Positions 1 through 64,000 of a stretch of DNA of 64,000 bases are shown piece after piece. This DNA is from Actinomyces vulturis (GTDB lineage Bacteria > Actinomycetota > Actinomycetes > Actinomycetales > Actinomycetaceae), in the NCBI RefSeq assembly GCF_001687305.1, contig NZ_KV700385.1, positions 478,523 to 542,522 of the forward strand. The letters run 5' to 3'. The translations under genes were made by a program, and so were the position numbers. The notes under the pieces were generated by a model. It searched no databases. It worked only from the letters and a program-made list of their open reading frames with translations, and had not been told where the DNA came from. Within the stretch, counting starts at the first letter, position 1; every line of letters begins with the position of its first letter.

Positions 1-1068
1 AAGTGCTACATCGAGGTTGACCGTCCCATCAACGAGGCTCTTCAGGCCCACGCTGAGGGTGTGGGTGGAAGTGGACAGGAGCACTGCACCGTCAGCTAGT
101 TCACCGGATTTGGTATCCAACAAAGAAGCACCGTCAGCTAGTTCACCAGTCTTGGTATTCAGCAAGGTAGCACCATCAGCCAACTCACCAGTCTTGGTAT
201 TCAGCAAGGCAGCACCATCAGCCAACTCACCAGTCTTGGTATTCAGCAAGGCAGCACCATCAGCCAACTCACCAGTCTTGGTATTCAGCAAGGTAGCACC
301 ATCAGCCAACTCACCAGTCTTGGTATTCAGCAAGGCAGCACCATCAGCCAACTCACCGGACTTGGTGTCAAGCAAGGTAGCACCGCTGTTGAGTTTAGAA
401 GCGCCATCCTTCAGTTCAGTAGCGCCGTCATTGAGGCTCTTGGTGCCGTCAGCCAAGGTGGTGGTGCCATCATAAAGTTTGCTGGCACCATCGGAAGCAT
501 CCACCATCCCGTCACGGATGGTTGAGATAGACAGAAGCATCTTGTCGAAAACGCGTTCAGTACCTTGTTTCCCCAATTCCACTTGAAGTTCACTGGCCAC
601 GGTGCGAGCCATGGTGCCAGCGAGGTAGTTCACGCCGTCAGTAGTGACGAGGTGAAGAGATTGGGTGGCGGCTTGAGCGGCGTCATTAGTGCCGATAAGG
701 CTGACATCCTGACTGAAAGTGGCAGGGATGTAGAGGATGGCGCGGACGGATTCATCCTTCATTCCAGCCTCTGCTTGTTTGCGAGTCATCTCCACCCAGT
801 GGAAGCCGACGTCACGACCTTCATCGGGGTGGATAAGTGCATCGGTCAACTCATTGCCGATGGAAAACGTATCAGTGGAGCCGTCAGTCAGTGTGGCGGT
901 GTAAGGAACATCCTCATTGACCACAGCTGCAGTGACATCTGATAGTCGGTTGGTGGGGTTTTGGTATGCCAGCGTAAGCAATCCTGCGTAAAGCAACGGG
1001 ATGATGGCGATTGCCGTCACCACGATCGCATTAGCTAGCCGGGAGCCGGTAAGTTTCTTCATACCCAT
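1..1068 (-). CDS. YhgE/Pip-family membrane protein (partial, C-terminus outside window)
   Basis: The minus-strand frame starts MGMKKLTGSR and stays open to the window edge, so only about the first 356 residues are visible. One hydrophobic segment spans about residues 13-34. A long extracytoplasmic region follows with repeated D-G-A/T-x-x-L units. This layout (N-terminal membrane anchor, large outside domain, glycine-spaced repeats) is that of YhgE/Pip proteins, known as phage-infection proteins in Firmicutes and as ESX- or export-related membrane proteins elsewhere. The C-terminal membrane domain should lie beyond base 1. The start at 1068 was chosen over the ATG two codons later only because it is first. 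The gene is divergent from a TetR gene about 200 bp away, which is a likely local regulator. Family assignment is from layout and repeat type; the exact function is unknown. Confidence 0.75.
   Translation of the reverse strand, partial: MGMKKLTGSRLANAIVVTAIAIIPLLYAGLLTLAYQNPTNRLSDVTAAVVNEDVPYTATLTDGSTDTFSIGNELTDALIHPDEGRDVGFHWVEMTRKQAEAGMKDESVRAILYIPATFSQDVSLIGTNDAAQAATQSLHLVTTDGVNYLAGTMARTVASELQVELGKQGTERVFDKMLLSISTIRDGMVDASDGASKLYDGTTTLADGTKSLNDGATELKDGASKLNSGATLLDTKSGELADGAALLNTKTGELADGATLLNTKTGELADGAALLNTKTGELADGAALLNTKTGELADGATLLNTKTGELADGASLLDTKSGELADGAVLLSTSTHTLSVGLKSLVDGTVNLDVAL
86..379 (-). repeat. Seven tandem 42-bp units coding a 14-residue repeat
   Basis: Seven consecutive 42-bp units lie inside the YhgE/Pip gene. 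Each encodes a 14-residue unit of the form G-E-L-A-D-G-A-x-L-L-N-T-K-T. The central units are almost identical at DNA level and the outer ones diverge slightly. They correspond to roughly residues 230-327. Near-identity suggests recent expansion by slippage or unequal recombination, all in frame. Confidence 0.9.
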
Positions 1069-1265
1069 ACGATACACCTGTGTATCGAATGGCTTCAAGG
1101 TAAAGTTTAGGCAGAGACAAGACGACCGCATCACGTTTTCATGACTCGCAACGCCACAAGTGATACAAATACTGCGGAGCGTGAGCAGAAAAAGATGTAA
1201 TTCACTGTTATCAAACGCCCCGCAAACCCCTCATACCGCACAACAAAGATTCTAGGAGCACACTG

Positions 1266-1997
1266 ATGGGCCATCCGCAGACCGCAACCGGGAATGTGGC
1301 TCGTCGTATCTCCGCCCGCCACTCAAATATCCGCCGCCTTGCAGAATCCAACCCCTCGCAGCGACGAGCTGAAACACAGCAACGCCTCCTCGAAGCCGGA
1401 CGCACATTATTTGCCAGTAAAGGTATTGGCGCAACGAGCGTGAAGGACATCTGCTCTGAGGCAGGATTTACGCGCGGAGCCTTCTATTCCAATTTCGATG
1501 ACATGGATCATTTCGTCCGGCGTGTAGCTGACCATGAGTGGACCACGATCACAAACTTTCTCGACACCTCCTTAGCCAACGTCATTGCTTCACTCGATGA
1601 GGAAAGTGACTACTTATCTAATGACGATGCCGAACTCTCCGCGGCAATTACCCGATTATCAGCAAAATTGCTTCATGCCATCCCGGTTTCCCGGGATTTC
1701 TACCTGCTGCAAAATGAATTCGCTCTCTTTCTTTCTCGCGATCCAGAGAATTCTCCTACGCTACGCGCCGGCTATTACGAGTTCCGCCAACATATGGAGA
1801 AGTACCTAGTCACTGGCCTAAGTGCTATTGACCGAGAACCTTTGATTCCCCCAAAAGATTTAGTGGAGTTAATCTTCGCCGCTTCAGATCGCTCGATGCG
1901 TGATGCTTTAGGCAAAGGCAGTGAGAACCTTACGGCCATGCTTGAGCGCGTCCTCCCCACGATGTTGGCCCGAATGACACGCGCAGTCAGCCACTAA
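1266..1997 (+). CDS. TetR/AcrR-family transcriptional regulator
   Basis: This 243-residue protein has a TetR-type N-terminal helix-turn-helix. The segment from about residue 38 to 85 contains TSVKDICSEAGFTRGAFYSNF, with the usual G-x-F-Y-x-x-F ending of the recognition region. The remaining C-terminal domain is helical and has no recognisable ligand class. About 35 extra residues precede the HTH. The start has an AGGAG ribosome binding site 9 bases upstream. The gene is divergently transcribed from the YhgE/Pip membrane gene, so autoregulation plus control of that gene is the simplest inference. No clear palindromic operator was identified in the shared 197-bp gap. Confidence 0.85.
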   Translation: MGHPQTATGNVARRISARHSNIRRLAESNPSQRRAETQQRLLEAGRTLFASKGIGATSVKDICSEAGFTRGAFYSNFDDMDHFVRRVADHEWTTITNFLDTSLANVIASLDEESDYLSNDDAELSAAITRLSAKLLHAIPVSRDFYLLQNEFALFLSRDPENSPTLRAGYYEFRQHMEKYLVTGLSAIDREPLIPPKDLVELIFAASDRSMRDALGKGSENLTAMLERVLPTMLARMTRAVSH

Positions 1998-2032
1998 AGT
2001 CGATCGCGAGCACTATCCGTTGTCCTCACGAT

Positions 2033-2059
2033 TCAGGCGCACCTGTCTCATTCGCCTGA
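2033..2059. terminator. Possible bidirectional terminator hairpin
   Basis: Arms TCAGGCG (2033-2039) and CGCCTGA (2053-2059) with a 14-base loop lie between the convergent TetR and YeiH-type genes. A short T-rich stretch follows. The stem is modest and the loop long, so this is tentative. Confidence 0.35.
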
Positions 2060-2144
2060 TTTCTGATGAGCGTCTAACCCGACGCCGTACACCCACCATT
2101 ACCGCGACTGTTCCCTCACCCCCACGGATGGGACAGTAGAAAAA

Positions 2145-3257
2145 TCACACGAGAATCAGTGCACCTAGCAGGCTCACTACGCCAGCGACAATGCCGGCAA
2201 TCGCACCTAACCCCAAGGATTTCAGGCCCGTTGAGGCAAGTTTACGCAGATTCACCCCAGCACCCATGGCATACATAGCCATCGTGAGAAGGAATGTCGC
2301 TACGAGATTGACGTCTTTAAGAATTCCGGCAGGGATAGCGTCACCGGTAACGCTACGAATCCCCACCATAATGAGGAATCCAATAACGAATGCGGGCACT
2401 AATGGAGCCTTCACCACATTAGCTTGAGCCGACGGCATGTGATCCACGGGGCGCCCTTCAAGGGCGGCACTGACTTCTGCAGCTTCAATTGCAGCAAGTT
2501 CTTCATGCTTGACGCGTCGACCTTCAATAATGCCCACAATAGCGACAAGGGGAGCCAACAGCACCACGCGACCAAGTTTCGTCAACACAGCCACATCCAA
2601 AATGTCCGGACCCGCCAGACCACCAGCAGCCACAACCTGACCCACTTCATGGATCGAGGCCCCAATCCATACACCTGAACGCATCGTAGACAGGTGAAGA
2701 AGCCCAGCTAGAGTGGGGAACAAGAGAATTCCTAATGTTCCAAACAAAGTAACGGACGCGATGGCCGTGGCTGCGGCGTCTTCCACATCATCATCAGGAA
2801 CATCGCTGCTAGCGGCACTAGGACGCACCACAGCACTCATACCCGCCACCGCGGCAGCACCACAGATAGCAGTGCCGGTGGCGGTGAGCACGGTGGTGGT
2901 ATGGGGAACTTTCATGAGACGTCCCAAGACCAGGGTAACCATGTATACGCAGATGACTGTCAAGGCAATAACACCCACAGCACCCCACCCCAGAGCAATG
3001 ACATCCGGAATGCTCAAACGCAAACCGAGTAAGACCACACCAAACCGCAGCACGGTTTTTCCAGCCATCTTGGTCCCTGGCATGCACCGCTCAGGAATGA
3101 GATGGGTGTTAGCCAGAATCAGACCCAAGATAATAGCGATAAGAAGTCCGGACAGGAGAGGCAGGTAGTGGTTGATTGCCGTAGCCACAATGGCCACAGC
3201 CGCTGCTAATGCCAATCCCGGCACTACGGCGAGTGCGGTCTGTGAGCGTGAAGTCAT
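2145..3257 (-). CDS. YeiH/UPF0324-family putative sulfate exporter-type membrane protein
   Basis: A 370-residue protein with about ten hydrophobic segments. The central stretch around TATGTAICGAAAVAGMSAVV and the later GVWIGASIHEVGQVVAAGG are characteristic of the UPF0324 (YeiH) family. E. coli YeiH is annotated as a putative sulfate exporter, but the substrate is not proven for the family. The start at 3257 has a GAGGA sequence just upstream. It is the last gene of a minus-strand run, 21 bases after the stop of the second ABC exporter subunit, so it is probably co-transcribed with the ABC pair. Whether that pairing is functional is unknown. Confidence 0.85.
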   Translation of the reverse strand: MTSRSQTALAVVPGLALAAAVAIVATAINHYLPLLSGLLIAIILGLILANTHLIPERCMPGTKMAGKTVLRFGVVLLGLRLSIPDVIALGWGAVGVIALTVICVYMVTLVLGRLMKVPHTTTVLTATGTAICGAAAVAGMSAVVRPSAASSDVPDDDVEDAAATAIASVTLFGTLGILLFPTLAGLLHLSTMRSGVWIGASIHEVGQVVAAGGLAGPDILDVAVLTKLGRVVLLAPLVAIVGIIEGRRVKHEELAAIEAAEVSAALEGRPVDHMPSAQANVVKAPLVPAFVIGFLIMVGIRSVTGDAIPAGILKDVNLVATFLLTMAMYAMGAGVNLRKLASTGLKSLGLGAIAGIVAGVVSLLGALILV

Positions 3258-3278
3258 ATCCTCATCATGCCACCGTAG

Positions 3279-5033
3279 TCACTGGCTCTGCCACGCATGC
3301 CATAAGGTGGCGTAATGACCATCCAACGCCAGTAGTTCCTCATGAGAGCCCAGTTCTGCAATCTGGCCATCAATGACCACAGCCACGCGATCGGCATCAG
3401 CAGCAGTGTAGAGACGGTGGGCAATAGCCACCACCGTACGGCCAGCGAGCACCCCATCTAGAGCCTGCTCCGTATGACGCGCCACGCTGGGGTCCAGGAG
3501 ACTGGTAGCTTCATCGAGAACCAGCGTGTGCGGGTTAATCAGCACAATGCGAGCCAAAGCCACCTGCTGAGCCTGACCGGGAGTAAGTTCGTAATGACCC
3601 GAGCCCACCAAGGTATCCAAGCCTTCCTCAAGTTGCTCCGCCCAAGACAGCGCCCCCACAGCTTTTAAGGCCTGACACACTTGCCCCTCAGACGAATCCG
3701 GAGCAGCCAACAGAAGGTTTTCCCTCAAAGTGGTACTGAAAACATGATGTTCCTGAGTCACTAGGACCACGTCTTTACTCAGATCCTTCACAGGAATACT
3801 GGTCAGTTCCACTCCCCCAAGTTCCACCTTTCCCGAGGTAGGGCCATTAATGCCCGCGAGCAAGCGCCCTAAGGTGGACTTGCCCGAACCTGAAGGGCCC
3901 ACAATTGCCAAGCGCTCACCGGGACGAATGTCAAGGTTGATGGAGTCAAGCACCGGGCGGCCAGGAACGTACTCGAAAGACACGTCTTTGACACTCAACG
4001 TAGTGCCGTCAGGCTTATCTTCCCCCTCGACGCGATCCGGGGGAACCAGACCCACACCAATGATGCGAGCAAGTCCCACCGAAGCGGTTTGGAGAGAGTC
4101 CATCCAATACGTCAATTCACCCACGGGTCCGCGCAACTGCAAGGCATACAAACTCAGCGTAGTCACGGCCCCAAGCGTGGTGGCATCTCGCGTTAGCAGG
4201 AAAGAACCCCACATGATGACGGTAAGCAGCGGTGCCGTAAGGACCAAACCGCTCAGCCCCAGCATGATGGAGCGAATGTAGGTGGTGTACACCTCCATAT
4301 CGCACAGTTCTTCAGCATTTTGCTGGTAATAACGTTCACGTTGCTCCACTAAGCCGGCACCCTCAACGGTTCGTGTCTGGCGAATCGTTTCAGCAATCAC
4401 CCCGTCAGTACTGGCCCACAGTGTCCCCTGAGTCATGTACCCCGGAATCACACGGGGGAAATACCAGCGCAGCAAAGGAATCATTAGCAAGAACGGCACA
4501 AGAAGAGCCACACTCAGCAACGGTGCAGTAAGCGCCGAGGCAATCGCCACGGCGACTACGGTGAACACGATGACAATGATTCGGGCCAGGCCGCGCTGGA
4601 TTACCCAGCGCAAGCGATCCAAATCATGTCCCGTACGGCCCAGAAGATCACCGGTCCCAGCGGCTTCAACAGCGCTAAGCGGAAGGCTAAGTACCTTATC
4701 CATCAAGTTTTCACGCAAGGTAGCGAAGATGTGTTCCCCCATCACACGGGCGGCATAATCGCCGGCAGCTGACAGAAGGGCTCCCACGGCAGCAATCACC
4801 AAAGCCACCACAGTCAGTAGCGTAACGCGATGAACCACATCATCAGATGCAGCACCCAAGCCACCGGAGACGGTATCGACAATCATGCCCATCACTTTGG
4901 GAATCGCCACGGCCACCACAGCGCTGAGAATTTGAATAATCGTCACCGTAATAATGAAGCGTTTGTTATGACGGAAAATCTCGCGAGCGCTCTTTTTCAC
5001 CGCAGTAGAGTCAGCAACAGGAAGACGTTTCAT
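3279..5033 (-). CDS. ABC exporter half-transporter, ATP-competent subunit
   Basis: 584 residues: an N-terminal six-helix ABC exporter membrane domain (about 25-320), then an ATPase domain. Walker A (GPSGSGKST, near residue 380), the Q-loop (VTQEHHVFS), Walker B (LVLDEATS, near 505) and the switch histidine (AIAHRL) are intact. The signature motif is altered, reading L-T-P-G-Q instead of L-S-G-G-Q. The partner upstream has the reverse pattern, so the two should form a heterodimer with one consensus and one degenerate ATP site. The ATG at 5033 is used because it overlaps the partner's stop (TGATG) and follows GAGGAGG; a GTG one codon earlier is possible. The substrate is unknown. Confidence 0.9.
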   Translation of the reverse strand: MKRLPVADSTAVKKSAREIFRHNKRFIITVTIIQILSAVVAVAIPKVMGMIVDTVSGGLGAASDDVVHRVTLLTVVALVIAAVGALLSAAGDYAARVMGEHIFATLRENLMDKVLSLPLSAVEAAGTGDLLGRTGHDLDRLRWVIQRGLARIIVIVFTVVAVAIASALTAPLLSVALLVPFLLMIPLLRWYFPRVIPGYMTQGTLWASTDGVIAETIRQTRTVEGAGLVEQRERYYQQNAEELCDMEVYTTYIRSIMLGLSGLVLTAPLLTVIMWGSFLLTRDATTLGAVTTLSLYALQLRGPVGELTYWMDSLQTASVGLARIIGVGLVPPDRVEGEDKPDGTTLSVKDVSFEYVPGRPVLDSINLDIRPGERLAIVGPSGSGKSTLGRLLAGINGPTSGKVELGGVELTSIPVKDLSKDVVLVTQEHHVFSTTLRENLLLAAPDSSEGQVCQALKAVGALSWAEQLEEGLDTLVGSGHYELTPGQAQQVALARIVLINPHTLVLDEATSLLDPSVARHTEQALDGVLAGRTVVAIAHRLYTAADADRVAVVIDGQIAELGSHEELLALDGHYATLWHAWQSQ

Positions 5034-7027
5034 CACTCACCCTCCTCAGCCTGGAAACGGTGAACTACTGCGCGATACTTCGGGCACGTACGCAAGAGTT
5101 CGTCGTGAGGGCCCCGAGTAACGAACGCGCCGCCGGAGTCAAGGAATACCACGTCATCCATGGAACTCAGCCATAGCGGCGAGGTAGTGACCACCACGGT
5201 GGTTCGCCCCTGGCGCATCGCAATAACTTTCTCAACGATCACACCCTCGGTATGGGAGTCCACTGCGGAAGTCGGTTCAATCAGTGTAAGGACGTCCACA
5301 TCACTCGCTAATGCGCGAGCCAGGGCAACACGCTGACGCTGGCCACCTGAAATATTGCGACCTTGTTCAGCAAGTAGACCATCAATTCCGCCCACAGAGT
5401 CGATCACGTCCTGAGCCACTGCTGCATCCAGTGCACTCTCCACGAGCGCTGCGTTCTGCTCACTGAGGCGATTCTTAGGATGAGCAAGACGCGGAGGATT
5501 CGCAGGGTTGGCATCCCACTGATCATCAGCCATCGCCTCAACTACCGTACGCCGATAAGGCTCAGGCGCACGCATACCCAAAACATTGGTACCCAAAGTA
5601 GAGGAGAAAACATGCGCATGCGCAGGAGCGAACTGGCTATGCTCACGCAAACTCAGATAGGGGATGGTCCGCATATCGCGTCCATCGATATACACCTGAT
5701 CATCATCATTTGTTCGAGCAAGCCGTAGTGCTAACTCATGAGCATGAGACGGCTCGTCACACACCAACGCGGTGAATGCTCCACCATGAATCATGATGCC
5801 TGAACGGGCGTCCATGAGATCGCCACACTTCCAATCCACCTCATCGCTTTCTGTTCCACACTGGGAGGCAAGGTAGGCAGGAATGAGGGGTTCGGCGTCG
5901 GCAGAAGGAGAGAAGCCAGGAACCATTCGGTCGCTGACACGAAATGGAACCGCCAGAACGCTCGAGATCTTCTTCACGCCCACCCACGAACGGGTGACGG
6001 TCTGAAGAAATTGGGCGAACAGCCACAGGGGGCTGACCAGGTAAGCCGTGTATCCATAAAAAGCTACGAGTTGACCAGGCAGAATCTCGCCACGCAACGC
6101 CAGGTGAGCGCCAACCACCACCACAATAACGGTAAAAATAGCGGGAAGTCCCTCACGCAACAGCGTCAGCAAAGCAGCAGGAAAAGCCACGCCTACACCG
6201 GCCTGCCGAACTATTTGAGACTGTTTAACATAGCGAGTTCGGAAGGCATCCTCACCGCCAATACCGCGCAAAATGCGCAGACCCGTCACCGCATCGGTAG
6301 TAATGGTGGAAAGTTCACCATTCTCACTACGCTGCACTTCTTGACGTTTTTGCAAGGGTTTGGTCAACAGACTCATCAACACCATGACAACGGGTAGGCC
6401 GATGAGAACGAGGAGTCCCATCGTGAGCGACTGGCGAATCATGACGGTGGCCACTACCCCCACACCGAGGAATGCGGCAATTAACTGAGAAAGGAAGTAG
6501 GCCAGACTAGCCACGTAATCGGCATCATCCACCGCAGTTTTTACCACGTCACCCGGGGGAATCTCTGCGCTCACAGCTGAGCCATTAGTCGATGCACGAC
6601 GGTTCACCACACGATTAACTGTCAGATAGATACGCATCCACGGACCGAATGTCACCACGTCTTCCATGGCGAGGGTAAACGCCAAAAAGATAATTGTTGC
6701 AAGCAGGAGAGCACCCCAGGGCCACCAGTACTCACTAAAACCCAAGGCAAGGGAGTCATCCAGGAGATGGCCCACCGCTGTGGGCAGCACAATCATGGCT
6801 AAGTTGGACAAGATTGCAACCACCATCTGCAGTGCCATCAAGGGGAGGACCTGCTTAATCAGCGCCTTGCTCATCGGGCGAGGCTTAGCAGGAAGAATCG
6901 TGGGCACCTGATGGACAAATGGAAATAAACCACGGAACCAGCGGGGCATCACCACCAAAGGAATACCCGGAACCTGACCATAGGCAGAAGGGTGGGCAGA
7001 ACAATGCTCAGAGTTTTTCTTCATCAT
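5033..7027 (-). CDS. ABC exporter half-transporter with degenerate ATPase motifs
   Basis: About 665 residues. An unusual 50-60 residue N-terminal extension precedes the six-helix membrane domain. The ATPase domain has lost most catalytic motifs. The Walker A position near residue 416 reads CDEPSHAHEL and lacks the G-K-S/T. The Q-loop glutamine aligns with alanine (FAPAHAHVFS). The Walker B aspartate is replaced (LTLIEPTS), although the glutamate is kept. The switch histidine is replaced by serine (TTSPLW). Only the signature ISGGQRQR, near residue 558, is intact. This fits the regulatory or structural partner of a heterodimeric exporter, supplying its signature to the active site of the downstream subunit. 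It is first in a three-gene minus-strand operon. Consecutive TTG-ATG-ATG codons leave the start uncertain. Confidence 0.88.
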   Translation of the reverse strand: MMKKNSEHCSAHPSAYGQVPGIPLVVMPRWFRGLFPFVHQVPTILPAKPRPMSKALIKQVLPLMALQMVVAILSNLAMIVLPTAVGHLLDDSLALGFSEYWWPWGALLLATIIFLAFTLAMEDVVTFGPWMRIYLTVNRVVNRRASTNGSAVSAEIPPGDVVKTAVDDADYVASLAYFLSQLIAAFLGVGVVATVMIRQSLTMGLLVLIGLPVVMVLMSLLTKPLQKRQEVQRSENGELSTITTDAVTGLRILRGIGGEDAFRTRYVKQSQIVRQAGVGVAFPAALLTLLREGLPAIFTVIVVVVGAHLALRGEILPGQLVAFYGYTAYLVSPLWLFAQFLQTVTRSWVGVKKISSVLAVPFRVSDRMVPGFSPSADAEPLIPAYLASQCGTESDEVDWKCGDLMDARSGIMIHGGAFTALVCDEPSHAHELALRLARTNDDDQVYIDGRDMRTIPYLSLREHSQFAPAHAHVFSSTLGTNVLGMRAPEPYRRTVVEAMADDQWDANPANPPRLAHPKNRLSEQNAALVESALDAAVAQDVIDSVGGIDGLLAEQGRNISGGQRQRVALARALASDVDVLTLIEPTSAVDSHTEGVIVEKVIAMRQGRTTVVVTTSPLWLSSMDDVVFLDSGGAFVTRGPHDELLRTCPKYRAVVHRFQAEEGE

Positions 7028-7280
7028 CAACTATCCAGAGAATAACTATCACTCACCGGTCAGGGCTCTGAGATGAGGCGCTGCTGAGCCGGGAATATCT
7101 GGCAAACAGGGGAGGCAACACAATCAACGCACTCAAGCCAGCCGAGGTGCAGGGATGGCAAGTACGCCAAGTGTTGCAACGGTGTTTTCAGGAAAACATG
7201 ATGATGAACATGGGAAGAAAGGTAACACACCACCCTGTGATGCGCACCCCAAACACCTTAGAGATTGCTAAAAACTCGTT

Positions 7281-7286
7281 TACAGT
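7281..7286 (+). promoter_or_regulatory. -10 element placing the start of transcription at the ATG
   Basis: TACAGT lies six bases before the ATG at 7293 and no ribosome binding site is seen between. This spacing predicts a leaderless transcript, which is common in actinobacteria. No convincing -35 is visible. Confidence 0.45.
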
Positions 7287-7292
7287 GTTGCC

Positions 7293-7625
7293 ATGCTCTT
7301 CGCCATCTCTATTTCGCCCACCACTTCTGATGAGCCCAATGGCAGCGTGAGCCACGCAGTGGCTCGCGCAGTCAAGGTAATCCGCGATAGCGGTCTCCCT
7401 CATGAAACCACCTCGATGTTCACCACCATCGAGGGAACTTGGGATGAGGTCATGCCCGTCATCAAGTCCGCCTGCGACGCCGTGGGTGAAGTCAGTCCTC
7501 GTGTCCAGTTGGTGATGAAGGCTGATCTCCGCCCCGGTTTTGAGGGGGAAATGACCGGAAAACTCGAACGGCTCGAACGAGCAATTGATCAGTTACCTCC
7601 TGATGAGGAGAACGCGTCACGGTAA
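7293..7625 (+). CDS. UPF0045/MTH1187-family thiamine-binding-type protein
   Basis: A 110-residue protein of the small DUF77/UPF0045 family. Recognisable features are the N-terminal ISISPT strand, the HAVARAVKVIRDSGLPHETTS segment and the TTIEGTWDEVMPVIKSA stretch, in the order seen in MTH1187/YkoF-like ferredoxin-fold proteins. Some members bind thiamine or its precursors. No thiamine pyrophosphate riboswitch is visible upstream. The start appears leaderless. Its stop overlaps the next start (TAATG), so gluQ is translationally coupled to it. The pairing with a tRNA-modifying enzyme has no obvious metabolic logic. Confidence 0.85.
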   Translation: MLFAISISPTTSDEPNGSVSHAVARAVKVIRDSGLPHETTSMFTTIEGTWDEVMPVIKSACDAVGEVSPRVQLVMKADLRPGFEGEMTGKLERLERAIDQLPPDEENASR

Positions 7626-8602
7626 TGGTGGCATCGGAAAACTTAGCTGGTGGGGAGCCTGCACGGCAGGAACAAAAAACACACAAGGCTGGACGCTTTG
7701 CCCCATCCCCCACAGGTGATCTTCATCTAGGCAATCTGCGTACTGCCATTCTGGCTGAAGCGTGGGCACGAGCCACTGGGCGACGTTTCCTGCTACGCGT
7801 TGAAGATTTAGATCGTGTGCGTTCCGGTTCCACTGAGCGCCAACTGGAACAACTCACTGCACTGGGCATTACCTGGGATGAGGAGCCTCTGATCCAGAGC
7901 ACGCGTGGCCAGGCGCACGACGATGTGCTGAAACGTTTAATGGATGGCGGCTATCTCTTCGAGTGTTACTGCTCGCGTAAAGATATTCGTGAAGCATCTT
8001 CTGCCCCGCACGCCATCCCCGGCCACTACCCGGGGACCTGTCTTCATTTGTCCGACGACGAGCGGGAAGAACGTCGCGTTTTCCTTGCTTCCCAGGGGCG
8101 TGTCCCTGCACTGCGTCTCAATGCGCCGGCCGCGTCCTGGCAAGTTCACGATGAGTTACACGGCGATTTTGAGGGCCCCGTTGATCACGTGGTGCTACGC
8201 CGTAATGACGGAGCTATTGCTTACAACCTTGCGGTCGTGGTGGACGATGCGTTCCAGGGTGTTGATCAAGTGGTGCGTGGCGATGATCTATTGATGCAAT
8301 CTCCCGCCCAGAGTTGTTTAGCTTCGCTTCTGGGTTACGCCGAGCCGGTTTACGTCCACGTACCTCTAGCCATCAATGCCAACGGTGCACGCCTAGCAAA
8401 ACGTGATGGTGCAGTAACGCTACCTGATCTTGAGGACCTGGGATACGGAACCACTGATGTAGTGCGATGGATTAGTAACTCCTTAGGAGTTTTGTCTGGT
8501 CCTCCACCTGAGAATACGAAGGATTTGTTGGCTCTACTTGACGAGAAGACGTTACGAGCCATGCCTACTAAGCCGTGGATTATTGAGGCAATTCACCGGT
8601 AG
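7625..8602 (+). CDS. gluQ: Glutamyl-Q tRNA(Asp) synthetase
   Basis: A 325-residue truncated glutamyl-tRNA synthetase paralogue lacking the C-terminal anticodon-binding domain, as expected for GluQ, which attaches glutamate to queuosine at position 34 of tRNA-Asp. The class I signatures are present: FAPSPTG followed by HLGN (residues 34-37), and LAKRDGA near residue 256 as the KMSKS-like loop. The zinc site is intact, with C-x-C near residue 114 and Y-x3-C near 139. The start overlaps the upstream stop by one base, with GAGGAG just before it. The enzyme needs queuosine-modified tRNA; no queuosine synthesis genes lie in the window. About 230 bp with no recognisable gene follow before the tRNA block. 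Confidence 0.92.
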   Translation: MVASENLAGGEPARQEQKTHKAGRFAPSPTGDLHLGNLRTAILAEAWARATGRRFLLRVEDLDRVRSGSTERQLEQLTALGITWDEEPLIQSTRGQAHDDVLKRLMDGGYLFECYCSRKDIREASSAPHAIPGHYPGTCLHLSDDEREERRVFLASQGRVPALRLNAPAASWQVHDELHGDFEGPVDHVVLRRNDGAIAYNLAVVVDDAFQGVDQVVRGDDLLMQSPAQSCLASLLGYAEPVYVHVPLAINANGARLAKRDGAVTLPDLEDLGYGTTDVVRWISNSLGVLSGPPPENTKDLLALLDEKTLRAMPTKPWIIEAIHR

Positions 8603-8830
8603 TTCACCCGTTATTGAGATCATGACCCCCATCAAGTGACCGTAGGGCACGAGATGGTCAATGATTTGCCATGCACTTTTGAGCATCTGAATACATCGCG
8701 TGCGAGGCGAGGCATCTAAGGCATCGGAACTAACCGGCTCATGAACTAATTCCTCTGACTTAATCGCAAAGGTTTGCCGGGTTGTTAAAGGCCAAGAAGA
8801 ATAACAGTTCTAGGAGTATGCATAACTAGC

Positions 8831-8856
8831 AAAAAAGACTCAGCGGTTGCTGAGCC
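8831..8856 (-). terminator. Rho-independent terminator of the first tRNA-Arg gene
   Basis: On the minus strand the stem CTCAGC / GCTGAG has a 4-base loop (plus-strand arms 8839-8844 and 8849-8854) and is followed by six Ts (plus-strand A-run 8831-8836). It starts about 10 bases after the CCA end of the tRNA. Confidence 0.8.
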
Positions 8857-8864
8857 TTGATTGG

Positions 8865-8940
8865 TGGTGCGCCAGAAGGGATTCGAACCCCCAACCTTCT
8901 GATCCGTAGTCAGATGCTCTATCCGTTGAGCTACTGGCGC
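8865..8940 (-). tRNA. tRNA-Arg(ACG), copy 1
   Basis: A 76-base cloverleaf including an encoded CCA. The acceptor GCGCCAG pairs with CTGGCGC, and the anticodon stem TCTGA/TCAGA encloses the loop CTACGGA, giving anticodon ACG, read as ICG for CGU/CGC/CGA codons. The T-arm GGTTCGAATCC is normal. It is identical to the copy at 9127. Confidence 0.97.
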
Positions 8941-9090
8941 AGGCGTTGTTTCCAACAAGTTGAACCTTAGTACAGATTCATCGCATTGTTCAAGTTTGAT
9001 TGTTTTTGTTACCTGATTGCGGTTGATCGTGATGGCAGCGATGAAAGGTATCGAGCATTCGCAACTAAAAACTACCTAAAATTGGAAAGC

Positions 9091-9123
9091 ACCCCACGCT
9101 CGCTGTGGATTGCGAGGGCGGGG
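9091..9123 (-). terminator. Probable terminator of the second tRNA-Arg gene
   Basis: The plus-strand arms CCCCACGCTCGC (9092-9103) and GCGAGGGCGGGG (9112-9123) pair with one internal imperfection. On the minus strand the hairpin lies directly downstream of the tRNA and is followed by a loose T-rich stretch. Confidence 0.55.
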
Positions 9124-9126
9124 CAC

Positions 9127-9202
9127 TGGTGCGCCAGAAGGGATTCGAACCCCCAACCTTCTGATCCGTAGTCAGATGCTCTATCCGTTGAGCTACTGGC
9201 GC
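9127..9202 (-). tRNA. tRNA-Arg(ACG), copy 2
   Basis: Identical in all 76 bases to the copy at 8865, with anticodon ACG in the loop CTACGGA and CCA encoded. It lies 5' of copy 1 on the transcribed strand and has its own hairpin between the two copies. Confidence 0.97.
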
Positions 9203-9425
9203 AGGCGTTGTTTCCAACAACCAGAAATGTAGTCCTGCTAATGCATAAAAAACAAATCCACACCTAGTGACGATAAACACATCTCAAAGATAGATCGCTG
9301 CAGCACGTCCCACCCTCTAAGCGCCTATAAACAGCAAGGGAACGCCACCACAGGGAAAAAGCGAACACGGGTTCGATGAGTACGACCCCAAGCGCATGAG
9401 CCCACCCAAAAAGGCTCTTTACACA

Positions 9426-9460
9426 ACAAACCGAGATGCGCACAGCGCATCTCGGTTTGT
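9426..9460 (-). terminator. Terminator of tRNA-Ser
   Basis: A perfect 15-bp inverted repeat (arms 9426-9440 and 9446-9460, ACAAACCGAGATGCG and its complement) with a 5-base loop. It starts ten bases after the tRNA-Ser 3' end. The U-tract is weak but part of the stem. Confidence 0.75.
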
Positions 9461-9469
9461 CATTCCTAG

Positions 9470-9556
9470 CGGAGACGGCGGGATTTGAACCCGCGAGGGG
9501 CTTCCACCCCAACCTCCTTAGCAGGGAGGCGCACTAGGCCACTATGCGACGTCTCC
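9470..9556 (-). tRNA. tRNA-Ser(GCT)
   Basis: An 87-base type II tRNA. The acceptor GGAGACG pairs with CGTCTCC and the discriminator is G. The anticodon stem CCTCC/GGAGG encloses CTGCTAA, giving GCT for AGC/AGU serine codons. The long variable arm (TTGGGGTGGAAGCCCC) is typical of tRNA-Ser. CCA is not encoded. Confidence 0.96.
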
Positions 9557-9717
9557 TAAGAACGGGGTCCAGCGTACCGGACCTTTGCTCCATTGTCACA
9601 ACTCACGATATGTGATCCACAGCAAGTCTATCTACCGACAGGCGCAGTAGAACCCTTTCAAGCAATGATCCCACTCTCGACGTGCTCTTTTATGCAACCT
9701 CATACACAATTACTGAC

Positions 9718-10818
9718 ATGCCCCAATTCTTGTCACGCACATGGAAGATCATCAACGAGGATCCTTCGAAACTTCAAGTTGATTTACGCCAAGCCACCGG
9801 GGTTAAAGAACGAAGCGCCATCTTCCTTGGTATTGCCACCAAGGCTTTAATCACCCTTCTGTTCTGTGTGGTCTTCGTCGTAGCGTTTATCTCTGTCCTT
9901 GGCCACGATAACGCCATTGTTGGTGTGGTGGTTCTTTTAAGCGTATTGACTTTCCAAAAAGTCGATTTCGGCTACTCCAAAGAAGAAGGGGCCCTTGCCC
10001 TCTTCCTTATATTTGCCTTGTTCGCCACCCTCCCCCCATTAGCCCTCCACGTGGGCGGATTCCTGGGAGCCGTCATCATGATGGTGGGACTACTCATTAT
10101 CCTCATCATGGGATGTGACCAGGTGGCCTACCACAACCATGTCGTACTGGTTTTAAGTTTCCTTCTTCTTTACGGCTATCCAGCCCCACGCGAAGCTCAA
10201 ACAGCACGTATCGCCGGCCTTTTATTGGGAGGCGCTTGGGCGGCGTCGATCATGTTAAGAAAACATAAACACAACATGTCTGGGCGCGATCTTGAGCATG
10301 TGTTCCGAGCTTTTAATCCACGCAAGATTGATGACGAGTGGAAACTTAAACTCGCCGTTTTAGTCCCACTAGCCATGTGGTGTGGTCAATTATTAGGGCT
10401 AGGGCGAACCATGTGGATTGGCATCGCTGCAATGTCCGTGCTCTCCCCGTATGAACATCTGCGGGGTAAGAAAATGGTAGAGCGTTTCCTTGGCACACTC
10501 CTTGGAACACTTCTTTTCTACTGCCTTACCTTAATTCCAGGAATGACACCGACTCTAGTAGGCCTATCGGGAGGATTCCTAGTAGGTTTAACCACCAGTT
10601 ACCGTTATCAAACAGTCTTTAACTCCTTGGGAGCATTGAGTGTGGCCATGCTGCTGATGGGGCCACACGAATCTATTCTCTACCGCATTGCCGACAACAT
10701 CTTCGCTATTGCTTTCGTAGTGATAGCCGTGTATCTGATTGATATCGCAGTAGAAAGTTGGCAACGTCGCCACGCTCTTAAGTCTGCCCATGACCCTCAA
10801 GGCAAATCTCGCCACTGA
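9718..10818 (+). CDS. FUSC-family (aromatic acid exporter-like) membrane protein
   Basis: About 366 residues with two blocks of hydrophobic segments separated by a short soluble linker near the middle (RKHKHNMSGRDLEHVFRAFN). This is the arrangement of FUSC/aromatic-acid exporter (ArAE-like) proteins. The second block carries the family-like MWIGIAAMSVLSPYEHLRGK and VERFLGTLLGTLLFYCL segments, in which a conserved arginine follows the helix that ends with the proline. The usual substrates in the family are small aromatic acids, but none can be inferred here. The ATG at 9718 was chosen because the protein then begins just before its amphipathic N-terminus; an in-frame start at 9682 is also possible. 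No ribosome binding site is clear for either. It stands alone, downstream of the tRNA-Ser gene. Confidence 0.8.
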   Translation: MPQFLSRTWKIINEDPSKLQVDLRQATGVKERSAIFLGIATKALITLLFCVVFVVAFISVLGHDNAIVGVVVLLSVLTFQKVDFGYSKEEGALALFLIFALFATLPPLALHVGGFLGAVIMMVGLLIILIMGCDQVAYHNHVVLVLSFLLLYGYPAPREAQTARIAGLLLGGAWAASIMLRKHKHNMSGRDLEHVFRAFNPRKIDDEWKLKLAVLVPLAMWCGQLLGLGRTMWIGIAAMSVLSPYEHLRGKKMVERFLGTLLGTLLFYCLTLIPGMTPTLVGLSGGFLVGLTTSYRYQTVFNSLGALSVAMLLMGPHESILYRIADNIFAIAFVVIAVYLIDIAVESWQRRHALKSAHDPQGKSRH

Positions 10819-10973
10819 CTTTCCTTCCGCAGCATTTCCCACAATATTCGAGTACGGAACAGACTCATGGTGAGTGTGGGAATTTGAGGTTTATCGCGCG
10901 CGAACATTTGTGACTGGAACTACACTTTGTAGGACAAGCATTGTCGCAGCCCCACGTAGGCCGAGGAGTCCCC

Positions 10974-11042
10974 ATGACAAAAGGTCTTTCCATTCAACAC
11001 CTAGACCTCCTCAGCGCCGCATGCGCACGCGGATATCGGTGA
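10974..11042 (+). CDS. Possible 22-residue leader peptide ahead of the H+-ATPase gene
   Basis: ATG at 10974 is preceded by GAGGAG at good spacing and opens a 22-codon frame, MTKGLSIQHLDLLSAACARG followed by Y-R and a TGA stop. A TACACT hexamer at 10921 could be a -10. The peptide has no membrane segment. It lies in the 388-bp leader between the FUSC gene and the P-type ATPase, ending about 160 bp before the ATPase start. It could be a translated leader or a chance ORF. Confidence 0.3.
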   Translation: MTKGLSIQHLDLLSAACARGYR

Positions 11043-11205
11043 TAGCAGATCCATTCTCGAATCGCACTTTTCACCTTATATGACGCACCAGCATTGACAT
11101 CTACAACGCGTTCATCGACTCATTGATTTGAGTTATTCAGCCAGATTCGGCCTTGAGAACGCCTCATTGATCCACTGTTGCTCACCATTATTTCAGGACA
11201 CGATC

Positions 11206-13752
11206 ATGTCATTCACGCAACCGCCAAGCGACAAAATCGCTTCCACACCAATCGACGAACTTCTCAAGACTCTTGATTGCACTCAAGATGGCCTCTCTAG
11301 CGATGAGGCAACCAAGCGCCTGGAGATCGCTGGCCCTAACGCACTAGAAGAAAAGAAAACAAGCGCGTGGAAACAACTCTTGCGCTACTTCTGGGGGCCA
11401 ATCCCTTGGATGATTGAAATCGCTGCAATCATGTCGGCTATCGCCCAGGATTACAATGATTTCATCATCATTACTGCTCTACTTCTTTTCAATGCCGTCA
11501 TCGGCTTTTGGGAAGAGCACAAGGCTTCTAACGCCTTAGAAGCGCTTAAAGCAGGTTTAGCCCTCACTGCTCGAGCCCTGCGTGATGGGGAATGGAAAGA
11601 AGTAGAAGCCGCTTCCTTGGTTCCCGGCGACGTGGTGCGCCTACGTTTGGGCGACGTCATTCCTGCTGACTGCGTACTCATTAGCGGTGACTACATCTCC
11701 ATTGACCAAGCAGCGTTAACTGGTGAATCACTTCCCGTGTCTAAGAAAGTCGGCGATGTTGCCTACTCTGGCTCCGTCGCTAAACAAGGTGAGATGGTAG
11801 GGCTTGTGTGCTGTACCGGCGAACATACTTTCTTTGGGAAAACTGCAAGCCTGGTTGCCAACGCGCAATCTACTTCACACTTCCAACAGGCTGTCATGAA
11901 GATTGGCAACTTCCTCATCCTGATTGCTCTGGGCTTGTGCACGTTGCTCACCATCGTCCTTCTCCATCGTTTAATTGACGGTCCGGGTGTTACTTTTGAC
12001 GGCGTACTCAGCCTCAGTAAGTTCATTCTGGTTCTCGCTGTAGCCGCTATTCCCGTGGCGATGCCAGCGGTTCTCTCTATCACAATGGCCTTGGGGGCCC
12101 TGGCCCTATCCAAGGCAAAAGCCATCGTCTCACGCCTGCAAGCCATTGAAGAGATGGCGGGTGTGGATGTTCTCTGCTCAGATAAGACAGGAACGCTCAC
12201 TCAGAACCGCTTGAGTGTGGATGAGCCCGTCATGGTGCCTCACGGCAAGAGCGCCCATGACTGTTCTGTTGTGGCTGCATTGGCTTGCCGCGCCGAGAAT
12301 AATGACCCCATTGATAATGCAGTCCTCGCTGCTCTGAATGACGCTGAGGCATTAAAGCCATACACGCTACAAACTTTTGTTCCTTTTGATCCGGTATCCA
12401 AACGTACCCAGGCCACTATTGAAAGCGCTGACGGAACTGTTTTCCTGGCTACAAAGGGTGCCCCGCAAGTCGTTGTTGATCTATGCGGCCTTTCTGATGG
12501 GGATGAAAAGGCAGTCAATGACAAGGTTGCAGAGTTGGCTAGCCACGGTTACCGCACCTTGGCAGTTGCCCAGTCTGCTCCATTAGATTCCCCGGAGGAT
12601 ACCGAGTCTGCGCAATGGGAGTTTATGGGAATTCTTCCGCTGTCTGATCCTCCACGTGAAGATTCTGCCGCCACTATCGCTGCAGCAAAGAAGTACGGCC
12701 TGCGCGTAAAAATGGTCACTGGTGACGATACGGCTATTGCCGCAGAAATTTCAGGCCAGTTGGGCATGGGCACCCATATCCAAGCCGCTGCAGATATGTT
12801 CGAGGGAGTTGATCCTGACCACATCAGTCCTCAACTGGCTGAAAGCATTGATAACGCCGATGGTTTCGCCCGCGTCTTCCCTGAACACAAGTACGGAATC
12901 GTCAAAGCTTTGCAATCACGTGGCCATATTGTGGCCATGACCGGTGACGGCGTTAATGATGCTCCGGCACTTAAGCAAGCTGATGCTGGCGTTGCTGTTC
13001 AAGGAGCAACAGACGCTGCTCGCGCTGCTGCAGATCTGGTACTAACTGCCCCAGGCTTAAGCGTTGTTATTACCGCTATTGAGGAAGCACGTCAGATTTT
13101 TGAACGGATGCTTTCTTACACGATTTACCGCATCGCAATGACAATGGACGTCATGCTCTTTGTGGTAGCAGCGATTATTTGTTTCCCCACTGTGTCTGGC
13201 ATCCACGGAGCTTTCGTACCGCTTACTCCAGTGATGATTATCTTGCTGGCATTGCTTGACGATATTCCGATTATGACGATCGCCTATGACAACACACGCA
13301 TCTCCCCCACCCCGGTACGTTGGCAAATGCCACGCGTTCTTTCGGTATCCACTATTCTCGGCTTAACTGCCGTGATTCAGACTTTCGGTTTGCTGGTGTT
13401 CCTTATCGACCGTACCGGTAGCACTTTGTGGGGCGTACGAGTCGATGGCCCACACATTCAAACGGCAATGTTCTTGCAGTTGGTAGTTGGTGGCCATCTC
13501 ATGTTGTTTGTCACCCGCCAGGCAGGGACTTTCTTCTCCAAGCCTGCACCGTCATGGAAACTGGTCAGTGCACTCATCGGCACTCAGATCTTTGCTGCAT
13601 TGTTGTGCGGCATTGGCTCATCATGGCTAGGAATTCCTTCCTTGCCCTGGGCGCTGGTCGGATTTGTCTGGGTATACAACTTGGTGTGGATGTTCATCCA
13701 AGATGGTGTCAAACTCGCGACCTACCGTTTCCTGGATAAGGTCAGCCAGTAA
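11206..13752 (+). CDS. P-type H+-transporting ATPase (type IIIA)
   Basis: An 848-residue P-type ATPase. The order is an N-terminal cytoplasmic region, FWGPIPWMIEIAAIMSA as the first membrane helices (a hallmark of plasma-membrane proton pumps), the actuator TGES near residue 172, the phosphorylation motif DKTGTLTQN with Asp near residue 326, the hinge MTGDGVNDAPAL near 578, and a C-terminal helix bundle with LDDIPIMTIAYDNT, which matches the proton-pump subgroup. It should export protons and energise the membrane or protect against acid. An in-frame ATG at 11128 would add 26 residues; 11206 is preferred because it has an AGGA nearby and a family-like N-terminus. A YhiM-like gene follows after 42 bases, most likely in one operon. 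Metal specificity is not excluded from sequence alone. Confidence 0.88.
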   Translation: MSFTQPPSDKIASTPIDELLKTLDCTQDGLSSDEATKRLEIAGPNALEEKKTSAWKQLLRYFWGPIPWMIEIAAIMSAIAQDYNDFIIITALLLFNAVIGFWEEHKASNALEALKAGLALTARALRDGEWKEVEAASLVPGDVVRLRLGDVIPADCVLISGDYISIDQAALTGESLPVSKKVGDVAYSGSVAKQGEMVGLVCCTGEHTFFGKTASLVANAQSTSHFQQAVMKIGNFLILIALGLCTLLTIVLLHRLIDGPGVTFDGVLSLSKFILVLAVAAIPVAMPAVLSITMALGALALSKAKAIVSRLQAIEEMAGVDVLCSDKTGTLTQNRLSVDEPVMVPHGKSAHDCSVVAALACRAENNDPIDNAVLAALNDAEALKPYTLQTFVPFDPVSKRTQATIESADGTVFLATKGAPQVVVDLCGLSDGDEKAVNDKVAELASHGYRTLAVAQSAPLDSPEDTESAQWEFMGILPLSDPPREDSAATIAAAKKYGLRVKMVTGDDTAIAAEISGQLGMGTHIQAAADMFEGVDPDHISPQLAESIDNADGFARVFPEHKYGIVKALQSRGHIVAMTGDGVNDAPALKQADAGVAVQGATDAARAAADLVLTAPGLSVVITAIEEARQIFERMLSYTIYRIAMTMDVMLFVVAAIICFPTVSGIHGAFVPLTPVMIILLALLDDIPIMTIAYDNTRISPTPVRWQMPRVLSVSTILGLTAVIQTFGLLVFLIDRTGSTLWGVRVDGPHIQTAMFLQLVVGGHLMLFVTRQAGTFFSKPAPSWKLVSALIGTQIFAALLCGIGSSWLGIPSLPWALVGFVWVYNLVWMFIQDGVKLATYRFLDKVSQ

Positions 13753-13794
13753 TCACCTCGGCAATTCTTACTATCTCAGAATCGGGAGGGCGCC

Positions 13795-14850
13795 ATGAAC
13801 TACAGCATTAGCGTTATTTTTCGTGCGATCCCACTTGTCATGGCGCTCTTCTGCTTCTCTTACGGAGCGTTAATTTACACGTGGGGCAACGATCCTGACA
13901 GGGTTGTTGCTGGCCCCGTAGTGATGTCATTAGGAATGATTTGTATCGCTTTGTTTTGTACAGCGGCCACTATCATTCGTCAGATCATCGGGACCTATTC
14001 ACGATTTTTTGTTTACGCCCTCCCGATTCTGGGGTATTCATCTGCTGCCCTCACCATTGGCACAGGCATGTGGCTAATTCATCGCGCTACTAGCGGCCCG
14101 GAATTCGTTGCTGGACACGTGGTGGCAGGAGTAGGTTTCATTGCCGTTTGCATAGCGACTGCCGCAACCGCTTCTACACGCTTTACGTTTATTCCTGGTA
14201 ACGCTCACACAAAACGAGAAGAAATACCGGAAGGAGCTTTTCTTCAGCGTCATGAACGGGCCCTAGTGGCGCTCCCGGCCTTCAGTGCACTGATTTTATG
14301 GGTGTGGGCAGGAATCTTACTTACCTCAGCATCAACACATCATGCCCCTGAATTCATCGCTGGCCATGTGATGGCGGGGCTGGCTGCTATCTGCACTTCC
14401 CTTATTGCCCTAGTTGCTTCAATCGCTCGACAAATCCGAAATGTTTTTACTGAATTTGAACGGGGATTGTGGCCCACTCTCGTATTAGTTATGGGAACCC
14501 TCATTCTTCTATGGGGAGTGTGGGTTGTGGTCTACTTCGACGACATGAAAGTCCATGTCATCGGTTTCATCATGGTTGGTTTAGCTCTCGTCTGCTTTTC
14601 CATTTCCAGTAAAGTTATCTTGCTTTCAAAAATCTGGTGGCACGAATTTGAATTAGCTAACCGTATTCCGATGATTCCTATCTTTACTGCCCTGGGATGC
14701 GCATTTCTTGCAGCATTCCTTTTTGAATTTGCTACAACAGATCCTCAATACTTCATTCCTGCACGTGTACTCATGGGCTTAGGGGCCATCTGCATCACGC
14801 TGTTTTCTATCGTGAGTATTTTGGAGTCCGGAACAAGTTCCAGCGAGTAA
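13795..14850 (+). CDS. YhiM-like (DUF2776) inner membrane protein
   Basis: 351 residues, nearly all hydrophobic, built from five related two-helix units. Each unit carries a motif like EFVAGHVVAGVGFIAVCIAT (variants EFIAGHVMAG, VHVIGFIMVG, YFIPARVLMG, RVVAGPVVMS). This repeat pattern and length match the DUF2776/YhiM family; E. coli YhiM has been linked to acid resistance. A GGGAGG ribosome binding site precedes the ATG. It directly follows the H+-ATPase gene, supporting a shared role in acid or proton stress. The molecular activity of the family is not established. Confidence 0.8.
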   Translation: MNYSISVIFRAIPLVMALFCFSYGALIYTWGNDPDRVVAGPVVMSLGMICIALFCTAATIIRQIIGTYSRFFVYALPILGYSSAALTIGTGMWLIHRATSGPEFVAGHVVAGVGFIAVCIATAATASTRFTFIPGNAHTKREEIPEGAFLQRHERALVALPAFSALILWVWAGILLTSASTHHAPEFIAGHVMAGLAAICTSLIALVASIARQIRNVFTEFERGLWPTLVLVMGTLILLWGVWVVVYFDDMKVHVIGFIMVGLALVCFSISSKVILLSKIWWHEFELANRIPMIPIFTALGCAFLAAFLFEFATTDPQYFIPARVLMGLGAICITLFSIVSILESGTSSSE

Positions 14851-14920
14851 TTTTCAGATACCCAGTTCTGACGTTAACGATCGTAATGGCCAGTGGATGC
14901 GTCCTCGCAATGACACGTTC

Positions 14921-16606
14921 TTAACGACCGCGTCGATTCTTCCGTTCAAGCGCCTGCCAAGTAGCGTACCCACCATCTAGGTTAGCCGCATCAACACCGT
15001 TGGCCTTAAGAATCTGAACCGCGCTATGACCACGCACGCCTACAGCACAATGAACGATGACTTTACGTCCACCCGCAAGGTCTTTCACTTCATCAATGCG
15101 TTCACGCAAGTCATCAAGGGGAATGTTGATTGCTGCGGGAATATTGCCTTTGACGTATTCGCCCACAGTGCGCACATCCAACACAAGATGGCCTGCTTCT
15201 TGAAGCGCGGACAGGTCATGAATGTCTACAGTCTCGGTCATACCACTGGCGATATTGTCAGCGACAAATCCCAGCATAGTGATGGGGTCCTTGGCCGAGC
15301 CGAACTGGGGTGCGTACGCCAGGTCAATTCCTGCCAGGTCGCACACTTTAAGACCACCGGCAATTGCTGTAGCAATCACATCAATGCGCTTATCAACCCC
15401 GCTTCCACCTACTGCCTGGGCGCCGAGTATTTCTAGTGTATCCAGGTCGTAGACAAGTTTGAGGGCAAGTTTTTCTGCGCCAGGATAGTAAGTTGCATGA
15501 TTAAAAGGATGTGTGTGGATGACACCAACATTCTTTTCAGTTCCGCGTGCACGACGTTCGTTCCAGCCTGTAGCAGCAACAGTCAGCCCCATCACTCCCA
15601 CAACAGCGGTACCGAGGACCCCAATGGTCTGCCGTTCCTTGGTTTCATTATCAAATGGGGGTAGGCCCACGATGATATCGGCAACAACACGGCCGTCGCG
15701 GTTGGCACTGTTAGCAAGCGGGATATGGACGAAACTGGAGTCGATGCGATCACGTTTGACCACAGCGTCACCCACTGCGTAAATGTTGGGATCGGAGGTG
15801 CGCTGACTAGAGTCCACCACGATGCCACCGCGATAATCAGTTTCCAAACCAGCTTCCTGCGCAATGACAGTGTCGGGACGTACACCTACTGCCACTATTA
15901 CGAGTTCTGCAGAAACACGAGCGCCAGACTTGAGCACCACGTCAACGTCAGTGACTTCTTCTGCCCGATCGTTAGTAATGACGGCGATGCCCTGGTCGAT
16001 AAGGTGGTTCTCAACCATGGCAGCCATTTCATCATCAAGAGGAGGAAGGATCTGAGACGATGCCTCAATGATGGTGACTTCGATATTGCGACGATGAAGG
16101 TTTTCAGCCAATTCCAGACCGATGAAGCCACCACCAAGAATGGCTGCAGTCTTGGGTTGAGCGGAGACTGCCTCCATCATGGCATCAACATCAGCGACGT
16201 TACGCAGGGTCAATGCGCGGTCAATTCCCGGCATTGGCGGCACGAAGGGACGGGCACCAGGGGCGAGGATTAACTGGTCGTAGTCGAAAATACTTTCACC
16301 GTCAGGGGTTTTCGCAGTAACAGTTTTAGCTTTGCGATTGATGGCGACTGCTTCATGGTTGACCAGGACGTCCAAATTAAAACGGGACTTTAGCGACTGA
16401 GGAGTTTGGAGTAAAAGACTGTCACGGTCGTCAATAATGCCGCCGACATAATAAGGCAAACCGCAATTGGCGAAAGAGACGTAAGCGCCGCGTTCGAGGA
16501 TAGTAATCTGCGCGTGCTCATCGAGGCGTCGTAGTCGAGTGGCTGCGGACATACCACCGGCTACACCACCAATAATGACGACCTTACGTGAAACGCGTGT
16601 ATTCAT
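14921..16606 (-). CDS. CoA-disulfide reductase with C-terminal rhodanese domain
   Basis: 561 residues. The N-terminal FAD site is IIGGVAGGMSAA (about 11-22). The catalytic cysteine lies in SFANCGLPYYVGG (Cys48), the single-cysteine arrangement of CoA-disulfide and NADH-dependent persulfide reductases. The NAD-binding GGGFIGLE lies mid-protein and AVGDAV marks the second FAD contact. After about residue 460 comes a rhodanese domain with the active-site loop CAVGVR (Cys near 520). Such fusions reduce CoA disulfides, persulfides or polysulfides and act in sulfane-sulfur detoxification. A 32-bp palindrome overlapping a promoter lies about 215 bp upstream. The start is the ATG at 16606. Confidence 0.9.
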   Translation of the reverse strand: MNTRVSRKVVIIGGVAGGMSAATRLRRLDEHAQITILERGAYVSFANCGLPYYVGGIIDDRDSLLLQTPQSLKSRFNLDVLVNHEAVAINRKAKTVTAKTPDGESIFDYDQLILAPGARPFVPPMPGIDRALTLRNVADVDAMMEAVSAQPKTAAILGGGFIGLELAENLHRRNIEVTIIEASSQILPPLDDEMAAMVENHLIDQGIAVITNDRAEEVTDVDVVLKSGARVSAELVIVAVGVRPDTVIAQEAGLETDYRGGIVVDSSQRTSDPNIYAVGDAVVKRDRIDSSFVHIPLANSANRDGRVVADIIVGLPPFDNETKERQTIGVLGTAVVGVMGLTVAATGWNERRARGTEKNVGVIHTHPFNHATYYPGAEKLALKLVYDLDTLEILGAQAVGGSGVDKRIDVIATAIAGGLKVCDLAGIDLAYAPQFGSAKDPITMLGFVADNIASGMTETVDIHDLSALQEAGHLVLDVRTVGEYVKGNIPAAINIPLDDLRERIDEVKDLAGGRKVIVHCAVGVRGHSAVQILKANGVDAANLDGGYATWQALERKNRRGR

Positions 16607-16773
16607 CTCAGTGTCCTAGAAGTTGAGCGACGAGTCCTCGCCGGTGGGTTGATTATTAGTCGAAGGAGGGTTTTCGTAACGTCAGCGCTCTCATGTGGGA
16701 AGAGTCTTTTTGACGTACTCAAGGTCCACAGTGCATCCCGCTCAGGTGCTTTTGTGGCATTTTGAGCACGCAT
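16603..16773 (-). CDS. Possible 56-residue ORF coupled to the reductase gene
   Basis: An ATG at 16773 opens a 56-codon frame (MRAQNATKAPERDALW at the start) whose TGA overlaps the reductase ATG in the arrangement ATGA. A GGGG run lies five bases before the start. It lies between the palindromic operator and the reductase gene. The composition is rich in Arg, Thr and Ser and no family is recognised, so it may be coincidental. It is not a CsoR/CstR repressor. Confidence 0.2.
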   Translation of the reverse strand: MRAQNATKAPERDALWTLSTSKRLFPHESADVTKTLLRLIINPPARTRRSTSRTLR

Positions 16774-16820
16774 ACGGACCCCATGTCCCCTTTAAACACT
16801 GACAAATGAGAACTACAGCA

Positions 16821-16852
16821 TTGACCATATACCCCCTGGGGTATATGGTCAA
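16821..16852 (-). promoter_or_regulatory. 32-bp perfect palindrome over a promoter (CsoR/CstR-like operator)
   Basis: The arms TTGACCATATACCCC (16821-16835) and its exact complement (16838-16852) flank a 2-base centre. The inner ATACCCC / GGGGTAT core resembles operators of the CsoR/CstR/FrmR family. On the minus strand TTGACC and TATGGT sit 17 bp apart within it, making a plausible promoter for the CoA-disulfide reductase/rhodanese gene. By symmetry the same hexamers occur on the plus strand. Confidence 0.75.
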
Positions 16853-16868
16853 GAGGTCTCCTCTGGAT

Positions 16869-16907
16869 GAAACTGGTGGCCACCACAATGTGGTAACCAC
16901 CAGTTTC
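16869..16907 (-). terminator. Hairpin downstream of the MFS gene
   Basis: The arms GAAACTGGTGG (16869-16879) and CCACCAGTTTC (16897-16907) enclose an inner short stem (ACCAC/GTGGT). It lies about 30 bases after the MFS stop and before the palindromic operator. There is no T-tract, so termination may be inefficient or Rho-assisted. Confidence 0.5.
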
Positions 16908-16939
16908 ACAGAAGGATCTCACGATTGCCGATCCGCTCT

Positions 16940-18283
16940 TTAGAACGCATCTTCCTCGACATAAAGGTCACGGTCACGAGTCTCAGGAGTCATGTATGTC
17001 GTGAACACTGCGCCTGCCATAAGAACCATCATGAGGATGGACACAGCAACCCAACCACCAAAGTAGGCAAGAATGACGGTGCCAATCATGGGCAGTAAGC
17101 CACCACCAATAGCACCAATTTCACGCGCCACAGTCTGAGCAGAGTAACGGTTACGAGAACCAAAGATTTCGGGCAACTGGGGACTCTGAACACCCATAGC
17201 ACCTTCTGCAGGGAAGCAGAAGCAGAAGATCATCACGGCAACCACAGCAGCCATGTTGCCAGTATTAACCAAAAGGAAAGCAATCGGGGGGAATACCATC
17301 ATGATGGTGGTGTAGATCAGGCCTGCCTTACGACGTCCAAGGTGATCAGAGAGGTAACCACCGAGCAGGGCGCCACCGACACCAACGACTGCACCGATGG
17401 AAGTAGAGGTGGAGAAGATCTTTCCACCGTCTTCACGTACGTAATTGACAAAGTAACCAGCCATGAATGCCTGATACATGAAAGAGTGACCAACACAGGG
17501 GAAAGTAAGGCCAAAGACACGAAGCATGTTGCGCTTGGAGTTCTTGAATGCATCGGCGAGAGGAGCAGCCTTTTCTGCACGCTCCTCAAAGGCCTTCTGC
17601 TTTTCAACGAAAACGGGAGACTCGTGCAGGTGCATACGCAACCACATAGCAAAGAAGGTGACGAAAACGGTCATCCAGAAGGGAATACGCCATGCCCAGT
17701 CGAGCACGTCCTGCTTAGTGAAGATCTGAAGAACGACAGTCCAAACGAGCGCACCAAGGACAGTGCCAGAGGAGGCGCCTGCCCATACCCAGGACGCGGT
17801 AATGCCACGCTTACCGATGGGAGCAATTTCAGTGAGATAGGTGGTTCCGGAAGTATATTCGGCCCCCACTGCCGCACCCTGGAGGCAGCGGCACAGCACC
17901 AGGATGATCGGAGCAAAGATGCCAATGGTCTGATAAGAAGGAATCAGGCCGATACAGAAAGTGGCAGTGCCCATCATCATGACAGTGGTGGACAGCACCC
18001 ACTTACGCCCGCGAGTTTCACCCAGGTGGGAGAAGATTAGACCGCCAATGGGGCGAATGAGGAAACCAACACCATAAACGCCGAACGACGCGATGAGCGC
18101 GACGGCGGGGCTGGCATCCCCGAAAAATACGTGGCCGAACACGAGGGCAGCGGCCAGGGAGAAGAGAGTCATCTCCATCTGATCAAGAGCGGTGCCGGTG
18201 GCGGCAGCGATCTTGGCGCGGCGCAACTGCTGCTTATATTCGGGGCTTTCGGTGTCAGTCATGACATTCGTCAAACTGCTCAT
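16940..18283 (-). CDS. MFS transporter, metabolite:H+ symporter (MHS) type
   Basis: 447 residues with twelve hydrophobic segments. The loop after helix 2 reads RPIGGLIFSHLGETRGRK, the MHS-type version of the G-x3-D-R/K-x-G-R-K signature, and the loop between helices 8 and 9 carries SDHLGRRKAG. The mid-protein CRCLQGAAVGAEYTSGTTYL also fits MHS proteins, which import carboxylates, shikimate-like acids, proline/betaine or similar. The substrate cannot be told. An upstream in-frame start at 18373 exists, but the ATG at 18283 is preferred because AAAGGAG lies six bases ahead of it. The gene is downstream of nothing obvious on its strand and ends before the palindromic operator of the reductase. 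Confidence 0.85.
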   Translation of the reverse strand: MSSLTNVMTDTESPEYKQQLRRAKIAAATGTALDQMEMTLFSLAAALVFGHVFFGDASPAVALIASFGVYGVGFLIRPIGGLIFSHLGETRGRKWVLSTTVMMMGTATFCIGLIPSYQTIGIFAPIILVLCRCLQGAAVGAEYTSGTTYLTEIAPIGKRGITASWVWAGASSGTVLGALVWTVVLQIFTKQDVLDWAWRIPFWMTVFVTFFAMWLRMHLHESPVFVEKQKAFEERAEKAAPLADAFKNSKRNMLRVFGLTFPCVGHSFMYQAFMAGYFVNYVREDGGKIFSTSTSIGAVVGVGGALLGGYLSDHLGRRKAGLIYTTIMMVFPPIAFLLVNTGNMAAVVAVMIFCFCFPAEGAMGVQSPQLPEIFGSRNRYSAQTVAREIGAIGGGLLPMIGTVILAYFGGWVAVSILMMVLMAGAVFTTYMTPETRDRDLYVEEDAF

Positions 18284-18699
18284 CAAGTCTCCTTTGACTG
18301 GTGGTTTCAGTAATGCCCCAGCGACTTTGCCGGGCGAACGTAATTCGGCATGTGGTAAACGATCAACAGCCACAGGAACTCTGTCAGCTTTTCGATGAGT
18401 ACCACACCCACAAAGTACGCGATTAAGAGTATAAAAGAATCTGATCGAATAGGCACCCTTATGACCAATTACCTCCCCATTTGAGACAGTTTTTTACATT
18501 TTCGTTCAAGCAACCGTTTCTCATCATTTCAACGATTACTCACCGCCAATCACCCCAAATAAAGCAGAATCCACAACGAGAAACTCATCACCACGAACAA
18601 AACTTCATACCGCAGGCCTAAAGCAGCCAACCCCTCACAGGAATGCCCCACTCCAGGTGTGACTGCTTCACCCAAAGGAAACCCTGTTAGGGTGGATCG
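18284..18699. other. Intergenic region between divergent MFS and lipoprotein genes
   Basis: There is no supportable gene. On the minus strand TATACT (plus 18428-18433) is a possible -10 for the MFS gene, without a clear -35. On the plus strand TAGGGT ends six bases before the lipoprotein ATG, compatible with a leaderless start. Nothing else stands out. Confidence 0.4.
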
Positions 18700-19320
18700 A
18701 TGACAAAGATGCAGATGTTACGCAATGGCGCGTGCGGAATGCTCTTATGCTCAGCCCTCATTCTCGCTGGATGCTCATCTCAATCGAGTGACTCCTCAGT
18801 GCCTTCACCAGACCAACCCACGCCCGCGGCGTCGACCTCAATAGAAGCCACCACTCCGGCTCCCTCGAGCGCACCCACTGAAGCAGGGGATGATGAAAGA
18901 ACCCCGGCCACTGACGAGGTGCACGCATGCAGTCCGCACGAGGTGGAAGTGTCGCTCACCAGCAATCAGGGTGCAGCGGGACACCAGTATGTGGACATCA
19001 TGGTGACGAACATAGCCAGCCAGCCGTGCGAACTAGCCGGCTACCCCGGTGTCTCCATGCATGGTCAAGCTGGTCAACTCATTGGTGTGCCCGCACAGCA
19101 GGAAGACGCCGAGTGGTCACCTCTCACTCTTGAGCCCGGCGCCCAGGCAGTCGCCTCTCTGGGGTTTACCAATACGGACATGCTGGAAAACTGTGAACCT
19201 ATTCAGGGAAAGGATTTACGAATTTTCCTGCCAAATACGGATGAGGACGTATTCGTTCCGGCTGACTACCTCGTGTGCTCTACCGAGCAGTCGAACATGC
19301 AGATTCGTCCATTCGTTTAG
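18700..19320 (+). CDS. DUF4232-type secreted lipoprotein
   Basis: 206 residues. The type II signal peptide ends in ILAGC, with the lipid-modified cysteine at residue 25. A Ser/Pro/Thr/Ala-rich linker (about 26-75) follows, then a beta-rich domain. In that domain C-x-L-A-G-Y-P-G-V, near residue 115, is the hallmark of DUF4232, a domain common in actinobacterial lipoproteins. Two further cysteines (NCEP and YLVCS) could form disulfides outside the membrane. Function is unknown for the family. The ATG at 18700 is six bases after a TAGGGT -10-like hexamer; the ATG three codons on is an alternative. A terminator hairpin follows the stop. Confidence 0.85.
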   Translation: MTKMQMLRNGACGMLLCSALILAGCSSQSSDSSVPSPDQPTPAASTSIEATTPAPSSAPTEAGDDERTPATDEVHACSPHEVEVSLTSNQGAAGHQYVDIMVTNIASQPCELAGYPGVSMHGQAGQLIGVPAQQEDAEWSPLTLEPGAQAVASLGFTNTDMLENCEPIQGKDLRIFLPNTDEDVFVPADYLVCSTEQSNMQIRPFV

Positions 19321-19352
19321 TAAATACGCCTAGAACCAAGAAAAAGTCTGAC

Positions 19353-19377
19353 GGTTGCCCATCCTAAGTGGGCAACC
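19353..19377. terminator. Terminator hairpin after the lipoprotein gene
   Basis: The arms GGTTGCCCA (19353-19361) and TGGGCAACC (19369-19377) have a 7-base loop. An A-run on the left (19341-19345) and a weak T-rich right side make it possibly bidirectional. Confidence 0.65.
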
Positions 19378-19484
19378 TCAATATCTCTTGCCTTGCTCCT
19401 CACATTGATGGCAATAAACTGAGATTTCCCATTACGTAGTGTCGCCCCGGCACGCCAGCCGCCCTTAAAGAAATCTCCAGGTCC

Positions 19485-20240
19485 ATGTTTTCCGCTATTC
19501 CCTTTGCTCTGCTAATTCGCACATTACTCGGTTGCAGCGTTCTCCTCGCCGCCACGGCGGTGATGCAAAAATATATTGGCTTGAACTTAGGGTGGCAGGC
19601 AGCTATTGCAGGTTTACGAGCCGTAGTTCAGTTAGCAGTATTGTCATTGGTTCTTCGCGGGGCGGTAAGTTCTCCTTGGTTGGCGGGTGGCTTTTTGATT
19701 CTTATGATGACCATCGCCTCAATCACCTCAGCCAGGCGTAATGCTCACCTGACCTATGGCCCTTACTCAGCGTCGGTCTCAATTTTTATGGCGGCCTCCA
19801 CCACGATCGCTTTCGTTTTTATTTTGCGCATGCTGGACTTCAGTGTTCCCCAATTCATCGCAATCGGCGGCATTATTACTGGCAACTGCATGAGTGCCGC
19901 CACTCTCGGAGGGAGACGCTTCGCTGCCGCATCGAAGGCCATGCGTGGCGAGGTTGAGGGGTGGTTCGCTCTAGGCGCCACTCCACCGGTGGCATTTCGT
20001 GAAGTCTCCCGAATTTCGATGCGCGAGATGCTCATCCCCAAACTCGATCAAACGAAGAACACCGGTTTAGTAACCATGCCTGGTGCGTTTGTAGGTGCTT
20101 TGTTTGGTGGGGCTTCACCAATTGAGGCCGCACGATTCCAGGTTGTGGTTCTTGTAGCAATCCTCTTTGCGCAAACGTTAACCGGATGGATTCAGATGCA
20201 GATTCTTTCGCGAGCCACCGTGATTGCGCCAGACGTGTAA
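19485..20240 (+). CDS. UPF0014/FetB-family ABC transporter permease
   Basis: 251 residues with about seven membrane segments. The family core is clear: LRAVVQLAVLSLVL, IASITSARRNAH near residue 85, GGIITGNCMSAATLGGRR near 130-147, LGATPPVAF near 165, and VTMPGAFVGALFGGASPIEAAR near 200, in the usual FetB order. FetB is the membrane subunit of the FetAB iron exporter linked to oxidative stress in E. coli. No FetA-like ATPase gene is adjacent or elsewhere in the window, so the partner must be encoded elsewhere or the protein works otherwise. The symbol is left blank for that reason. No ribosome binding site is obvious before the ATG. Confidence 0.85.
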   Translation: MFSAIPFALLIRTLLGCSVLLAATAVMQKYIGLNLGWQAAIAGLRAVVQLAVLSLVLRGAVSSPWLAGGFLILMMTIASITSARRNAHLTYGPYSASVSIFMAASTTIAFVFILRMLDFSVPQFIAIGGIITGNCMSAATLGGRRFAAASKAMRGEVEGWFALGATPPVAFREVSRISMREMLIPKLDQTKNTGLVTMPGAFVGALFGGASPIEAARFQVVVLVAILFAQTLTGWIQMQILSRATVIAPDV

Positions 20241-20382
20241 TTTCGGTTTTCCAACGCCACTCACCCCTCTTTCTTCCTTGCGGTCATCTGGCTGTCGACA
20301 CTGTCTACCCCCTTGGCGTCGCTTCTTTTTCACTCAGTTCCCTGTCCTGTTTATCCCGTCAAGTTGCCATGTGCGCAGTTGA

Positions 20383-20388
20383 TACAGT
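20383..20388 (+). promoter_or_regulatory. -10 element giving a leaderless start
   Basis: TACAGT ends six bases before the ATG at 20395, the same hexamer and spacing as at 7281. No ribosome binding site lies between, so the antiporter mRNA is probably leaderless. Confidence 0.45.
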
Positions 20389-20394
20389 TCACCC

Positions 20395-22011
20395 ATGAAT
20401 CTTGTGGGAGTGTTGCTGTTTGTCCTTGTCTGCGGTGTTCTGGCTCGGCTGGTCAAACTGCCTCCCATGATTGGCTTCCTCGTGGCTGGTTTTGTTCTGC
20501 AAGCCATGTTCACGGGAATCCTCCCCGCTCCGTCCACGATGGTGGGCCAGTCCATCCCGTGGCTGAATCAAGTAGCCGATACGGGCGTGACGCTCCTTCT
20601 GTTCACCATCGGTTTGAAACTTGATCTGAAGTCTTTGCTGCGCCCTGAGATTTTGGGGACGGCAGTGGCACACATGGGATTTTCTACCGTGGTGTGGGCC
20701 GCACTGTTCTGGGCGATGTCATTCACTGGCCTGGCACTATTCGACGGCGCACACACCACCACATTTCTTGTGCTCGGCTTTGCGCTGGCGTTCTCTTCGA
20801 CAATTTTTGTGGTCAAGACGCTCGATGAACACGGCGAAACAGGTTCTCGTTTCGGCAGCATCGCCATTGGTGTGCTGGTGATTCAGGATTTAGCTGCCGC
20901 TGTCTTTATGGCTTTCGCCAAGGGTCAGATGCCCTCCATCTGGGCATTAGTTACCCTGGCTGCTGCGGTGCCCGCACGGTGGATTATTTTTAAGGCTCTT
21001 GATCATGTAGGCCGCGGCGAATTGCTCGTGGTTGCGGGCATGGCGCTGGCCCTAGGCGGCTACGAAGCTTTCGACCTTGTGGGCCTCAAGGGTGACTTAG
21101 GCGCCATCATGATGGGCTTCATGATCGCCGCTCACCCTCGCGCCAAACTCATGGCTGATCGCCTTTTCTCTCTACGCGAGTTACTGCTGGTGGGCTTCTT
21201 CCTATCCATCGGCCAGTACGGTTTGCCTGACGGTAGTTCATTGATTGTGGCAGGGCTCTTAACTCTGGCGCTGCCGCTGCAGACGTTGATTTACCTCCTG
21301 ATTTTCCGTTTCACTCGTTTGCGCGTGCGCACCGCAGCAAAATCCTCGTTACTCCTAACAAACTATTCAGAGTTCGGACTCATCGCCGGCATTGTTGCCG
21401 TGGAGAATCAGTGGATTCCCGAGGAATGGATGGTGGCACTGGCTATTGCCGTCACAGCAAGTTTCATTGCCGCCACCGTCCTGGATACCAACCGCGAGAA
21501 ACTTGTGGACCTGTTGTGTCACCTGATTCCTGACCTTCCCACCGAGCGTCTTCTCCCCGAAGAGCGCCCGATCAACTTTAAGAATGTGGAAGCGGTCGTC
21601 TTCGGCATGGGCGAATTTGGCACCGGTGCGTATGCGCATTTGGTGGAGGCATACGGAAAGCGAGTACGCGGCGTCGAACAAAATCTGTTGGCAGTGAAGC
21701 GACTGTGCAAAGAGGGCTTCGATGTCGTTGAAGGCGATGCCACAGATCCGTCCCTGTGGGAACGCATTCATGGCGTCCACAATGTTGAACTCGTGGTCCT
21801 GGCCATGCCCGACCATGACGGTAACACCGGCGCGCTGCGCGCAATTAAGGAATCAGATATTGATGCCTTCGTGGCCGTAGTCGCCGAAAGCAAAGAACAG
21901 GCTGCAGAATTCCGCGAACTGTCAGCCGACTTGGTCATGGAAATATACGCCGGCGCAGGTGCCGAAGTAGTGGATGAGTCGCACAGAATTTTACAATCCA
22001 CGACCAAGTAA
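20395..22011 (+). CDS. KefB/YbaL-like CPA2 cation:proton antiporter with TrkA-N domain
   Basis: 538 residues. The CPA2 membrane domain (about 1-365) includes LPPMIGFLVAGFVLQ, TGVTLLLFTIGLKLD and the inner FSSTIFVVKTLDEHGE and GVLVIQDLAAAVF segments, where the aspartate of the Q-D pair is the ion-binding residue. A cytoplasmic RCK/TrkA-N domain follows, with V-V-F-G-M-G-E-F-G-T-G near 400-412 as the nucleotide-binding loop and VVEGDATDP as its acidic strand end. It should exchange K+ (or Na+) for H+ under nucleotide control. It stands alone and appears leaderless. It may complement the proton-handling genes at 11-15 kb. Confidence 0.9.
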   Translation: MNLVGVLLFVLVCGVLARLVKLPPMIGFLVAGFVLQAMFTGILPAPSTMVGQSIPWLNQVADTGVTLLLFTIGLKLDLKSLLRPEILGTAVAHMGFSTVVWAALFWAMSFTGLALFDGAHTTTFLVLGFALAFSSTIFVVKTLDEHGETGSRFGSIAIGVLVIQDLAAAVFMAFAKGQMPSIWALVTLAAAVPARWIIFKALDHVGRGELLVVAGMALALGGYEAFDLVGLKGDLGAIMMGFMIAAHPRAKLMADRLFSLRELLLVGFFLSIGQYGLPDGSSLIVAGLLTLALPLQTLIYLLIFRFTRLRVRTAAKSSLLLTNYSEFGLIAGIVAVENQWIPEEWMVALAIAVTASFIAATVLDTNREKLVDLLCHLIPDLPTERLLPEERPINFKNVEAVVFGMGEFGTGAYAHLVEAYGKRVRGVEQNLLAVKRLCKEGFDVVEGDATDPSLWERIHGVHNVELVVLAMPDHDGNTGALRAIKESDIDAFVAVVAESKEQAAEFRELSADLVMEIYAGAGAEVVDESHRILQSTTK

Positions 22012-22210
22012 TTTCCCTTTTTCTACGCAATACACCCCAGCTGGCAATACTGACCAGAGAGCAGTTACTTCTCCTCCCCCAAGGACCAGTTATTCATTCA
22101 GGAAACACGAAGTTTTACTTCTTGTTTAGGGGAAAAAATCACGGGTAGCATTCGCCATTGAACATACATTCCTCAAGTCACGCCACATATTCAAGGAGAA
22201 ATGAGATCAC

Positions 22211-23050
22211 ATGATGGGGCCGCATGGATGGTGGAAAACGCTAGAGAGGTCAATGACTCATCCACTTGACCGTCTTCCTGAGCAAAGCCATGCAAAGGCG
22301 ATGATTCTTTTAATCGTCTGCTTAATCATGTACGCAGCCGAATGGGGAACATCAGCAATTCGTTCAGTTGAGTGCTTGCGCGATCATCGCGTCCCCACGG
22401 GGCGCCTCATTGACACTCTGGCAAATTCGTCACTTCTCACTCTCTTTGTGGTCATCGGAAGCGGCCTTGTTCTTTTTGTAGCCCGGGTGCCGTTCTTCAT
22501 GGGAAATAATCGCCAACAGTCGTTTATGTTGAGCACAAAAGTAGGTCTTGTGTGGGCGGGGAGCATGGTGATTGCTCGATTTTTCGGAGCATTCACTCCA
22601 CCGTCATCATGCCCTCCGGCAGAAGCAACTCATTCGATGCCCTTGTTTTCTTTGGAACAACTAGCAGGCCCTGCTGAAGAAATATGGTTTGGCGCCTTCC
22701 TTGCTTGTATCGTGTTGTTGACACGTCATCAACCTGCACGGCGTTTCTGGATCGCAGTTATTGCTGGCGGTTTCTTGCGGGGCGTTTTCCATCTTTACCA
22801 AGGTTGGGGGTCTGCGGGGCTGTTCCTGTGGGGAGCAGTCACTGCGGTAGCCGTAGCGTGGACCGGTCGGTGGATGATTTTGTTTGTCATGCACCTCATT
22901 AACAATGTCATCGTATTGACTTTTGGAGTACCTGATTTGTTTGTCGCCGTGGGGTGGGCGATCGTTCTTGGCGTCGCTTTTCTTATTACACGCTCTATTA
23001 CTTCGTCAGATTCACTCCCATCGACAAGATCTCAGCATGTTCAACGCTGA
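22211..23050 (+). CDS. CPBP-family intramembrane protease-like protein
   Basis: 279 residues with about eight hydrophobic segments. The three CPBP/Abi motifs are in order: AEEIWFG near residue 155 (normally E-E-x-x-x-R), FLRGVFHLYQGW near 190 (F-x3-H type), and FVMHLINN near 223 (H-x3-N/D). The first motif lacks the usual arginine, having glycine there, so activity may differ from CAAX-type proteases. Members process prenylated or bacteriocin-related peptides or act in stress; no substrate gene is adjacent. A run AAGGAGAAATG ends ten bases before the ATG, and the MTHPL start 14 codons later is an alternative. Confidence 0.75.
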   Translation: MMGPHGWWKTLERSMTHPLDRLPEQSHAKAMILLIVCLIMYAAEWGTSAIRSVECLRDHRVPTGRLIDTLANSSLLTLFVVIGSGLVLFVARVPFFMGNNRQQSFMLSTKVGLVWAGSMVIARFFGAFTPPSSCPPAEATHSMPLFSLEQLAGPAEEIWFGAFLACIVLLTRHQPARRFWIAVIAGGFLRGVFHLYQGWGSAGLFLWGAVTAVAVAWTGRWMILFVMHLINNVIVLTFGVPDLFVAVGWAIVLGVAFLITRSITSSDSLPSTRSQHVQR

Positions 23051-23214
23051 CTCCATCGCTTACCTCAGGAGATGAGCGGAGTTCTCGACTCTGTGAGGCA
23101 CAGTTAATTACTAGCGCTTTCCCCGCTCTCTCTTCACTACTCTCCGCCTGCCGTGTGGATACTCAACACCCAGACACAAAAGTAATAACTATCAGAGAAA
23201 CCATATTCAATAAA

Positions 23215-23243
23215 TTGACTTTATCAAACAGGCTACTTATGGT
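23215..23243 (+). promoter_or_regulatory. Catalase promoter
   Basis: TTGACT (23215-23220) and TATGGT (23238-23243) are separated by 17 bp, about 95 bp before the catalase start. It is the only good sigma-A-like pair in this 290-bp gap. Confidence 0.65.
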
Positions 23244-23244
23244 G

Positions 23245-23267
23245 ACGGGGTGAAATAACCACCCCGT
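23245..23267 (+). other. 5'-UTR hairpin upstream of catalase
   Basis: The arms ACGGGGTG and CACCCCGT (8 bp) have a 7-base loop and lie at the predicted transcription start. It could stabilise the catalase mRNA or form an operator; the sequence alone does not say. Confidence 0.4.
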
Positions 23268-23339
23268 GAGACAGGCGGACTACACCAAACCATCTCACAT
23301 CCTCTGAGGGCACTCCCACCCTCACAAAGGAGAACACCC

Positions 23340-24809
23340 ATGCCTTGCCCCATTAACCACTCCGGTTCCACCACCATCACTGGAGCCCCTGTTCAATCAG
23401 AATCCCACTCCCTGACCGCAGGCCCTGACGGCCCGATCATGCTGCACGATGTGCATTTCGTTGAACAGATGGCTCACTTCGACCGCGAACGCTTACCCGA
23501 GCGCGTAGTGCACGCGAAGGGCTCTGGCGCGTTCGGCGTCTTCGAAGTGACTGAGGACGTGTCCGCATACACCAAGGCCGCCGTCTTCCAGCCCGGCACT
23601 ACCACCGAGATGCTCGCCCGCTTCTCCACCGTCGCTGGCGAACAGGGATCCCCTGACACCTGGCGCGACCCTCGCGGCTTTGCCCTGAAGTTCTACACCA
23701 CCGAAGGCAACCTGGACATCGTGGGTAACAACACCCCGATCTTCTTTATCCGCGACGCCATCAAGTTCCCCCACTTCATCCGCTCCCAGAAGCGCCGCGG
23801 CGCCTCCGGCCTGCGCGACAACACCATGCAGTGGGACTTCTGGAGCCTCAACCCCGAGTCTGCCCACCAGGTTTCTTACCTCATGGGCGACCGCGGCATC
23901 CCCGCCACCTACCGCGAGATGAACGGTTACGGCTCCCACACCTACATGTGGATTAACGCCGAGGGCGAGAAGTTCTGGGTGAAGTACCACTTCATTTCCC
24001 AGCAGGGTGTACGCGGCCTGACCAATGAAGAGGCTGACAAGCTCGCCGGCATCGACGCCGACACTCACCGTCGTGACCTGTTCGAAGCCATTGAGCGCGG
24101 TGACTTCCCCAAGTGGGACATGTACGTCCAGGTCATCCCCTTCGATGAGGGCTTCACCTACCGTTACAACATCTTCGATGTGACCAAGGTTGTTTCTCTG
24201 AAGGATTACCCCCGTATCAAGGTGGGTACCTTCACCCTGAATAAGAACCCCGAGAACTACTTTGCTCAGATTGAACAGGCTGCTTTCGATCCCAGCGCAC
24301 TGGTTCCCGGTGTGGGCCTGTCGCCCGACAAGATGCTGCTTGGCCGCGTCTTTAGTTACGCCGACACTCACCGTCACCGTATTGGCGCTAACTACCTGCA
24401 GTTGCCCGTGAACCGCCCGAAGAACGCCAAGGTCAACACCTATGCGGCCGATGGGCCGATGGCTTACGACCATAACGGCGACTTGCCCCCGTATGCACCG
24501 AACTCCTTTGATCGCCCCTACTCTGATCAGCAGGGCGTGGCTGATGATTCCTTCGCCGTGAGCGGCGATCTGGTCCGTCAGGCTCAGACTGTGCGCGCTC
24601 CTGAAGATGATGACTTCAGCCAGGCTCGCGACCTGATCATGAACATTTTCGACGACGCACAACGTGAAGAGTTCGTCCGTAACGTTGCCGGTCACATCAG
24701 TGGTGTCTCCGATGACGCCGTTCGTGAGCGTGCATTCGAGTACTGGGCAAACATCGACGGCGGTATCGCTGATCGAATCCGCGCAGCACACGCCGAACTG
24801 GCCAAGTGA
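23340..24809 (+). CDS. katA: Monofunctional haem catalase
   Basis: 489 residues, the size of small-subunit (clade 3) catalases, which split hydrogen peroxide to water and oxygen in the cytoplasm. Catalytic residues are visible: His58 in [12 protein letters not shown], Asn131 in [12 protein letters not shown], and the proximal haem tyrosine near residue 340 in [22 protein letters not shown]-site and dimer-arm regions match the family order. AAAGGAG precedes the ATG. Codon use is strongly biased to C/G third positions compared with neighbours, consistent with high expression. This bias also creates a long spurious antisense ORF. It is flanked by its own promoter and a strong downstream hairpin, hence monocistronic. 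Confidence 0.95.
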
Positions 24810-24954
24810 AGCACTGCGAACTTATTGCAGATAACGCTAAGCACTGTTCTTCACCTCAACACACTTGCGGTGCCAGACTCACCTCGCGATCAACATCCTG
24901 AGCATTAGGCTGTGACTCCTTGAGCACATGTATGTGCACTGCAAGTAATCCCTT

Positions 24955-24987
24955 GGGGGCTCCAGACCATTCCGGTCTGGAGCCCCC
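24955..24987 (+). terminator. Strong hairpin after catalase
   Basis: A perfect 14-bp stem (GGGGGCTCCAGACC at 24955-24968 and its complement at 24974-24987) with a 5-base loop, about 145 bp after the catalase stop. There is no T-run. Confidence 0.65.
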
Positions 24988-25049
24988 AGGCATCATTCGA
25001 TCAGAACCGCAACGCCACCGTGACGTGTGAACTCACTGTATAAGTAGGT

Positions 25050-25433
25050 ATGGAGTTCTCACGCCCATCTCGTCGGACCTGGCGAAGAGCCTCTCTTCTC
25101 CTGGCAGCCTTCTGGCTCCTCCCGCTGTTAGCTATCGCGTACAACCATTGGGTTGCCCCTTACGCGAAATATCTCCTACTGCTGCTAGTACTAGGTTTCC
25201 CACTTCTCACCTTCGGCATCACATTGTGGGACTGCCTGAAGGGAGGCTTCACATGGGTATGCCTCGTAGCCCCGAGCGCGTTCTTTCTCAGCACGGTATT
25301 CGTGTACTACAACAGTTCGGCTCTGATTTATGTGGCCTTTATGTTCGTCGCATCAATACTGGGCTGCTTTATTGGCGCAACGCTGCATTCACAGGCAACT
25401 CGGCGGAGTGAAGGAGCCTCTTCACGTCATTGA
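25050..25433 (+). CDS. Small hypothetical four-helix membrane protein
   Basis: 127 residues, positively charged at the N-terminus (MEFSRPSRRTWRR) and then four hydrophobic segments (about 15-30, 42-60, 70-87, 92-112), ending in a charged tail. No family is recognised. TATAAG ends about seven bases before the ATG, so a leaderless start is plausible. The 3' end overlaps the convergent pseudogene fragment on the minus strand by about 65 bp, which lowers confidence in one of the two. It marks the left margin of the accessory region. Confidence 0.5.
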   Translation: MEFSRPSRRTWRRASLLLAAFWLLPLLAIAYNHWVAPYAKYLLLLLVLGFPLLTFGITLWDCLKGGFTWVCLVAPSAFFLSTVFVYYNSSALIYVAFMFVASILGCFIGATLHSQATRRSEGASSRH

Positions 25434-25608
25434 TCCAGCTTGTCCGGTAGAGGAGCAACATCCCCAATGAAACGAGCACAAGTAGCAAGGAAAACGCCAA
25501 CGCAACCCATCTAGAAAACGTTTCATCAGGGGCGAGTACAAAGGCCGAAAATACTGGGACGGCACCGATGACAGACAAAGTGATAGCAATAATCTGCGTA
25601 CTCTTCAC
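25369..25608 (-). pseudogene. C-terminal half of an interrupted membrane protein
   Basis: 79 codons from a GTG, with two hydrophobic segments (about 3-22 and 32-52), in the same frame as the ORF ending at 25681. The 23 codons between (EAPAPIDGVTRRWIENYLTE and following) look coding and are bounded by a TAG and a TAA. Both halves have the same plan, a helix pair with a small acidic loop after a basic linker. One roughly 220-residue protein with two in-frame stops is therefore the best reading. A GTG start directly abutting the TAA makes independent translation possible. No family is named with confidence; the plan resembles membrane portions of actinobacterial HTH-membrane regulators. Confidence 0.5.
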
Positions 25609-25680
25609 TTAAGCAAGTTGCTCGGTGAGATAGTTCTCGATCCACCGCCTTGTCACACCATCAATCGGCGCGGGCGCTTC

Positions 25681-26022
25681 CTATCCTGTTGATACTGTTC
25701 GGCGCGTACGAGATGAGCGGAGGAGCAAAAACATCCCTGCCTGCATGACGAGAAGCGTCAGCACTCCAACTCCAACATACAGAGCGAACGCTCCGTCATT
25801 CGCACTCTCGGCAGAGTTCGATACCTGCACCATGCCATAAGCCGTAATAAGGAAAACAGGTGCCACCATCATCAGGGCGATACCCGTCGCCAATTGAGAT
25901 GCCGCGGCGCGATATCCGCGAATAATTTCCTGGATCTTGTCTAGGGTGATCAGGGCCTGCAAGCCAGGAGCACCATACGCAAAAGTCCCCATTGCTCCGT
26001 TGCCCTCATTTACTGAATCCAT
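25681..26022 (-). pseudogene. N-terminal half of an interrupted membrane protein
   Basis: 113 codons from an ATG at 26022 with GGAAGG upstream (an in-frame TTG lies at 26043). A soluble start with GLQALITLDKIQEIIRGYR is followed by two hydrophobic segments and a basic end, RSSRTRRTVSTG, then TAG. Coding-like sequence continues in frame past the TAG. It may still be translated as a short two-helix protein. See the entry at 25369 for the second half. Confidence 0.5.
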
Positions 26023-26116
26023 GGGTTCTTTTCCTTCCGGCAAGCAACAAGGATTTCATTCACCCTCAATAGGACGATAATAAAGCCACTACTCAATTCG
26101 AATTGCGGGAGCAGTC

Positions 26117-26889
26117 ATGGAACGGGACGAACTGGACGAGGCATTTGATGAGCGGTGCCGTCGGGCCGGAGTGGTTGCTGATTACTTCCCTTCCAGCCAA
26201 GTCCCTCATGAAGAGTCATACGTCATTGTCTAAAAGCGGTCACTGCTATCCCGGAGTAAGCCCTGGATCCTCGGGTGGCACGAGCGGGGACACGTCAGTA
26301 GTTTTGCTCAGCGGTTTGCGAGCAAAGAGGATGCTCTCAACGCTCTCTTCCAGCAAACGATTCGACAGGAATATATCGAGACGCTCCACCCACGCACGCG
26401 TGAAATCAGCGCACCTCCTGGAGATCCTCACCTCACCGTACGAATGTCAGCAGCACCGTTCCCACTCGGAGGTCTCTCCTTCGCTATTCACTGTGAATCT
26501 GGGTGGATCGGAGGCGAACCGAGCGACTGCCCGTGTCAGATCTATGCCATCGGCACGCCTGCCCGTGGAGAAAAATGCTCGATGATTAACTTCGGCCCTG
26601 ACAATCAGTTGCGTCTAGAGTTCTTTGGTCCGGTTCAGGTCGGTAGTCCAGAACCGTTTGACCTGAACGTCAGCGACAACACGCCACTGTGCTTCTCTGA
26701 GCGCATCACGTTCAAGGAACCGGCACTACTGCGCGACATTGCTCATGAGCACCATGCATTTACTGTACTTCGATCCGGGGCATCTCGATCTGATGTTCAC
26801 TGCCTGCGCGGATCCGTCATACGCCGGACAGTTTCGCGCGTTCGAACCTACCATCCTACAAAATCTCTTAAACAAAGCTTTTCAATAAA
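26117..26889 (+). pseudogene. Decayed orphan ORF with an in-frame stop and probable frameshift
   Basis: ATG at 26117 opens MERDELDEAFDERCRRAGVV and runs 38 codons to a TAA at 26231. The same frame continues with protein-like sequence (GWHERGHVSSFAQRF, then KEDALNALFQQTIRQEYIE) to about 26750. From about 26746 a different plus frame becomes the better one (LYFDPGHLDLMFTACADPSY and on to a TAA at 26889). A tryptophan- and acid-rich protein interrupted by one nonsense codon and one frameshift is the simplest explanation. The product is not recognised. Confidence 0.45.
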
Positions 26890-27049
26890 TAAATACTAAA
26901 AAGCACAAAAATCATATTAAACATAGCCTTTAAAATGCCTGTAAAGACGCCACCGTTCACACAGTCATCCATCTGACCTTTTCGAAACAGACGACTTATC
27001 AATTGAATTTAAAGAAAAATGGGAAAAATAAATATTGAAATAACCATAC

Positions 27050-27624
27050 CTAAATATCGAAGCGACACGGCGCATCCCTATGATAACGTTGTATTAAGAT
27101 AACTCCGCCCGACGGGCCGTACACATCAGCCCAACTATTTCTTGCAGTGGAGCCAATCCCCACTGGAAGCGCAATCACTCTATTTTTCTTACTATCGATC
27201 CGCTCATTAGAATATGTCCATTTCTGGTTAACCCAATGGTTACAAGGATTAAAAGATGCCGAACTAGAAATCAAAGCATCTAGAGTAATCACTAAAATAT
27301 CGATCGATTCTTTCGCCATAACACAAAAGCCAAAACGGGTTCAAGGTCACGAAATTCACAAGCTTTTCTGCATTTAAAAATATCATTTGGATGCAAATTT
27401 AAACTGGAGTTGGACGCATTTACAGTGTTCCGCGACTTTACAGATATACCGTATTTCTTGTGGCCTACGTGTGGAAAATTGACATAAAACGCAAGATCAA
27501 TTCCGTTAGAATCGAGGAAATCAACACCCTCTAACTGGTCGCCAGAATCAAAAGCGCTAGCGAGTGCATCGAAGACATACCACTCACCTGTAGTCCCAAC
27601 TTTACGACTCTCCGTGTGTTTCAT
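27050..27624 (-). pseudogene. Probable PD-(D/E)XK-type nuclease, frameshifted
   Basis: The first frame (27624 to 27292) encodes about 100 sensible residues: GTTGEWYVFDALASAF, then GIDLAFY and KKYGISVKSRN. The spacing of an acidic residue before a strand and then I-S-V-K fits a PD-(D/E)XK-like nuclease core, as in restriction-type and DUF4365-like proteins. After EPVLAF the frame loses sense. An overlapping frame starting VMAKESIDILVITLDALISS continues naturally to 27050. Restoring one T in the TTTT run near 27330 would join them into roughly 190 residues. DNA here is AT-rich. It follows the AAA ATPase gene on the same strand, suggesting an ATPase-nuclease pair. Confidence 0.55.
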
Positions 27625-27752
27625 AAAAGTAATCCATATACAGAAGAATGAAATTTTTCCGAAAGGCCAGCAACATACTGGTAGAAAACCGAATTAGACT
27701 CGTCTACAACAAGCCATCGGTTAGAAATAACACAAGATATGATGAAATATAT
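27621..27752 (-). other. ORF remnant overlapping the nuclease start
   Basis: 43 open codons with no ATG, GTG or TTG start, containing SNRWLVVDESNSVFYQYVAG and ending in TGA that overlaps the nuclease ATG (ATGA). The sequence looks protein-like. It may be the tail of a small gene whose start was lost, originally coupled to the nuclease gene. Confidence 0.35.
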
Positions 27753-27790
27753 TTAAACTCAATAACAACAACAAATTAAGCGATTACAAA

Positions 27791-29290
27791 TTAGATTAAA
27801 GTTTGATATAAAGAGAACATAAATTTAATCGATTCCGCAATCTCATCAATAGTTGGCTTTTTACGATAAGGCAACTCGCCGGGATGATCAATAAAATTAC
27901 GAATATACACGGGCATCGTTTTGTCGGCCTTCACAGGACAATTGCTTCCATCCAATGTGTTAATATGGCAGCCATCGGTTTTCGGAATGCCGCTTAATGT
28001 CGCAAAATACTGATCGACACTACTTATCTTAGCCCCAACACCGTTTTTACCCTTCAATAATTTATGTAGTTCCCCGAATAATTCAATATGCAGTTCAACG
28101 CTCGGAAGGCCAAATGCGAAATAGTTAATCGCTGCCCAACTAGGCCCGAAATCGTTACTATTGATTCTACATAAATCACCATCACTAATTTCAACCTTAG
28201 AAAAGGCTGAGGCACTAGAGTCGCCTTCTTGATATATCCGTTTGAATACTTTCAATGCATGATTCTTAGAATCGAAATTACGTAATAAATATGGGGAGTG
28301 TGTAGTGATAAAAATCTGTGAAGACGATGCCAAAGAAGAAAGAGACCCTAAAAGTTTATCCTGGGCAACTGGATGAAGAAATGTCTCAGGTTCATCAATA
28401 AAAAAGAATACGGGCCTTTTCTGACTTGGGAAATTATTTCGCTGTAGTGTCGCGTACAACTGAATCAAACTAAGCGCAAAGGCCCGTTGCATTCCGGTAC
28501 CTTTTTCCTTAATTTCCGTTTCTACACCATTATCAGTAACTTGAATTGTTCCATTCTTCATGAAACTATCTTCAGCAGGAAGGGTAAACTGGATATTGAT
28601 TTTGGACTCCCCGTATTGATCAAGCAAAAGTCGTTCAAGGTCCGCCTCAATTGACTTTATCGCAGTTTTAAACTCATCACCTTCAAAAGTTGCTTTATGC
28701 GCCTCCATCAGATTAATCCAAATCGACGAGTTTCTAATTTCATTCGTGGCTGTATCGATTATTTTCCCTAACAACCGCGCCTTAGAGAAGTCTTGATACT
28801 CCTCGACAGAAAGGTCCGAGAAGACGAATTGTGAATCTAATACAGAAGCAGCAACTTTATCAATGCCAGTTGGATTTTCGAAGACGCCAATCTCAGGATT
28901 AAGGATTAAGAGATTTTTTTGTTCAGTCCGTTTAATTTTGTTTTTCGAATCAGTCCATTCCAAACTCTTAGAAGTCCTGAGAAGCGTCAATGTGTTCTCA
29001 TTGGAAACATAATCAGAAAGTTTTTGAAGAGATTCATCATTTTTTATAATTTCTTTAATGTCATTACCACCAAGAACTAATTCGACAGATAATTCGGCGT
29101 CTGAAGAACAGGATTTGTTTAGGTTTTTCTCTTTATCGCCGTTTGATTTTAAAAACTGAATAGCACGAAATATAGTAGTCTTCCCACAATTATTATTGCC
29201 GACAAAATAATTCAAACCAGGTTTGAAGTCTAGAACAACTTCTCCCTGAAAGCACCTAAAATTCATTAATTTAAGTCTTTGGATATACAT
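27791..29290 (-). CDS. OLD-like AAA-family ATPase
   Basis: 499 residues. The N-terminal RLKLMNFRCFQGEVVLDF and the P-loop VGNNNCGKTT (about 30-39) are those of RecF/OLD-type ATPases. An S-x-G-like signature KGTGMQRAFALSL lies near 265, Walker B FFFIDEPETFLHP near 296 and the H-loop TTHSPYLLRNF near 330. The C-terminal part contains PVYIRNFIDHPGE, a motif seen in defence-associated AAA_21 proteins, rather than a clear TOPRIM domain. The ATG has GAGGAAAA upstream. Codon use and base composition are much more AT-rich than the flanks, indicating acquisition by transfer. It is followed by a probable nuclease gene, so an anti-phage role is inferred, not shown. Confidence 0.8.
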   Translation of the reverse strand: MYIQRLKLMNFRCFQGEVVLDFKPGLNYFVGNNNCGKTTIFRAIQFLKSNGDKEKNLNKSCSSDAELSVELVLGGNDIKEIIKNDESLQKLSDYVSNENTLTLLRTSKSLEWTDSKNKIKRTEQKNLLILNPEIGVFENPTGIDKVAASVLDSQFVFSDLSVEEYQDFSKARLLGKIIDTATNEIRNSSIWINLMEAHKATFEGDEFKTAIKSIEADLERLLLDQYGESKINIQFTLPAEDSFMKNGTIQVTDNGVETEIKEKGTGMQRAFALSLIQLYATLQRNNFPSQKRPVFFFIDEPETFLHPVAQDKLLGSLSSLASSSQIFITTHSPYLLRNFDSKNHALKVFKRIYQEGDSSASAFSKVEISDGDLCRINSNDFGPSWAAINYFAFGLPSVELHIELFGELHKLLKGKNGVGAKISSVDQYFATLSGIPKTDGCHINTLDGSNCPVKADKTMPVYIRNFIDHPGELPYRKKPTIDEIAESIKFMFSLYQTLI

Positions 29291-29835
29291 TATTTTTCCT
29301 CGGAATTAGTAGTTTCTCTCATCTATTTTAGCGAAGTCGCTAAACAAAGCGAGTTTATTGATCTCAGTTTGCCCTCTTCCTATTTGCTGCGAATATTAAC
29401 TAATTTCAGTTTTACGTCGCGAATGAACAAACACCTCCGAGCATGGGACCAAATGTTCTTATTCAAATCATTCTCACCTATGAGCCTGATTTGAATAGAC
29501 GACGTTAGCCGACTATCGTTTAAGGTAAATCGGTATGGGCCGAACGGAACTAATTGATTAAATCGTAACAGGTCAAGCAAGAGCAAGGCCGTATTTTCGA
29601 TCAACTAGTTTTGGCGCCTCCCGAATACATCGATAGTTTCCTAGGTGCCGTAGATCCTTCGATATACCCGATTTTGCCTACCTGTAAAGTCGTGATCATT
29701 TACGATTTAATCGTAAATTTCGGGTAGTAACACTCGCAATCTATCGCTGCTCAAACTTCATCTGGTTCTTGTTACTACTTCGATCTGCCCAAAGAAAACT
29801 GGGATTTTCTTTGATTCGCCCGTGGTTTTGTTTCG
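29291..29835. other. AT-rich non-coding stretch between the ATPase gene and IS remnant
   Basis: No supportable gene. The short minus-strand frame 29380-29604 needs a TTG start and shows no family resemblance. The only structured element seen is the palindrome at 29698. Base composition rises back towards the genome average near 29750. Confidence 0.5.
29698..29718. promoter_or_regulatory. 21-bp palindrome, possible operator
   Basis: The arms ATTTACGATT and AATCGTAAAT flank a single central T. An AATCGTAA half-site recurs near 29565. It lies about 410 bp upstream of the ATPase start. Confidence 0.35.
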
Positions 29836-31055
29836 TTAGTGGGTTTCTAACACCTGGGCGGTGTCATTGGCATGATACTTGTCTTCTACCTCTTGTGGCA
29901 TTCGGAGGTTGGGTGTGCTGTGGAGGCGTTTAGGGTTCCACCAGTGGACCCAATTCATGGTTTCGTATTCCACCTCGAATACGCATGCCCCATGCGCGTG
30001 AGTAGATCAACTCGGTCTTGTACAGGCCGTTAACACTTTCAGCCATCGCAATCTCGTAAGAATCTCCTGTTGCCCCAACAGAAAGCCTGATCCCTTTCTT
30101 GCGTAGTCGTTCCGTATACAGATGGGACACGTACTGGCTGCCACGATCAGAATGATGCGCCAACTGGCTCATGTCTCCTGTCGCGGCAGTTAACGTATGA
30201 TTAAGGGCCTCTCTAAGGGCAGGGCTTCTGTTTTCATGGACGCGCGCACGGCCCAGCCCACGATCCTGCAGCCGAACACGTCAGTGACAAAAGCCGTGTA
30301 GACAAACCCCGTGCAGATACGCACATAGGTAATGTCAGCGACCCACAACTGGTGGGGGCATCGGCACATTACCTGCGTTTAACCAGATCCGGACAATCAT
30401 CCTTGCCACCCCGTGAGAGCGTAGCTTTCAAGCCCCCCCCCACGACTCACGCCGCCAATCCCAGCAATCTTCATGAGCCTGGCTACCTGGTCGCCTCCCA
30501 CCTACCAGCCCTCCTCTTGCATTGCTTTGGTGAGTTTGACCGCGCCATAAACGTTGTCATTGTGCTGGTGCACTTTCCTGATGATGGGCAGCATGTGTTT
30601 ATCACGAAATACTGCGCGTTGAACGTGATCTGCTTTTGGCATACCGGTAAGCGCGTGATGGGATGAAGGCGCCTTCGAGGTGTTCGCGTAGTGTCCGGCC
30701 AATCAACTCGACCCCGTTTGTCAATGAAACGGATTCACACGCGGGCCGGGACGGCCTGGCTCGGCTGCGAATAAAGCCGATGCTGCTTTGAGAATTTCAT
30801 TGACCCTCTCCATTTCAGTGAGTTTGGCACGAAGCGATCTGACCTCAGCAGCCAACTCATCACGTGTCAACTCATTAGTTGGCTGACGCGAAGCCCTAGC
30901 GGTTTTGATTCAACTATGCAGTGTGTAATGAGAAACCCCGATCTTGGAGCAATTTCTTTACACGCAGTCTCAATCGAGCGGTGATGCGTATCTATATGCT
31001 CCTCAGTGAGGTGTGCAGTGAGGCTTTGGAATTCATCGTTGAATCGTTTGGGCAT
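29836..31055 (-). mobile_element. IS3-family insertion sequence, decayed (orfA and orfB broken)
   Basis: Minus-strand pieces lie in transposase order but in different frames. The orfA start MPKRFNDEFQSLTAHL at 31055 leads to SIETACKEIAP, a frame change to GVSHYTLHS, an in-frame stop, then the coiled RSLRAKLTEMERVNEILKAA. In orfB, VYGAVKLTKAMQEEGW is followed by a stop and VARLMKIAGIGGVSRG, then LWVADITYVR (first Asp region of the integrase core), a frameshift after KTEALPLE, HHSDRGSQYVS (second Asp) with AESVNGLYKTELI (Glu region), and another frameshift before NWVHWWNPKRLHS, ending at 29836. At least five lesions make it inactive. Terminal inverted repeats were not resolved. Confidence 0.85.
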
Positions 31056-31838
31056 GTCCATGATCCTTTTAACTCTGGATACGGAACAAACCCCAGGACG
31101 AATCACTACACCACCGTTGAATTATGAAAGACTCCACGCCAATGAAGTGGTCTTCACTGGGCGAGCGAGGAGAGACCAGATGGAAGGACAACGCTACGCC
31201 CTCATGCCCGAGGAAGTCGTCTCCACCTCCAAGGTGATCTGGCAGAAACAGAATGAAGTCTTCTAAAACGGGAACCAAAAAGAACCAACGACTGACGCAA
31301 AGCCAACTCCCAAACGCTTAGTTTCGGCCACCCCAAAACTGGATGAAGTCGGCGTCATCAGAGCACTCTCAGCCTCCGAAGCATCCACGCTATCCTCACC
31401 AACCTCCAGATACGAAAAGTTTGGCACCCACTTTTCTGCAATATGAAAGGAAAGCAGACTACCTGGCCAACACCAGCCCAGGAACGGCGTGTATCTGCTC
31501 GTGCTAAATAATGGATCTCTAATGACCGACGTTGATACGCCAGGCAGTTGCCAGCACCTTTCAGAAACCGCGCGCCACCAATGCTAAACACGGAGTTCAG
31601 AACGCTAACCATCAAGGTGCGCAGGTCAACCACACTCCTCACCGAGCACCAATACTGTGATGGTGAACCCCTCATGTCCTCTCAGCCAGACACGCCTCGG
31701 ACGGGCATTCTTGCTTACTACACGGCCTCTATTAATCTTCAAGGGTGTTAACACCAGAGGTGACAACTCTGAATGTTAATACCAGGCCCAAACGCCAGAA
31801 TTGACGTTACCTCACTTCAAAACGCTCTGAAAAACGTA
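31056..31838. other. Remnant-filled intergenic stretch
   Basis: No intact gene. A plus-strand frame ending at 31266 (VFTGRARRDQMEGQRYALMP region) has a protein-like end without a recognisable family. The first of two degenerate direct repeats lies at 31312-31495. The rest, up to the MFS stop, shows nothing. Confidence 0.4.
31312..31495 (+). repeat. Degenerate direct repeat, left copy
   Basis: Homologous to 33829-34020 in the same orientation. It shares an identical 19-mer CCACCCCAAAACTGGATGA (31328-31346), the TACGAAAA block, and the end GGCCAAC-x-CCAGCCC followed by AACGGCGTGTATC. The two copies flank the MFS gene. Confidence 0.7.
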
Positions 31839-33080
31839 TCAGTGACGTGAGGTACGCACGAATGACACCATCAGCCAAATCGTCGCGGCGCACAACAGGC
31901 CAATGAATGGGGAATGAGGCACCTTGAGCCAGTAACCCAACTGCAGGCCCAGCATTGTGCCCAAGCCTCCAAAGGCGTAGGACCAGCTCATTACCCGCTC
32001 GAACTGGCTACCAGAAAAATACGTTTGACGGTGCGCGCTTAGCACACTCATTCGTGCCCGAGCCACCACCACATTGGCAAACACAAAGACCAGAGCCAGA
32101 ACAAAAGACACTTCGCCCCGCCACACCGACACAGCCAATGCACACACCAGCACGCAAGACACCGCGGCACTGAGGTTGAGGACTACCTGGGAGGAACTGC
32201 ACTGAGCCATCCAGCGGCCAACCTGGGGGCCGAGCGTGGCCGCCAGACCAAAGACCAGCAGAACGGTAGCCATGGCATCATATTTCGACAACGATGACAG
32301 CGAGGCCACCCACAAGAACAACAGTTGGCCCGTCAGTGCGCCAGCCACCTGAATCGCAAAGGACAACAGTGGTGAGGCAGGACCCGAATGAATCAAGTCA
32401 TGCACAAACTGCGACAGTGGCGTGCGCTGGCCCATCGCCGAGTACTCCTCAGCATCCACCTCATCACGCGGGGCAGCCAGCAAAAAAGCACTCCCCGACC
32501 ACAGGCGTGAGCCAATCGAAAGTAGTGACAAGACAATATTGCCCGCCAAGAGCCACAACACCGATACGGCAGCGATCACCGAGCCCAACGGTGCCAGCAC
32601 CACAAACCCAAAAAATGCCAGCATCGAATCGACCGTTGCGTTAAAGGCCAGCGCGTCATTACCCGAACGGGCCGCCAAACCCGCTCCATAGAACTCATCC
32701 GCAATATCGCTCACAGGGGCGACCAGCAGATCCAGCAGCACGTACCCCACAATGAACACATGTGTATACGCGGGGAGCATCAACACCCCCGCAACCGCCA
32801 GCAGGGACAAGGCAACTTCCACTACGTCAGCCCCAATGAGCGCCCAGTTTGGGCTGATCCCTCGCAAGAGGCGAGCATAAAGTGGGAAGAGGATGACAGT
32901 TAGTTCACCAAAGGTTGACACTGCTACGACGGTGGCCACGGAAATCACCCCGGCCGAGGCCAGGCCATCGAAACCACCCTCGACCAGACGGTTACCCATG
33001 ACAGAAAGCACAAGTGCAGCCGACATGAGACGGCGGGCACGAACAAGCGAGCGATGGTTCAGAGTAGTTTTCTTCTGCAA
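31839..33080 (-). CDS. MFS-type transporter inside the accessory region
   Basis: 413 residues with about twelve hydrophobic segments and a basic N-terminus (MQKKTTLNHRSLVRARRLM). The loop between the two halves is acidic (PRDEVDAEEYSAMG). No strong MFS signature lets a substrate be named; the overall pattern is that of drug- or macrolide-efflux-like permeases. GC content is normal, unlike the AT-rich ATPase module to its left. It lies between two degenerate direct repeats and next to a tRNA gene, so it may have been brought in as cargo. The start is the first ATG of the frame; MSAALV at residue 19 is an alternative. Confidence 0.65.
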   Translation of the reverse strand: MQKKTTLNHRSLVRARRLMSAALVLSVMGNRLVEGGFDGLASAGVISVATVVAVSTFGELTVILFPLYARLLRGISPNWALIGADVVEVALSLLAVAGVLMLPAYTHVFIVGYVLLDLLVAPVSDIADEFYGAGLAARSGNDALAFNATVDSMLAFFGFVVLAPLGSVIAAVSVLWLLAGNIVLSLLSIGSRLWSGSAFLLAAPRDEVDAEEYSAMGQRTPLSQFVHDLIHSGPASPLLSFAIQVAGALTGQLLFLWVASLSSLSKYDAMATVLLVFGLAATLGPQVGRWMAQCSSSQVVLNLSAAVSCVLVCALAVSVWRGEVSFVLALVFVFANVVVARARMSVLSAHRQTYFSGSQFERVMSWSYAFGGLGTMLGLQLGYWLKVPHSPFIGLLCAATIWLMVSFVRTSRH

Positions 33081-33393
33081 GTTTTCGTCCGATCAAGAAA
33101 TGCGGAGCACTACATCAGTGTCGAGCAAAGAAAAACGCATTAGTGACTGGAGACCGGCGTCGACCAACCGGAACCATAGGGGGACAATAGACAATGTTAT
33201 TGAAATATTCGAGACCTAAAACGACCTTGAGTCGCGCATGCTTCGTAACGGAACTTAACAGAACTTAATACCAGGGCTGAGAAAACGTCGAAGACCTGAG
33301 AAGGCACTTTTTACATATTCGGATACTTTGCAAGATTCTCAAAAGGCAGTCCACCGTCATCTGTCACGATGTACTTTCCTCAGTCGCCACTTG
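33081..33393. other. Intergenic stretch without recognisable features
   Basis: No gene, tRNA, strong hairpin or clear promoter was recognised between the MFS start and the frameshifted ORF. Confidence 0.4.
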
Positions 33394-33820
33394 TTACTGG
33401 CGAAGTTCCGTGAACGCACGCCGAAGTGCCAACCTCCGCAATTTTAGAGGTTCCGAAACCAATATTCCCTTCACCATCTCCGCTAAGTGAAACCACGCAG
33501 AAAACATATCTCTGCTACGAAAACTCCGAAGACGTGGCACTCCACCGTTTCTGTATGCGCCACTAATTTCATTAACAAACTGCCCCCACAGGCCTAGTGG
33601 TGACTCAGGAGTCAGATAGCAATTGCCCCACACTGATAGTAAGGAGGAGTTTGTTTTCAGGATTGCCCTCAAGCGCTTCGTTTACCCCGTACAAGATCGC
33701 TTCTCGAACACTAATCCCTGCTGCCACACCAGTACTATTTTGATTAGAGGCATTGTTCGGCACTACGGGACACAAACCGAACTCCGAAACGTTAAGCCGT
33801 ACTGTAAAACGTTTAGGCAT
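33394..33820 (-). pseudogene. Frameshifted hypothetical ORF
   Basis: From an ATG at 33820 (MPKRFTVRLNVSEFGLCPVV) the frame reads EGNPENKLLLTISVG near 33640. Sensible sequence then passes to the overlapping frame (VWGNCYLTPESPLGLWGQFV), ending at 33394 with LKLRRLALRRAFTELRQ. Together they would give a protein of about 140 residues. No family is recognised. Its beginning overlaps the right copy of the degenerate direct repeat. Confidence 0.4.
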
Positions 33821-33828
33821 ACTACGAA

Positions 33829-34020
33829 ACGCTTCGTGCCTCAACCACCCCAAAACTGGATGAACTTCGCCTCGCCAGACCGCCCCTCCCCTGGCCCGGC
33901 AACCGCCACCGCAGCCCCCCCACCAGCCACTAGGTACGAAAAAGCCGGGCACCGACTTTCCCGCAATATCAAGGGAAAACAAGCCACCCGGCCAACGCCA
34001 GCCCTAAAACGGCGTGTATC
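33829..34020 (+). repeat. Degenerate direct repeat, right copy
   Basis: The counterpart of 31312-31495, with the shared 19-mer at 33845-33863 and a shared end AACGGCGTGTATC at 34020. It stops 17 bp short of the CCA end of tRNA-Thr. Confidence 0.7.
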
Positions 34021-34036
34021 CGTTTGGACTGGATAG

Positions 34037-34112
34037 TGGAGCCACCTGTGGGAATCGAACCCACGACCTGCTCTTTACGAGGGAGCTGCTCTGCCGACTG
34101 AGCTAAGGTGGC
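34037..34112 (-). tRNA. tRNA-Thr(CGT)
   Basis: 76 bases with encoded CCA. The acceptor GCCACCT pairs with AGGTGGC and the discriminator is T. The loop CTCGTAA gives anticodon CGT for ACG codons. The anticodon stem GCTCC/AGAGC has one C-A mismatch next to the loop. The T-arm GGTTCGATTCC is normal. It bounds the accessory region on its right side, a usual integration target, though no duplicated 3' tRNA end was found. Confidence 0.93.
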
Positions 34113-34227
34113 ATTTACTGCACTATGCAGTGCGTCTTAGGCTACCGGGGGCTTGGTCACACGTGCAACATGGTGAGCTCGCTATGCTCGTGTCATTGCA
34201 CACAGCGCCGGACATTAAGGAGTTTTC

Positions 34228-35325
34228 ATGCACGTCCATGTCCTGTACACCGGTGGCACGATCGGCATGATCGATTCTCCGCGCGGCCTGATTCCCGGCG
34301 CTGATATTGCCTCCTGGCTCAACAAACTTCTCGCCTCGGCGCACACCACTGTCTCTGCGTCGCGCGATGTTCCACCACTGCCTGCCTCTGTCACATTCAG
34401 TGCGCTCGATCCCGTCATTGACTCGTCTAATGCCGACGCAGATTCCTGGCAACAGATCATCACGGCGCTTAACACTGACGCATCCTCCGCCGACGCCGTG
34501 GTGGTTCTTCATGGCACTGACACCCTTGCGTACACTGCCAGCGTTCTTGCTGTGGCCGGGGAACGTGGGGCCCTTACCTCCAATGCTCCAATCGTTCTCA
34601 CTGGCTCTCAGCGCCCCGCATTAGCGAAGAATTCCGACGCCGCGACAAACGTCCTCGGTTCTCTGTGTGCTTCCGCTCTGCTCGCCTCTCGTTACCAGGA
34701 GAATCTCGAAAATACTGTTCCTGTCGCGATTTTTTTTGATGACGTGCTCTTGGCTGGCTGTGCGACTACGAAAATTTCTTCTTTCGACGACCATGGTTTT
34801 GCTTCGCCCAACCGTGAAGTTCTTGCCCGAGTGAAATCCGATGGTTCATGGACAATATCCCCCGATTTCTCGTGCGGCACTGGCTTGAACTGGGGTGCGT
34901 TGCCATCATTTGCCCAATCGCGAGCAATTGTTGGAGCACTGCCCTTACGTCCTTGTGACCTGGTAACCGTAGAGATTACACCGGGCCTGTCTGCCGATCG
35001 TCTCATCGCTGCTTGTTCGCCTCATCCTGATGCGTTAATTGTGCGGGCCTTTGGTGCGGGCAATGTTCCCTCCACTGAAGGCTCTGCCGGGGCAGCCTGT
35101 GCAACGCTGGCCAGCCGTGGAGTGCCGGTTATTGTCACCAGCGCATGCGTCCAAGGTGAGGTCAGTTTTGGTCATTATGAAACCAGCAATGTACTTGTTC
35201 AAGCCGGTGCGTTGAGTGCTGGCAGCATGACTGGAGAACTCTGCGTTGCGCTCCTTCATTGGCTGTTGTCTCAGGGTTTGGATAAGCAGGCGCTGGTTCA
35301 CGCTTGGGGGTTGCTCACTGCCTAG
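34228..35325 (+). CDS. ansA: L-asparaginase
   Basis: 365 residues. The first asparaginase signature, YTGGTIGM, with the nucleophilic threonine lies at residues 7-14. The second, VVVLHGTDTLAYTA, lies near 92-105 and supplies Thr-Asp. The later VLTGSQRP and KNSDAATN segments fit the type I cytoplasmic form, and there is no signal peptide. It hydrolyses asparagine to aspartate and ammonia. AAGGAG lies nine bases before the ATG. It is followed after 21 bases by a cytosine-deaminase-like amidohydrolase gene, so the pair probably releases ammonia from nitrogen compounds as one operon. Confidence 0.9.
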   Translation: MHVHVLYTGGTIGMIDSPRGLIPGADIASWLNKLLASAHTTVSASRDVPPLPASVTFSALDPVIDSSNADADSWQQIITALNTDASSADAVVVLHGTDTLAYTASVLAVAGERGALTSNAPIVLTGSQRPALAKNSDAATNVLGSLCASALLASRYQENLENTVPVAIFFDDVLLAGCATTKISSFDDHGFASPNREVLARVKSDGSWTISPDFSCGTGLNWGALPSFAQSRAIVGALPLRPCDLVTVEITPGLSADRLIAACSPHPDALIVRAFGAGNVPSTEGSAGAACATLASRGVPVIVTSACVQGEVSFGHYETSNVLVQAGALSAGSMTGELCVALLHWLLSQGLDKQALVHAWGLLTA

Positions 35326-35346
35326 TTGCTTAAGGACAATACGTCT

Positions 35347-36612
35347 ATGAGTACGTGGTTATTAAGCAATGTCCGCCTATGGGGCGAAAAGTCCGCTGAT
35401 GTGGTGATTGATGGTGAGTCCATCTCGCATGTCATCCCTCGCGGGGCAGCCGATAGCACCGAGCCGTCTCTTCCTGATGGTGTGATCATTGACCACACGG
35501 TGGATGGCCAGAACATGGTGGCACTTCCGGGTTTTGCCAATGTCCACGCTCACGCTGACAAATCATGGTGGGGATTACCGTGGCAATCTTGGGGTGGGGG
35601 GCCCGGTCTTGATGGTCGGATTTCCTGGGAGCGTGAACGCCGTGGGGCACTCAACATTCCTTCGGCTCCGATCACGACGCGCGTGATGCGTGAGTTCCTT
35701 CGTCATGGCACCACCTCGATGCGCTCACACATTGACGTGGATCTGGGTATTGGTCTTGCTGGTATCGATGCTCTTGAGCAGAGTGTGGCTGAGTTGGATG
35801 GCGCTATTCGTACTACTGCTGTGGCATTCCCACAGGATGGTGTACTGCGCCGCGATGGCGTGGCTGACCTACTGCGCAAGGCTGGTGAGCGTGAGATTGT
35901 CAGTCATATTGGTGGCTTGGATCCTGGCGCCATTGACCGCGATCCTCATGGCCAGTTGGATCTCATCACGGGGATTGCCGCTGAGGCGGGCAAGGGAGTT
36001 GATATTCATCTCCATGATGAGGGCACGCTTGGTGCTTTAGAAATTGAGTTGCTCTGTGATTTCACCGAGCAGCGTAACCTTCAGGGTAAGGTCACGATTG
36101 CTCATGGTTTCGGCATTGTGGGCATGGACCCTTCCCACCGTCGTGATGTTCTTGAACGTATGGGCGTTCTGGGAATGTCGATGACTACTGTCGCCCCTCT
36201 TCGGATGCGTCAATTCCCTCTGGCCGAGTTCGACGCCGCGGGGGTGCGTTTCGGTTTCGGTACCGATGGCATTCGCGATTTGTGGGCACCGTATGGTGAC
36301 GGGGATATTCTTTCGATTGCTTGGCAGTACGGTCATGGTAGCGGGGTCGTTCGTGATGAGACGTTACGCCGTGTAGTGGAGATTGCCACTGTGGATGGTG
36401 CTGCCATGGTGTCTCATGATCCATTGCCTGCTCTGGATCGTTCTGGTGAGGCAGCACTGCGTGGTTTCGAATCTGGTTCGCGCGCCGATGTGGTTCTTAT
36501 TGATGCAGAGAATGCTTTAGATGCATTGGTGCGCCGCGTTCCTCGTCATACGGTAATTGCGGGTGGACGGATGTTCCGCTGTGAGGATCTTGCCCTCAGT
36601 CCTTGGGAGTAA
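35347..36612 (+). CDS. Cytosine-deaminase-like amidohydrolase
   Basis: 421 residues of the metal-dependent amidohydrolase superfamily. The metal ligands are visible: H-x-H in FANVHAHADKSWWG near 66-68, His and Glu in VDIHLHDEG near 220, His in TIAHGFG near 245, and Asp in FGFGTDGIRDLW near 305. The H-x-D-E-x near the third site matches cytosine deaminase (CodA), so release of ammonia from cytosine or a related cyclic compound is likely, but not proven. The ATG at 35347 with AAGGA upstream is preferred to a TTG abutting the asparaginase stop. A strong hairpin ends the operon. Confidence 0.8.
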   Translation: MSTWLLSNVRLWGEKSADVVIDGESISHVIPRGAADSTEPSLPDGVIIDHTVDGQNMVALPGFANVHAHADKSWWGLPWQSWGGGPGLDGRISWERERRGALNIPSAPITTRVMREFLRHGTTSMRSHIDVDLGIGLAGIDALEQSVAELDGAIRTTAVAFPQDGVLRRDGVADLLRKAGEREIVSHIGGLDPGAIDRDPHGQLDLITGIAAEAGKGVDIHLHDEGTLGALEIELLCDFTEQRNLQGKVTIAHGFGIVGMDPSHRRDVLERMGVLGMSMTTVAPLRMRQFPLAEFDAAGVRFGFGTDGIRDLWAPYGDGDILSIAWQYGHGSGVVRDETLRRVVEIATVDGAAMVSHDPLPALDRSGEAALRGFESGSRADVVLIDAENALDALVRRVPRHTVIAGGRMFRCEDLALSPWE

Positions 36613-36657
36613 TGCCCACACAAGATTGGGAATCTTCTTTCCGTGACTGAGTTGCGT

Positions 36658-36684
36658 GGGGGGCCAGGCGAAGCCTGGCCCCCC
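36658..36684. terminator. Bidirectional terminator
   Basis: A perfect 12-bp stem, GGGGGGCCAGGC (36658-36669) and its complement (36673-36684), with loop GAA. It lies between the convergent amidohydrolase and peptidase genes. Confidence 0.8.
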
Positions 36685-36725
36685 CCCAAGGTTTCTGTCA
36701 ACACCTACCTCTAGGTCTCAAGGAT

Positions 36726-38294
36726 TTAGTTCCGTCCCTTGCAGACGGTTCCTTCTTTTGGCATGGTGCCGGAAATGAGGTAGTCGCTCACGGCGTTGTT
36801 AATACATGCTCCTGCACGTCCGAAAGCGGTATGCCCTTCGCCTTCCCAGGTCAGGAGCTCGGAGTCACTCAGTTGGTCGTCGAGGTTTACTGCCCACTGG
36901 TAGGGAGTGGCGGGGTCACCGGTGGTACCGACGATGAGGATAGGGGCACTACCTTGCGCATGAATGGGCTTACGCTCACGTGTAGAAGGGTGGCCCCATG
37001 CTTCACATGCGAAATCTACGTACCCCATGTCGGCGCCGAAAGTTGGGGATAGTTTTTTCAGTTCTTCAGCCTGCTTGTTCCACAGGTCATTATCACCTTC
37101 GACGGGGTAGTCCAAGCAGTTGATAGCACTAATGACTTCTCCGGAGTTACCGTCATAAGAGCCATCATCTTCGCGTCCGGCCATGAGGTCAGCAATCATC
37201 AGCAGCACCGAACCGTCATGCTGCTTCATTGCTTGATCTAAGCCCATGGTGAGGACATCCCATGATTCATCTTGGTACAGAGGACCGATAATGCCAGACA
37301 TAGCCAAACCGTAAGTCAGTGGACGGTCAGGGTCTGATGTAGGAATCGGTGCCGTCTTCGTAGCTTCGAGGAATTGTTGAATTTGGCGTACGCCATTATC
37401 GACGTCTCCCGTCAGGGGACATTTATTTCCTGCCTGACAGTTTTCAACGTAAGCACGCAGTGCTTTTTCAAAGCCTTCTGCCTGCCCAGCGGAAAGATCA
37501 GCGGCACTGAGCGATGGATCGATAGCGCCGTCGAGCACCATGCGTCCTACATTGGCTGGGAAGAGGTCAGCGTAGGTAGCACCGAGATAGGTGCCGTAGG
37601 AGTAGCCGAGGTAGTTCAGGTGGTTATCGCCCAGCACTGCACGGATGACGTCCATATCTTTAGCTGCTGACACGGTATCGATGTGGTCAAGAAGGTCTGG
37701 GATTCCAGTTTCTTCTTCAGTCTTGACCTGGCATTTGTGTGCGAAGTCAGCGATTTCTTTGCGGTCAGCATCGGAGGGTTCTTCCACTGCCTCGTAGTCT
37801 GCTGAACGTTCTTCATCCATTTCCTCATCACTGATGCAATCCACGGGGGTGGACTTTCCTACGCCACGAGGATCGAAGCCCACGAGTGTGTAGTTATCCG
37901 TTACCTCATGGGGAATCATCTGAGGAAGGTTTTCGACCAGGTCAATTCCGCTTCCGCCAGGTCCCCCGGGGTTGAGCAGGAGGTGACCGAGGCTACCGTC
38001 ATTGGTGCGCTGTTTCAGTTCTAGGGTAAGGGTTTGACCGTCAGGTTTGGAGTAATCGACGGGCACGGTGAGGCTTCCACACTCATAGTTGGTGCCGCAC
38101 TCGCTCCAGTCGATGGTCTGTTCGTAGAACTGTTCTAGTCCTTCAGGGATGGGAGCGGCTGAGCCTTCAATGGGCACCGGCTGGGCACTGGGGCCTGCCT
38201 CATCGGATTGGAGGTCCTCGCAGGCACCGAGGAGGAAGAGGGATCCTGCTGCGAGCAGCACCATGGAGGATTTCGCTAGTCGTGTCAGTGCCAT
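36726..38294 (-). CDS. TAP-type alpha/beta hydrolase lipoprotein (tripeptidyl aminopeptidase-like)
   Basis: 522 residues. A lipoprotein signal peptide ends LFLLGAC with Cys25. The hydrolase core includes LLLNPGGPGGSG (oxyanion loop), the helper GFDPRGVGKS, the nucleophile GYSYGT near residue 230, and a C-terminal TAP-like part with VGTTGDPATPY (Asp) and GEGHTAFG (His). These are the landmarks of actinobacterial secreted tripeptidyl aminopeptidases (SlpD/SlpE, Tap), which trim peptides at the cell surface. It is expressed on its own, about 170 bp downstream of the membrane-protein gene at 38470. Confidence 0.9.
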   Translation of the reverse strand: MALTRLAKSSMVLLAAGSLFLLGACEDLQSDEAGPSAQPVPIEGSAAPIPEGLEQFYEQTIDWSECGTNYECGSLTVPVDYSKPDGQTLTLELKQRTNDGSLGHLLLNPGGPGGSGIDLVENLPQMIPHEVTDNYTLVGFDPRGVGKSTPVDCISDEEMDEERSADYEAVEEPSDADRKEIADFAHKCQVKTEEETGIPDLLDHIDTVSAAKDMDVIRAVLGDNHLNYLGYSYGTYLGATYADLFPANVGRMVLDGAIDPSLSAADLSAGQAEGFEKALRAYVENCQAGNKCPLTGDVDNGVRQIQQFLEATKTAPIPTSDPDRPLTYGLAMSGIIGPLYQDESWDVLTMGLDQAMKQHDGSVLLMIADLMAGREDDGSYDGNSGEVISAINCLDYPVEGDNDLWNKQAEELKKLSPTFGADMGYVDFACEAWGHPSTRERKPIHAQGSAPILIVGTTGDPATPYQWAVNLDDQLSDSELLTWEGEGHTAFGRAGACINNAVSDYLISGTMPKEGTVCKGRN

Positions 38295-38469
38295 GATCCT
38301 GTCCTTCGTTCATGTCCGTGCGTCATCACTCTCATCACCATGGAGTCTTTGACGGTGACTGACCTGAGTCGTGAGTGGTTGGCGAGGTGTTCTGGTCTAA
38401 GACTACGCAGAGTCTGTTCGCTGTGCCCTCATCCCTATGGGGGAGATCTCCACCGTATACGTCAGGCGT

Positions 38470-39720
38470 CTAGTCGTTGCGACGCAGCCACGCAAGGATG
38501 ATTCCGAAAACACCGGTGGCTACCACAGGAACAACGACCATCACCATGACGACAGTCGGAGCCAGGGGAACGCTCGCACTCGCTGAGTACACGATGGTGA
38601 GGCGAGAGAATGCTGCTGCCACTAATCCCGTAACCACCAGGCCCACACCATTGAGGGCGAGAACCGTCGCGGTTCGACGATGGGCCATTTCTTGGACCCA
38701 CCACGCAACGATGAAGAACGGGATAGCGAACCACACACTCACATGAAGAATCCCCTCACTTATCGTGCGATGAACAGCGCTGCTATACCCATCAACCAGT
38801 GACACCGTGCTCACGGGAGCAGGGGTGGCTCGGGAAGCGAACTTCCACATCTGTTCCCAACTCTGGGCAGTCATTGTCTCGTGTGCGGTATCGAGGTTGA
38901 TGAGTCCGCGAAGGAGAGCCACTCCCCTGCTGCGTTTGCGTGATGCCAGTGTTCGGGCTTTGTCATCAAGTGCCGCGAGCGCATCAGCAGGGTCAATATC
39001 GCCTGCGAGAAGAGCATCGGTTAGCGCGGTGCAGTCACAGAGGTCACGAATCTCGTGGCTCGTGGTGTGCTGAGCGGTTCGGGTAAAGGGAGCACATTCA
39101 GCTTGCCAGAAGTTCAGCCAGCCCGGCTGCGCGGAAAGAATGCGCTCTACTCTCCACAACGATTCGTATTGTTCGGCGAGGATGGCGTTGACCGATTCGC
39201 GGCTGGTGGAAAACTCCGCATCAGCATCCTCCGGCGAGGTGCCCTCCTCATGAAGCAGCCGTGCAGCATGTGCCATCACGTCTTCTACCCCGCTCCACCG
39301 TTTAGCCATAGCTGCCCCGTAAGGGCCTTGCTGGTGAAGAAGAACCTGCATCTCCATGTCATCGCTGTGTGAGAGATAACGGCGGATACTGCGGGCTATC
39401 TCCCGCTGCCTCGCCTGACTTTCAGTGCGATGTAATCGACGAGCGGCAATGGGGGAAGACAAGGCAAGCGCGAGAAATAATGTGCCCACTGCTGCTCCTA
39501 GCCCGATACTCACTCCAGCCGTCAGAGGTGAGGTGATCACGCGTGGCATGAGTGCATAGGGGGCGCCCGTCGATGCATACGCCACCCCAACGCCGACGCC
39601 CACAATCAGTGCGCACCACAGAGAGAAGGTGAGGCTTGGAAGTGAAAAGGAGCGGGCGGCGTCGTGAAAACGATTGACGTGGTGACGGATACGTCCGGGG
39701 ATTGAGGGCACCTTAGTCAT
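38470..39720 (-). CDS. Hypothetical multi-pass membrane protein
   Basis: About 416 residues. Two hydrophobic segments near the N-terminus (about 30-50 and 58-85), a soluble middle of about 200 residues rich in Arg/Ala/Glu, then four hydrophobic segments at the C-terminus ending GIILAWLRRND. No family is recognised. The ATG at 39720 overlaps the upstream stop (ATGACTAA) and has GAAAGGGGAG before it, so it is translationally coupled. An earlier in-frame start at 39768 is less likely. It ends the topA-tmk-holB operon. The upstream partner is interrupted by a TGA. Confidence 0.65.
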   Translation of the reverse strand: MTKVPSIPGRIRHHVNRFHDAARSFSLPSLTFSLWCALIVGVGVGVAYASTGAPYALMPRVITSPLTAGVSIGLGAAVGTLFLALALSSPIAARRLHRTESQARQREIARSIRRYLSHSDDMEMQVLLHQQGPYGAAMAKRWSGVEDVMAHAARLLHEEGTSPEDADAEFSTSRESVNAILAEQYESLWRVERILSAQPGWLNFWQAECAPFTRTAQHTTSHEIRDLCDCTALTDALLAGDIDPADALAALDDKARTLASRKRSRGVALLRGLINLDTAHETMTAQSWEQMWKFASRATPAPVSTVSLVDGYSSAVHRTISEGILHVSVWFAIPFFIVAWWVQEMAHRRTATVLALNGVGLVVTGLVAAAFSRLTIVYSASASVPLAPTVVMVMVVVPVVATGVFGIILAWLRRND

Positions 39721-40327
39721 CGCTCCCCTTTCTGAACGCGAGGCGAGCAGCAGGGTCACTCTCTTCACGAGGTGACATGGTGAGGAAACGATACTGTCCT
39801 ACGTTTCCTGCCATGGCGTATCCCGGGAAAGACGGCGTGCGCACCAGTTCGTGGCAATCGGCCGCCAGGCGCTGCTGCTTGAGAACAATGCCATCAAGGT
39901 GCTCGAGCGCGATACTGACAGTGTTCTCGTCGTAAGGAACGGGAGGAAGGGACTCCCCGCTGCGCAAGGCTTTGCATTCATCACTCAACGAATCGATTCG
40001 GCCAAGGATACGGGCAGCGTTTTTTCGGCCCATGCGCTTGGTCATTCGGCGCAGTTCAGTCATGTCTGCGTCGATGAACACCAGATTGTCAGAGATGAAG
40101 CGACGCATGTGCTCTTTAGTGATGCGTCCGCGTTGACCTGCCTGGAGGTTCGGCACCACGGCAGCAATGGAGGCCAATGCGTCGATGCCGTTGAGGAGGG
40201 TGCGGGTGTCTTGGCACAGTTGCCATAACTCAGCAATCTCCTCATCACTTGCTTGCTCGTCAGGAGAGATTGCGGTGAGGTGGAGGCGGCGGTAGACCTC
40301 GGCGCTGAAGTCTTGCCATTGGGATAG
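39713..40327 (-). pseudogene. C-terminal part of a membrane-associated protein after an in-frame TGA
   Basis: Reading continues in the same frame directly after the TGA at 40328 with LSQWQDFSAEVYRRLHLTAI and remains coding to 39713. For the first 50 codons there is no ATG, GTG or TTG; the first possible start is a TTG at 40177. The sequence is soluble and helical (VFIDADMTELRRMTKRMG, LEHLDGIVLKQQRLAADC). This strongly suggests one protein of about 355 residues split by a TGA, perhaps a mutated tryptophan or arginine codon. The stop overlaps the next start. Confidence 0.5.
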
Positions 40328-40777
40328 TCACCCGGTGATGGAGGATGAGGCTCCAGGAATCTGAAGTGCCGCTAATTCGATGGCTGCCGTGTGGCGTTGC
40401 GCTAATGCCCAGGCTTGGCGGGCTTCTTCGTTGGCTTGGGTGAGGCGCTGTTCTTGATAGTCCGCACGCGCCCAGGGACCCCACTGGACTCGTGCCATCC
40501 GGCGAATATCCGCTAACCCCGTGACCATCCAGGCCAAGAATCCTGCCAGTATGCTCACGACCCCCAGCAGGACGAACACGGCGAGGCGATCATTCACCGC
40601 CTCAGCGTCTGGAATCGCTCCAGAGTCACCCATGCCATGGGCGGCATCAATAATCGGATGAGCGGGGACAAACTGCAGCGGGATGATGACCGCGAGCGCA
40701 GCGAGGGTCATGCACACGAATACCGCAAGGAATCGGCTAAAGGACAGCGTTGATTGAACCTCGTAGCGCACCGACAT
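40328..40777 (-). CDS. N-terminal part of a membrane protein ending at an in-frame TGA
   Basis: 149 codons from an ATG at 40777 (MSVRYEVQSTLSFSRFL), eleven bases after the holB stop. Two membrane segments (about 12-35 and 65-90) are followed by a helical alanine/glutamine-rich stretch (QANEEARQAWALAQRHTAA). The TGA follows SSSITG and the frame continues open beyond it. A frame start at 40816, overlapping holB, is also possible. No family is recognised. It could still be a functional two-helix protein. Confidence 0.55.
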   Translation of the reverse strand: MSVRYEVQSTLSFSRFLAVFVCMTLAALAVIIPLQFVPAHPIIDAAHGMGDSGAIPDAEAVNDRLAVFVLLGVVSILAGFLAWMVTGLADIRRMARVQWGPWARADYQEQRLTQANEEARQAWALAQRHTAAIELAALQIPGASSSITG

Positions 40778-40790
40778 GAGTGTGAACGTT

Positions 40791-42002
40791 TCAGTGGGCT
40801 TGAGGCCGCAGGGCAACCATCATGGCTTCCACGGCAAGCAATGGGGTGGCGTTCGTGCGCAGGCGAGCGCGGCACTGTTCGATGGCTTCGATACGTTTAA
40901 GCGTCTGCTCTGTGGATGAGGAGCGAGCCTGGGCTGCTACGTCATCGAGTAAGTCCACGTTGACGCACTCCACCTCACTACCGGCCTGCACCGCGAGCAC
41001 GTCACGGTAGAAGGACAGAAGGTCAATCATGGCGCGATCAAGAACGTCCGTGCGAGCACGTTTGGCTCGACGCTTTTGGTCCTCTTCAAGTTGACGGACC
41101 TGGGCACGCAAAGCCGGCGGCACCTTGGCCCCATCCTCAATACCCAGAGATTTCATGAGCGCCGCTTTTTCTTGGGCATCGCGCATCTCTGTGGCTTCTT
41201 TGGCTTCTGCTTCAGCCTGGCTGACCAGTTCAGAGGCCGCGAGAACAGCATCCCCCACACTGCGCATCCGCACAGGCTGGCTCAGCAAGTCCGCGCGACG
41301 TTCCCATGCGCCGTCATCGCAGGCCAGGTGGCGGGCCAGTCCAATATGGGACTGGCTGGCTTTGGCGGCACGAATAGCCAACTGTGGGTCAGCACCGTGG
41401 CGGCGTACAAGGAGGTCAGCCACGTCCTGGGCTGGTGGGACCCGCAGCGTGAGCAGGCGGCAGCGGGAGCGAATCGTGGGCAGCACGTCATGAGCACTCG
41501 GGGTACACAGGACCCATACGGTCTGCGGGGGCGGTTCTTCAATGCTTTTGAGCAGCACGTTGGTGGTGCGCTCGCTCATGCGGTCAGCGTCTTCCACCAC
41601 GATGACGCGCCAACGTCCTTGCCAGGGTTTGCGCTGGGCCTCGTTGATGAGTTCCTTGACTTCAGCCACGGTGATCATGAGGCGTTCGGTGGCTACGCGC
41701 ACCACGTCTGGGTGAGAACCTGCCATCACATGGCGGCATGGTTCGCACTCGCCGCACCCTGGCTCATCTCCCGTACATTGCAGCGACGCTGCGAAGGCCA
41801 TTGCCGCCACGCTGCGTCCACTTCCCGGCGGTCCCGTCACCAACCAGGCGTGGGTCATCGCTGAGGTGGATTGGTCTGACTGAGCAGACTGAGCACCCTG
41901 CGAGTTGAGCGGGCGCATAAGTCGAGAGGCCTGGGCGGCGGCTTTCATTGTGGCCACAACAGATTCTTGACCAACAACGTCTTGCCACACGCTTGGGCTC
42001 AT
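40791..42002 (-). CDS. holB: DNA polymerase III subunit delta prime
   Basis: 403 residues of the clamp-loader AAA+ family. The N-terminal WQDVVGQESVV is typical. The P-loop GPPGSGRS lies near 57-64, then the zinc-ribbon cysteines C-x2-C-x2-C in GCGECEPC. The S-R-C sensor appears as TIRSRCRLL, and VVEDADRM is the Walker B region. The P-loop has R in place of K, as expected for the delta prime subunit, which does not hydrolyse ATP. It helps load the sliding clamp during replication. It starts four bases inside the tmk end (ATGA), a common actinobacterial order. Confidence 0.93.
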   Translation of the reverse strand: MSPSVWQDVVGQESVVATMKAAAQASRLMRPLNSQGAQSAQSDQSTSAMTHAWLVTGPPGSGRSVAAMAFAASLQCTGDEPGCGECEPCRHVMAGSHPDVVRVATERLMITVAEVKELINEAQRKPWQGRWRVIVVEDADRMSERTTNVLLKSIEEPPPQTVWVLCTPSAHDVLPTIRSRCRLLTLRVPPAQDVADLLVRRHGADPQLAIRAAKASQSHIGLARHLACDDGAWERRADLLSQPVRMRSVGDAVLAASELVSQAEAEAKEATEMRDAQEKAALMKSLGIEDGAKVPPALRAQVRQLEEDQKRRAKRARTDVLDRAMIDLLSFYRDVLAVQAGSEVECVNVDLLDDVAAQARSSSTEQTLKRIEAIEQCRARLRTNATPLLAVEAMMVALRPQAH

Positions 42003-42706
42003 GATGCCTCTCCTGATGACTGTGGGGTGGAGTCATCATTATTCCGCATAGAGGCAGCCAGGTCATCGAGTTCGATGACACTGCGCTGAAGAATTGGTGC
42101 CATCACTCGGCGAATGTCGGAAGCAACAACCTCGATGGGCTGATCCGCATTAATGACGGCAAAGCGCTCGGGTTCGGCGGCTGCCAGGTCGAGGAACTGT
42201 TGGCGCAGTGCGCGGCGGAACTCATCGCCTTCTTGTTCAAGGCGGTCTTCCTCTCCACGCTGGCAGGTGCGCTGACGCGCGAGGAGGGGATCGGCGTCGA
42301 GAAGAATTGTGATGCGGGGCAGCAGACCGTTGGTGGCCCATAAGGAAAGATCGCGAACTTGGTCGGCACCCAAGCTCCGTGCGGCGCCTTGATAGGCGAC
42401 GGAGGAATCCAAGTAACGGTCGGTAATGAAGACCTCGCCGCGTTCTAGTGCGGGGCGAATCTTCGTTTCTACGTGGTGGGCGCGGTCAGCAGCGAAGAGG
42501 AGTGCTTCGGCTCGCGGTGCCACGTCCCCTCCGTGGAGGAGTAGTTGGCGGACCTGGACACCCAGTTCTGTACCGCCTGGTTCGCGAGAAACCTGACAGG
42601 TGTACCCCAGGGCAGTGAGGAGTTGGCGCAGCAGATTAATCTGCGTGCTTTTGCCAACCCCGTCCCCACCTTCGAAGGAGATGAAGATGCCACCCATAGG
42701 TGTCAC
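41999..42706 (-). CDS. tmk: Thymidylate kinase
   Basis: 235 residues. The P-loop is FEGGDGVGKSTQ (about 10-21), the D-R-x motif is in SREPGGTELG and FITDRYLDSSVAYQG, and the lid-like region is TCQRGEEDRLEQEG. It phosphorylates dTMP to dTDP in DNA precursor synthesis. Length is slightly above the usual 205-215 residues because of a C-terminal extension (about residues 205-235, SVIELDDLAASMRNN). Both ends overlap neighbours by four bases (topA and holB), showing tight translational coupling. Confidence 0.95.
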   Translation of the reverse strand: MTPMGGIFISFEGGDGVGKSTQINLLRQLLTALGYTCQVSREPGGTELGVQVRQLLLHGGDVAPRAEALLFAADRAHHVETKIRPALERGEVFITDRYLDSSVAYQGAARSLGADQVRDLSLWATNGLLPRITILLDADPLLARQRTCQRGEEDRLEQEGDEFRRALRQQFLDLAAAEPERFAVINADQPIEVVASDIRRVMAPILQRSVIELDDLAASMRNNDDSTPQSSGEAS

Positions 42707-45522
42707 TCCGAATCAGACGCGGAGGACTTGGTGGTCTTCTTCGCCGCGGACTTTGAGGCCGTGGACTTTGCTGTGGTCTTCTTTGCAGTCGATTTGGCAG
42801 CAGTCTTCCGGGTCGTAGTCTTCTTCGCCGTGGTTTTCTTGGCGGTGGTCTTGCGGGTAGTTCGCTTCTTGACAGGACCCTTGGCACGCTTGTCAGCAAG
42901 GAGGTCGTAGGCGCGGTCCTCGGTGATTTCCATGGGGTCATCGCCACGAGGAACGGTCACGTTGGTTTCACCGTCGGTGATGTAGGGGCCGAAACGGCCA
43001 TCCTTAATCACCACGGGCTTCTGGGTAGCCGGGTCGGTGCCCAGTTCACGCAAGGGACCCTTGGCGGTAGCGCCGCGGCCGCGCTTGGGCTGGGCGTAGA
43101 GGGCCAGTGCCTGCTCAAGGGTGTAGGAGAAAATCTCGTCCTCACTGGCCAGTGAGCGAGAATCCTTACCCTTCTTCAGATACGGACCGTAGCGACCGTT
43201 CTGGGCAGTGATTTCTTCGCCACTCTCGGGATCCTTGCCCACCACGCGTGGCAGGCTGAGCAGTTGGAGTGCCTGCTCGAGGGTCACGGTGGCCATGTCC
43301 ATGGAGGCAAACAGCGAGCCAGTGCGAGGCTTGTCCTTGGAACCTTCATCAAGGATTTCAGTGACGTAGGGGCCGTAGCGTCCATTCTTGACCACAATGA
43401 CATGTCCAGATTCAGGATCCGTACCTAGTTCACGCCCATCGGATGCGGCCAGTTCAAACAGTTCCTTAGCCTTGTCTACGGTCAACTCATCGGGGGCAAT
43501 GTCTGAGGGGACATTAGCCCGCTTACCGGCTTCATCCTCAAGATAAGGGCCATAACGCCCCACACGAAGTGTGTAACCTTCGCCGATGTCCACGGAGTTA
43601 ATGGCACGAGCGTCGATTTCACCGAGGTTTTCCACCATGTCGCGCAGACCCGGCACAGATGATGCTGTGGGGTTCTTGGCTCCGCGGTAAAACTCTTCGA
43701 GCCATGCAACTCGGTCCACATCACCAGCAGCGATCTGGTCCAAGCCTCGTTCCATAGAGGCAGTGAAGTCGTAATCGACCAGGTCGGAGAAGTTTTCTTC
43801 GAGGAGCCTGGTTACGGCAAAAGCAAGCCATGTAGGAACTAGTGCCTGCCCCTTAGTGATGACGTAACCGCGGTCAGCGATGGTGCTCATTGTGGCGGCG
43901 TAAGTGGAGGGGCGGCCGATTTCACGCTCTTCCAAGGCATGAATGAGCGAGGCTTCGGTGTAACGCGGCGGAGGTGCGGTCTCGTGACCAGACGCCTCGG
44001 CATTGACTGGGAAGAGTTCCTGACCGGAAGTCATCTGAGGCAGGCGAACGTCCTTATCCTTAGCCGAATCGTCGTAACGCCCTGCTTCACGGCTTTCCTC
44101 GTAGGCGGCGAGGAATCCACGGAAAGTAATGACTGTACCGCTAGCGCTCAGACCTGCTTCCTTAAACACCTCAGAGGAAGCGTCACGGGAACGTCCGGCC
44201 ACAGCATCTAAAGGGGCCACCATTGACACGGATGCGGTGGTGCCTGTGGCATCTGCCATCTGAGAAGCAACCGTGCGCTTCCAAATAAGTTCGTAAAGGC
44301 GGAACTGGCTACCACTCAGTTCATCCTTCACTTGAGAAGGGGTACGGAAGTGATCGCCAGCGGGGCGGATTGCCTCGTGGGCTTCCTGAGCCCCCTTGGT
44401 TTTGGTGGCATAAATGCGAGGCTTGGCGGGGACGAATTCCTTGCCGTACAACTCAGCAATCTGGGAGCGAGCCGCCTTGACTGCTTGGTCGGATAGGACG
44501 GTGGAATCCGTACGCATATACGTGATGTAGCCACCTTCATAGAGGCGCTGGGCCACACTCATCGTATCGCGGGAGTTCATCCGCAGTTTGCGGCTAGCTT
44601 CCTGCTGAAGACTAGAGGTGGTAAAGGGCGCAGAGGGGCGGCGCTTGTAAGGCTTGTTTTCTACGCCGGCAACCCAGACACTGCCCGCATTAATAGCAGA
44701 AGCAATAGCCTCAGCCCCGCCTTGATGAAGATGAACAACTCCAGCCTTACGGGCTTTATCCGTCATGGAGGCATCGTCATCAAAGTCCTTACCGGAAGCG
44801 ACTCGGCGGCCATCCAGGGAGGTCAGGCGCGCTGTAAATGTCACCTCGCCGTCGGGCTTATCCTCTGCTGAGGAAACGGCAGCCTTATCAACGCTAAGAA
44901 GAGCTTCAACGGAGTAGTAGGTGGCGGCGGTGAAGGCCATGCGGTCACGTTCACGCTCAACTACCATGCGAGTGGCCACGGACTGAACCCGTCCAGCACT
45001 CAGACCGGCACGGACCTTTCGCCACAGCACGGGACTAACTTCATAACCCACGAGGCGGTCAAGAATGCGGCGAGTTTCCTGGGCATTGACACGATCCATG
45101 TCAATGTCACGCGTGTTATCCAGGGCACGGGTAATAGCTTCTTTGGTGATTTCCGTGAAAGTCAGGCGCTTGACCGGAACCTTAGGCTTGAGGACCTCTT
45201 TGAGGTGCCATGCGATGGCTTCGCCTTCGCGGTCATCATCAGTGGCCAGATAGAGTTCACTGGCGTCTTTCAGAGCCTTTTTCAGTGTGGTGACGGTCTT
45301 TTTCTTATCCGCGTTGACCACGTAATACGGGGTGAAGTCATTGTCCACGTCGATGGCGAAGCGGCCGTAGGGCCCCTTCTTCATGTCGGCGGGAAGCTCA
45401 GAAGGTTGAGGAAGATCGCGGATGTGTCCCACAGAAGCGGCTACGGAAAAGTCTGGCCCCAAGTAATTAGCAATCGATGCGATCTTGTTGGGAGACTCCA
45501 CAATGACGAGCTTAGTGGGCAC
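42703..45522 (-). CDS. topA: DNA topoisomerase I
   Basis: 939 residues. The TOPRIM domain starts KLVIVESPNKIASIANYLG, with D-D-D in ATDDDREGEAIAWH. The active-site tyrosine lies in GGYITYMRTDST near residue 330. Four C-terminal repeats of the form LGTDPESGH-x-GRYGPY replace zinc fingers, as in actinobacterial TopA, followed by a long Lys/Thr/Ala tail (about residues 885-939) that aids processive DNA binding. It relaxes negative supercoils. The start is GTG at 45522 with GAGGAA upstream. It heads the topA-tmk-holB operon. Two palindromes precede it. Confidence 0.96.
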   Translation of the reverse strand: MPTKLVIVESPNKIASIANYLGPDFSVAASVGHIRDLPQPSELPADMKKGPYGRFAIDVDNDFTPYYVVNADKKKTVTTLKKALKDASELYLATDDDREGEAIAWHLKEVLKPKVPVKRLTFTEITKEAITRALDNTRDIDMDRVNAQETRRILDRLVGYEVSPVLWRKVRAGLSAGRVQSVATRMVVERERDRMAFTAATYYSVEALLSVDKAAVSSAEDKPDGEVTFTARLTSLDGRRVASGKDFDDDASMTDKARKAGVVHLHQGGAEAIASAINAGSVWVAGVENKPYKRRPSAPFTTSSLQQEASRKLRMNSRDTMSVAQRLYEGGYITYMRTDSTVLSDQAVKAARSQIAELYGKEFVPAKPRIYATKTKGAQEAHEAIRPAGDHFRTPSQVKDELSGSQFRLYELIWKRTVASQMADATGTTASVSMVAPLDAVAGRSRDASSEVFKEAGLSASGTVITFRGFLAAYEESREAGRYDDSAKDKDVRLPQMTSGQELFPVNAEASGHETAPPPRYTEASLIHALEEREIGRPSTYAATMSTIADRGYVITKGQALVPTWLAFAVTRLLEENFSDLVDYDFTASMERGLDQIAAGDVDRVAWLEEFYRGAKNPTASSVPGLRDMVENLGEIDARAINSVDIGEGYTLRVGRYGPYLEDEAGKRANVPSDIAPDELTVDKAKELFELAASDGRELGTDPESGHVIVVKNGRYGPYVTEILDEGSKDKPRTGSLFASMDMATVTLEQALQLLSLPRVVGKDPESGEEITAQNGRYGPYLKKGKDSRSLASEDEIFSYTLEQALALYAQPKRGRGATAKGPLRELGTDPATQKPVVIKDGRFGPYITDGETNVTVPRGDDPMEITEDRAYDLLADKRAKGPVKKRTTRKTTAKKTTAKKTTTRKTAAKSTAKKTTAKSTASKSAAKKTTKSSASDSE

Positions 45523-45560
45523 GATGTTCCTCGCTGGATTGGTGACGATCTGACGCCAAA

Positions 45561-45609
45561 GATACCGGGGTATCGGCGGCGGGCAGGAGGGTACGCACCG
45601 TGGCGTACC
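45561..45609 (-). promoter_or_regulatory. Two inverted repeats upstream of topA
   Basis: GATACC and GGTATC (45561-45574, 2-base centre), and GGTACGC and GCGTACC (45590-45609, 6-base centre), lie 40-90 bp before the topA GTG. They may be operators or supercoiling-sensitive promoter structures; no known binding factor is assigned. Confidence 0.4.
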
Positions 45610-45728
45610 TACGGTGACTTTAACCTAACTTTTCTTCTGATACAGAACACGAGGAAAACTGTGGCCCGTGGAAAAGGGTGGCTTTATCGTGAAAACCACA
45701 GACTTGTGGGAGAGAAAGTGTGAACTCG

Positions 45729-46658
45729 TTAAAACTCTTCAGGCAGTGTGGGAGGCGGATTGAGATAAAGCAGTGACCACATCATGCCAGTGGCAATACT
45801 CAAACACAGGCCAGCACCAGTGGCGTACCAGAGCATGTCACCAAGCCATGAGGTAGGCAGGGTTGAAGCAGGAGTATGGTCAATGAGAGCAATGCCTACC
45901 CCGCTAGTTACCGTGGCAATACCAGCAACGACAATGCTGGCAATTAGCGACAGCAGTGCGAGCCATCCTAGGAGAGCGGTGCCGACTCGCGCCGCTTTCG
46001 CTATGGGGTGGCTCTGCTCGGGATACATGACTGGCTTCCCCCTGAGACGATCATGATCATTGAAAGCCCCCAGAGCCACCATGGCCCACCCCCATGTAGC
46101 CGCTACGAGGAGCGCTGCCGCTACATCTGAGGGGCGGTGCCATTGAGCAACTAGGGTCGAATACCCCATGAGGAACGCCAGCGTTGCTCCAATCCATGCG
46201 GCTAGTGGGCGCCAGCGAGCACTTGTCACCATCACCAACGCCACCGCTGCCGTGGCAGCAATTGTCGTATGGCCACTGGGAAGAGTGTTTGCTCCATCCC
46301 AGCGTTCAGAAAATCCCCACATGGGGCGGCTGAAAACCACGTGTTTGAGTACCTGTGTAGTGAGGTTGGCTCCAAGAACGGCAACCGTAGCGTAGATGGC
46401 TCGGTGAGCGCGGCCGTGAAGCCATGCCGTTAAGACAATAAGAACAGCAAAGATGATTGCTGCAGGCATCGAGACGGTGTGAAGGATAGTTTTTGCCCCA
46501 CCATCTACTCGCCATGCACCAATATAGGAACCCGCAAGCGCGCGGGAGTCTACGAATTGCCCCAGGTGATGATTGACCATCACAAACCAGATCAACCACA
46601 CACCAATCGCCCCGAATAAGGTCAGGGCGGCGGCGAGGCGACGTTTAGGTTCAGGCAT
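45729..46658 (-). CDS. PAP2-family membrane phosphatase
   Basis: 309 residues with about eight hydrophobic segments. All three PAP2 motifs are present: KHVVFSRP (K-x6-R-P), TLPSGHTT (P-S-G-H), and STLVAQWHRPSDV (S-x6-H-R-x3-D type). The active site faces outside and members dephosphorylate undecaprenyl pyrophosphate, phosphatidate or related lipids. The substrate is undetermined. A second helix group (about 200-300) after the phosphatase core is longer than in minimal members. It stands alone between topA and the methyltransferase gene. Confidence 0.85.
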   Translation of the reverse strand: MPEPKRRLAAALTLFGAIGVWLIWFVMVNHHLGQFVDSRALAGSYIGAWRVDGGAKTILHTVSMPAAIIFAVLIVLTAWLHGRAHRAIYATVAVLGANLTTQVLKHVVFSRPMWGFSERWDGANTLPSGHTTIAATAAVALVMVTSARWRPLAAWIGATLAFLMGYSTLVAQWHRPSDVAAALLVAATWGWAMVALGAFNDHDRLRGKPVMYPEQSHPIAKAARVGTALLGWLALLSLIASIVVAGIATVTSGVGIALIDHTPASTLPTSWLGDMLWYATGAGLCLSIATGMMWSLLYLNPPPTLPEEF

Positions 46659-46899
46659 AATGTGGCCATCCTACAAGTGAGTGCTAAGACCACGGATAAT
46701 AGCCATTTCAGTTGGGCGCATAAGAAGTAGTCACAGCAAACGCTGCAGCGAGTACTCACTCGTATGGCACCGTTCTTCTCTGCGTATCACTGCTTCCGAA
46801 TGTTATCCGTCCCTTTTGCACCGTTTTACTCCCGGGTGGTTTGCCGTCAGAGCCTCCGTTACTTAGCAGTCGTTCTCAACCAGGTAGTAAGGGCAGCGA

Positions 46900-48600
46900 T
46901 TACTCCTGGAAACTCAGCATGCCTACGTGGACGAGTCGTCGCGCTTCGGCACACATTTGCTGCAGCATCGCAGAGGGATCTACCTCCATCAATGCACTCA
47001 TGGCGCCAGCGATTTGCCCGAGGGTCAGTTCACCATCTGATACGTCAATAAGGGCAACCATGGTGGTGGTGGCCTGAATCTTTCGTCCAAATCCGCCACC
47101 TTGACTAAGGACCATCACGGTCGGTTCACTAGCGGCAGGCATGAAGTGTCGCTCACAGGTCACGTCATTAGCACGCAGTGGAATAAGTTGTGCCAGATCC
47201 TCGTCAGTCAGCTCTCGGATGAGGTCATGCTGCCCAATGATGTGGGTAAGGTGCTCCCCCAAGGGTGCGTTACCGCTGGACAAGATTTCTTCCTGCATCC
47301 GCCACGGGCTGGGGTTGGCGGATGAGATCGCAGGGATTTTATGAATCATGACCATGCCGAAGCCCACGCCATCGACTCCACGCACAACATGGTCCTCAAT
47401 CCACGCATTCAGTGCAGCGCTAAAGGTAGCGCGGTCACGTTCAGGGGTGATGCCACCGTCACGCAGCCACATGGTGGCGTATTCAATGGGGTCAGAGAAT
47501 TCTCGTTCAACAAACCAGGCGTCACAGTCATCTGCGACCCAGGTGTTGACCTCATCCTGCCAAGTGCGGCCAGAGTGGTGTTCCCAGTTCGCGAGCATCA
47601 CGGCGATACCTCCAGGCTTGAGATGTTCGCCTACCTCGCGGATAACAGTGGGAATGATGGGGCCACCGGCATCACGGTATTCCATGAGTCCCACCCCCGC
47701 TTCACGCACACTAGGCGGGGTGAGAACAAAAGGTGGGTTGGTGGCCACAAGGTCGAAAGTTTGCCCGGCAACCGGGTCGAAGAGACTACCGTGAGCCAGA
47801 GTAAGGCGATCACTATGACCGGCCAAAGCTACATTGAATGCCGTAAAATCGAGGGCCCTTTGCGAAATATCGGTGGCAGTGACGTGGTCACTGTGTCGAA
47901 GGAGGTAGAGGGTTTGAATGCCACATCCGCAACCCATGTCGAGTGCGTTAGAAACATGCTCACGCGGAGTGAGGCGCACCAGGGTCATCCCCGCTCCACC
48001 AATACCAAGCACATGATGGGATTCGAGAGGTTTACCAGTAGTAAGTTCACCGAGATCTGAGGCCACCCACCATTGTGTGGTTCCGTACTCGTCAGATACC
48101 TCATGAGGACGCAGGTCCACAAGCGCACGAATATCACCAGAGTCTGTGCGGGCCACAAGGCGCCAGGTAAGGAGGTCCTCCACGGATATGGAGGGCAAAG
48201 CGTATGAAAGTTCTTCACTGCTCACGTCCTGCCCCAGCATGAACAGTGCCGTCAACACGGCCGACGCCGCATAATCGGGGGCGATAGCACTCTCGCCATG
48301 CGAGGTCGAATCACAAGGTATTGATGCCGTGGTTTTATCAATGCTGTCTTCGCATGCGCGCACAAGGCGAGCGCGCGCTACATTAACTTTTGTGATCGCC
48401 GGTTCTGGACGTTCGCGCAGAAGAGCATTGTGCGCCCACGTGCCAAGAAGTTCGGTAACAGAGTCAATTGTCCATTGACTGCGAGCAAGGGCTGAGCGCA
48501 ATCGCTTTGCGTCATCAAGGTTTGTGAATGATGGAGCAAGGGGAGAGTAAATATCCATAGTGTTTTCAGTATCCATGTGTGTTCTGAACAGATTGCTCAT
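46900..48600 (-). CDS. Class I SAM-dependent methyltransferase (RsmC/HemK-like)
   Basis: About 566 residues. The methyltransferase core is central: LDMGCGCGIQTLYL near 218 is the SAM-binding loop, VTATDISQRAL the ribose-binding acidic strand, and VATNPPFV near 287 the N-P-P-F motif of enzymes that methylate amide or exocyclic amino groups. An N-terminal helical domain (about 15-190) and a 180-residue C-terminal part are extra, as in the long actinobacterial DUF7059-type methyltransferases. Ribosomal RNA or protein is a likely target but unproven. It is the last gene of the cls-hrpA operon and its start adjoins the hrpA stop; GTG at 48603 is an alternative start. Confidence 0.8.
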   Translation of the reverse strand: MSNLFRTHMDTENTMDIYSPLAPSFTNLDDAKRLRSALARSQWTIDSVTELLGTWAHNALLRERPEPAITKVNVARARLVRACEDSIDKTTASIPCDSTSHGESAIAPDYAASAVLTALFMLGQDVSSEELSYALPSISVEDLLTWRLVARTDSGDIRALVDLRPHEVSDEYGTTQWWVASDLGELTTGKPLESHHVLGIGGAGMTLVRLTPREHVSNALDMGCGCGIQTLYLLRHSDHVTATDISQRALDFTAFNVALAGHSDRLTLAHGSLFDPVAGQTFDLVATNPPFVLTPPSVREAGVGLMEYRDAGGPIIPTVIREVGEHLKPGGIAVMLANWEHHSGRTWQDEVNTWVADDCDAWFVEREFSDPIEYATMWLRDGGITPERDRATFSAALNAWIEDHVVRGVDGVGFGMVMIHKIPAISSANPSPWRMQEEILSSGNAPLGEHLTHIIGQHDLIRELTDEDLAQLIPLRANDVTCERHFMPAASEPTVMVLSQGGGFGRKIQATTTMVALIDVSDGELTLGQIAGAMSALMEVDPSAMLQQMCAEARRLVHVGMLSFQE

Positions 48601-48602
48601 CA

Positions 48603-51600
48603 CTAAAACAGGTCAGCGCAAAGTTTGCTGATACGTTTAAGGCTTACCTTGTGGGGCGTACCAAGAGTTTGAGCGAACAAACTTACGCGGAATTCTTCAA
48701 GCATCCAACGCCCCTGAATAACAGTAGCCAACTGGCTAGGAGGAATCTGGGCAAATTCTTGTGCCGGAGGATATGCCACCACGTCACCGAGTTCAGTCAA
48801 TGCGATACTCAATCGCTGACAGGCCTTCTCCACCACATCACGTGCTTGTTCTACCTGATAGGCCAGAGCATCATCGGCAGCCACATTTCCTGATGCCTTA
48901 TCAATACGCATTGCAGCAGCTTTGAGATATCTCGGCAGGTGTTGCAAAGTTTCTACGGGGGTGGCGGTTATAAATCCGTTGTCCACGAGAGCGGCGGATG
49001 TTGCTTTTACCTCAGCTAAAGTTCCTAGCAATGCCATCGACGTATTTGATGACACTACCTTGTCTAGTTCTCGCTTAGCGCGCAGCGCTCGCGCTGCGCG
49101 GCCAGCCACCACGTACACCTCGTCTTCGAGGTCGTTACGCATCATCCGCACCAAATCGTTAAAGACTTCTTGGGTACGGATGGCACTTAGATGAATCCCT
49201 CGATCATCACAGAAGCGTTGCGCAACGGCTCGTGCCGCAGCAATCTCCATGTCCATGACAAGAGCAGCAGTCGATGGATAAGGGCTTGCAGCCAAGTCCA
49301 TCGACTCAGCGGCATTCCACCGCGAGGTGATGCGTCCTTGCGCTAACACTGTGGCATTCAATGCCAGCGCAACCACACCGTCGGCATGAGCAACGGCCTG
49401 GTGGGCTGGTGTAGCCATGATGCGCAGGCCAACGATTCGCATCCCTGGAGTTTCTGGCTTGCTGCCACGCCAGTCCTCGGCGATGAACGCAGGATATCCG
49501 CGAACGACGAGTCCCGCAGGCCCTGAAGATTCCACGTCATCAGGAAGCGGCGTATCACTGAACTCGGCTGGCCAGCCGTCGAGGCGCGCATGTTCCACGA
49601 GCCCAGCCTGAATAACACTGGCTGAAGAGGTATGAGAAGCAGCAGGACGCGGCACCACACCATTCGTCCCCTGCACCGCAGAAACATCATGCCCTGCCGC
49701 ACCAACAGCAGCCTGACCCTGACCTCCCTGGGAACGTTTTCCTCCACGGCCACGCTTCGCGTGTTTTGAGCCATCGTCGGATGAAGCACCAGCAAAGCTC
49801 ACGCCGCTAGCAGCCATGGCCTCTTCAAGGGCCCCACGTACAGCGCTTCGCACCGCAGCTTGGGCTTTGGATGCGAGGCGCTCTTGGAGGGCAGGCAGGT
49901 CAGTGCTGCGTCCAAGGATTGCTCCGCGCCCGTCACTAACCACAAAACCCATAAGGAGATGATCGGGAAGGCGAGTGGCGGCGTCAGCAAAATCGGAAGT
50001 TGCCACCTCAACTCCGGCCAGTTCCACAGCCGCCTGGGCAAAAGCATCACAGAAGGAGACTGCGGGTGCCGAGAAACCCTCAGGGATGGGGTAGTGCGTG
50101 CTCATCCATTGCATGATGCGCCGGCCCATATCGGGAGCGGGAACTAAGTGTCGACGGACACGTTTAGGGAGTGCGCGGATAGTGGCCACGCAGAGTTCTT
50201 CGCGCATACCTTCGACGAGCCAGTCGAAACCTTCATTACGGACGCGAGGCAGAACCTCAACGGGAATGCGCACGCTCACACCGTCATCGTGGCGTCCAGG
50301 TTCAAAAACGTACTCAAGCCCCAGGGTAAGGTCACCTTGCTGCCAGGAATCAGGAAAACCGTCTACTCCCACATCTCCGGGAAGAAGAACGTCACGGGTG
50401 AAGGTAAGCAAGTCAGGGTTTTCGCGGCGTTCGTTCTTCCACCATGTATCGAAAACCGCAGCGGAGGTAACGCTAGCGGGGATGCGTGCGTCGTAGAAAG
50501 CCACGAGGCGCTCATCATCCGCGAGCAAGCCGTGGGTACGATTTTTATGCTCGACCTCAGCCAGTTCTTCGACCAGTTCTCGATTCTTACGAACAAAAGC
50601 ATGGCGAGCATGCCATCCACCTTCCACAAGTCCGTGACGAATGAACATTTCACGGGCTACGGCTTTGGCAGCATCGGTACCGACGCTAGCCAAAGTCGCG
50701 GGACGATCAGCTGCGAGAGTCAGGCCGTAAAGCATGACCTTAGAGTGAACCATGGCCGCACCTTTTCGGGTTGACCAGTAGGGCTCTCCGTAGACGGTAG
50801 TCGTCAGGTGGCGTGCAGTCTTTTCCACCCATCGGGGGTCAATTTTGGCAACAGTTCGCGCAAAGAGTCGGCTGGTTTCTACCAGTTCGGCGGTCATCAC
50901 CCAGTCGTAGCTCTTCTTACGCAAGCCAGATCCAGGCCAGATAGAGAAGTGGGAGCCGCGAGCGCCGTCATATTCGCGGCGGCGTTCGTTGTAGGAGCCG
51001 AGGTTAGATAGCAAACCAGTGAGCAAGGACTGGTGGATGGCGTCCGCATCTGGGGTGTCCGCACTCTTGCCCAGAGCCACGACAGCTGCCGCTACGTCTG
51101 CATGGGCAAGGGTGGTATGCCCGTTAGGTAGAGCATCAGCTGCGGCCTCAATGGATTCGGGGCTGGGTAAGTCCACATCGTGAATGTCGATGGTGAGCGC
51201 ACGTGCCATCTGTTTGAGTTGGACGTAAAGGTCTTGCCATTCGCGCACACGTAGGTAGTGGAGGAACTCGCTGCGGCACATACGGCGGAAGGCCGAGGAG
51301 CTCAGGTCGCGGCGCTGAGTGCGAATGTATCGCCATAGGTTGAGGTAGGTGAGGAAGTCGCTGGTTGGGTCGGCGAAGCGCCGGTGGAGTGCGTCAGCGG
51401 CTTCTTGATGCTCTGAAGGGCGCTCGCGTACGTCTTGCATGGACAGTGCGGCCACGATGACGAGCACTTCGCTGGCGCATCCTAGGCTCGCTGATTCGAG
51501 CAGCATGCGGCCCAAGCGCGGGTCCACGGGGAGGTGAGCTAGTCGCCTGCCCAGCGTGGTCAGTCGTGGTGCCTCGTGGGCACTATAAGTGGTGCGTTGG

Positions 51601-53141
51601 GAGGTCAGTCCCTCCCCTGTCTCGTCTTCTGACGACGCCGTGGTCCTGCTTCCCGCAATCGCTCCAATTTCTGCCAGGAGGGTTACGCCGTCTCGAACCG
51701 CCCGGGAGTCTGGTGGATCAACGAAGGGGAAATCGGCCACTGCTCCCAGGCCTAGTGCGGCCATGTGGAGAATTACTTGGGCCAGGGATGTGCGGAGGAT
51801 TTCGGGCTCGGTGTATTGGGGGCGAGCCTCAAAATCTGCTTCAGAGTAAAGGCGGATGGCGACACCGTCAGCAACGCGTCCGCATCGACCGCTGCGCTGG
51901 TTGGCACTTGCTTGGCTGATGGGCTCGATGGGGAGGCGTTGGACTTTGGTGCGGTTGGAGAAGCGGGAGATACGTGCTAGGCCAGGGTCTACCACATAGC
52001 GAATGCCGGGGACTGTCAGTGAGGTTTCGGCTACGTTGGTGGATAAGACGATGCGGCGGCATCGGTGGTTTTCAAAGACTCGGTGCTGTTCGGCTGCGCT
52101 AAGGCGCGAAAAGAGGGGGACGATTTCGACTGCGTCGGGGCGAGCAGATCGTCCGTCAGCGGTGAATCGCGGTCCAAGGTGATCGATGAGTGCGGCTTGA
52201 GTGTCGCGAATGTCGCGTTCGCCTGCGAGGAAGACGAGGATGTCTCCGGGGCCTTCGTTCATGAGTTCGTCGCAGGCGTCAATAATGCCGGTAACTTGAT
52301 CAATAGGGTCACTATCCTCGTCATGCACAGCGCCTGGAGTGGCATAAGCTCCGCCCATGGCAGCGCTGGTTGTTCCCACTGCGTCTTCTGTAGGGTCCAG
52401 GGGCCGGTAGCGGATTTCTACGGGGTAGGTGCGTCCACTGACTTCAAGGATGGGAGCAGATTGTCCGTTGGTATCGGCGAAGTGCTTAGCGAATCGATCG
52501 GAGTCGATGGTGGCGGAGGTAATGATGACTTTGAGATCAGGGCGCTTGGGTAACAGACGTGCGAGGTAACCAAGAATAAAGTCGATGTTAAGGCTACGTT
52601 CGTGAGCTTCATCGACGATGATCGTGTCGTAGCGCTTAAGCAGAGGGTCGGAGTGAATTTCGGCTAGGACAATACCGTCGGTCATCAGTTTGACGAGGGT
52701 ATTGGGACCTGCTTCGTCGGTGAAGCGGACTTGGTAACCGATGATGGAGTTTTTCGAGACGGTGGTTCCCAGTTCCTCAGCAATACGTTCAGCTACGGAC
52801 CGAGCGGCGATTCGGCGAGGCTGGGTGTGCCCGATCATGCCGGTGATTCCGCGCCCCAGTTCCAGGCACATTTTGGGGATCTGGGTGGTTTTTCCCGAGC
52901 CCGTTTCACCGGCAATAATCACTACTTGGTTGTCAGCAATGGCTTGTTTGATTTCGTCACGGCGAGCGCTGACAGGTAACTGTTCGGGGTAAGTGATGGT
53001 AGGCAGACTATCGCGTCGTGCCTGGAGTTGTTCCTCGGTGAAGGGACGCACAGGTGCGCCGGCACCGAGGGGGCGGCGTGAGTTGTTGCGGCGTTTACCG
53101 TGCTTTGGGCGGCGACGTGATGATTCCTGCTGAGAAGCCAT
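48603..53141 (-). CDS. hrpA: ATP-dependent RNA helicase HrpA
   Basis: 1512 residues. A basic N-terminal tail (RRRPKHGKRRNNSRRP) precedes the DEAH helicase core: GETGSGKTTQ (78-87), TQPRRIAA, DEAH (177-180), SATI, and the motif VI region QRSGRCGR. The winged-helix/ratchet, OB-fold and long HrpA-specific C-terminal regions follow. A low-complexity Gly/Ser/Lys/Ala insertion lies near residues 1110-1170 and makes it longer than E. coli HrpA (about 1300). It unwinds RNA and acts on stalled ribosomes in E. coli. Cls is 21 bases upstream and the methyltransferase directly downstream. Confidence 0.93.
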   Translation of the reverse strand: MASQQESSRRRPKHGKRRNNSRRPLGAGAPVRPFTEEQLQARRDSLPTITYPEQLPVSARRDEIKQAIADNQVVIIAGETGSGKTTQIPKMCLELGRGITGMIGHTQPRRIAARSVAERIAEELGTTVSKNSIIGYQVRFTDEAGPNTLVKLMTDGIVLAEIHSDPLLKRYDTIIVDEAHERSLNIDFILGYLARLLPKRPDLKVIITSATIDSDRFAKHFADTNGQSAPILEVSGRTYPVEIRYRPLDPTEDAVGTTSAAMGGAYATPGAVHDEDSDPIDQVTGIIDACDELMNEGPGDILVFLAGERDIRDTQAALIDHLGPRFTADGRSARPDAVEIVPLFSRLSAAEQHRVFENHRCRRIVLSTNVAETSLTVPGIRYVVDPGLARISRFSNRTKVQRLPIEPISQASANQRSGRCGRVADGVAIRLYSEADFEARPQYTEPEILRTSLAQVILHMAALGLGAVADFPFVDPPDSRAVRDGVTLLAEIGAIAGSRTTASSEDETGEGLTSQRTTYSAHEAPRLTTLGRRLAHLPVDPRLGRMLLESASLGCASEVLVIVAALSMQDVRERPSEHQEAADALHRRFADPTSDFLTYLNLWRYIRTQRRDLSSSAFRRMCRSEFLHYLRVREWQDLYVQLKQMARALTIDIHDVDLPSPESIEAAADALPNGHTTLAHADVAAAVVALGKSADTPDADAIHQSLLTGLLSNLGSYNERRREYDGARGSHFSIWPGSGLRKKSYDWVMTAELVETSRLFARTVAKIDPRWVEKTARHLTTTVYGEPYWSTRKGAAMVHSKVMLYGLTLAADRPATLASVGTDAAKAVAREMFIRHGLVEGGWHARHAFVRKNRELVEELAEVEHKNRTHGLLADDERLVAFYDARIPASVTSAAVFDTWWKNERRENPDLLTFTRDVLLPGDVGVDGFPDSWQQGDLTLGLEYVFEPGRHDDGVSVRIPVEVLPRVRNEGFDWLVEGMREELCVATIRALPKRVRRHLVPAPDMGRRIMQWMSTHYPIPEGFSAPAVSFCDAFAQAAVELAGVEVATSDFADAATRLPDHLLMGFVVSDGRGAILGRSTDLPALQERLASKAQAAVRSAVRGALEEAMAASGVSFAGASSDDGSKHAKRGRGGKRSQGGQGQAAVGAAGHDVSAVQGTNGVVPRPAASHTSSASVIQAGLVEHARLDGWPAEFSDTPLPDDVESSGPAGLVVRGYPAFIAEDWRGSKPETPGMRIVGLRIMATPAHQAVAHADGVVALALNATVLAQGRITSRWNAAESMDLAASPYPSTAALVMDMEIAAARAVAQRFCDDRGIHLSAIRTQEVFNDLVRMMRNDLEDEVYVVAGRAARALRAKRELDKVVSSNTSMALLGTLAEVKATSAALVDNGFITATPVETLQHLPRYLKAAAMRIDKASGNVAADDALAYQVEQARDVVEKACQRLSIALTELGDVVAYPPAQEFAQIPPSQLATVIQGRWMLEEFRVSLFAQTLGTPHKVSLKRISKLCADLF

Positions 53142-53162
53142 AGGAGTTCATCGTATGGCACG

Positions 53163-54794
53163 TTAGAGAACAGCCGAAACCAGGCGGCAGACGTTATCGA
53201 CGTAGCGGCGATAAATAGGCTCCTGTGACCACTCGTCCAGAGTTAATTCACGAGAGACAGACCGGTACGTAACGTCATTATGGCGCAGCAGATCGTCAAG
53301 GTCGCCGCCAAAAGCTAAAAGCATCACTTCGTAGTTGAGGGAGAAGGAGCGGAAGTCCATGTTGGACGAGCCGATGACGCCGATACGGTCGTCGACAGTC
53401 ATGTACTTAGCGTGAAGTACGGCGGGTGCAGGGTAGAGGTAAATCTTGACTCCCGCTTCAAGCAGTGCGTTGTAGTAGGAGCGCTGGGCGTGACCTACCA
53501 CGAACTGGTCTGCTTCTTCACCGACGAAGAGTTCTACACGCACCCCACGTGCCACGGCACTAGTCATAGCAGCCAAAAGTGCTTCATCAGGGATGAAGTA
53601 GGGGGAAGTAATGGTGATGGTCTCCCTAGCGATATACATCAGCGCAGTGAACATGCGCAGATTGGGTTCAACACGGTACCCAGGGCCGGAGGGAACCAAC
53701 TGCATTGCGTTAACTTTGCCACCCACTTTGTTTTCTGCGTGACGTTGAATCATCAACAGAGCTTGAGCGAGCGATTCGTCTTCTTGTGCTTGGATTTCTT
53801 CTTCACGGCGGTGAGCGTTAGCGAGTGCGGCGACAGGGTCACTGGGGCGGCGCACTGTATCGGGAGTACGTTTGCGCGGTTCGTCAACGTCATAGTCGCC
53901 GGCTTTGCGAGTGGCATTAGGACCTGGATTAAGACGTTCACCGGACTCGATATACCAATCCATGGCAAAGATCGCTTCAGCTTCCATGACGATATTGCCG
54001 GTCAGTTCCACCGTAAGGTCATGCCAACGACGGCCAATGGAACGGTTCTTAGCAGAACCGTAGTGCGGGTCAATGATGTTGTGACTTCCAATGAAGCCAT
54101 GTTCACCGTCAACTACGAGGATTTTGCGATGGTTACGCAAATCGGGGCGGCGCCACATGCCTCGCCAGGGCAGGAGGGGCATCATGAGATGCCACTGAAT
54201 CCCTGAGTCACTCAGGCGTCGCTTGAAAGCGTGCCACCCCTTGTATTTACGTGAACCCAAGTGGTCTAACAAGAGGCGAACAGTGACTCCACGATTGACT
54301 GCCCGCACTAATGCTTGGAAGAACGGATCCGTAGTCTCATCCCAGGCCATAATGTAAAACTCAACGTGGACGAAGCGTTCTGCTTTATCGATAGCTTCGA
54401 CCATGGCATCGTAGGTATCGACAGGATCAGACAGGATGTTTTCGACTTTGCCGGTCACACAAGGAACACCGGTGTACTGGCGGTTCATACGAAGGATTCC
54501 GGCTAACTCTTCACTGGGGTTAGCGGTGGGGGGTGCATCCGGGAGATCGCGGGTATGACTCAGGGCAAGTTGGGTAACTGCTTGTTGAATGTCGTAGCGG
54601 CGCCCATGAACCCGGGGGCTGCCCATAATGAGGTAGAGGGGTAGTCCCACCACGGGCAAAAACAAGATCAGCAGCAGCCATGCGGACGATGATGAGGGGC
54701 GCCGGTTTTCGGGAATGATTCCGACCGCCAGAATTTTGATGGTGTATTCCAACACGACCCAGAGGGTGGCAAGGATTGGCGGCGCAGTGGTCAT
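53163..54794 (-). CDS. cls: Cardiolipin synthase (phospholipase D family)
   Basis: 543 residues. Two N-terminal membrane helices (about 8-25 and 38-58) are followed by two phospholipase D HKD motifs, HRKILVVDGEHGF near 221 and HAKYMTVDDRIGV near 458, each followed by an I-G-S-x-N. This is the bacterial two-HKD cardiolipin synthase layout; it joins phosphatidylglycerol molecules in the membrane. An extra acidic/basic insertion (about 300-345, DEPRKRTPDTVRRPSDP) lies between the domains. It is first in an operon with hrpA. The exact acceptor (phosphatidylglycerol or CDP-diacylglycerol) cannot be read from sequence. Confidence 0.92.
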   Translation of the reverse strand: MTTAPPILATLWVVLEYTIKILAVGIIPENRRPSSSSAWLLLILFLPVVGLPLYLIMGSPRVHGRRYDIQQAVTQLALSHTRDLPDAPPTANPSEELAGILRMNRQYTGVPCVTGKVENILSDPVDTYDAMVEAIDKAERFVHVEFYIMAWDETTDPFFQALVRAVNRGVTVRLLLDHLGSRKYKGWHAFKRRLSDSGIQWHLMMPLLPWRGMWRRPDLRNHRKILVVDGEHGFIGSHNIIDPHYGSAKNRSIGRRWHDLTVELTGNIVMEAEAIFAMDWYIESGERLNPGPNATRKAGDYDVDEPRKRTPDTVRRPSDPVAALANAHRREEEIQAQEDESLAQALLMIQRHAENKVGGKVNAMQLVPSGPGYRVEPNLRMFTALMYIARETITITSPYFIPDEALLAAMTSAVARGVRVELFVGEEADQFVVGHAQRSYYNALLEAGVKIYLYPAPAVLHAKYMTVDDRIGVIGSSNMDFRSFSLNYEVMLLAFGGDLDDLLRHNDVTYRSVSRELTLDEWSQEPIYRRYVDNVCRLVSAVL

Positions 54795-54838
54795 GGATTA
54801 AGTCTCCCACAAGGAGGACAGGTGTTTAAGGATGCTGC

Positions 54839-54873
54839 AAGGGCCCGTCCTGAGATTCTCAGGCCGGGCCCTT
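54839..54873. terminator. Long hairpin upstream of cls
   Basis: Two-part stem: AAGGGCCCG (54839-54847) with CGGGCCCTT (54865-54873), and an inner CCTGAG with CTCAGG around ATT. It lies between SprT and cls on the minus strand, so it probably insulates cls from upstream transcription. Confidence 0.7.
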
Positions 54874-55060
54874 TGCATGAGTTCCGGTCCTTGGGTCCCA
54901 CCCCATGGAGGAAAACTCCTTCACCAGAATGCGTGATGCAGTCCCTTACCCACATCACAGACGCAAGATGCTTTGGTCATCGGCACTCCCCAGTACCTCG
55001 CAGAACCTCTTGTCTGATGGCAGTAACTATCTAAGATGATGTTGCTGGGAGTACACCCAA

Positions 55061-55088
55061 AGTTTCCCTGGAAAGAACCTGGGAAACT
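55061..55088 (-). terminator. Terminator overlapping the SprT stop
   Basis: The arms AGTTTCCC and GGGAAACT, with inner pairs and loop AAAGAA, overlap the SprT stop codon. On the minus strand the following TTTGGG is weakly T-rich. Confidence 0.55.
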
Positions 55089-55602
55089 ATGGGGCATGAT
55101 GTAATTTCTGCCATACAGTCGCATACGACGGGCTGATTTCCTCAGGATTTAGCGGTTTTCCATCAAAAGTCCAAGTCAGTAAATAACGCAAATCAAAGCG
55201 CCTTGAACACTGATAGCAGCTCACTGGAGTTGCCGGTCGACGCATACGGTCCACATAGTGCCCCTGCGGACACACCCCCACCCATCGCCCCAAAATCCGA
55301 GGAGCACAAGAACTGACGGTACGTTCACCTGTGGAACCAATTTCTTTCGCCTTGGCCCGCCACACGGCGTCATGGCCATGATCGGGTCCAACCAGAGCGT
55401 GAGCGATTTCATGAAGAATCGTTTCGCGCACTTCTTCAACACTATAGAGATCCATCAATGGCCCACTCAGTTGAATAATGCGGTAGCGATAATTGGTTTG
55501 GCCTGCTCTACGACGGGCATGGTCGAATTGAATGGCCCAGTCATGTAAGCCATGCTGACTCAATAAATCATTGGCCATCGAGGCAACATCTACGCGATCC
55601 AC
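55087..55602 (-). CDS. SprT-like zinc metalloprotein
   Basis: 171 residues. The zinc-protease motif HEIAHALVGPDHGHD (H64, E65, H68, H76) is followed by a zinc-ribbon-like part with CAPRILG, GVCPQGHYV and SCYQCSRRF. This matches the SprT/SprT-like family, related to eukaryotic Spartan, which cuts DNA-protein crosslinks; the bacterial role is less certain. A short gap separates it from a divergent secreted-protein gene. A hairpin overlaps its stop. Confidence 0.85.
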   Translation of the reverse strand: MDRVDVASMANDLLSQHGLHDWAIQFDHARRRAGQTNYRYRIIQLSGPLMDLYSVEEVRETILHEIAHALVGPDHGHDAVWRAKAKEIGSTGERTVSSCAPRILGRWVGVCPQGHYVDRMRRPATPVSCYQCSRRFDLRYLLTWTFDGKPLNPEEISPSYATVWQKLHHAP

Positions 55603-55824
55603 GCTGCTACCTTATCGCGCCGCATCACCATGCCTGCAGTTCAGGAAAACTCGAAGGAAATTGTGGAATTATTACCACGCTGGCTGGTACAAACTCACCA
55701 CCGCCACGACCTGACGCACAACAACACCGCCCCTGCTCTCATGGTTCTTGGCACCCTCAGCAGCCTCATACTGCCTCGCCGGCCCTCTGTTCCTATCACC
55801 ACCCAGGTAGCACTTGGAGATTCC

Positions 55825-56727
55825 GTGTCCTCAAATAACTGGCGCCGTCATTATGTGCCCCTGGCAATGGGGGTGATTGCCGCCTTTATCGCTATTGCAT
55901 TCTTCGGGATTCTCCACTTCACTTCCACTCTCATCACTGAGGTAGCTCAACCTGAAGCAACAGAGGTTCCCACCACCAGCGCACCAGATCCTGTGTCATG
56001 GAACCTTGAAGGCTTTGACCGTGAGCATCTCATTGATGATGAGATCTTCTATGACGTTAACTCCATGACAGAGGAAGATATTCGCACCTTTATCACCACA
56101 GTTAACGATGGCTGCATGGAGGGTATTCAGGCCACCCCTTGCCTAGCACAGGCACGCTTTGACACTCCTGACGTTCCGCCCACCCAGTTCTGCCCCGGAG
56201 GCTACTACGGCGCTCAGCAGGAAGATGTGGCGACAATCGTTTCAGATATTTCCCAATCGTGTGGGATTAATCCACGAGTTCTGTTGGTACTCATGCAGAA
56301 GGAACAGGGTTTACTCACTGCCTCTGGCGCTCAATTGACGCCGTCGAGTTATCACTCGGCGGCCGGCTATGCCTGTCCCGACGGAACGGTGTGCGATGAG
56401 GAACATGCGGGTCTGTTTAATCAGTTATATGGAGCTGCTTCACAGTTCCAGCGCTATCGCCTATTACCCGACGCTTACCGTTTCGTTGCTGGGCAGAGTG
56501 TGATGGTTCCTTTCTCGCCTGATGAAGAATGTGGCGGATTGGAGTTGACGCTTGAAAATCAGGCGACTGCTGCCCTCTATAACTACACCCCTTACACACC
56601 GAACTCTGCAGCCTTTGACAGACATTCGCAAACATGTGCAACGTGGGGCAATCTGGCGTTCTACGGTTTTTGGACCACCTGGTTCGGTCCACCCTTCGTT
56701 GAGCCCGTCAGCAACACGCAACCGTAA
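55825..56727 (+). CDS. Membrane-anchored extracellular protein with lysozyme-like fold
   Basis: About 300 residues from a GTG with TTGGAG five bases upstream (a longer start at 55630 would add 65 residues). One N-terminal membrane helix (about 12-32) is followed by a short Pro/Thr linker and an extracytoplasmic domain. That domain contains CGINPRVLLVLMQKEQGLLT, a motif pattern of lysozyme/transglycosylase-like folds, where the glutamate could be catalytic. Six or more cysteines suggest disulfides. It may act on peptidoglycan or host glycans. The family name is not certain. Confidence 0.6.
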   Translation: MSSNNWRRHYVPLAMGVIAAFIAIAFFGILHFTSTLITEVAQPEATEVPTTSAPDPVSWNLEGFDREHLIDDEIFYDVNSMTEEDIRTFITTVNDGCMEGIQATPCLAQARFDTPDVPPTQFCPGGYYGAQQEDVATIVSDISQSCGINPRVLLVLMQKEQGLLTASGAQLTPSSYHSAAGYACPDGTVCDEEHAGLFNQLYGAASQFQRYRLLPDAYRFVAGQSVMVPFSPDEECGGLELTLENQATAALYNYTPYTPNSAAFDRHSQTCATWGNLAFYGFWTTWFGPPFVEPVSNTQP

Positions 56728-56777
56728 TTTCCCTCTTTGTGACGCCGTGGAGCACCTAATCGTGGCACCCTAGTTCC

Positions 56778-57110
56778 ATGATTATCACCACCACCCCCAC
56801 CATTGAGGGCTATCCCGTTGTCCAGTACATGAATATTGTCTGCGGCGAGACTATTGCCGGCGTGAATATGTTTAAAGATATTGCTGCCGGCTTCCGTAAT
56901 CTGGTGGGCGGACGCGCCGACTCACTTGAGCGTGAACTCATTCAAGCCCGTGATACTGCCATTCAAGAAATGGTACAGCGTGCTCAGCAGATGGGTGCTG
57001 AAGGTGTTGTTGGTGTGAAACTGGATTACGAAACCTTAGGCGCTGATTCGGGCATGCTTATGGTGACGGCCTCAGGGACTGCTGTTCGTTTTTCTACGCC
57101 ACTGCAGTAA
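56778..57110 (+). CDS. YbjQ/UPF0145-family protein
   Basis: 110 residues. Family landmarks are [40 protein letters not shown] and [20 protein letters not shown], in the usual order of YbjQ (UPF0145, heavy-metal-binding-domain-like). The proteins form small pentamer-like beta-alpha assemblies and have no firmly known function. The start is the ATG at 56778; no ribosome binding site is evident. It follows the secreted protein gene by 50 bases and precedes a convergent TetR gene. Confidence 0.85.
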
Positions 57111-57219
57111 TTCGCAGCCTGACGACTATTAACATCCCCCTTGTCTTAACGTAAGGAAGGGTCCAGGCGTGATCGCAAAGGATGGCCAAGTATCCACAGG
57201 GGCTGCACCCTGGCGTTCG

Positions 57220-57939
57220 TCAGCGTTCCTCATCCGGGATACCCCACCGGTTATGGAGCATCCCCACAAGTTCGCGCAGTTCACTCACCATGGTGGTGAC
57301 GTAGACAGTTTCTGACGTTGCTTGGTCAGTGCGCGAGCACAGCCATTGTGCTTGGAGTCCATCTGCCATGGCTACCACCATACGCGCCAGCATTCGGCTG
57401 GGGGCTTCTCGTTTGACCACGCCGAGTTTCTTCCCATTGTCGAAGGCGTCTTCGAGGGTGGAAATAGCTCGAGCGAGGTGATCACCGATCCACTGATGTG
57501 CAGGGTGTTCGGGAAGAAGAACAGCCGGAAGCATCACGGTATACAGGGACACCAAATCGGGGTGGTGAGCGTTATGCGCCACGATGTTAATCAATGCATC
57601 AAGAGCGTGCCAGGGGTTTTCGTGCCGGTGGAAGTGAAAGCGTGCGGCATTCGCTTCATCAAGATACTGCAGGACCGTCGCAAAAAGCGCTTCTTTGGAA
57701 GGGAAGTGATGAAGAAGTCCTGCCTTGGAAATATCGGCAGCATTGGCAACGTCAGAAAGTGAGGTGGCACCGTAGCCTTTGGAGGCGAATATGTGCGCTG
57801 CTTCCTCAATGATGCGCGTTCGTTTATCCTCGGCTCCCGCCTTTGGGCGCCCAGGCTTTCGAGGCTTAGCCACTGGACCACCATTGGTACTGATAACCCC
57901 AGCAGCCTTCAGATTAGGTGACGCAACCTGAGGGTTCAT
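57220..57939 (-). CDS. TetR/AcrR-family transcriptional regulator
   Basis: 239 residues. A basic N-terminal extension (KPRKPGRPKAGAEDKRTRI) precedes the HTH with ATSLSDVANAADISKAGLLH and H-H-F-P-S-K-E, near residues 57-83. The larger C-terminal part resembles the TetR C-terminal ligand domain (FDNGKKLGVVKREAPSRMLA). The regulated gene is unknown; neither neighbour is divergently arranged, since the next gene upstream is clpB with its terminator. Confidence 0.85.
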   Translation of the reverse strand: MNPQVASPNLKAAGVISTNGGPVAKPRKPGRPKAGAEDKRTRIIEEAAHIFASKGYGATSLSDVANAADISKAGLLHHFPSKEALFATVLQYLDEANAARFHFHRHENPWHALDALINIVAHNAHHPDLVSLYTVMLPAVLLPEHPAHQWIGDHLARAISTLEDAFDNGKKLGVVKREAPSRMLARMVVAMADGLQAQWLCSRTDQATSETVYVTTMVSELRELVGMLHNRWGIPDEER

Positions 57940-58017
57940 AAAATCATTGTGAGCTCATCAATCACCATAAGTCACATTCGCTTGAGTCGAAATCATGTTT
58001 TACATGAGCAAACATCA

Positions 58018-58076
58018 TCAAAAAAAATAAAAAAGTAGGGCTGGGCCTACTTTCGTGAAAGTAAGCCCAGCCCTAC
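58018..58076 (-). terminator. Strong terminator of clpB
   Basis: The minus-strand stem GTAGGGCTGGGC with its complement (plus arms 58035-58046 and 58065-58076) and an inner short stem is followed by a long T-rich run (plus A-run 58018-58034). Confidence 0.92.
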
Positions 58077-58110
58077 CTGAATGTCATCTGAGGGGTTGCT
58101 TTTAAGAACC

Positions 58111-60798
58111 TCACAGAGCGCTGGTAGCAGACGGAATCCAAGCGGTTCCTTCTGGCACCAAGACAAGTCCGTTCGCCGCGTCTTCGGCAACCTCGACGCG
58201 TACACTCTGGCCGTCGAGAACCTCACCTCCGAGGATCATGCGAGCCAGTCGGTCACCAATTTCACGTTGAACCAGGCGACGCAAAGGACGTGCACCATAG
58301 GCAGGGTCGTACCCCTGATCAGCCAGCCACATCCGAGCCTCATCACTGACCTCGAGAGTAAGTCGATGGTCAGCCAGACGCTGGGACATCTTGGCAATTT
58401 GGATATCGACAATCTTGCCCAGTTCTTCCTTAGTCAGAGGATCAAAAATAAGCGTGTCATCGAGTCGATTGATGAACTCGGGCTTGAAGTTGCGGCGCAC
58501 TGCACCCATCACTTCACTACGCTTTTCTTCCTCACTAAGCGTGGGGTCAATGAGATAGCCAGAACCAAGGTTGGAGGTCAACACAAGGATGACGTTACGG
58601 AAATCCACAGTGCGGCCCTGACCGTCGGTGAGACGGCCATCATCAAGAACCTGCAGGAGGATGTCAAAAACCTCAGGATGAGCCTTCTCCACCTCATCAA
58701 GTAGAACCACGCAGTAAGGACGGCGGCGTACGGCTTCAGTAAGTTGTCCGCCTTCGTCGTAGCCCACGTATCCCGGAGGGGCACCCACGAGTCGAGACAC
58801 AGAGTGCTTCTCGGAGTACTCACTCATATCGATACGTACCATGGCACGCTCATCATCGAAGAGGAAATCCGCCAAAGCCTTGGCCAGTTCCGTCTTACCC
58901 ACACCGGTGGGACCGAGGAAGAGGAAGGATCCGGTGGGACGATCCGGATCGGCAACGCCCGCACGAGAACGGCGTACGGCGTCAGAAACTGCTGTAACAG
59001 CCGCACCCTGGCCAATGAGCCGAGAACCGATCACATCTTCCATATGAAGGAGTTTTTCGGTTTCTCCCTGCATAAGTTTGCCAACGGGGATACCAGTCCA
59101 GGAGGAGATAACTTCGGCAATCTCGTTGGGGCCAACTTTCTCCGCAATCATGGGTTCTGCTGCGCTAGTGCTTCCATCAGGGTTGACAGCTGCGGCAGCA
59201 GACTCAGCCGTTTCAGCATCGCGAATCTGCGCTTCCAGAGCGGGCATGTCACCATAACGCAGGCGGCCTGCTTCCTCATAGTTACCATCACGCTCAGCCA
59301 GGTCAGCCTTAGTACGCAATTCTTCGAGTTGTGCACGCAGTTCACCGACCTTGTTGTGACCAGCTTTCTCTGCTTCCCAACGGGCGTTAAGACCTGCCAG
59401 ACGTTCGGAAGCATCAGCCAGTTGAGCACGCAAGCGCTCAAGACGGTCAGCGGTAGCGGGATCATCAATCTCGCCTTCCGCATTCACATCAGCCGATTCG
59501 GTCAGGTAAGCCTCTTCCATACGCATACGGTCCACACGACGACGCAGTTCATCGATTTCTACGGGAGAGGAGTCGAGTTCCATACGCAGACGAGATGCCG
59601 CTTCATCGATGAGGTCGATGGCCTTGTCAGGAAGTTGACGGCCGGTAATGTAGCGGTCGGAAAGTTGTGCGGCTGCTACGAGTGCACCGTCGGAAATGGT
59701 GACTTGATGATGCGCCTCGTAACGAGGAGCGATACCGCGAAGGATCGCTACCGTGTCAGGAACGGAAGGTTCACCCACGAACACTTGCTGGAAGCGACGT
59801 TCGAGAGCCGGGTCCTTCTCAATGTTTTCACGGTACTCATCAAGAGTGGTCGCACCAACGAGGCGCAGTTCGCCACGAGCCAGCATGGGCTTGAGCATGT
59901 TTCCTGCGTCCATGGCGCCTTCGGAACCACCACCAGCACCAACCACGGTGTGGAGTTCGTCAATGAAGGTGACCACTTCACCGTCAGAGTCCTTAATTTC
60001 TTGAAGGACCGCCTTGAGACGTTCTTCGAATTCGCCGCGGTATTTGGCGCCGGCCACCATTCCAGCCAGGTCAAGGGCAATCAGTCGCTTACCGCGCAAC
60101 GATTCGGGCACGTCACCAGCAACAATACGCTGAGCCAGCCCCTCGACAACGGCAGTCTTACCCACGCCGGGTTCACCAATGAGAACAGGATTGTTCTTGG
60201 TACGGCGCGAAAGCACCTGGATAACACGACGAATTTCACTATCGCGACCAATGACGGGGTCAAGTTTGCCTTCGCGTGCTGCGGCTGTGAGATCGGAGCC
60301 ATACTTTTCAAGGGTCTTGTAGGTACCCTCAGGGTTTGCTGAGGTCACTCGGGAATTTCCTCTCACCTGGGGAAGAGCGTCAATAAGTGCTTCTCGGCTG
60401 GCACCGTTGTTCTTCAGCAAAGTCGCCACAGAGTCTTGTCCACTGGCTAAGCCGATGAGCAGGTGCTCGGTGGAGATGTATTCGTCAGTCAATTCCTTGG
60501 CAACTTCTGAGGCGTGCTCAAGTGCGGCAAGGAATGCACGAGTGGGCTGAGGTTGTCCCACGCTAGCGCCGGAGGATGCAGGCATATTCGTCAGGATGCG
60601 ACGAGTTTCTGCACCTACGGCAGTACGGGTGGCGGGATCTGTTGCAGCGATGAGTAGGCCCAACGCTACGCCCTCTTCATCGCTGAGGAGTTCGTTAAGC
60701 AAATGGGCGGTGTCAATGCTTGGGTTTCCGGCGGCCGCTGCAGCCTGCATGGCGCCAGAAATGGCTTCTTGAGACTTGGTTGTGTAGTTGGTGTCCAT
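58111..60798 (-). CDS. clpB: ATP-dependent disaggregase ClpB
   Basis: 895 residues. A Clp N-terminal domain (about 1-140) is followed by AAA1 with GEPGVGKT near 209, a coiled-coil M-domain (about 400-530), AAA2 with [14 protein letters not shown] near 628 and [16 protein letters not shown] Walker B motifs. It works with DnaK/DnaJ to rescue aggregated proteins. The ATG at 60798 ([12 protein letters not shown]) has AAGGAGG seven bases upstream; an earlier in-frame start at 60825 lacks one. A HAIR operator for HspR lies about 220 bp upstream, and hspR and dnaJ are at the right edge of the window. Confidence 0.95.
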
Positions 60799-61018
60799 GG
60801 GACCTCCTTGTTTCAAGGAACTCACTGTGGCTTCTCACGGGGCGAGGGTTCGGCGGAATTGAGTGACTGCGTAGTACCTGTTTTCGCGAGAGATTCAGTC
60901 CCTGGTCACGGACAGAGCAGATGGAGGTTGAGGCTCTGCTTAGCAGTCACCTCAGGTCACCTGTTTCTGGCGGTGTGGGCACAGTGGTTCGTGTTCTGCT
61001 TAGTACAACCGAAGCAAG

Positions 61019-61039
61019 GTTGAGTCTATTCCACTCAAC
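61019..61039 (-). promoter_or_regulatory. HAIR operator (HspR-binding inverted repeat)
   Basis: GTTGAGT (61019-61025), 7 bases, ACTCAAC (61033-61039). This matches the HAIR consensus CTTGAGT-N7-ACTCAAG except for the outermost base of each arm. It lies between divergent clpB and the MT0933-like gene. A half-site TTGAGT recurs near 60864. Confidence 0.85.
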
Positions 61040-61243
61040 TTTGTTTTTCTCTGTGAGTCACACATCTCTTTTCGTCAGACCACACTTTCGCCTGAAAGGC
61101 GAAGAAAATCCGCGATATTTAGGGAGAATCTCGCTCTAAGCATGAAAAGGGAGCAATTACTTGTGAAGCAAACCATAACCTGCGACGATGGTCCCAGGCG
61201 CTCACCATCCGGTGACACGCATGTCAAGCGAAAGGAGACCGTC

Positions 61244-61438
61244 ATGGGATTTGATGATCTGAAGAAGAAGGCTGAAGAGGCTCTGAACTCCGACAAGACC
61301 AAGGATGCCCTCAAGGATGTCGCTACTGACGCTATCGATCGCGTTGACGATGCTCTCAAGGACGCAACCGATGGCAAGTTCGGCGACAAGATCGACGATG
61401 CAGCCAATAAGGCCAAGGACGCACTCGGCAAACTCTGA
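61244..61438 (+). CDS. MT0933-like antitoxin-family small protein
   Basis: 64 residues from an ATG at 61244 with GAAAGGAG eight bases upstream; the open frame begins further left but lacks such a signal. The sequence is highly charged and helical, with Lys/Asp/Ala periodicity (KKKAEEALNSDKTKDALKDV, then GKFGDKIDDAANKAKDALGK). It resembles the small MT0933/Rv0909-type proteins annotated as antitoxins. The G-K-F/Y-x-D-K-I/V-D core is typical. No toxin partner gene is adjacent. It is divergent from clpB with the HAIR site between them. It could be a stress-induced protein and not an antitoxin. Confidence 0.75.
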   Translation: MGFDDLKKKAEEALNSDKTKDALKDVATDAIDRVDDALKDATDGKFGDKIDDAANKAKDALGKL

Positions 61439-61570
61439 GTTCTTCTAACCCGAGGAACCGACAGGCGACGCTTACCCCTCCTATCGGATTCCTCGAAGAG
61501 TCGAGTCGGTTGAACACAGCCTTCACGCCTCATGCTTCATGGCTAAGGCGTAATGACACGCCAGATGAGC

Positions 61571-61618
61571 CATACAGTGGTGGGCCAGTCGCCAACGCGA
61601 CTGGCCCACCACTGTATG
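61571..61618 (+). terminator. 22-bp perfect terminator hairpin
   Basis: Arms 61571-61592 and 61597-61618 with loop CAAC, followed by GCTGTTTTTAC. It lies about 130 bp after the MT0933-like gene and before the convergent membrane-protein gene. The intervening sequence shows no gene. Confidence 0.85.
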
Positions 61619-61729
61619 GTCTGTGCTGTTTTTACAGACTCGACAAGGAGATACCAGGCATCTCACAGCAATAATGCGATGCCGGCCTACTACTCCCTTA
61701 GTCACGCTGAGTGCATTGCTCGCCGATGA

Positions 61730-62611
61730 TTAACGGCGCTTACGTCGAGCAAAATAGACAATAATCATGCCTAAACCAAGCAGCCCCATAATCGTTGAGG
61801 CAATCACGCCAATTACGCCGATAAAAACACGTGACTCATCAAAAACTGGCCCCACAATGTGTTGTGTGTTCTCCTGATTGGGGCAAGTCACGGAATACAA
61901 TCCTTCATCACCAGTATGGAATGAAGCCATCGCAAGCGAGGTCTGAGGTTCCACACTCACAGCACTCCCATGAGGATCTTTTACTGTGCAATCCCCGGTG
62001 GAGACTCCAAAACCGGAGGAATACACCATGTAATCCGTATTAGCTGCGAGATACACATCTCCGTTGGCCTCAACCACAGATGAGGAAGTGAAACTGTTGA
62101 GGCCCCCCATCATGTAACTCGCGGCAGCAAAGAAGATAAGCACCGGAAGAAGAAACATTGTCACTAAGCCCCACAGGAGCAGGCGCGCAGAGGCGGGGCT
62201 TGACTGACGTCGACCAGGTGGCAACGGGGGCTGCGATAATCCCTGAGCACCGCATCCACCTTGCCCCTGACGCTCACTATCAGAGCGATCAGAAGCACTG
62301 CGAGCATGATGGTTATGGCGGGGAGCATAAGGATCGACTCGTCCATCATCATCACGCCACGAATACCCCTCGTTGACGCCGGGGCGTGAGGAAGAGGAAC
62401 GATCACCGTGAGGGCTTCGTGAAGGCAGGGATGGCTTGGTGGGGCGGAATCGCCCACCGGAGCGTTCTGCTGCCGCTTGCTCTTCCTTTGCTCGCTGCTT
62501 AGCTTGTTCAGCAGCGAAAACGCTCATATCAGGACGTTCATCCTCAGGAATGTCAGACAGACGAACCCCGTAACGAGGTTTACCGTCTTGGTCTGTGAAG
62601 GATTCAGCCAT
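61730..62611 (-). CDS. Hypothetical membrane protein with disordered N-terminal half
   Basis: 293 residues. The first 140 residues are hydrophilic, rich in Arg, Ser, Gly and Pro (SDIPEDERPDMSVFAAEQAK, HNHHARSASDRSDSERQGQG), and probably disordered in the cytoplasm. Two membrane helices (about 143-168 and 265-285) enclose an extracytoplasmic domain with two cysteines (GDCTVK, VTCPNQ) that may pair. No named family is recognised. It starts three bases after the upstream DUF4282-like gene, so the two are probably co-transcribed, and it ends in RRKRR. Confidence 0.7.
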   Translation of the reverse strand: MAESFTDQDGKPRYGVRLSDIPEDERPDMSVFAAEQAKQRAKEEQAAAERSGGRFRPTKPSLPSRSPHGDRSSSSRPGVNEGYSWRDDDGRVDPYAPRHNHHARSASDRSDSERQGQGGCGAQGLSQPPLPPGRRQSSPASARLLLWGLVTMFLLPVLIFFAAASYMMGGLNSFTSSSVVEANGDVYLAANTDYMVYSSGFGVSTGDCTVKDPHGSAVSVEPQTSLAMASFHTGDEGLYSVTCPNQENTQHIVGPVFDESRVFIGVIGVIASTIMGLLGLGMIIVYFARRKRR

Positions 62612-62614
62612 AAC

Positions 62615-63076
62615 TCACTTAGCCTGGTGGTGTGCGCTAATGCGGGAGAGATAAGTAACTGCCTCAACCGCCATACGAGAGAAGAAAATCTTCAGGGCTA
62701 CGAAGGGGGCGTTGGTGAACAGCGAGACCAGGAAGTCACCAACGTCAAAGGTGTCACGGGGGCCGTTCATGGTGTACTCCACACTCTGGCCGGCAAGATA
62801 GGCGCTGTAGAACCAACCGATAAGGAAGGCAACCACAGCAGTGTAGAAAATGGCCGCACCGAATCGATCAGCGAATCCGCGGCGCATGTCGAAGAGGTTA
62901 GAGAAAAAAGATTCCTGAACGGTTACAGCCTGCTGGTAGGGCTGCTGAGCCTGCTGAGGTACGCCACCTGCCTGAGGGGCGCTAGGCTGAGAAGGAGAGT
63001 ATCCAGGGGTGTACTGCTGAGCGCCGTAGGGCTGTGCGGGCTGGTAGGGCTGCTGAGGATTGGTGGGCTGAGTCAT
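62615..63076 (-). CDS. DUF4282-like membrane protein
   Basis: 153 residues. A Pro/Gln/Tyr-rich disordered start (MTQPTNPQQPYQPAQPYGAQ and on to about 50) is followed by SFFSNLFDMRRGFADRFGAA, then two membrane helices (about 70-95 and 110-130) ending with FSRMAVEAVTYLSRIS. The plan (F-F-x-x-L-F-D and a second helix followed by R-x3-E) is that of DUF4282 proteins. Function is unknown. GGAAGG lies before the ATG. It is first in a two-gene unit with the gene at 61730. Confidence 0.65.
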   Translation of the reverse strand: MTQPTNPQQPYQPAQPYGAQQYTPGYSPSQPSAPQAGGVPQQAQQPYQQAVTVQESFFSNLFDMRRGFADRFGAAIFYTAVVAFLIGWFYSAYLAGQSVEYTMNGPRDTFDVGDFLVSLFTNAPFVALKIFFSRMAVEAVTYLSRISAHHQAK

Positions 63077-63151
63077 TGAAGACCTTCCATCATGTGACTG
63101 ATTGATCAGGTTATCTGCATAGTAAGCGTATCGCAGGGGTATGAAGAAAAC

Positions 63152-63180
63152 GATAAGAGGGCCCCGTGGGCCCTCTTATC
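63152..63180 (-). terminator. Terminator of the dnaJ-hspR unit
   Basis: A perfect 13-bp stem, GATAAGAGGGCCC (63152-63164) and its complement (63168-63180), with loop CGT. On the minus strand GTTTTCTTC follows. It lies about 64 bp after the hspR stop. Confidence 0.88.
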
Positions 63181-63243
63181 TCTATGGGGTGTTCTCCCCA
63201 TTCACAACTTCACACAGAAAGCTAATGGGGAACGAGCGATGAA

Positions 63244-63660
63244 CTAATCGACATCTGACTCAAACTGCATGGCTCTCCGTGAGTCAGCAAGGACATACAC
63301 TTGACCATCAGTGGCCGCAGCGAATACCCGCTGAACTGCTTCTTGGCGGGCTTGCAGAAGAATATTTTCTTTGCTCAGCACCTCGACCTGACGCTCGAGT
63401 TCGATAATACGGCGAATACCTGCCAGATTTATCCCTTCATTGGAGAGGGTTTGAATCTGGCGAAGCCGCTGCACATCGTACAGTGAGTAGCGACGCCCAC
63501 GCCCCTGGGTACGAGCGGGGATAACCAGCCCAAGACGGTCGTATTGACGCAGCGTTTGTGGGTGCATCCCGGCTAGAGATGCCGCCACAGAGATGACATA
63601 GACCGGACGATATAACGCATCTTCCGCTACGCTACCGATCCCCTGACTGGTGTGCTTCAC
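63244..63660 (-). CDS. hspR: Heat-shock repressor HspR (MerR family)
   Basis: 138 residues. The MerR-type winged HTH starts YVISVAASLAGMHPQTLRQY and continues RLGLVIPARTQGRGRRYS, with the arginine-rich wing, then a coiled-coil (RRIIELERQVEVLSKENILL). The sequence is close to actinobacterial HspR, which represses the dnaK operon and clpB through HAIR sites with DnaK as co-repressor. The GTG start overlaps the dnaJ stop (GTGA), so the two are coupled. The dnaK and grpE genes should lie just beyond the right edge. A matching HAIR site lies upstream of clpB. Confidence 0.93.
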   Translation of the reverse strand: MKHTSQGIGSVAEDALYRPVYVISVAASLAGMHPQTLRQYDRLGLVIPARTQGRGRRYSLYDVQRLRQIQTLSNEGINLAGIRRIIELERQVEVLSKENILLQARQEAVQRVFAAATDGQVYVLADSRRAMQFESDVD

Positions 63661-64000
63661 TGTGCCGCCTCCTCCATGAGGTGCGCACGGGGGTTGGAAC
63701 CTTCCATAGCCTTCTCAAATTCTTCGAGTGCCTTGCGGGCATCGTCGGAGAGTTTCTTAGGGACGGCTACCTCAAGTTCGACAAGCATGTCTGAAGTCCC
63801 CTTGGAGGTGGTGATGCCTTTTCCACGCAAACGCTGAATGGTGCCGGACTGGGTGCCCGGAGCGATTTTGATCTTAGAAGTCCCTCCTGTCCAAAGGGGA
63901 ACTTCCACCACAGCGCCCAGTGCTGCTTCTGCCAGGGTGATAGGCAGAGTCATGCGTAGGTTCTTCCCATCAATGGAATAGACGGGGTGGGGTTTGACCT
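63657..64000 (-). CDS. dnaJ: Chaperone DnaJ (partial, C-terminal end only)
   Basis: About 114 C-terminal residues; the gene runs past the right edge. VKPHPVYSIDGKNLRMTLPI and ITLAEAALGAVVEVPLWTG are the second C-terminal beta-domain of DnaJ, followed by GTQSGTIQRLRGKGI and the end LEEFEKAMEGSNPRAHL. The J-domain and any zinc fingers are outside the window, so DnaJ1/DnaJ2 type cannot be told. It is coupled to hspR by a four-base overlap. Confidence 0.92.
   Translation of the reverse strand, partial: VKPHPVYSIDGKNLRMTLPITLAEAALGAVVEVPLWTGGTSKIKIAPGTQSGTIQRLRGKGITTSKGTSDMLVELEVAVPKKLSDDARKALEEFEKAMEGSNPRAHLMEEAAQ

What the first reader, a model, noticed from the sequence alone, without database searches (positions are those of the whole stretch)
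27050..29290. Candidate two-gene defence module: OLD-like ATPase plus PD-(D/E)XK-like nuclease
An AT-rich block, clearly unlike its neighbours in base composition, holds an AAA ATPase with RecF/OLD-type motifs (VGNNNCGKTT, FFFIDEPETFLHP, TTHSPYLLRN) and no evident TOPRIM domain. It is followed on the same strand by a small protein with a plausible nuclease core (GIDLAFY then KKYGISVKSRN). The pairing resembles ATPase-nuclease defence systems such as Septu or OLD/Gabija types but matches none obviously: the nuclease is not HNH and the ATPase lacks a fused nuclease. It sits among IS and other remnants between core genes and a tRNA.
Basis: partly seen in the sequence, partly recalled or inferred. 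Interest (0 to 1): 0.75.

Follow-up and report, generated by a model that had tools for sequence, protein, structure and literature searches.

The report
One-gene ATPase–ribonuclease phage-defence candidate
The island carries one intact gene whose protein joins an OLD-type ATPase sensor to what looks like an RNA-cutting (HEPN) domain, probably a stand-alone anti-phage suicide switch, while the supposed partner nuclease is a broken gene that seems to be a phage leftover.

Summary
The sequence described is there: an AT-rich block with an intact 499-codon OLD/RecF-type ATPase gene (27791-29290, minus) and, downstream, a small gene broken over two frames.

The two-gene reading does not hold. The small protein's one significant relative is an intact gene inside a prophage of the same genome; none lies at any of 21 other loci of the ATPase family.

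Modelled alone it is helical (AlphaFold pLDDT 81) and carries R-[N/H]-x3-H at the end of its third core helix, in 22 of 22 family members examined: the HEPN ribonuclease signature. No Pfam or PADLOC model matches the window's domain. In two relatives the gene sits inside a type I restriction operon (hsdM-hsdS-X-hsdR; hsdM-X-hsdS-hsdR), as recalled for prrC; others lie beside methylases or directly behind an integrase.

Best reading: a compact one-protein OLD-ATPase-HEPN abortive-infection ribonuclease, a new variant of the known ABC-ATPase-HEPN kind (PrrC, RloC). Fold searches gave only weak support, and no activity is shown.

The parts
27791..29290 (-). Intact gene, 499 aa: N-terminal OLD/RecF-type ABC ATPase fused to a C-terminal HEPN-like domain
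   Evidence: ORF; Pfam AAA_15 1.2e-34; relatives; only full copy found in the genome
29174..29203 (-). Walker A, VGNNNCGKTT (residues 30-39)
   Evidence: sequence; G31, N33, N34, G36 and K37 invariant in 11 of 11
28385..28408 (-). Walker B, FFFIDEPE (residues 295-302)
   Evidence: sequence; IDEPE invariant in 11 of 11
27794..28153 (-). C-terminal HEPN-like domain (residues 380-499); five predicted helices
   Evidence: AlphaFold2 of residues 376-499 alone, mean pLDDT 81.1; no Pfam or PADLOC match for the window's domain at E<=1
27884..27901 (-). RX4H motif RNFIDH (R464 to H469), the candidate ribonuclease active site
   Evidence: R464 and H469 invariant in 11 of 11; motif in 22 of 22 family members examined
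27292..27624 (-). First piece of a broken small gene (110 aa); not part of the proposed system
   Evidence: E=1.3e-13 and 49% identity to a prophage-borne 177-aa protein of the same genome
27050..27319 (-). Probable second piece of the same broken gene, in another frame
   Evidence: 27% identity to the C-terminal half of the same 177-aa protein in a pairwise alignment; no tblastn match at E<=1
29812..30947 (.). Degenerate IS3-family insertion next to the block
   Evidence: two further copies in the genome at 73% identity; transposase pieces

Best explanation
The gene at 27791-29290 is a self-contained defence gene: an OLD-type ABC ATPase (sensor and switch) fused to a C-terminal HEPN endoribonuclease. 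Shown here: intact ORF, ATPase motifs, a conserved RX4H helical domain in all 22 members examined, no shared partner gene, mobile and restriction-modification settings, and purifying selection on both halves in relatives. Inferred: in the resting state the ATPase dimer holds two HEPN domains in an inactive arrangement. An infection cue (an inhibited restriction complex, a phage protein or a nucleotide change) alters the ATPase state and pairs the HEPN domains, which cut RNA (plausibly tRNA, as PrrC, RloC and PARIS do) and stop growth before the phage matures. The small downstream gene is an unrelated broken gene, most likely of phage origin.
For: R464 and H469 are among only 7 invariant columns of the C-terminal domain in 11 sequences, and RX4H with N or H after R is in 22 of 22 members. 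Eight of eight more distant ATPases printed by the scan lack the pattern used there (R-[NHDSTGK]-x3-H followed by P, H or D). The domain model is helical: H10-18, H23-37, an insert with H47-55, H84-93, H106-123. RX4H (89-94) lies at the end of the third core helix, the insert lies between core helices 2 and 3, and a Glu invariant in 13 of 13 rows of A4 lies in helix 2, as passages of PMC3710099 describe HEPN. Restriction-modification settings: hsdM-hsdS-X-hsdR (L006) and hsdM-X-hsdS-hsdR (L021), by Pfam; methylase-methylase-helicase-X (L050 by Pfam; L051, same genus, and L009, with X first, by eye); next to a C5 methylase (L049). Mobile settings: behind an integrase in L022-L025 (by eye), on plasmids, in E. 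coli islands. dN/dS 0.05-0.10 for the ATPase part (3 of 11 pairs measurable) and 0.06-0.29 for the C-terminal part (7 of 11).
Confidence: 0.67

Rival explanations
1. Two-gene ATPase plus PD-(D/E)XK nuclease defence module; the nuclease has simply been broken in this strain.
For: Same strand, 166 bp apart, same AT-rich block. The small protein and its intact relative share GE, GID and GISVK-RN elements that recall a PD-(D/E)XK core (motif reading recalled).
Against: No significant relative of the small protein at any of 21 other ATPase-family loci; its intact relative lies in a prophage between a helicase plus activator and an HNH endonuclease, and the genome has no second full copy of the ATPase. 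Both copies have Ser where the D or E of (D/E)-x-K is expected. No significant Pfam, PADLOC, NCBIfam, PHROGs or PDB match.
Confidence: 0.07
2. OLD-type ATPase whose C-terminal domain is a non-catalytic RNA- or protein-binding helical domain; the effector is the restriction system or another host nuclease.
For: Paper passages say that some HEPN domains are probably non-catalytic RNA-binding domains (PMC3710099); fold matches are weak; some members sit in restriction operons.
Against: R and H are kept in 22 of 22, including members with no restriction genes beside them; the paper ties non-catalytic HEPN domains to loss of the motif and predicts that those with it are RNases.
Confidence: 0.15
3. 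Decaying or housekeeping RecF/SMC-like ATPase without a defence role.
For: Remnant-rich island, an IS relic beside it, and interrupted homologues in two same-genus genomes.
Against: Intact full-length ORF; patchy presence (3 of 49 genus genomes; 6 of 396 order genomes, each count including the window's own; 10 of 5426 E. coli genomes); purifying selection in relatives; plasmid, prophage-like and restriction settings.
Confidence: 0.11

Closest known systems
PrrC / RloC anticodon nucleases (ABC ATPase + C-terminal HEPN)
   Same: N-terminal ABC ATPase with a C-terminal Rx4-6H ribonuclease domain on one chain; some members sit inside a type I restriction operon, as PrrC does with PrrI (PMC3710099 passages)
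   Different: Compact OLD-type head and a different C-terminal sequence. The APEC O1 prophage protein APECO1_RS04465, presumed to be APECO1_4465, is 738 aa and matches clearly only at Walker A, E=0.002. PrrC and RloC themselves were not compared
OLD family Class 1 (stand-alone OLD nucleases)
   Same: OLD-type ATPase head (PADLOC Old 6e-48 over residues 1-346; PDB 6p74 best by profile); no partner gene
   Different: No Toprim; the C-terminal domain is helical with RX4H
PARIS (AriA/AriB)
   Same: OLD-type ATPase; a sensing ATPase that releases an RNA-cutting effector is the mechanism proposed here by analogy (PMC12839542 passages)
   Different: Effector fused and HEPN-like, not a Toprim/DUF4435 protein
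ERFG_01251-type ABC-HEPN proteins
   Same: Described as ABC ATPase plus classical HEPN, also seen in Neisseria (PMC3710099 passages)
   Different: Not compared; its sequence was not at hand. Our family may overlap it
Tha (S. aureus prophage HEPN defence)
   Same: One-protein HEPN RNase whose motif R265-NSIM-H270 is RX4H; H270 is required for defence (PMC11087260 passages)
   Different: 301 aa; the authors found no discernible N-terminal domain, so no ATPase

Membership tests
HEPN superfamily | Rx4-6H motif, typically with a polar residue (N, D or H) after R | tested here: met
   22 of 22 members, N or H after R; definition from PMC3710099 passages
HEPN superfamily | Motif at the end of core helix 3 and the start of the loop to helix 4 | tested here: met
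   Predicted model: helix 84-93, motif 89-94, next helix 106-123
HEPN superfamily | Four-helix up-down fold with an insert between helices 2 and 3 | tested here: inconclusive
HEPN superfamily | Conserved acidic residue in helix 2 (often Ex3[KR]) | tested here: inconclusive
   Glu in helix 2 in 13 of 13 A4 rows but not in 2 of 11 A2 rows; not in the Ex3[KR] context
HEPN superfamily | Metal-independent endoribonuclease activity | not testable with these tools
   needs protein
OLD family nuclease (Class 1) | OLD-type ABC ATPase head | tested here: met
OLD family nuclease (Class 1) | C-terminal Toprim domain | tested here: not met
   No Toprim listed for the window protein or among the 25 families listed for the 11 members; the C-terminal domain is helical
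PrrC/RloC/APECO1_4465 group | ABC ATPase fused to a C-terminal HEPN ribonuclease | tested here: inconclusive
   Architecture agrees if the HEPN reading is right
PrrC/RloC/APECO1_4465 group | Sequence relationship beyond the Walker A region | tested here: inconclusive
   One presumed APECO1_4465 protein shows only the Walker A match; the PADLOC PrrC model is not among the 25 of 154 hits shown for the window protein; PrrC and RloC not compared directly
ERFG_01251 group | Same ABC and HEPN sequence family | not tested
   Reference sequence not at hand
Septu | HNH partner protein PtuB | tested here: not met
   No HNH among the 7 window ORFs scanned. One of 11 C-terminal domains (L008) weakly hits one PtuB model without stated function, E=0.0019
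Gabija | GajA Toprim plus GajB helicase | tested here: not met
   No Toprim; no helicase recognised by eye among the ORFs next to the gene
PARIS | DUF4435/Toprim effector AriB | tested here: not met
   No such domain in the window protein or in the 6 other window ORFs scanned
PD-(D/E)XK (small protein) | D...(D/E)xK catalytic core | tested here: inconclusive
   GID present, but SVK in place of (D/E)xK in both copies; no significant library match

The most novel reading that the evidence does not exclude
A distinct, unnamed family of one-gene immune systems in which an OLD-type ATPase, normally coupled to Toprim, HNH or other nucleases, has captured a HEPN ribonuclease. It would have entered type I restriction operons (hsdM-hsdS-X-hsdR) separately from PrrC, giving a second restriction-guarding RNase switch and a bacterial one-protein answer to whether stand-alone OLD-type proteins can defend on their own.
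Probability: 0.45. Interest if true: 0.65.

Novelty: new variant of a known kind. Interest (0 to 1): 0.52.

Why it matters
ABC-ATPase-HEPN fusions have been described since at least 2013, with PrrC and RloC as the studied examples. A defence finder that scores it as OLD would assign the wrong effector: DNA cutting instead of likely RNA cutting. The E. coli homologues (near-identical DNA to viral contig L024, whose protein is about 31% identical to the window's) make the family directly testable in laboratory strains.

Full report
1. The observation. The window holds an AT-rich block of roughly 3 kb (0.38-0.40 G+C in the bins 27001-30000, 0.51-0.53 in the bins on either side). In it lies an intact 499-aa ORF at 27791-29290 on the minus strand. 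Its quoted motifs are correct; Pfam gives AAA_15 at 1.2e-34 and AAA_21 at 1.1e-21 and no Toprim. PADLOC's best match is 'Old', 6e-48, over residues 1-346 (25 of 154 hits shown). In the genome (2.2 Mb, 10 contigs, unnamed) no second full copy was found. The small protein is split over two frames (27292-27624 and 27050-27319). I searched the pieces apart.

2. The small protein looks like a phage leftover. Its first piece matches an intact 177-aa protein elsewhere in the same genome (E=1.3e-13; 49% identity). The second piece has no tblastn match to that protein at E<=1; a pairwise alignment places it on the C-terminal half at 27% identity, so its link is likely but weak. The intact gene lies in a prophage: DNA polymerase, ssDNA-binding protein, antirepressor, primase-helicase, SNF2-type helicase and an activator-like gene on one side, then an HNH endonuclease and a ParB/methyltransferase. 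In samples of 49 genus, 396 order and 296 phylum genomes only the window's own genome has a match. tblastn of both pieces and of the intact protein against every locus fetched by then found no significant relative at any other member of the ATPase family (0 of 21); two chance-level hits were L011 (0.98) and L004 (0.53, about 4.5 kb from the ATPase gene). Flanks are short or masked for L005, L019 and L023. So the two genes are not a conserved pair. A PD-(D/E)XK core is possible by eye, but both copies have Ser in the place of the usual D or E (motif recalled), and no library gave a significant match.

3. The ATPase family has no shared partner gene. Relatives were found in Streptococcus (48% identity over the alignment; between serB- and hisB-like genes), Enterococcus, Elusimicrobia, Neisseria, a Neisseriaceae bacterium, Paceibacterota and Psychrobacter (gene order read by eye), on Lactobacillus, Klebsiella and Weissella plasmids and, fragmented, a Latilactobacillus plasmid, in viral contigs, in four further genomes of the same order and two of the same genus, and in 10 of 5426 complete E. 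coli genomes.

4. The C-terminal domain. In an 11-row alignment of the region after residue 380 only 7 columns are invariant, among them R464 and H469, five apart. RX4H with N or H after R is present in 22 of 22 members examined: the window, L004-L010, L017-L019, L021-L025 and L047-L052. The fragmented plasmid copy L020 and the E. coli copies were not examined. Eight more distant ATPases printed by the scan (L011, L012, L031-L034, L037, L038; L031 and L032 look alike) lack the scan's pattern, which asked for P, H or D after the His. An AlphaFold2 model of the domain alone (13 rows, mean pLDDT 81.1) is helical: helices 10-18, 23-37, 47-55, 84-93 and 106-123, with the motif at 89-94. In the full-length model (7 rows, pLDDT 70.1) the insert shows two strands in a low-confidence stretch. 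Passages of Anantharaman et al. 2013 (PMC3710099) describe HEPN by a four-helix up-down fold, a frequent insert between helices 2 and 3, the Rx4-6H motif at the end of helix 3, a polar residue (mostly N, D or H) after R, and often an acidic residue in helix 2. The domain agrees on motif, its place, the polar residue and the insert; the helix-2 Glu is invariant in 13 of 13 rows of A4 but absent in 2 of 11 of A2.

6. Genomic settings. Six of the 22 loci lie in or beside restriction-modification genes: L006 hsdM-hsdS-X-hsdR and L021 hsdM-X-hsdS-hsdR, both by Pfam; L050 methylase-methylase-helicase-X by Pfam, and L051 (same genus as L050) and L009 (X first) by eye; and L049 next to a C5 methylase and a GIY-YIG-like gene (by eye), on the opposite strand. 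The L006 order recalls the prr locus: the paper places prrC in a neighbourhood with hsdMSR (PMC3710099); the exact gene order is recalled. Five of 22 lie directly behind an integrase (L022-L025 by eye; L019 annotated). In both E. coli regions opened (2 of 10), the gene follows an integrase or a frameshifted gene in its place, near rcnR. No control for chance proximity to restriction genes was computed.

7. Selection. Of 11 pairs of relatives printed, dS was measurable for 3 in the ATPase part (dN/dS 0.05-0.10) and for 7 in the C-terminal part (0.06-0.29); the rest were saturated. Both halves are thus under purifying selection in relatives. In the window's own genus, however, both other copies found are interrupted by a stop, one of them matching only residues 188-498.

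8. How it most likely works. By analogy with PrrC and RloC, in which ABC ATPase domains regulate a C-terminal HEPN RNase during infection (PMC3710099 passages), and with PARIS, in which an OLD-type ATPase senses a phage protein and activates a tRNA-cutting effector (PMC12839542 passages), I infer an ATPase-gated RNase that stops growth on infection. The restriction-embedded members suggest that one trigger is inhibition of the restriction complex; stand-alone members must sense something else. Trigger and RNA target are not shown. Tha (PMC11087260 passages) shows that a one-protein RX4H HEPN can suffice for defence.

9. Place among known systems. It is not OLD Class 1, Gabija or PARIS (no Toprim) and not Septu (no HNH partner). 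It would work like PrrC/RloC, but a presumed APECO1_4465 protein matches it clearly only at Walker A, and PrrC and RloC themselves were not compared. It may overlap the ERFG_01251 group, which could not be compared. The review of OLD proteins (PMC10568477 passages) lists as open whether Class 1 OLD proteins give broad defence on their own. Five literature searches listed papers by title and abstract start; I read passages of six (PMC3710099, PMC12839542, PMC11087260, PMC10853773, PMC9122126, PMC10568477) and saw no description of this OLD-HEPN family there. Krishnan et al. 2020 was not available.

Noticed in passing
window 29812-30947: Degenerate IS3-family element with two further copies at 73% identity in the same genome (C4:351321-352448 and C2:105344-106476), so the two transposase pieces here probably belong to one relic.
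   Followed up: partly
window 31328-31515 and 33845-34040: Direct repeats (101 nt at 75%, 35 nt at 83%) flank the MFS transporter gene 31839-33080; the second copy reaches the end of the tRNA-Thr at 34037-34112. Possible duplication or integration next to the tRNA.
   Followed up: no
window 23493-24791 minus: A 432-aa open frame lies antisense to the catalase-like ORF 23340-24809 (named by eye); probably a shadow ORF.
   Followed up: no
L053 (G000 C3 335000-354900): Prophage region of the same genome with polymerase, primase-helicase, helicase, HNH endonuclease and ParB-methyltransferase genes; carries the intact relative of the broken small gene.
   Followed up: partly
L004 6001-7491: In Streptococcus sp. 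ZJ373 the ATPase gene lies alone between serB- and hisB-like genes of a histidine gene cluster; in Psychrobacter (L010) it lies near hisB- and hisH-like genes too (by eye).
   Followed up: no
L066, L067 (E. coli H2, H8): E. coli homologues are annotated 'ATP-dependent nuclease' and sit near rcnR behind an integrase or a frameshifted gene in its place, in what look like mobile islands.
   Followed up: partly
L008 7129-7533: This C-terminal domain weakly hits one PADLOC PtuB model with no stated function (E=0.0019), hinting that some Septu-like systems may carry the same domain as a separate protein.
   Followed up: no
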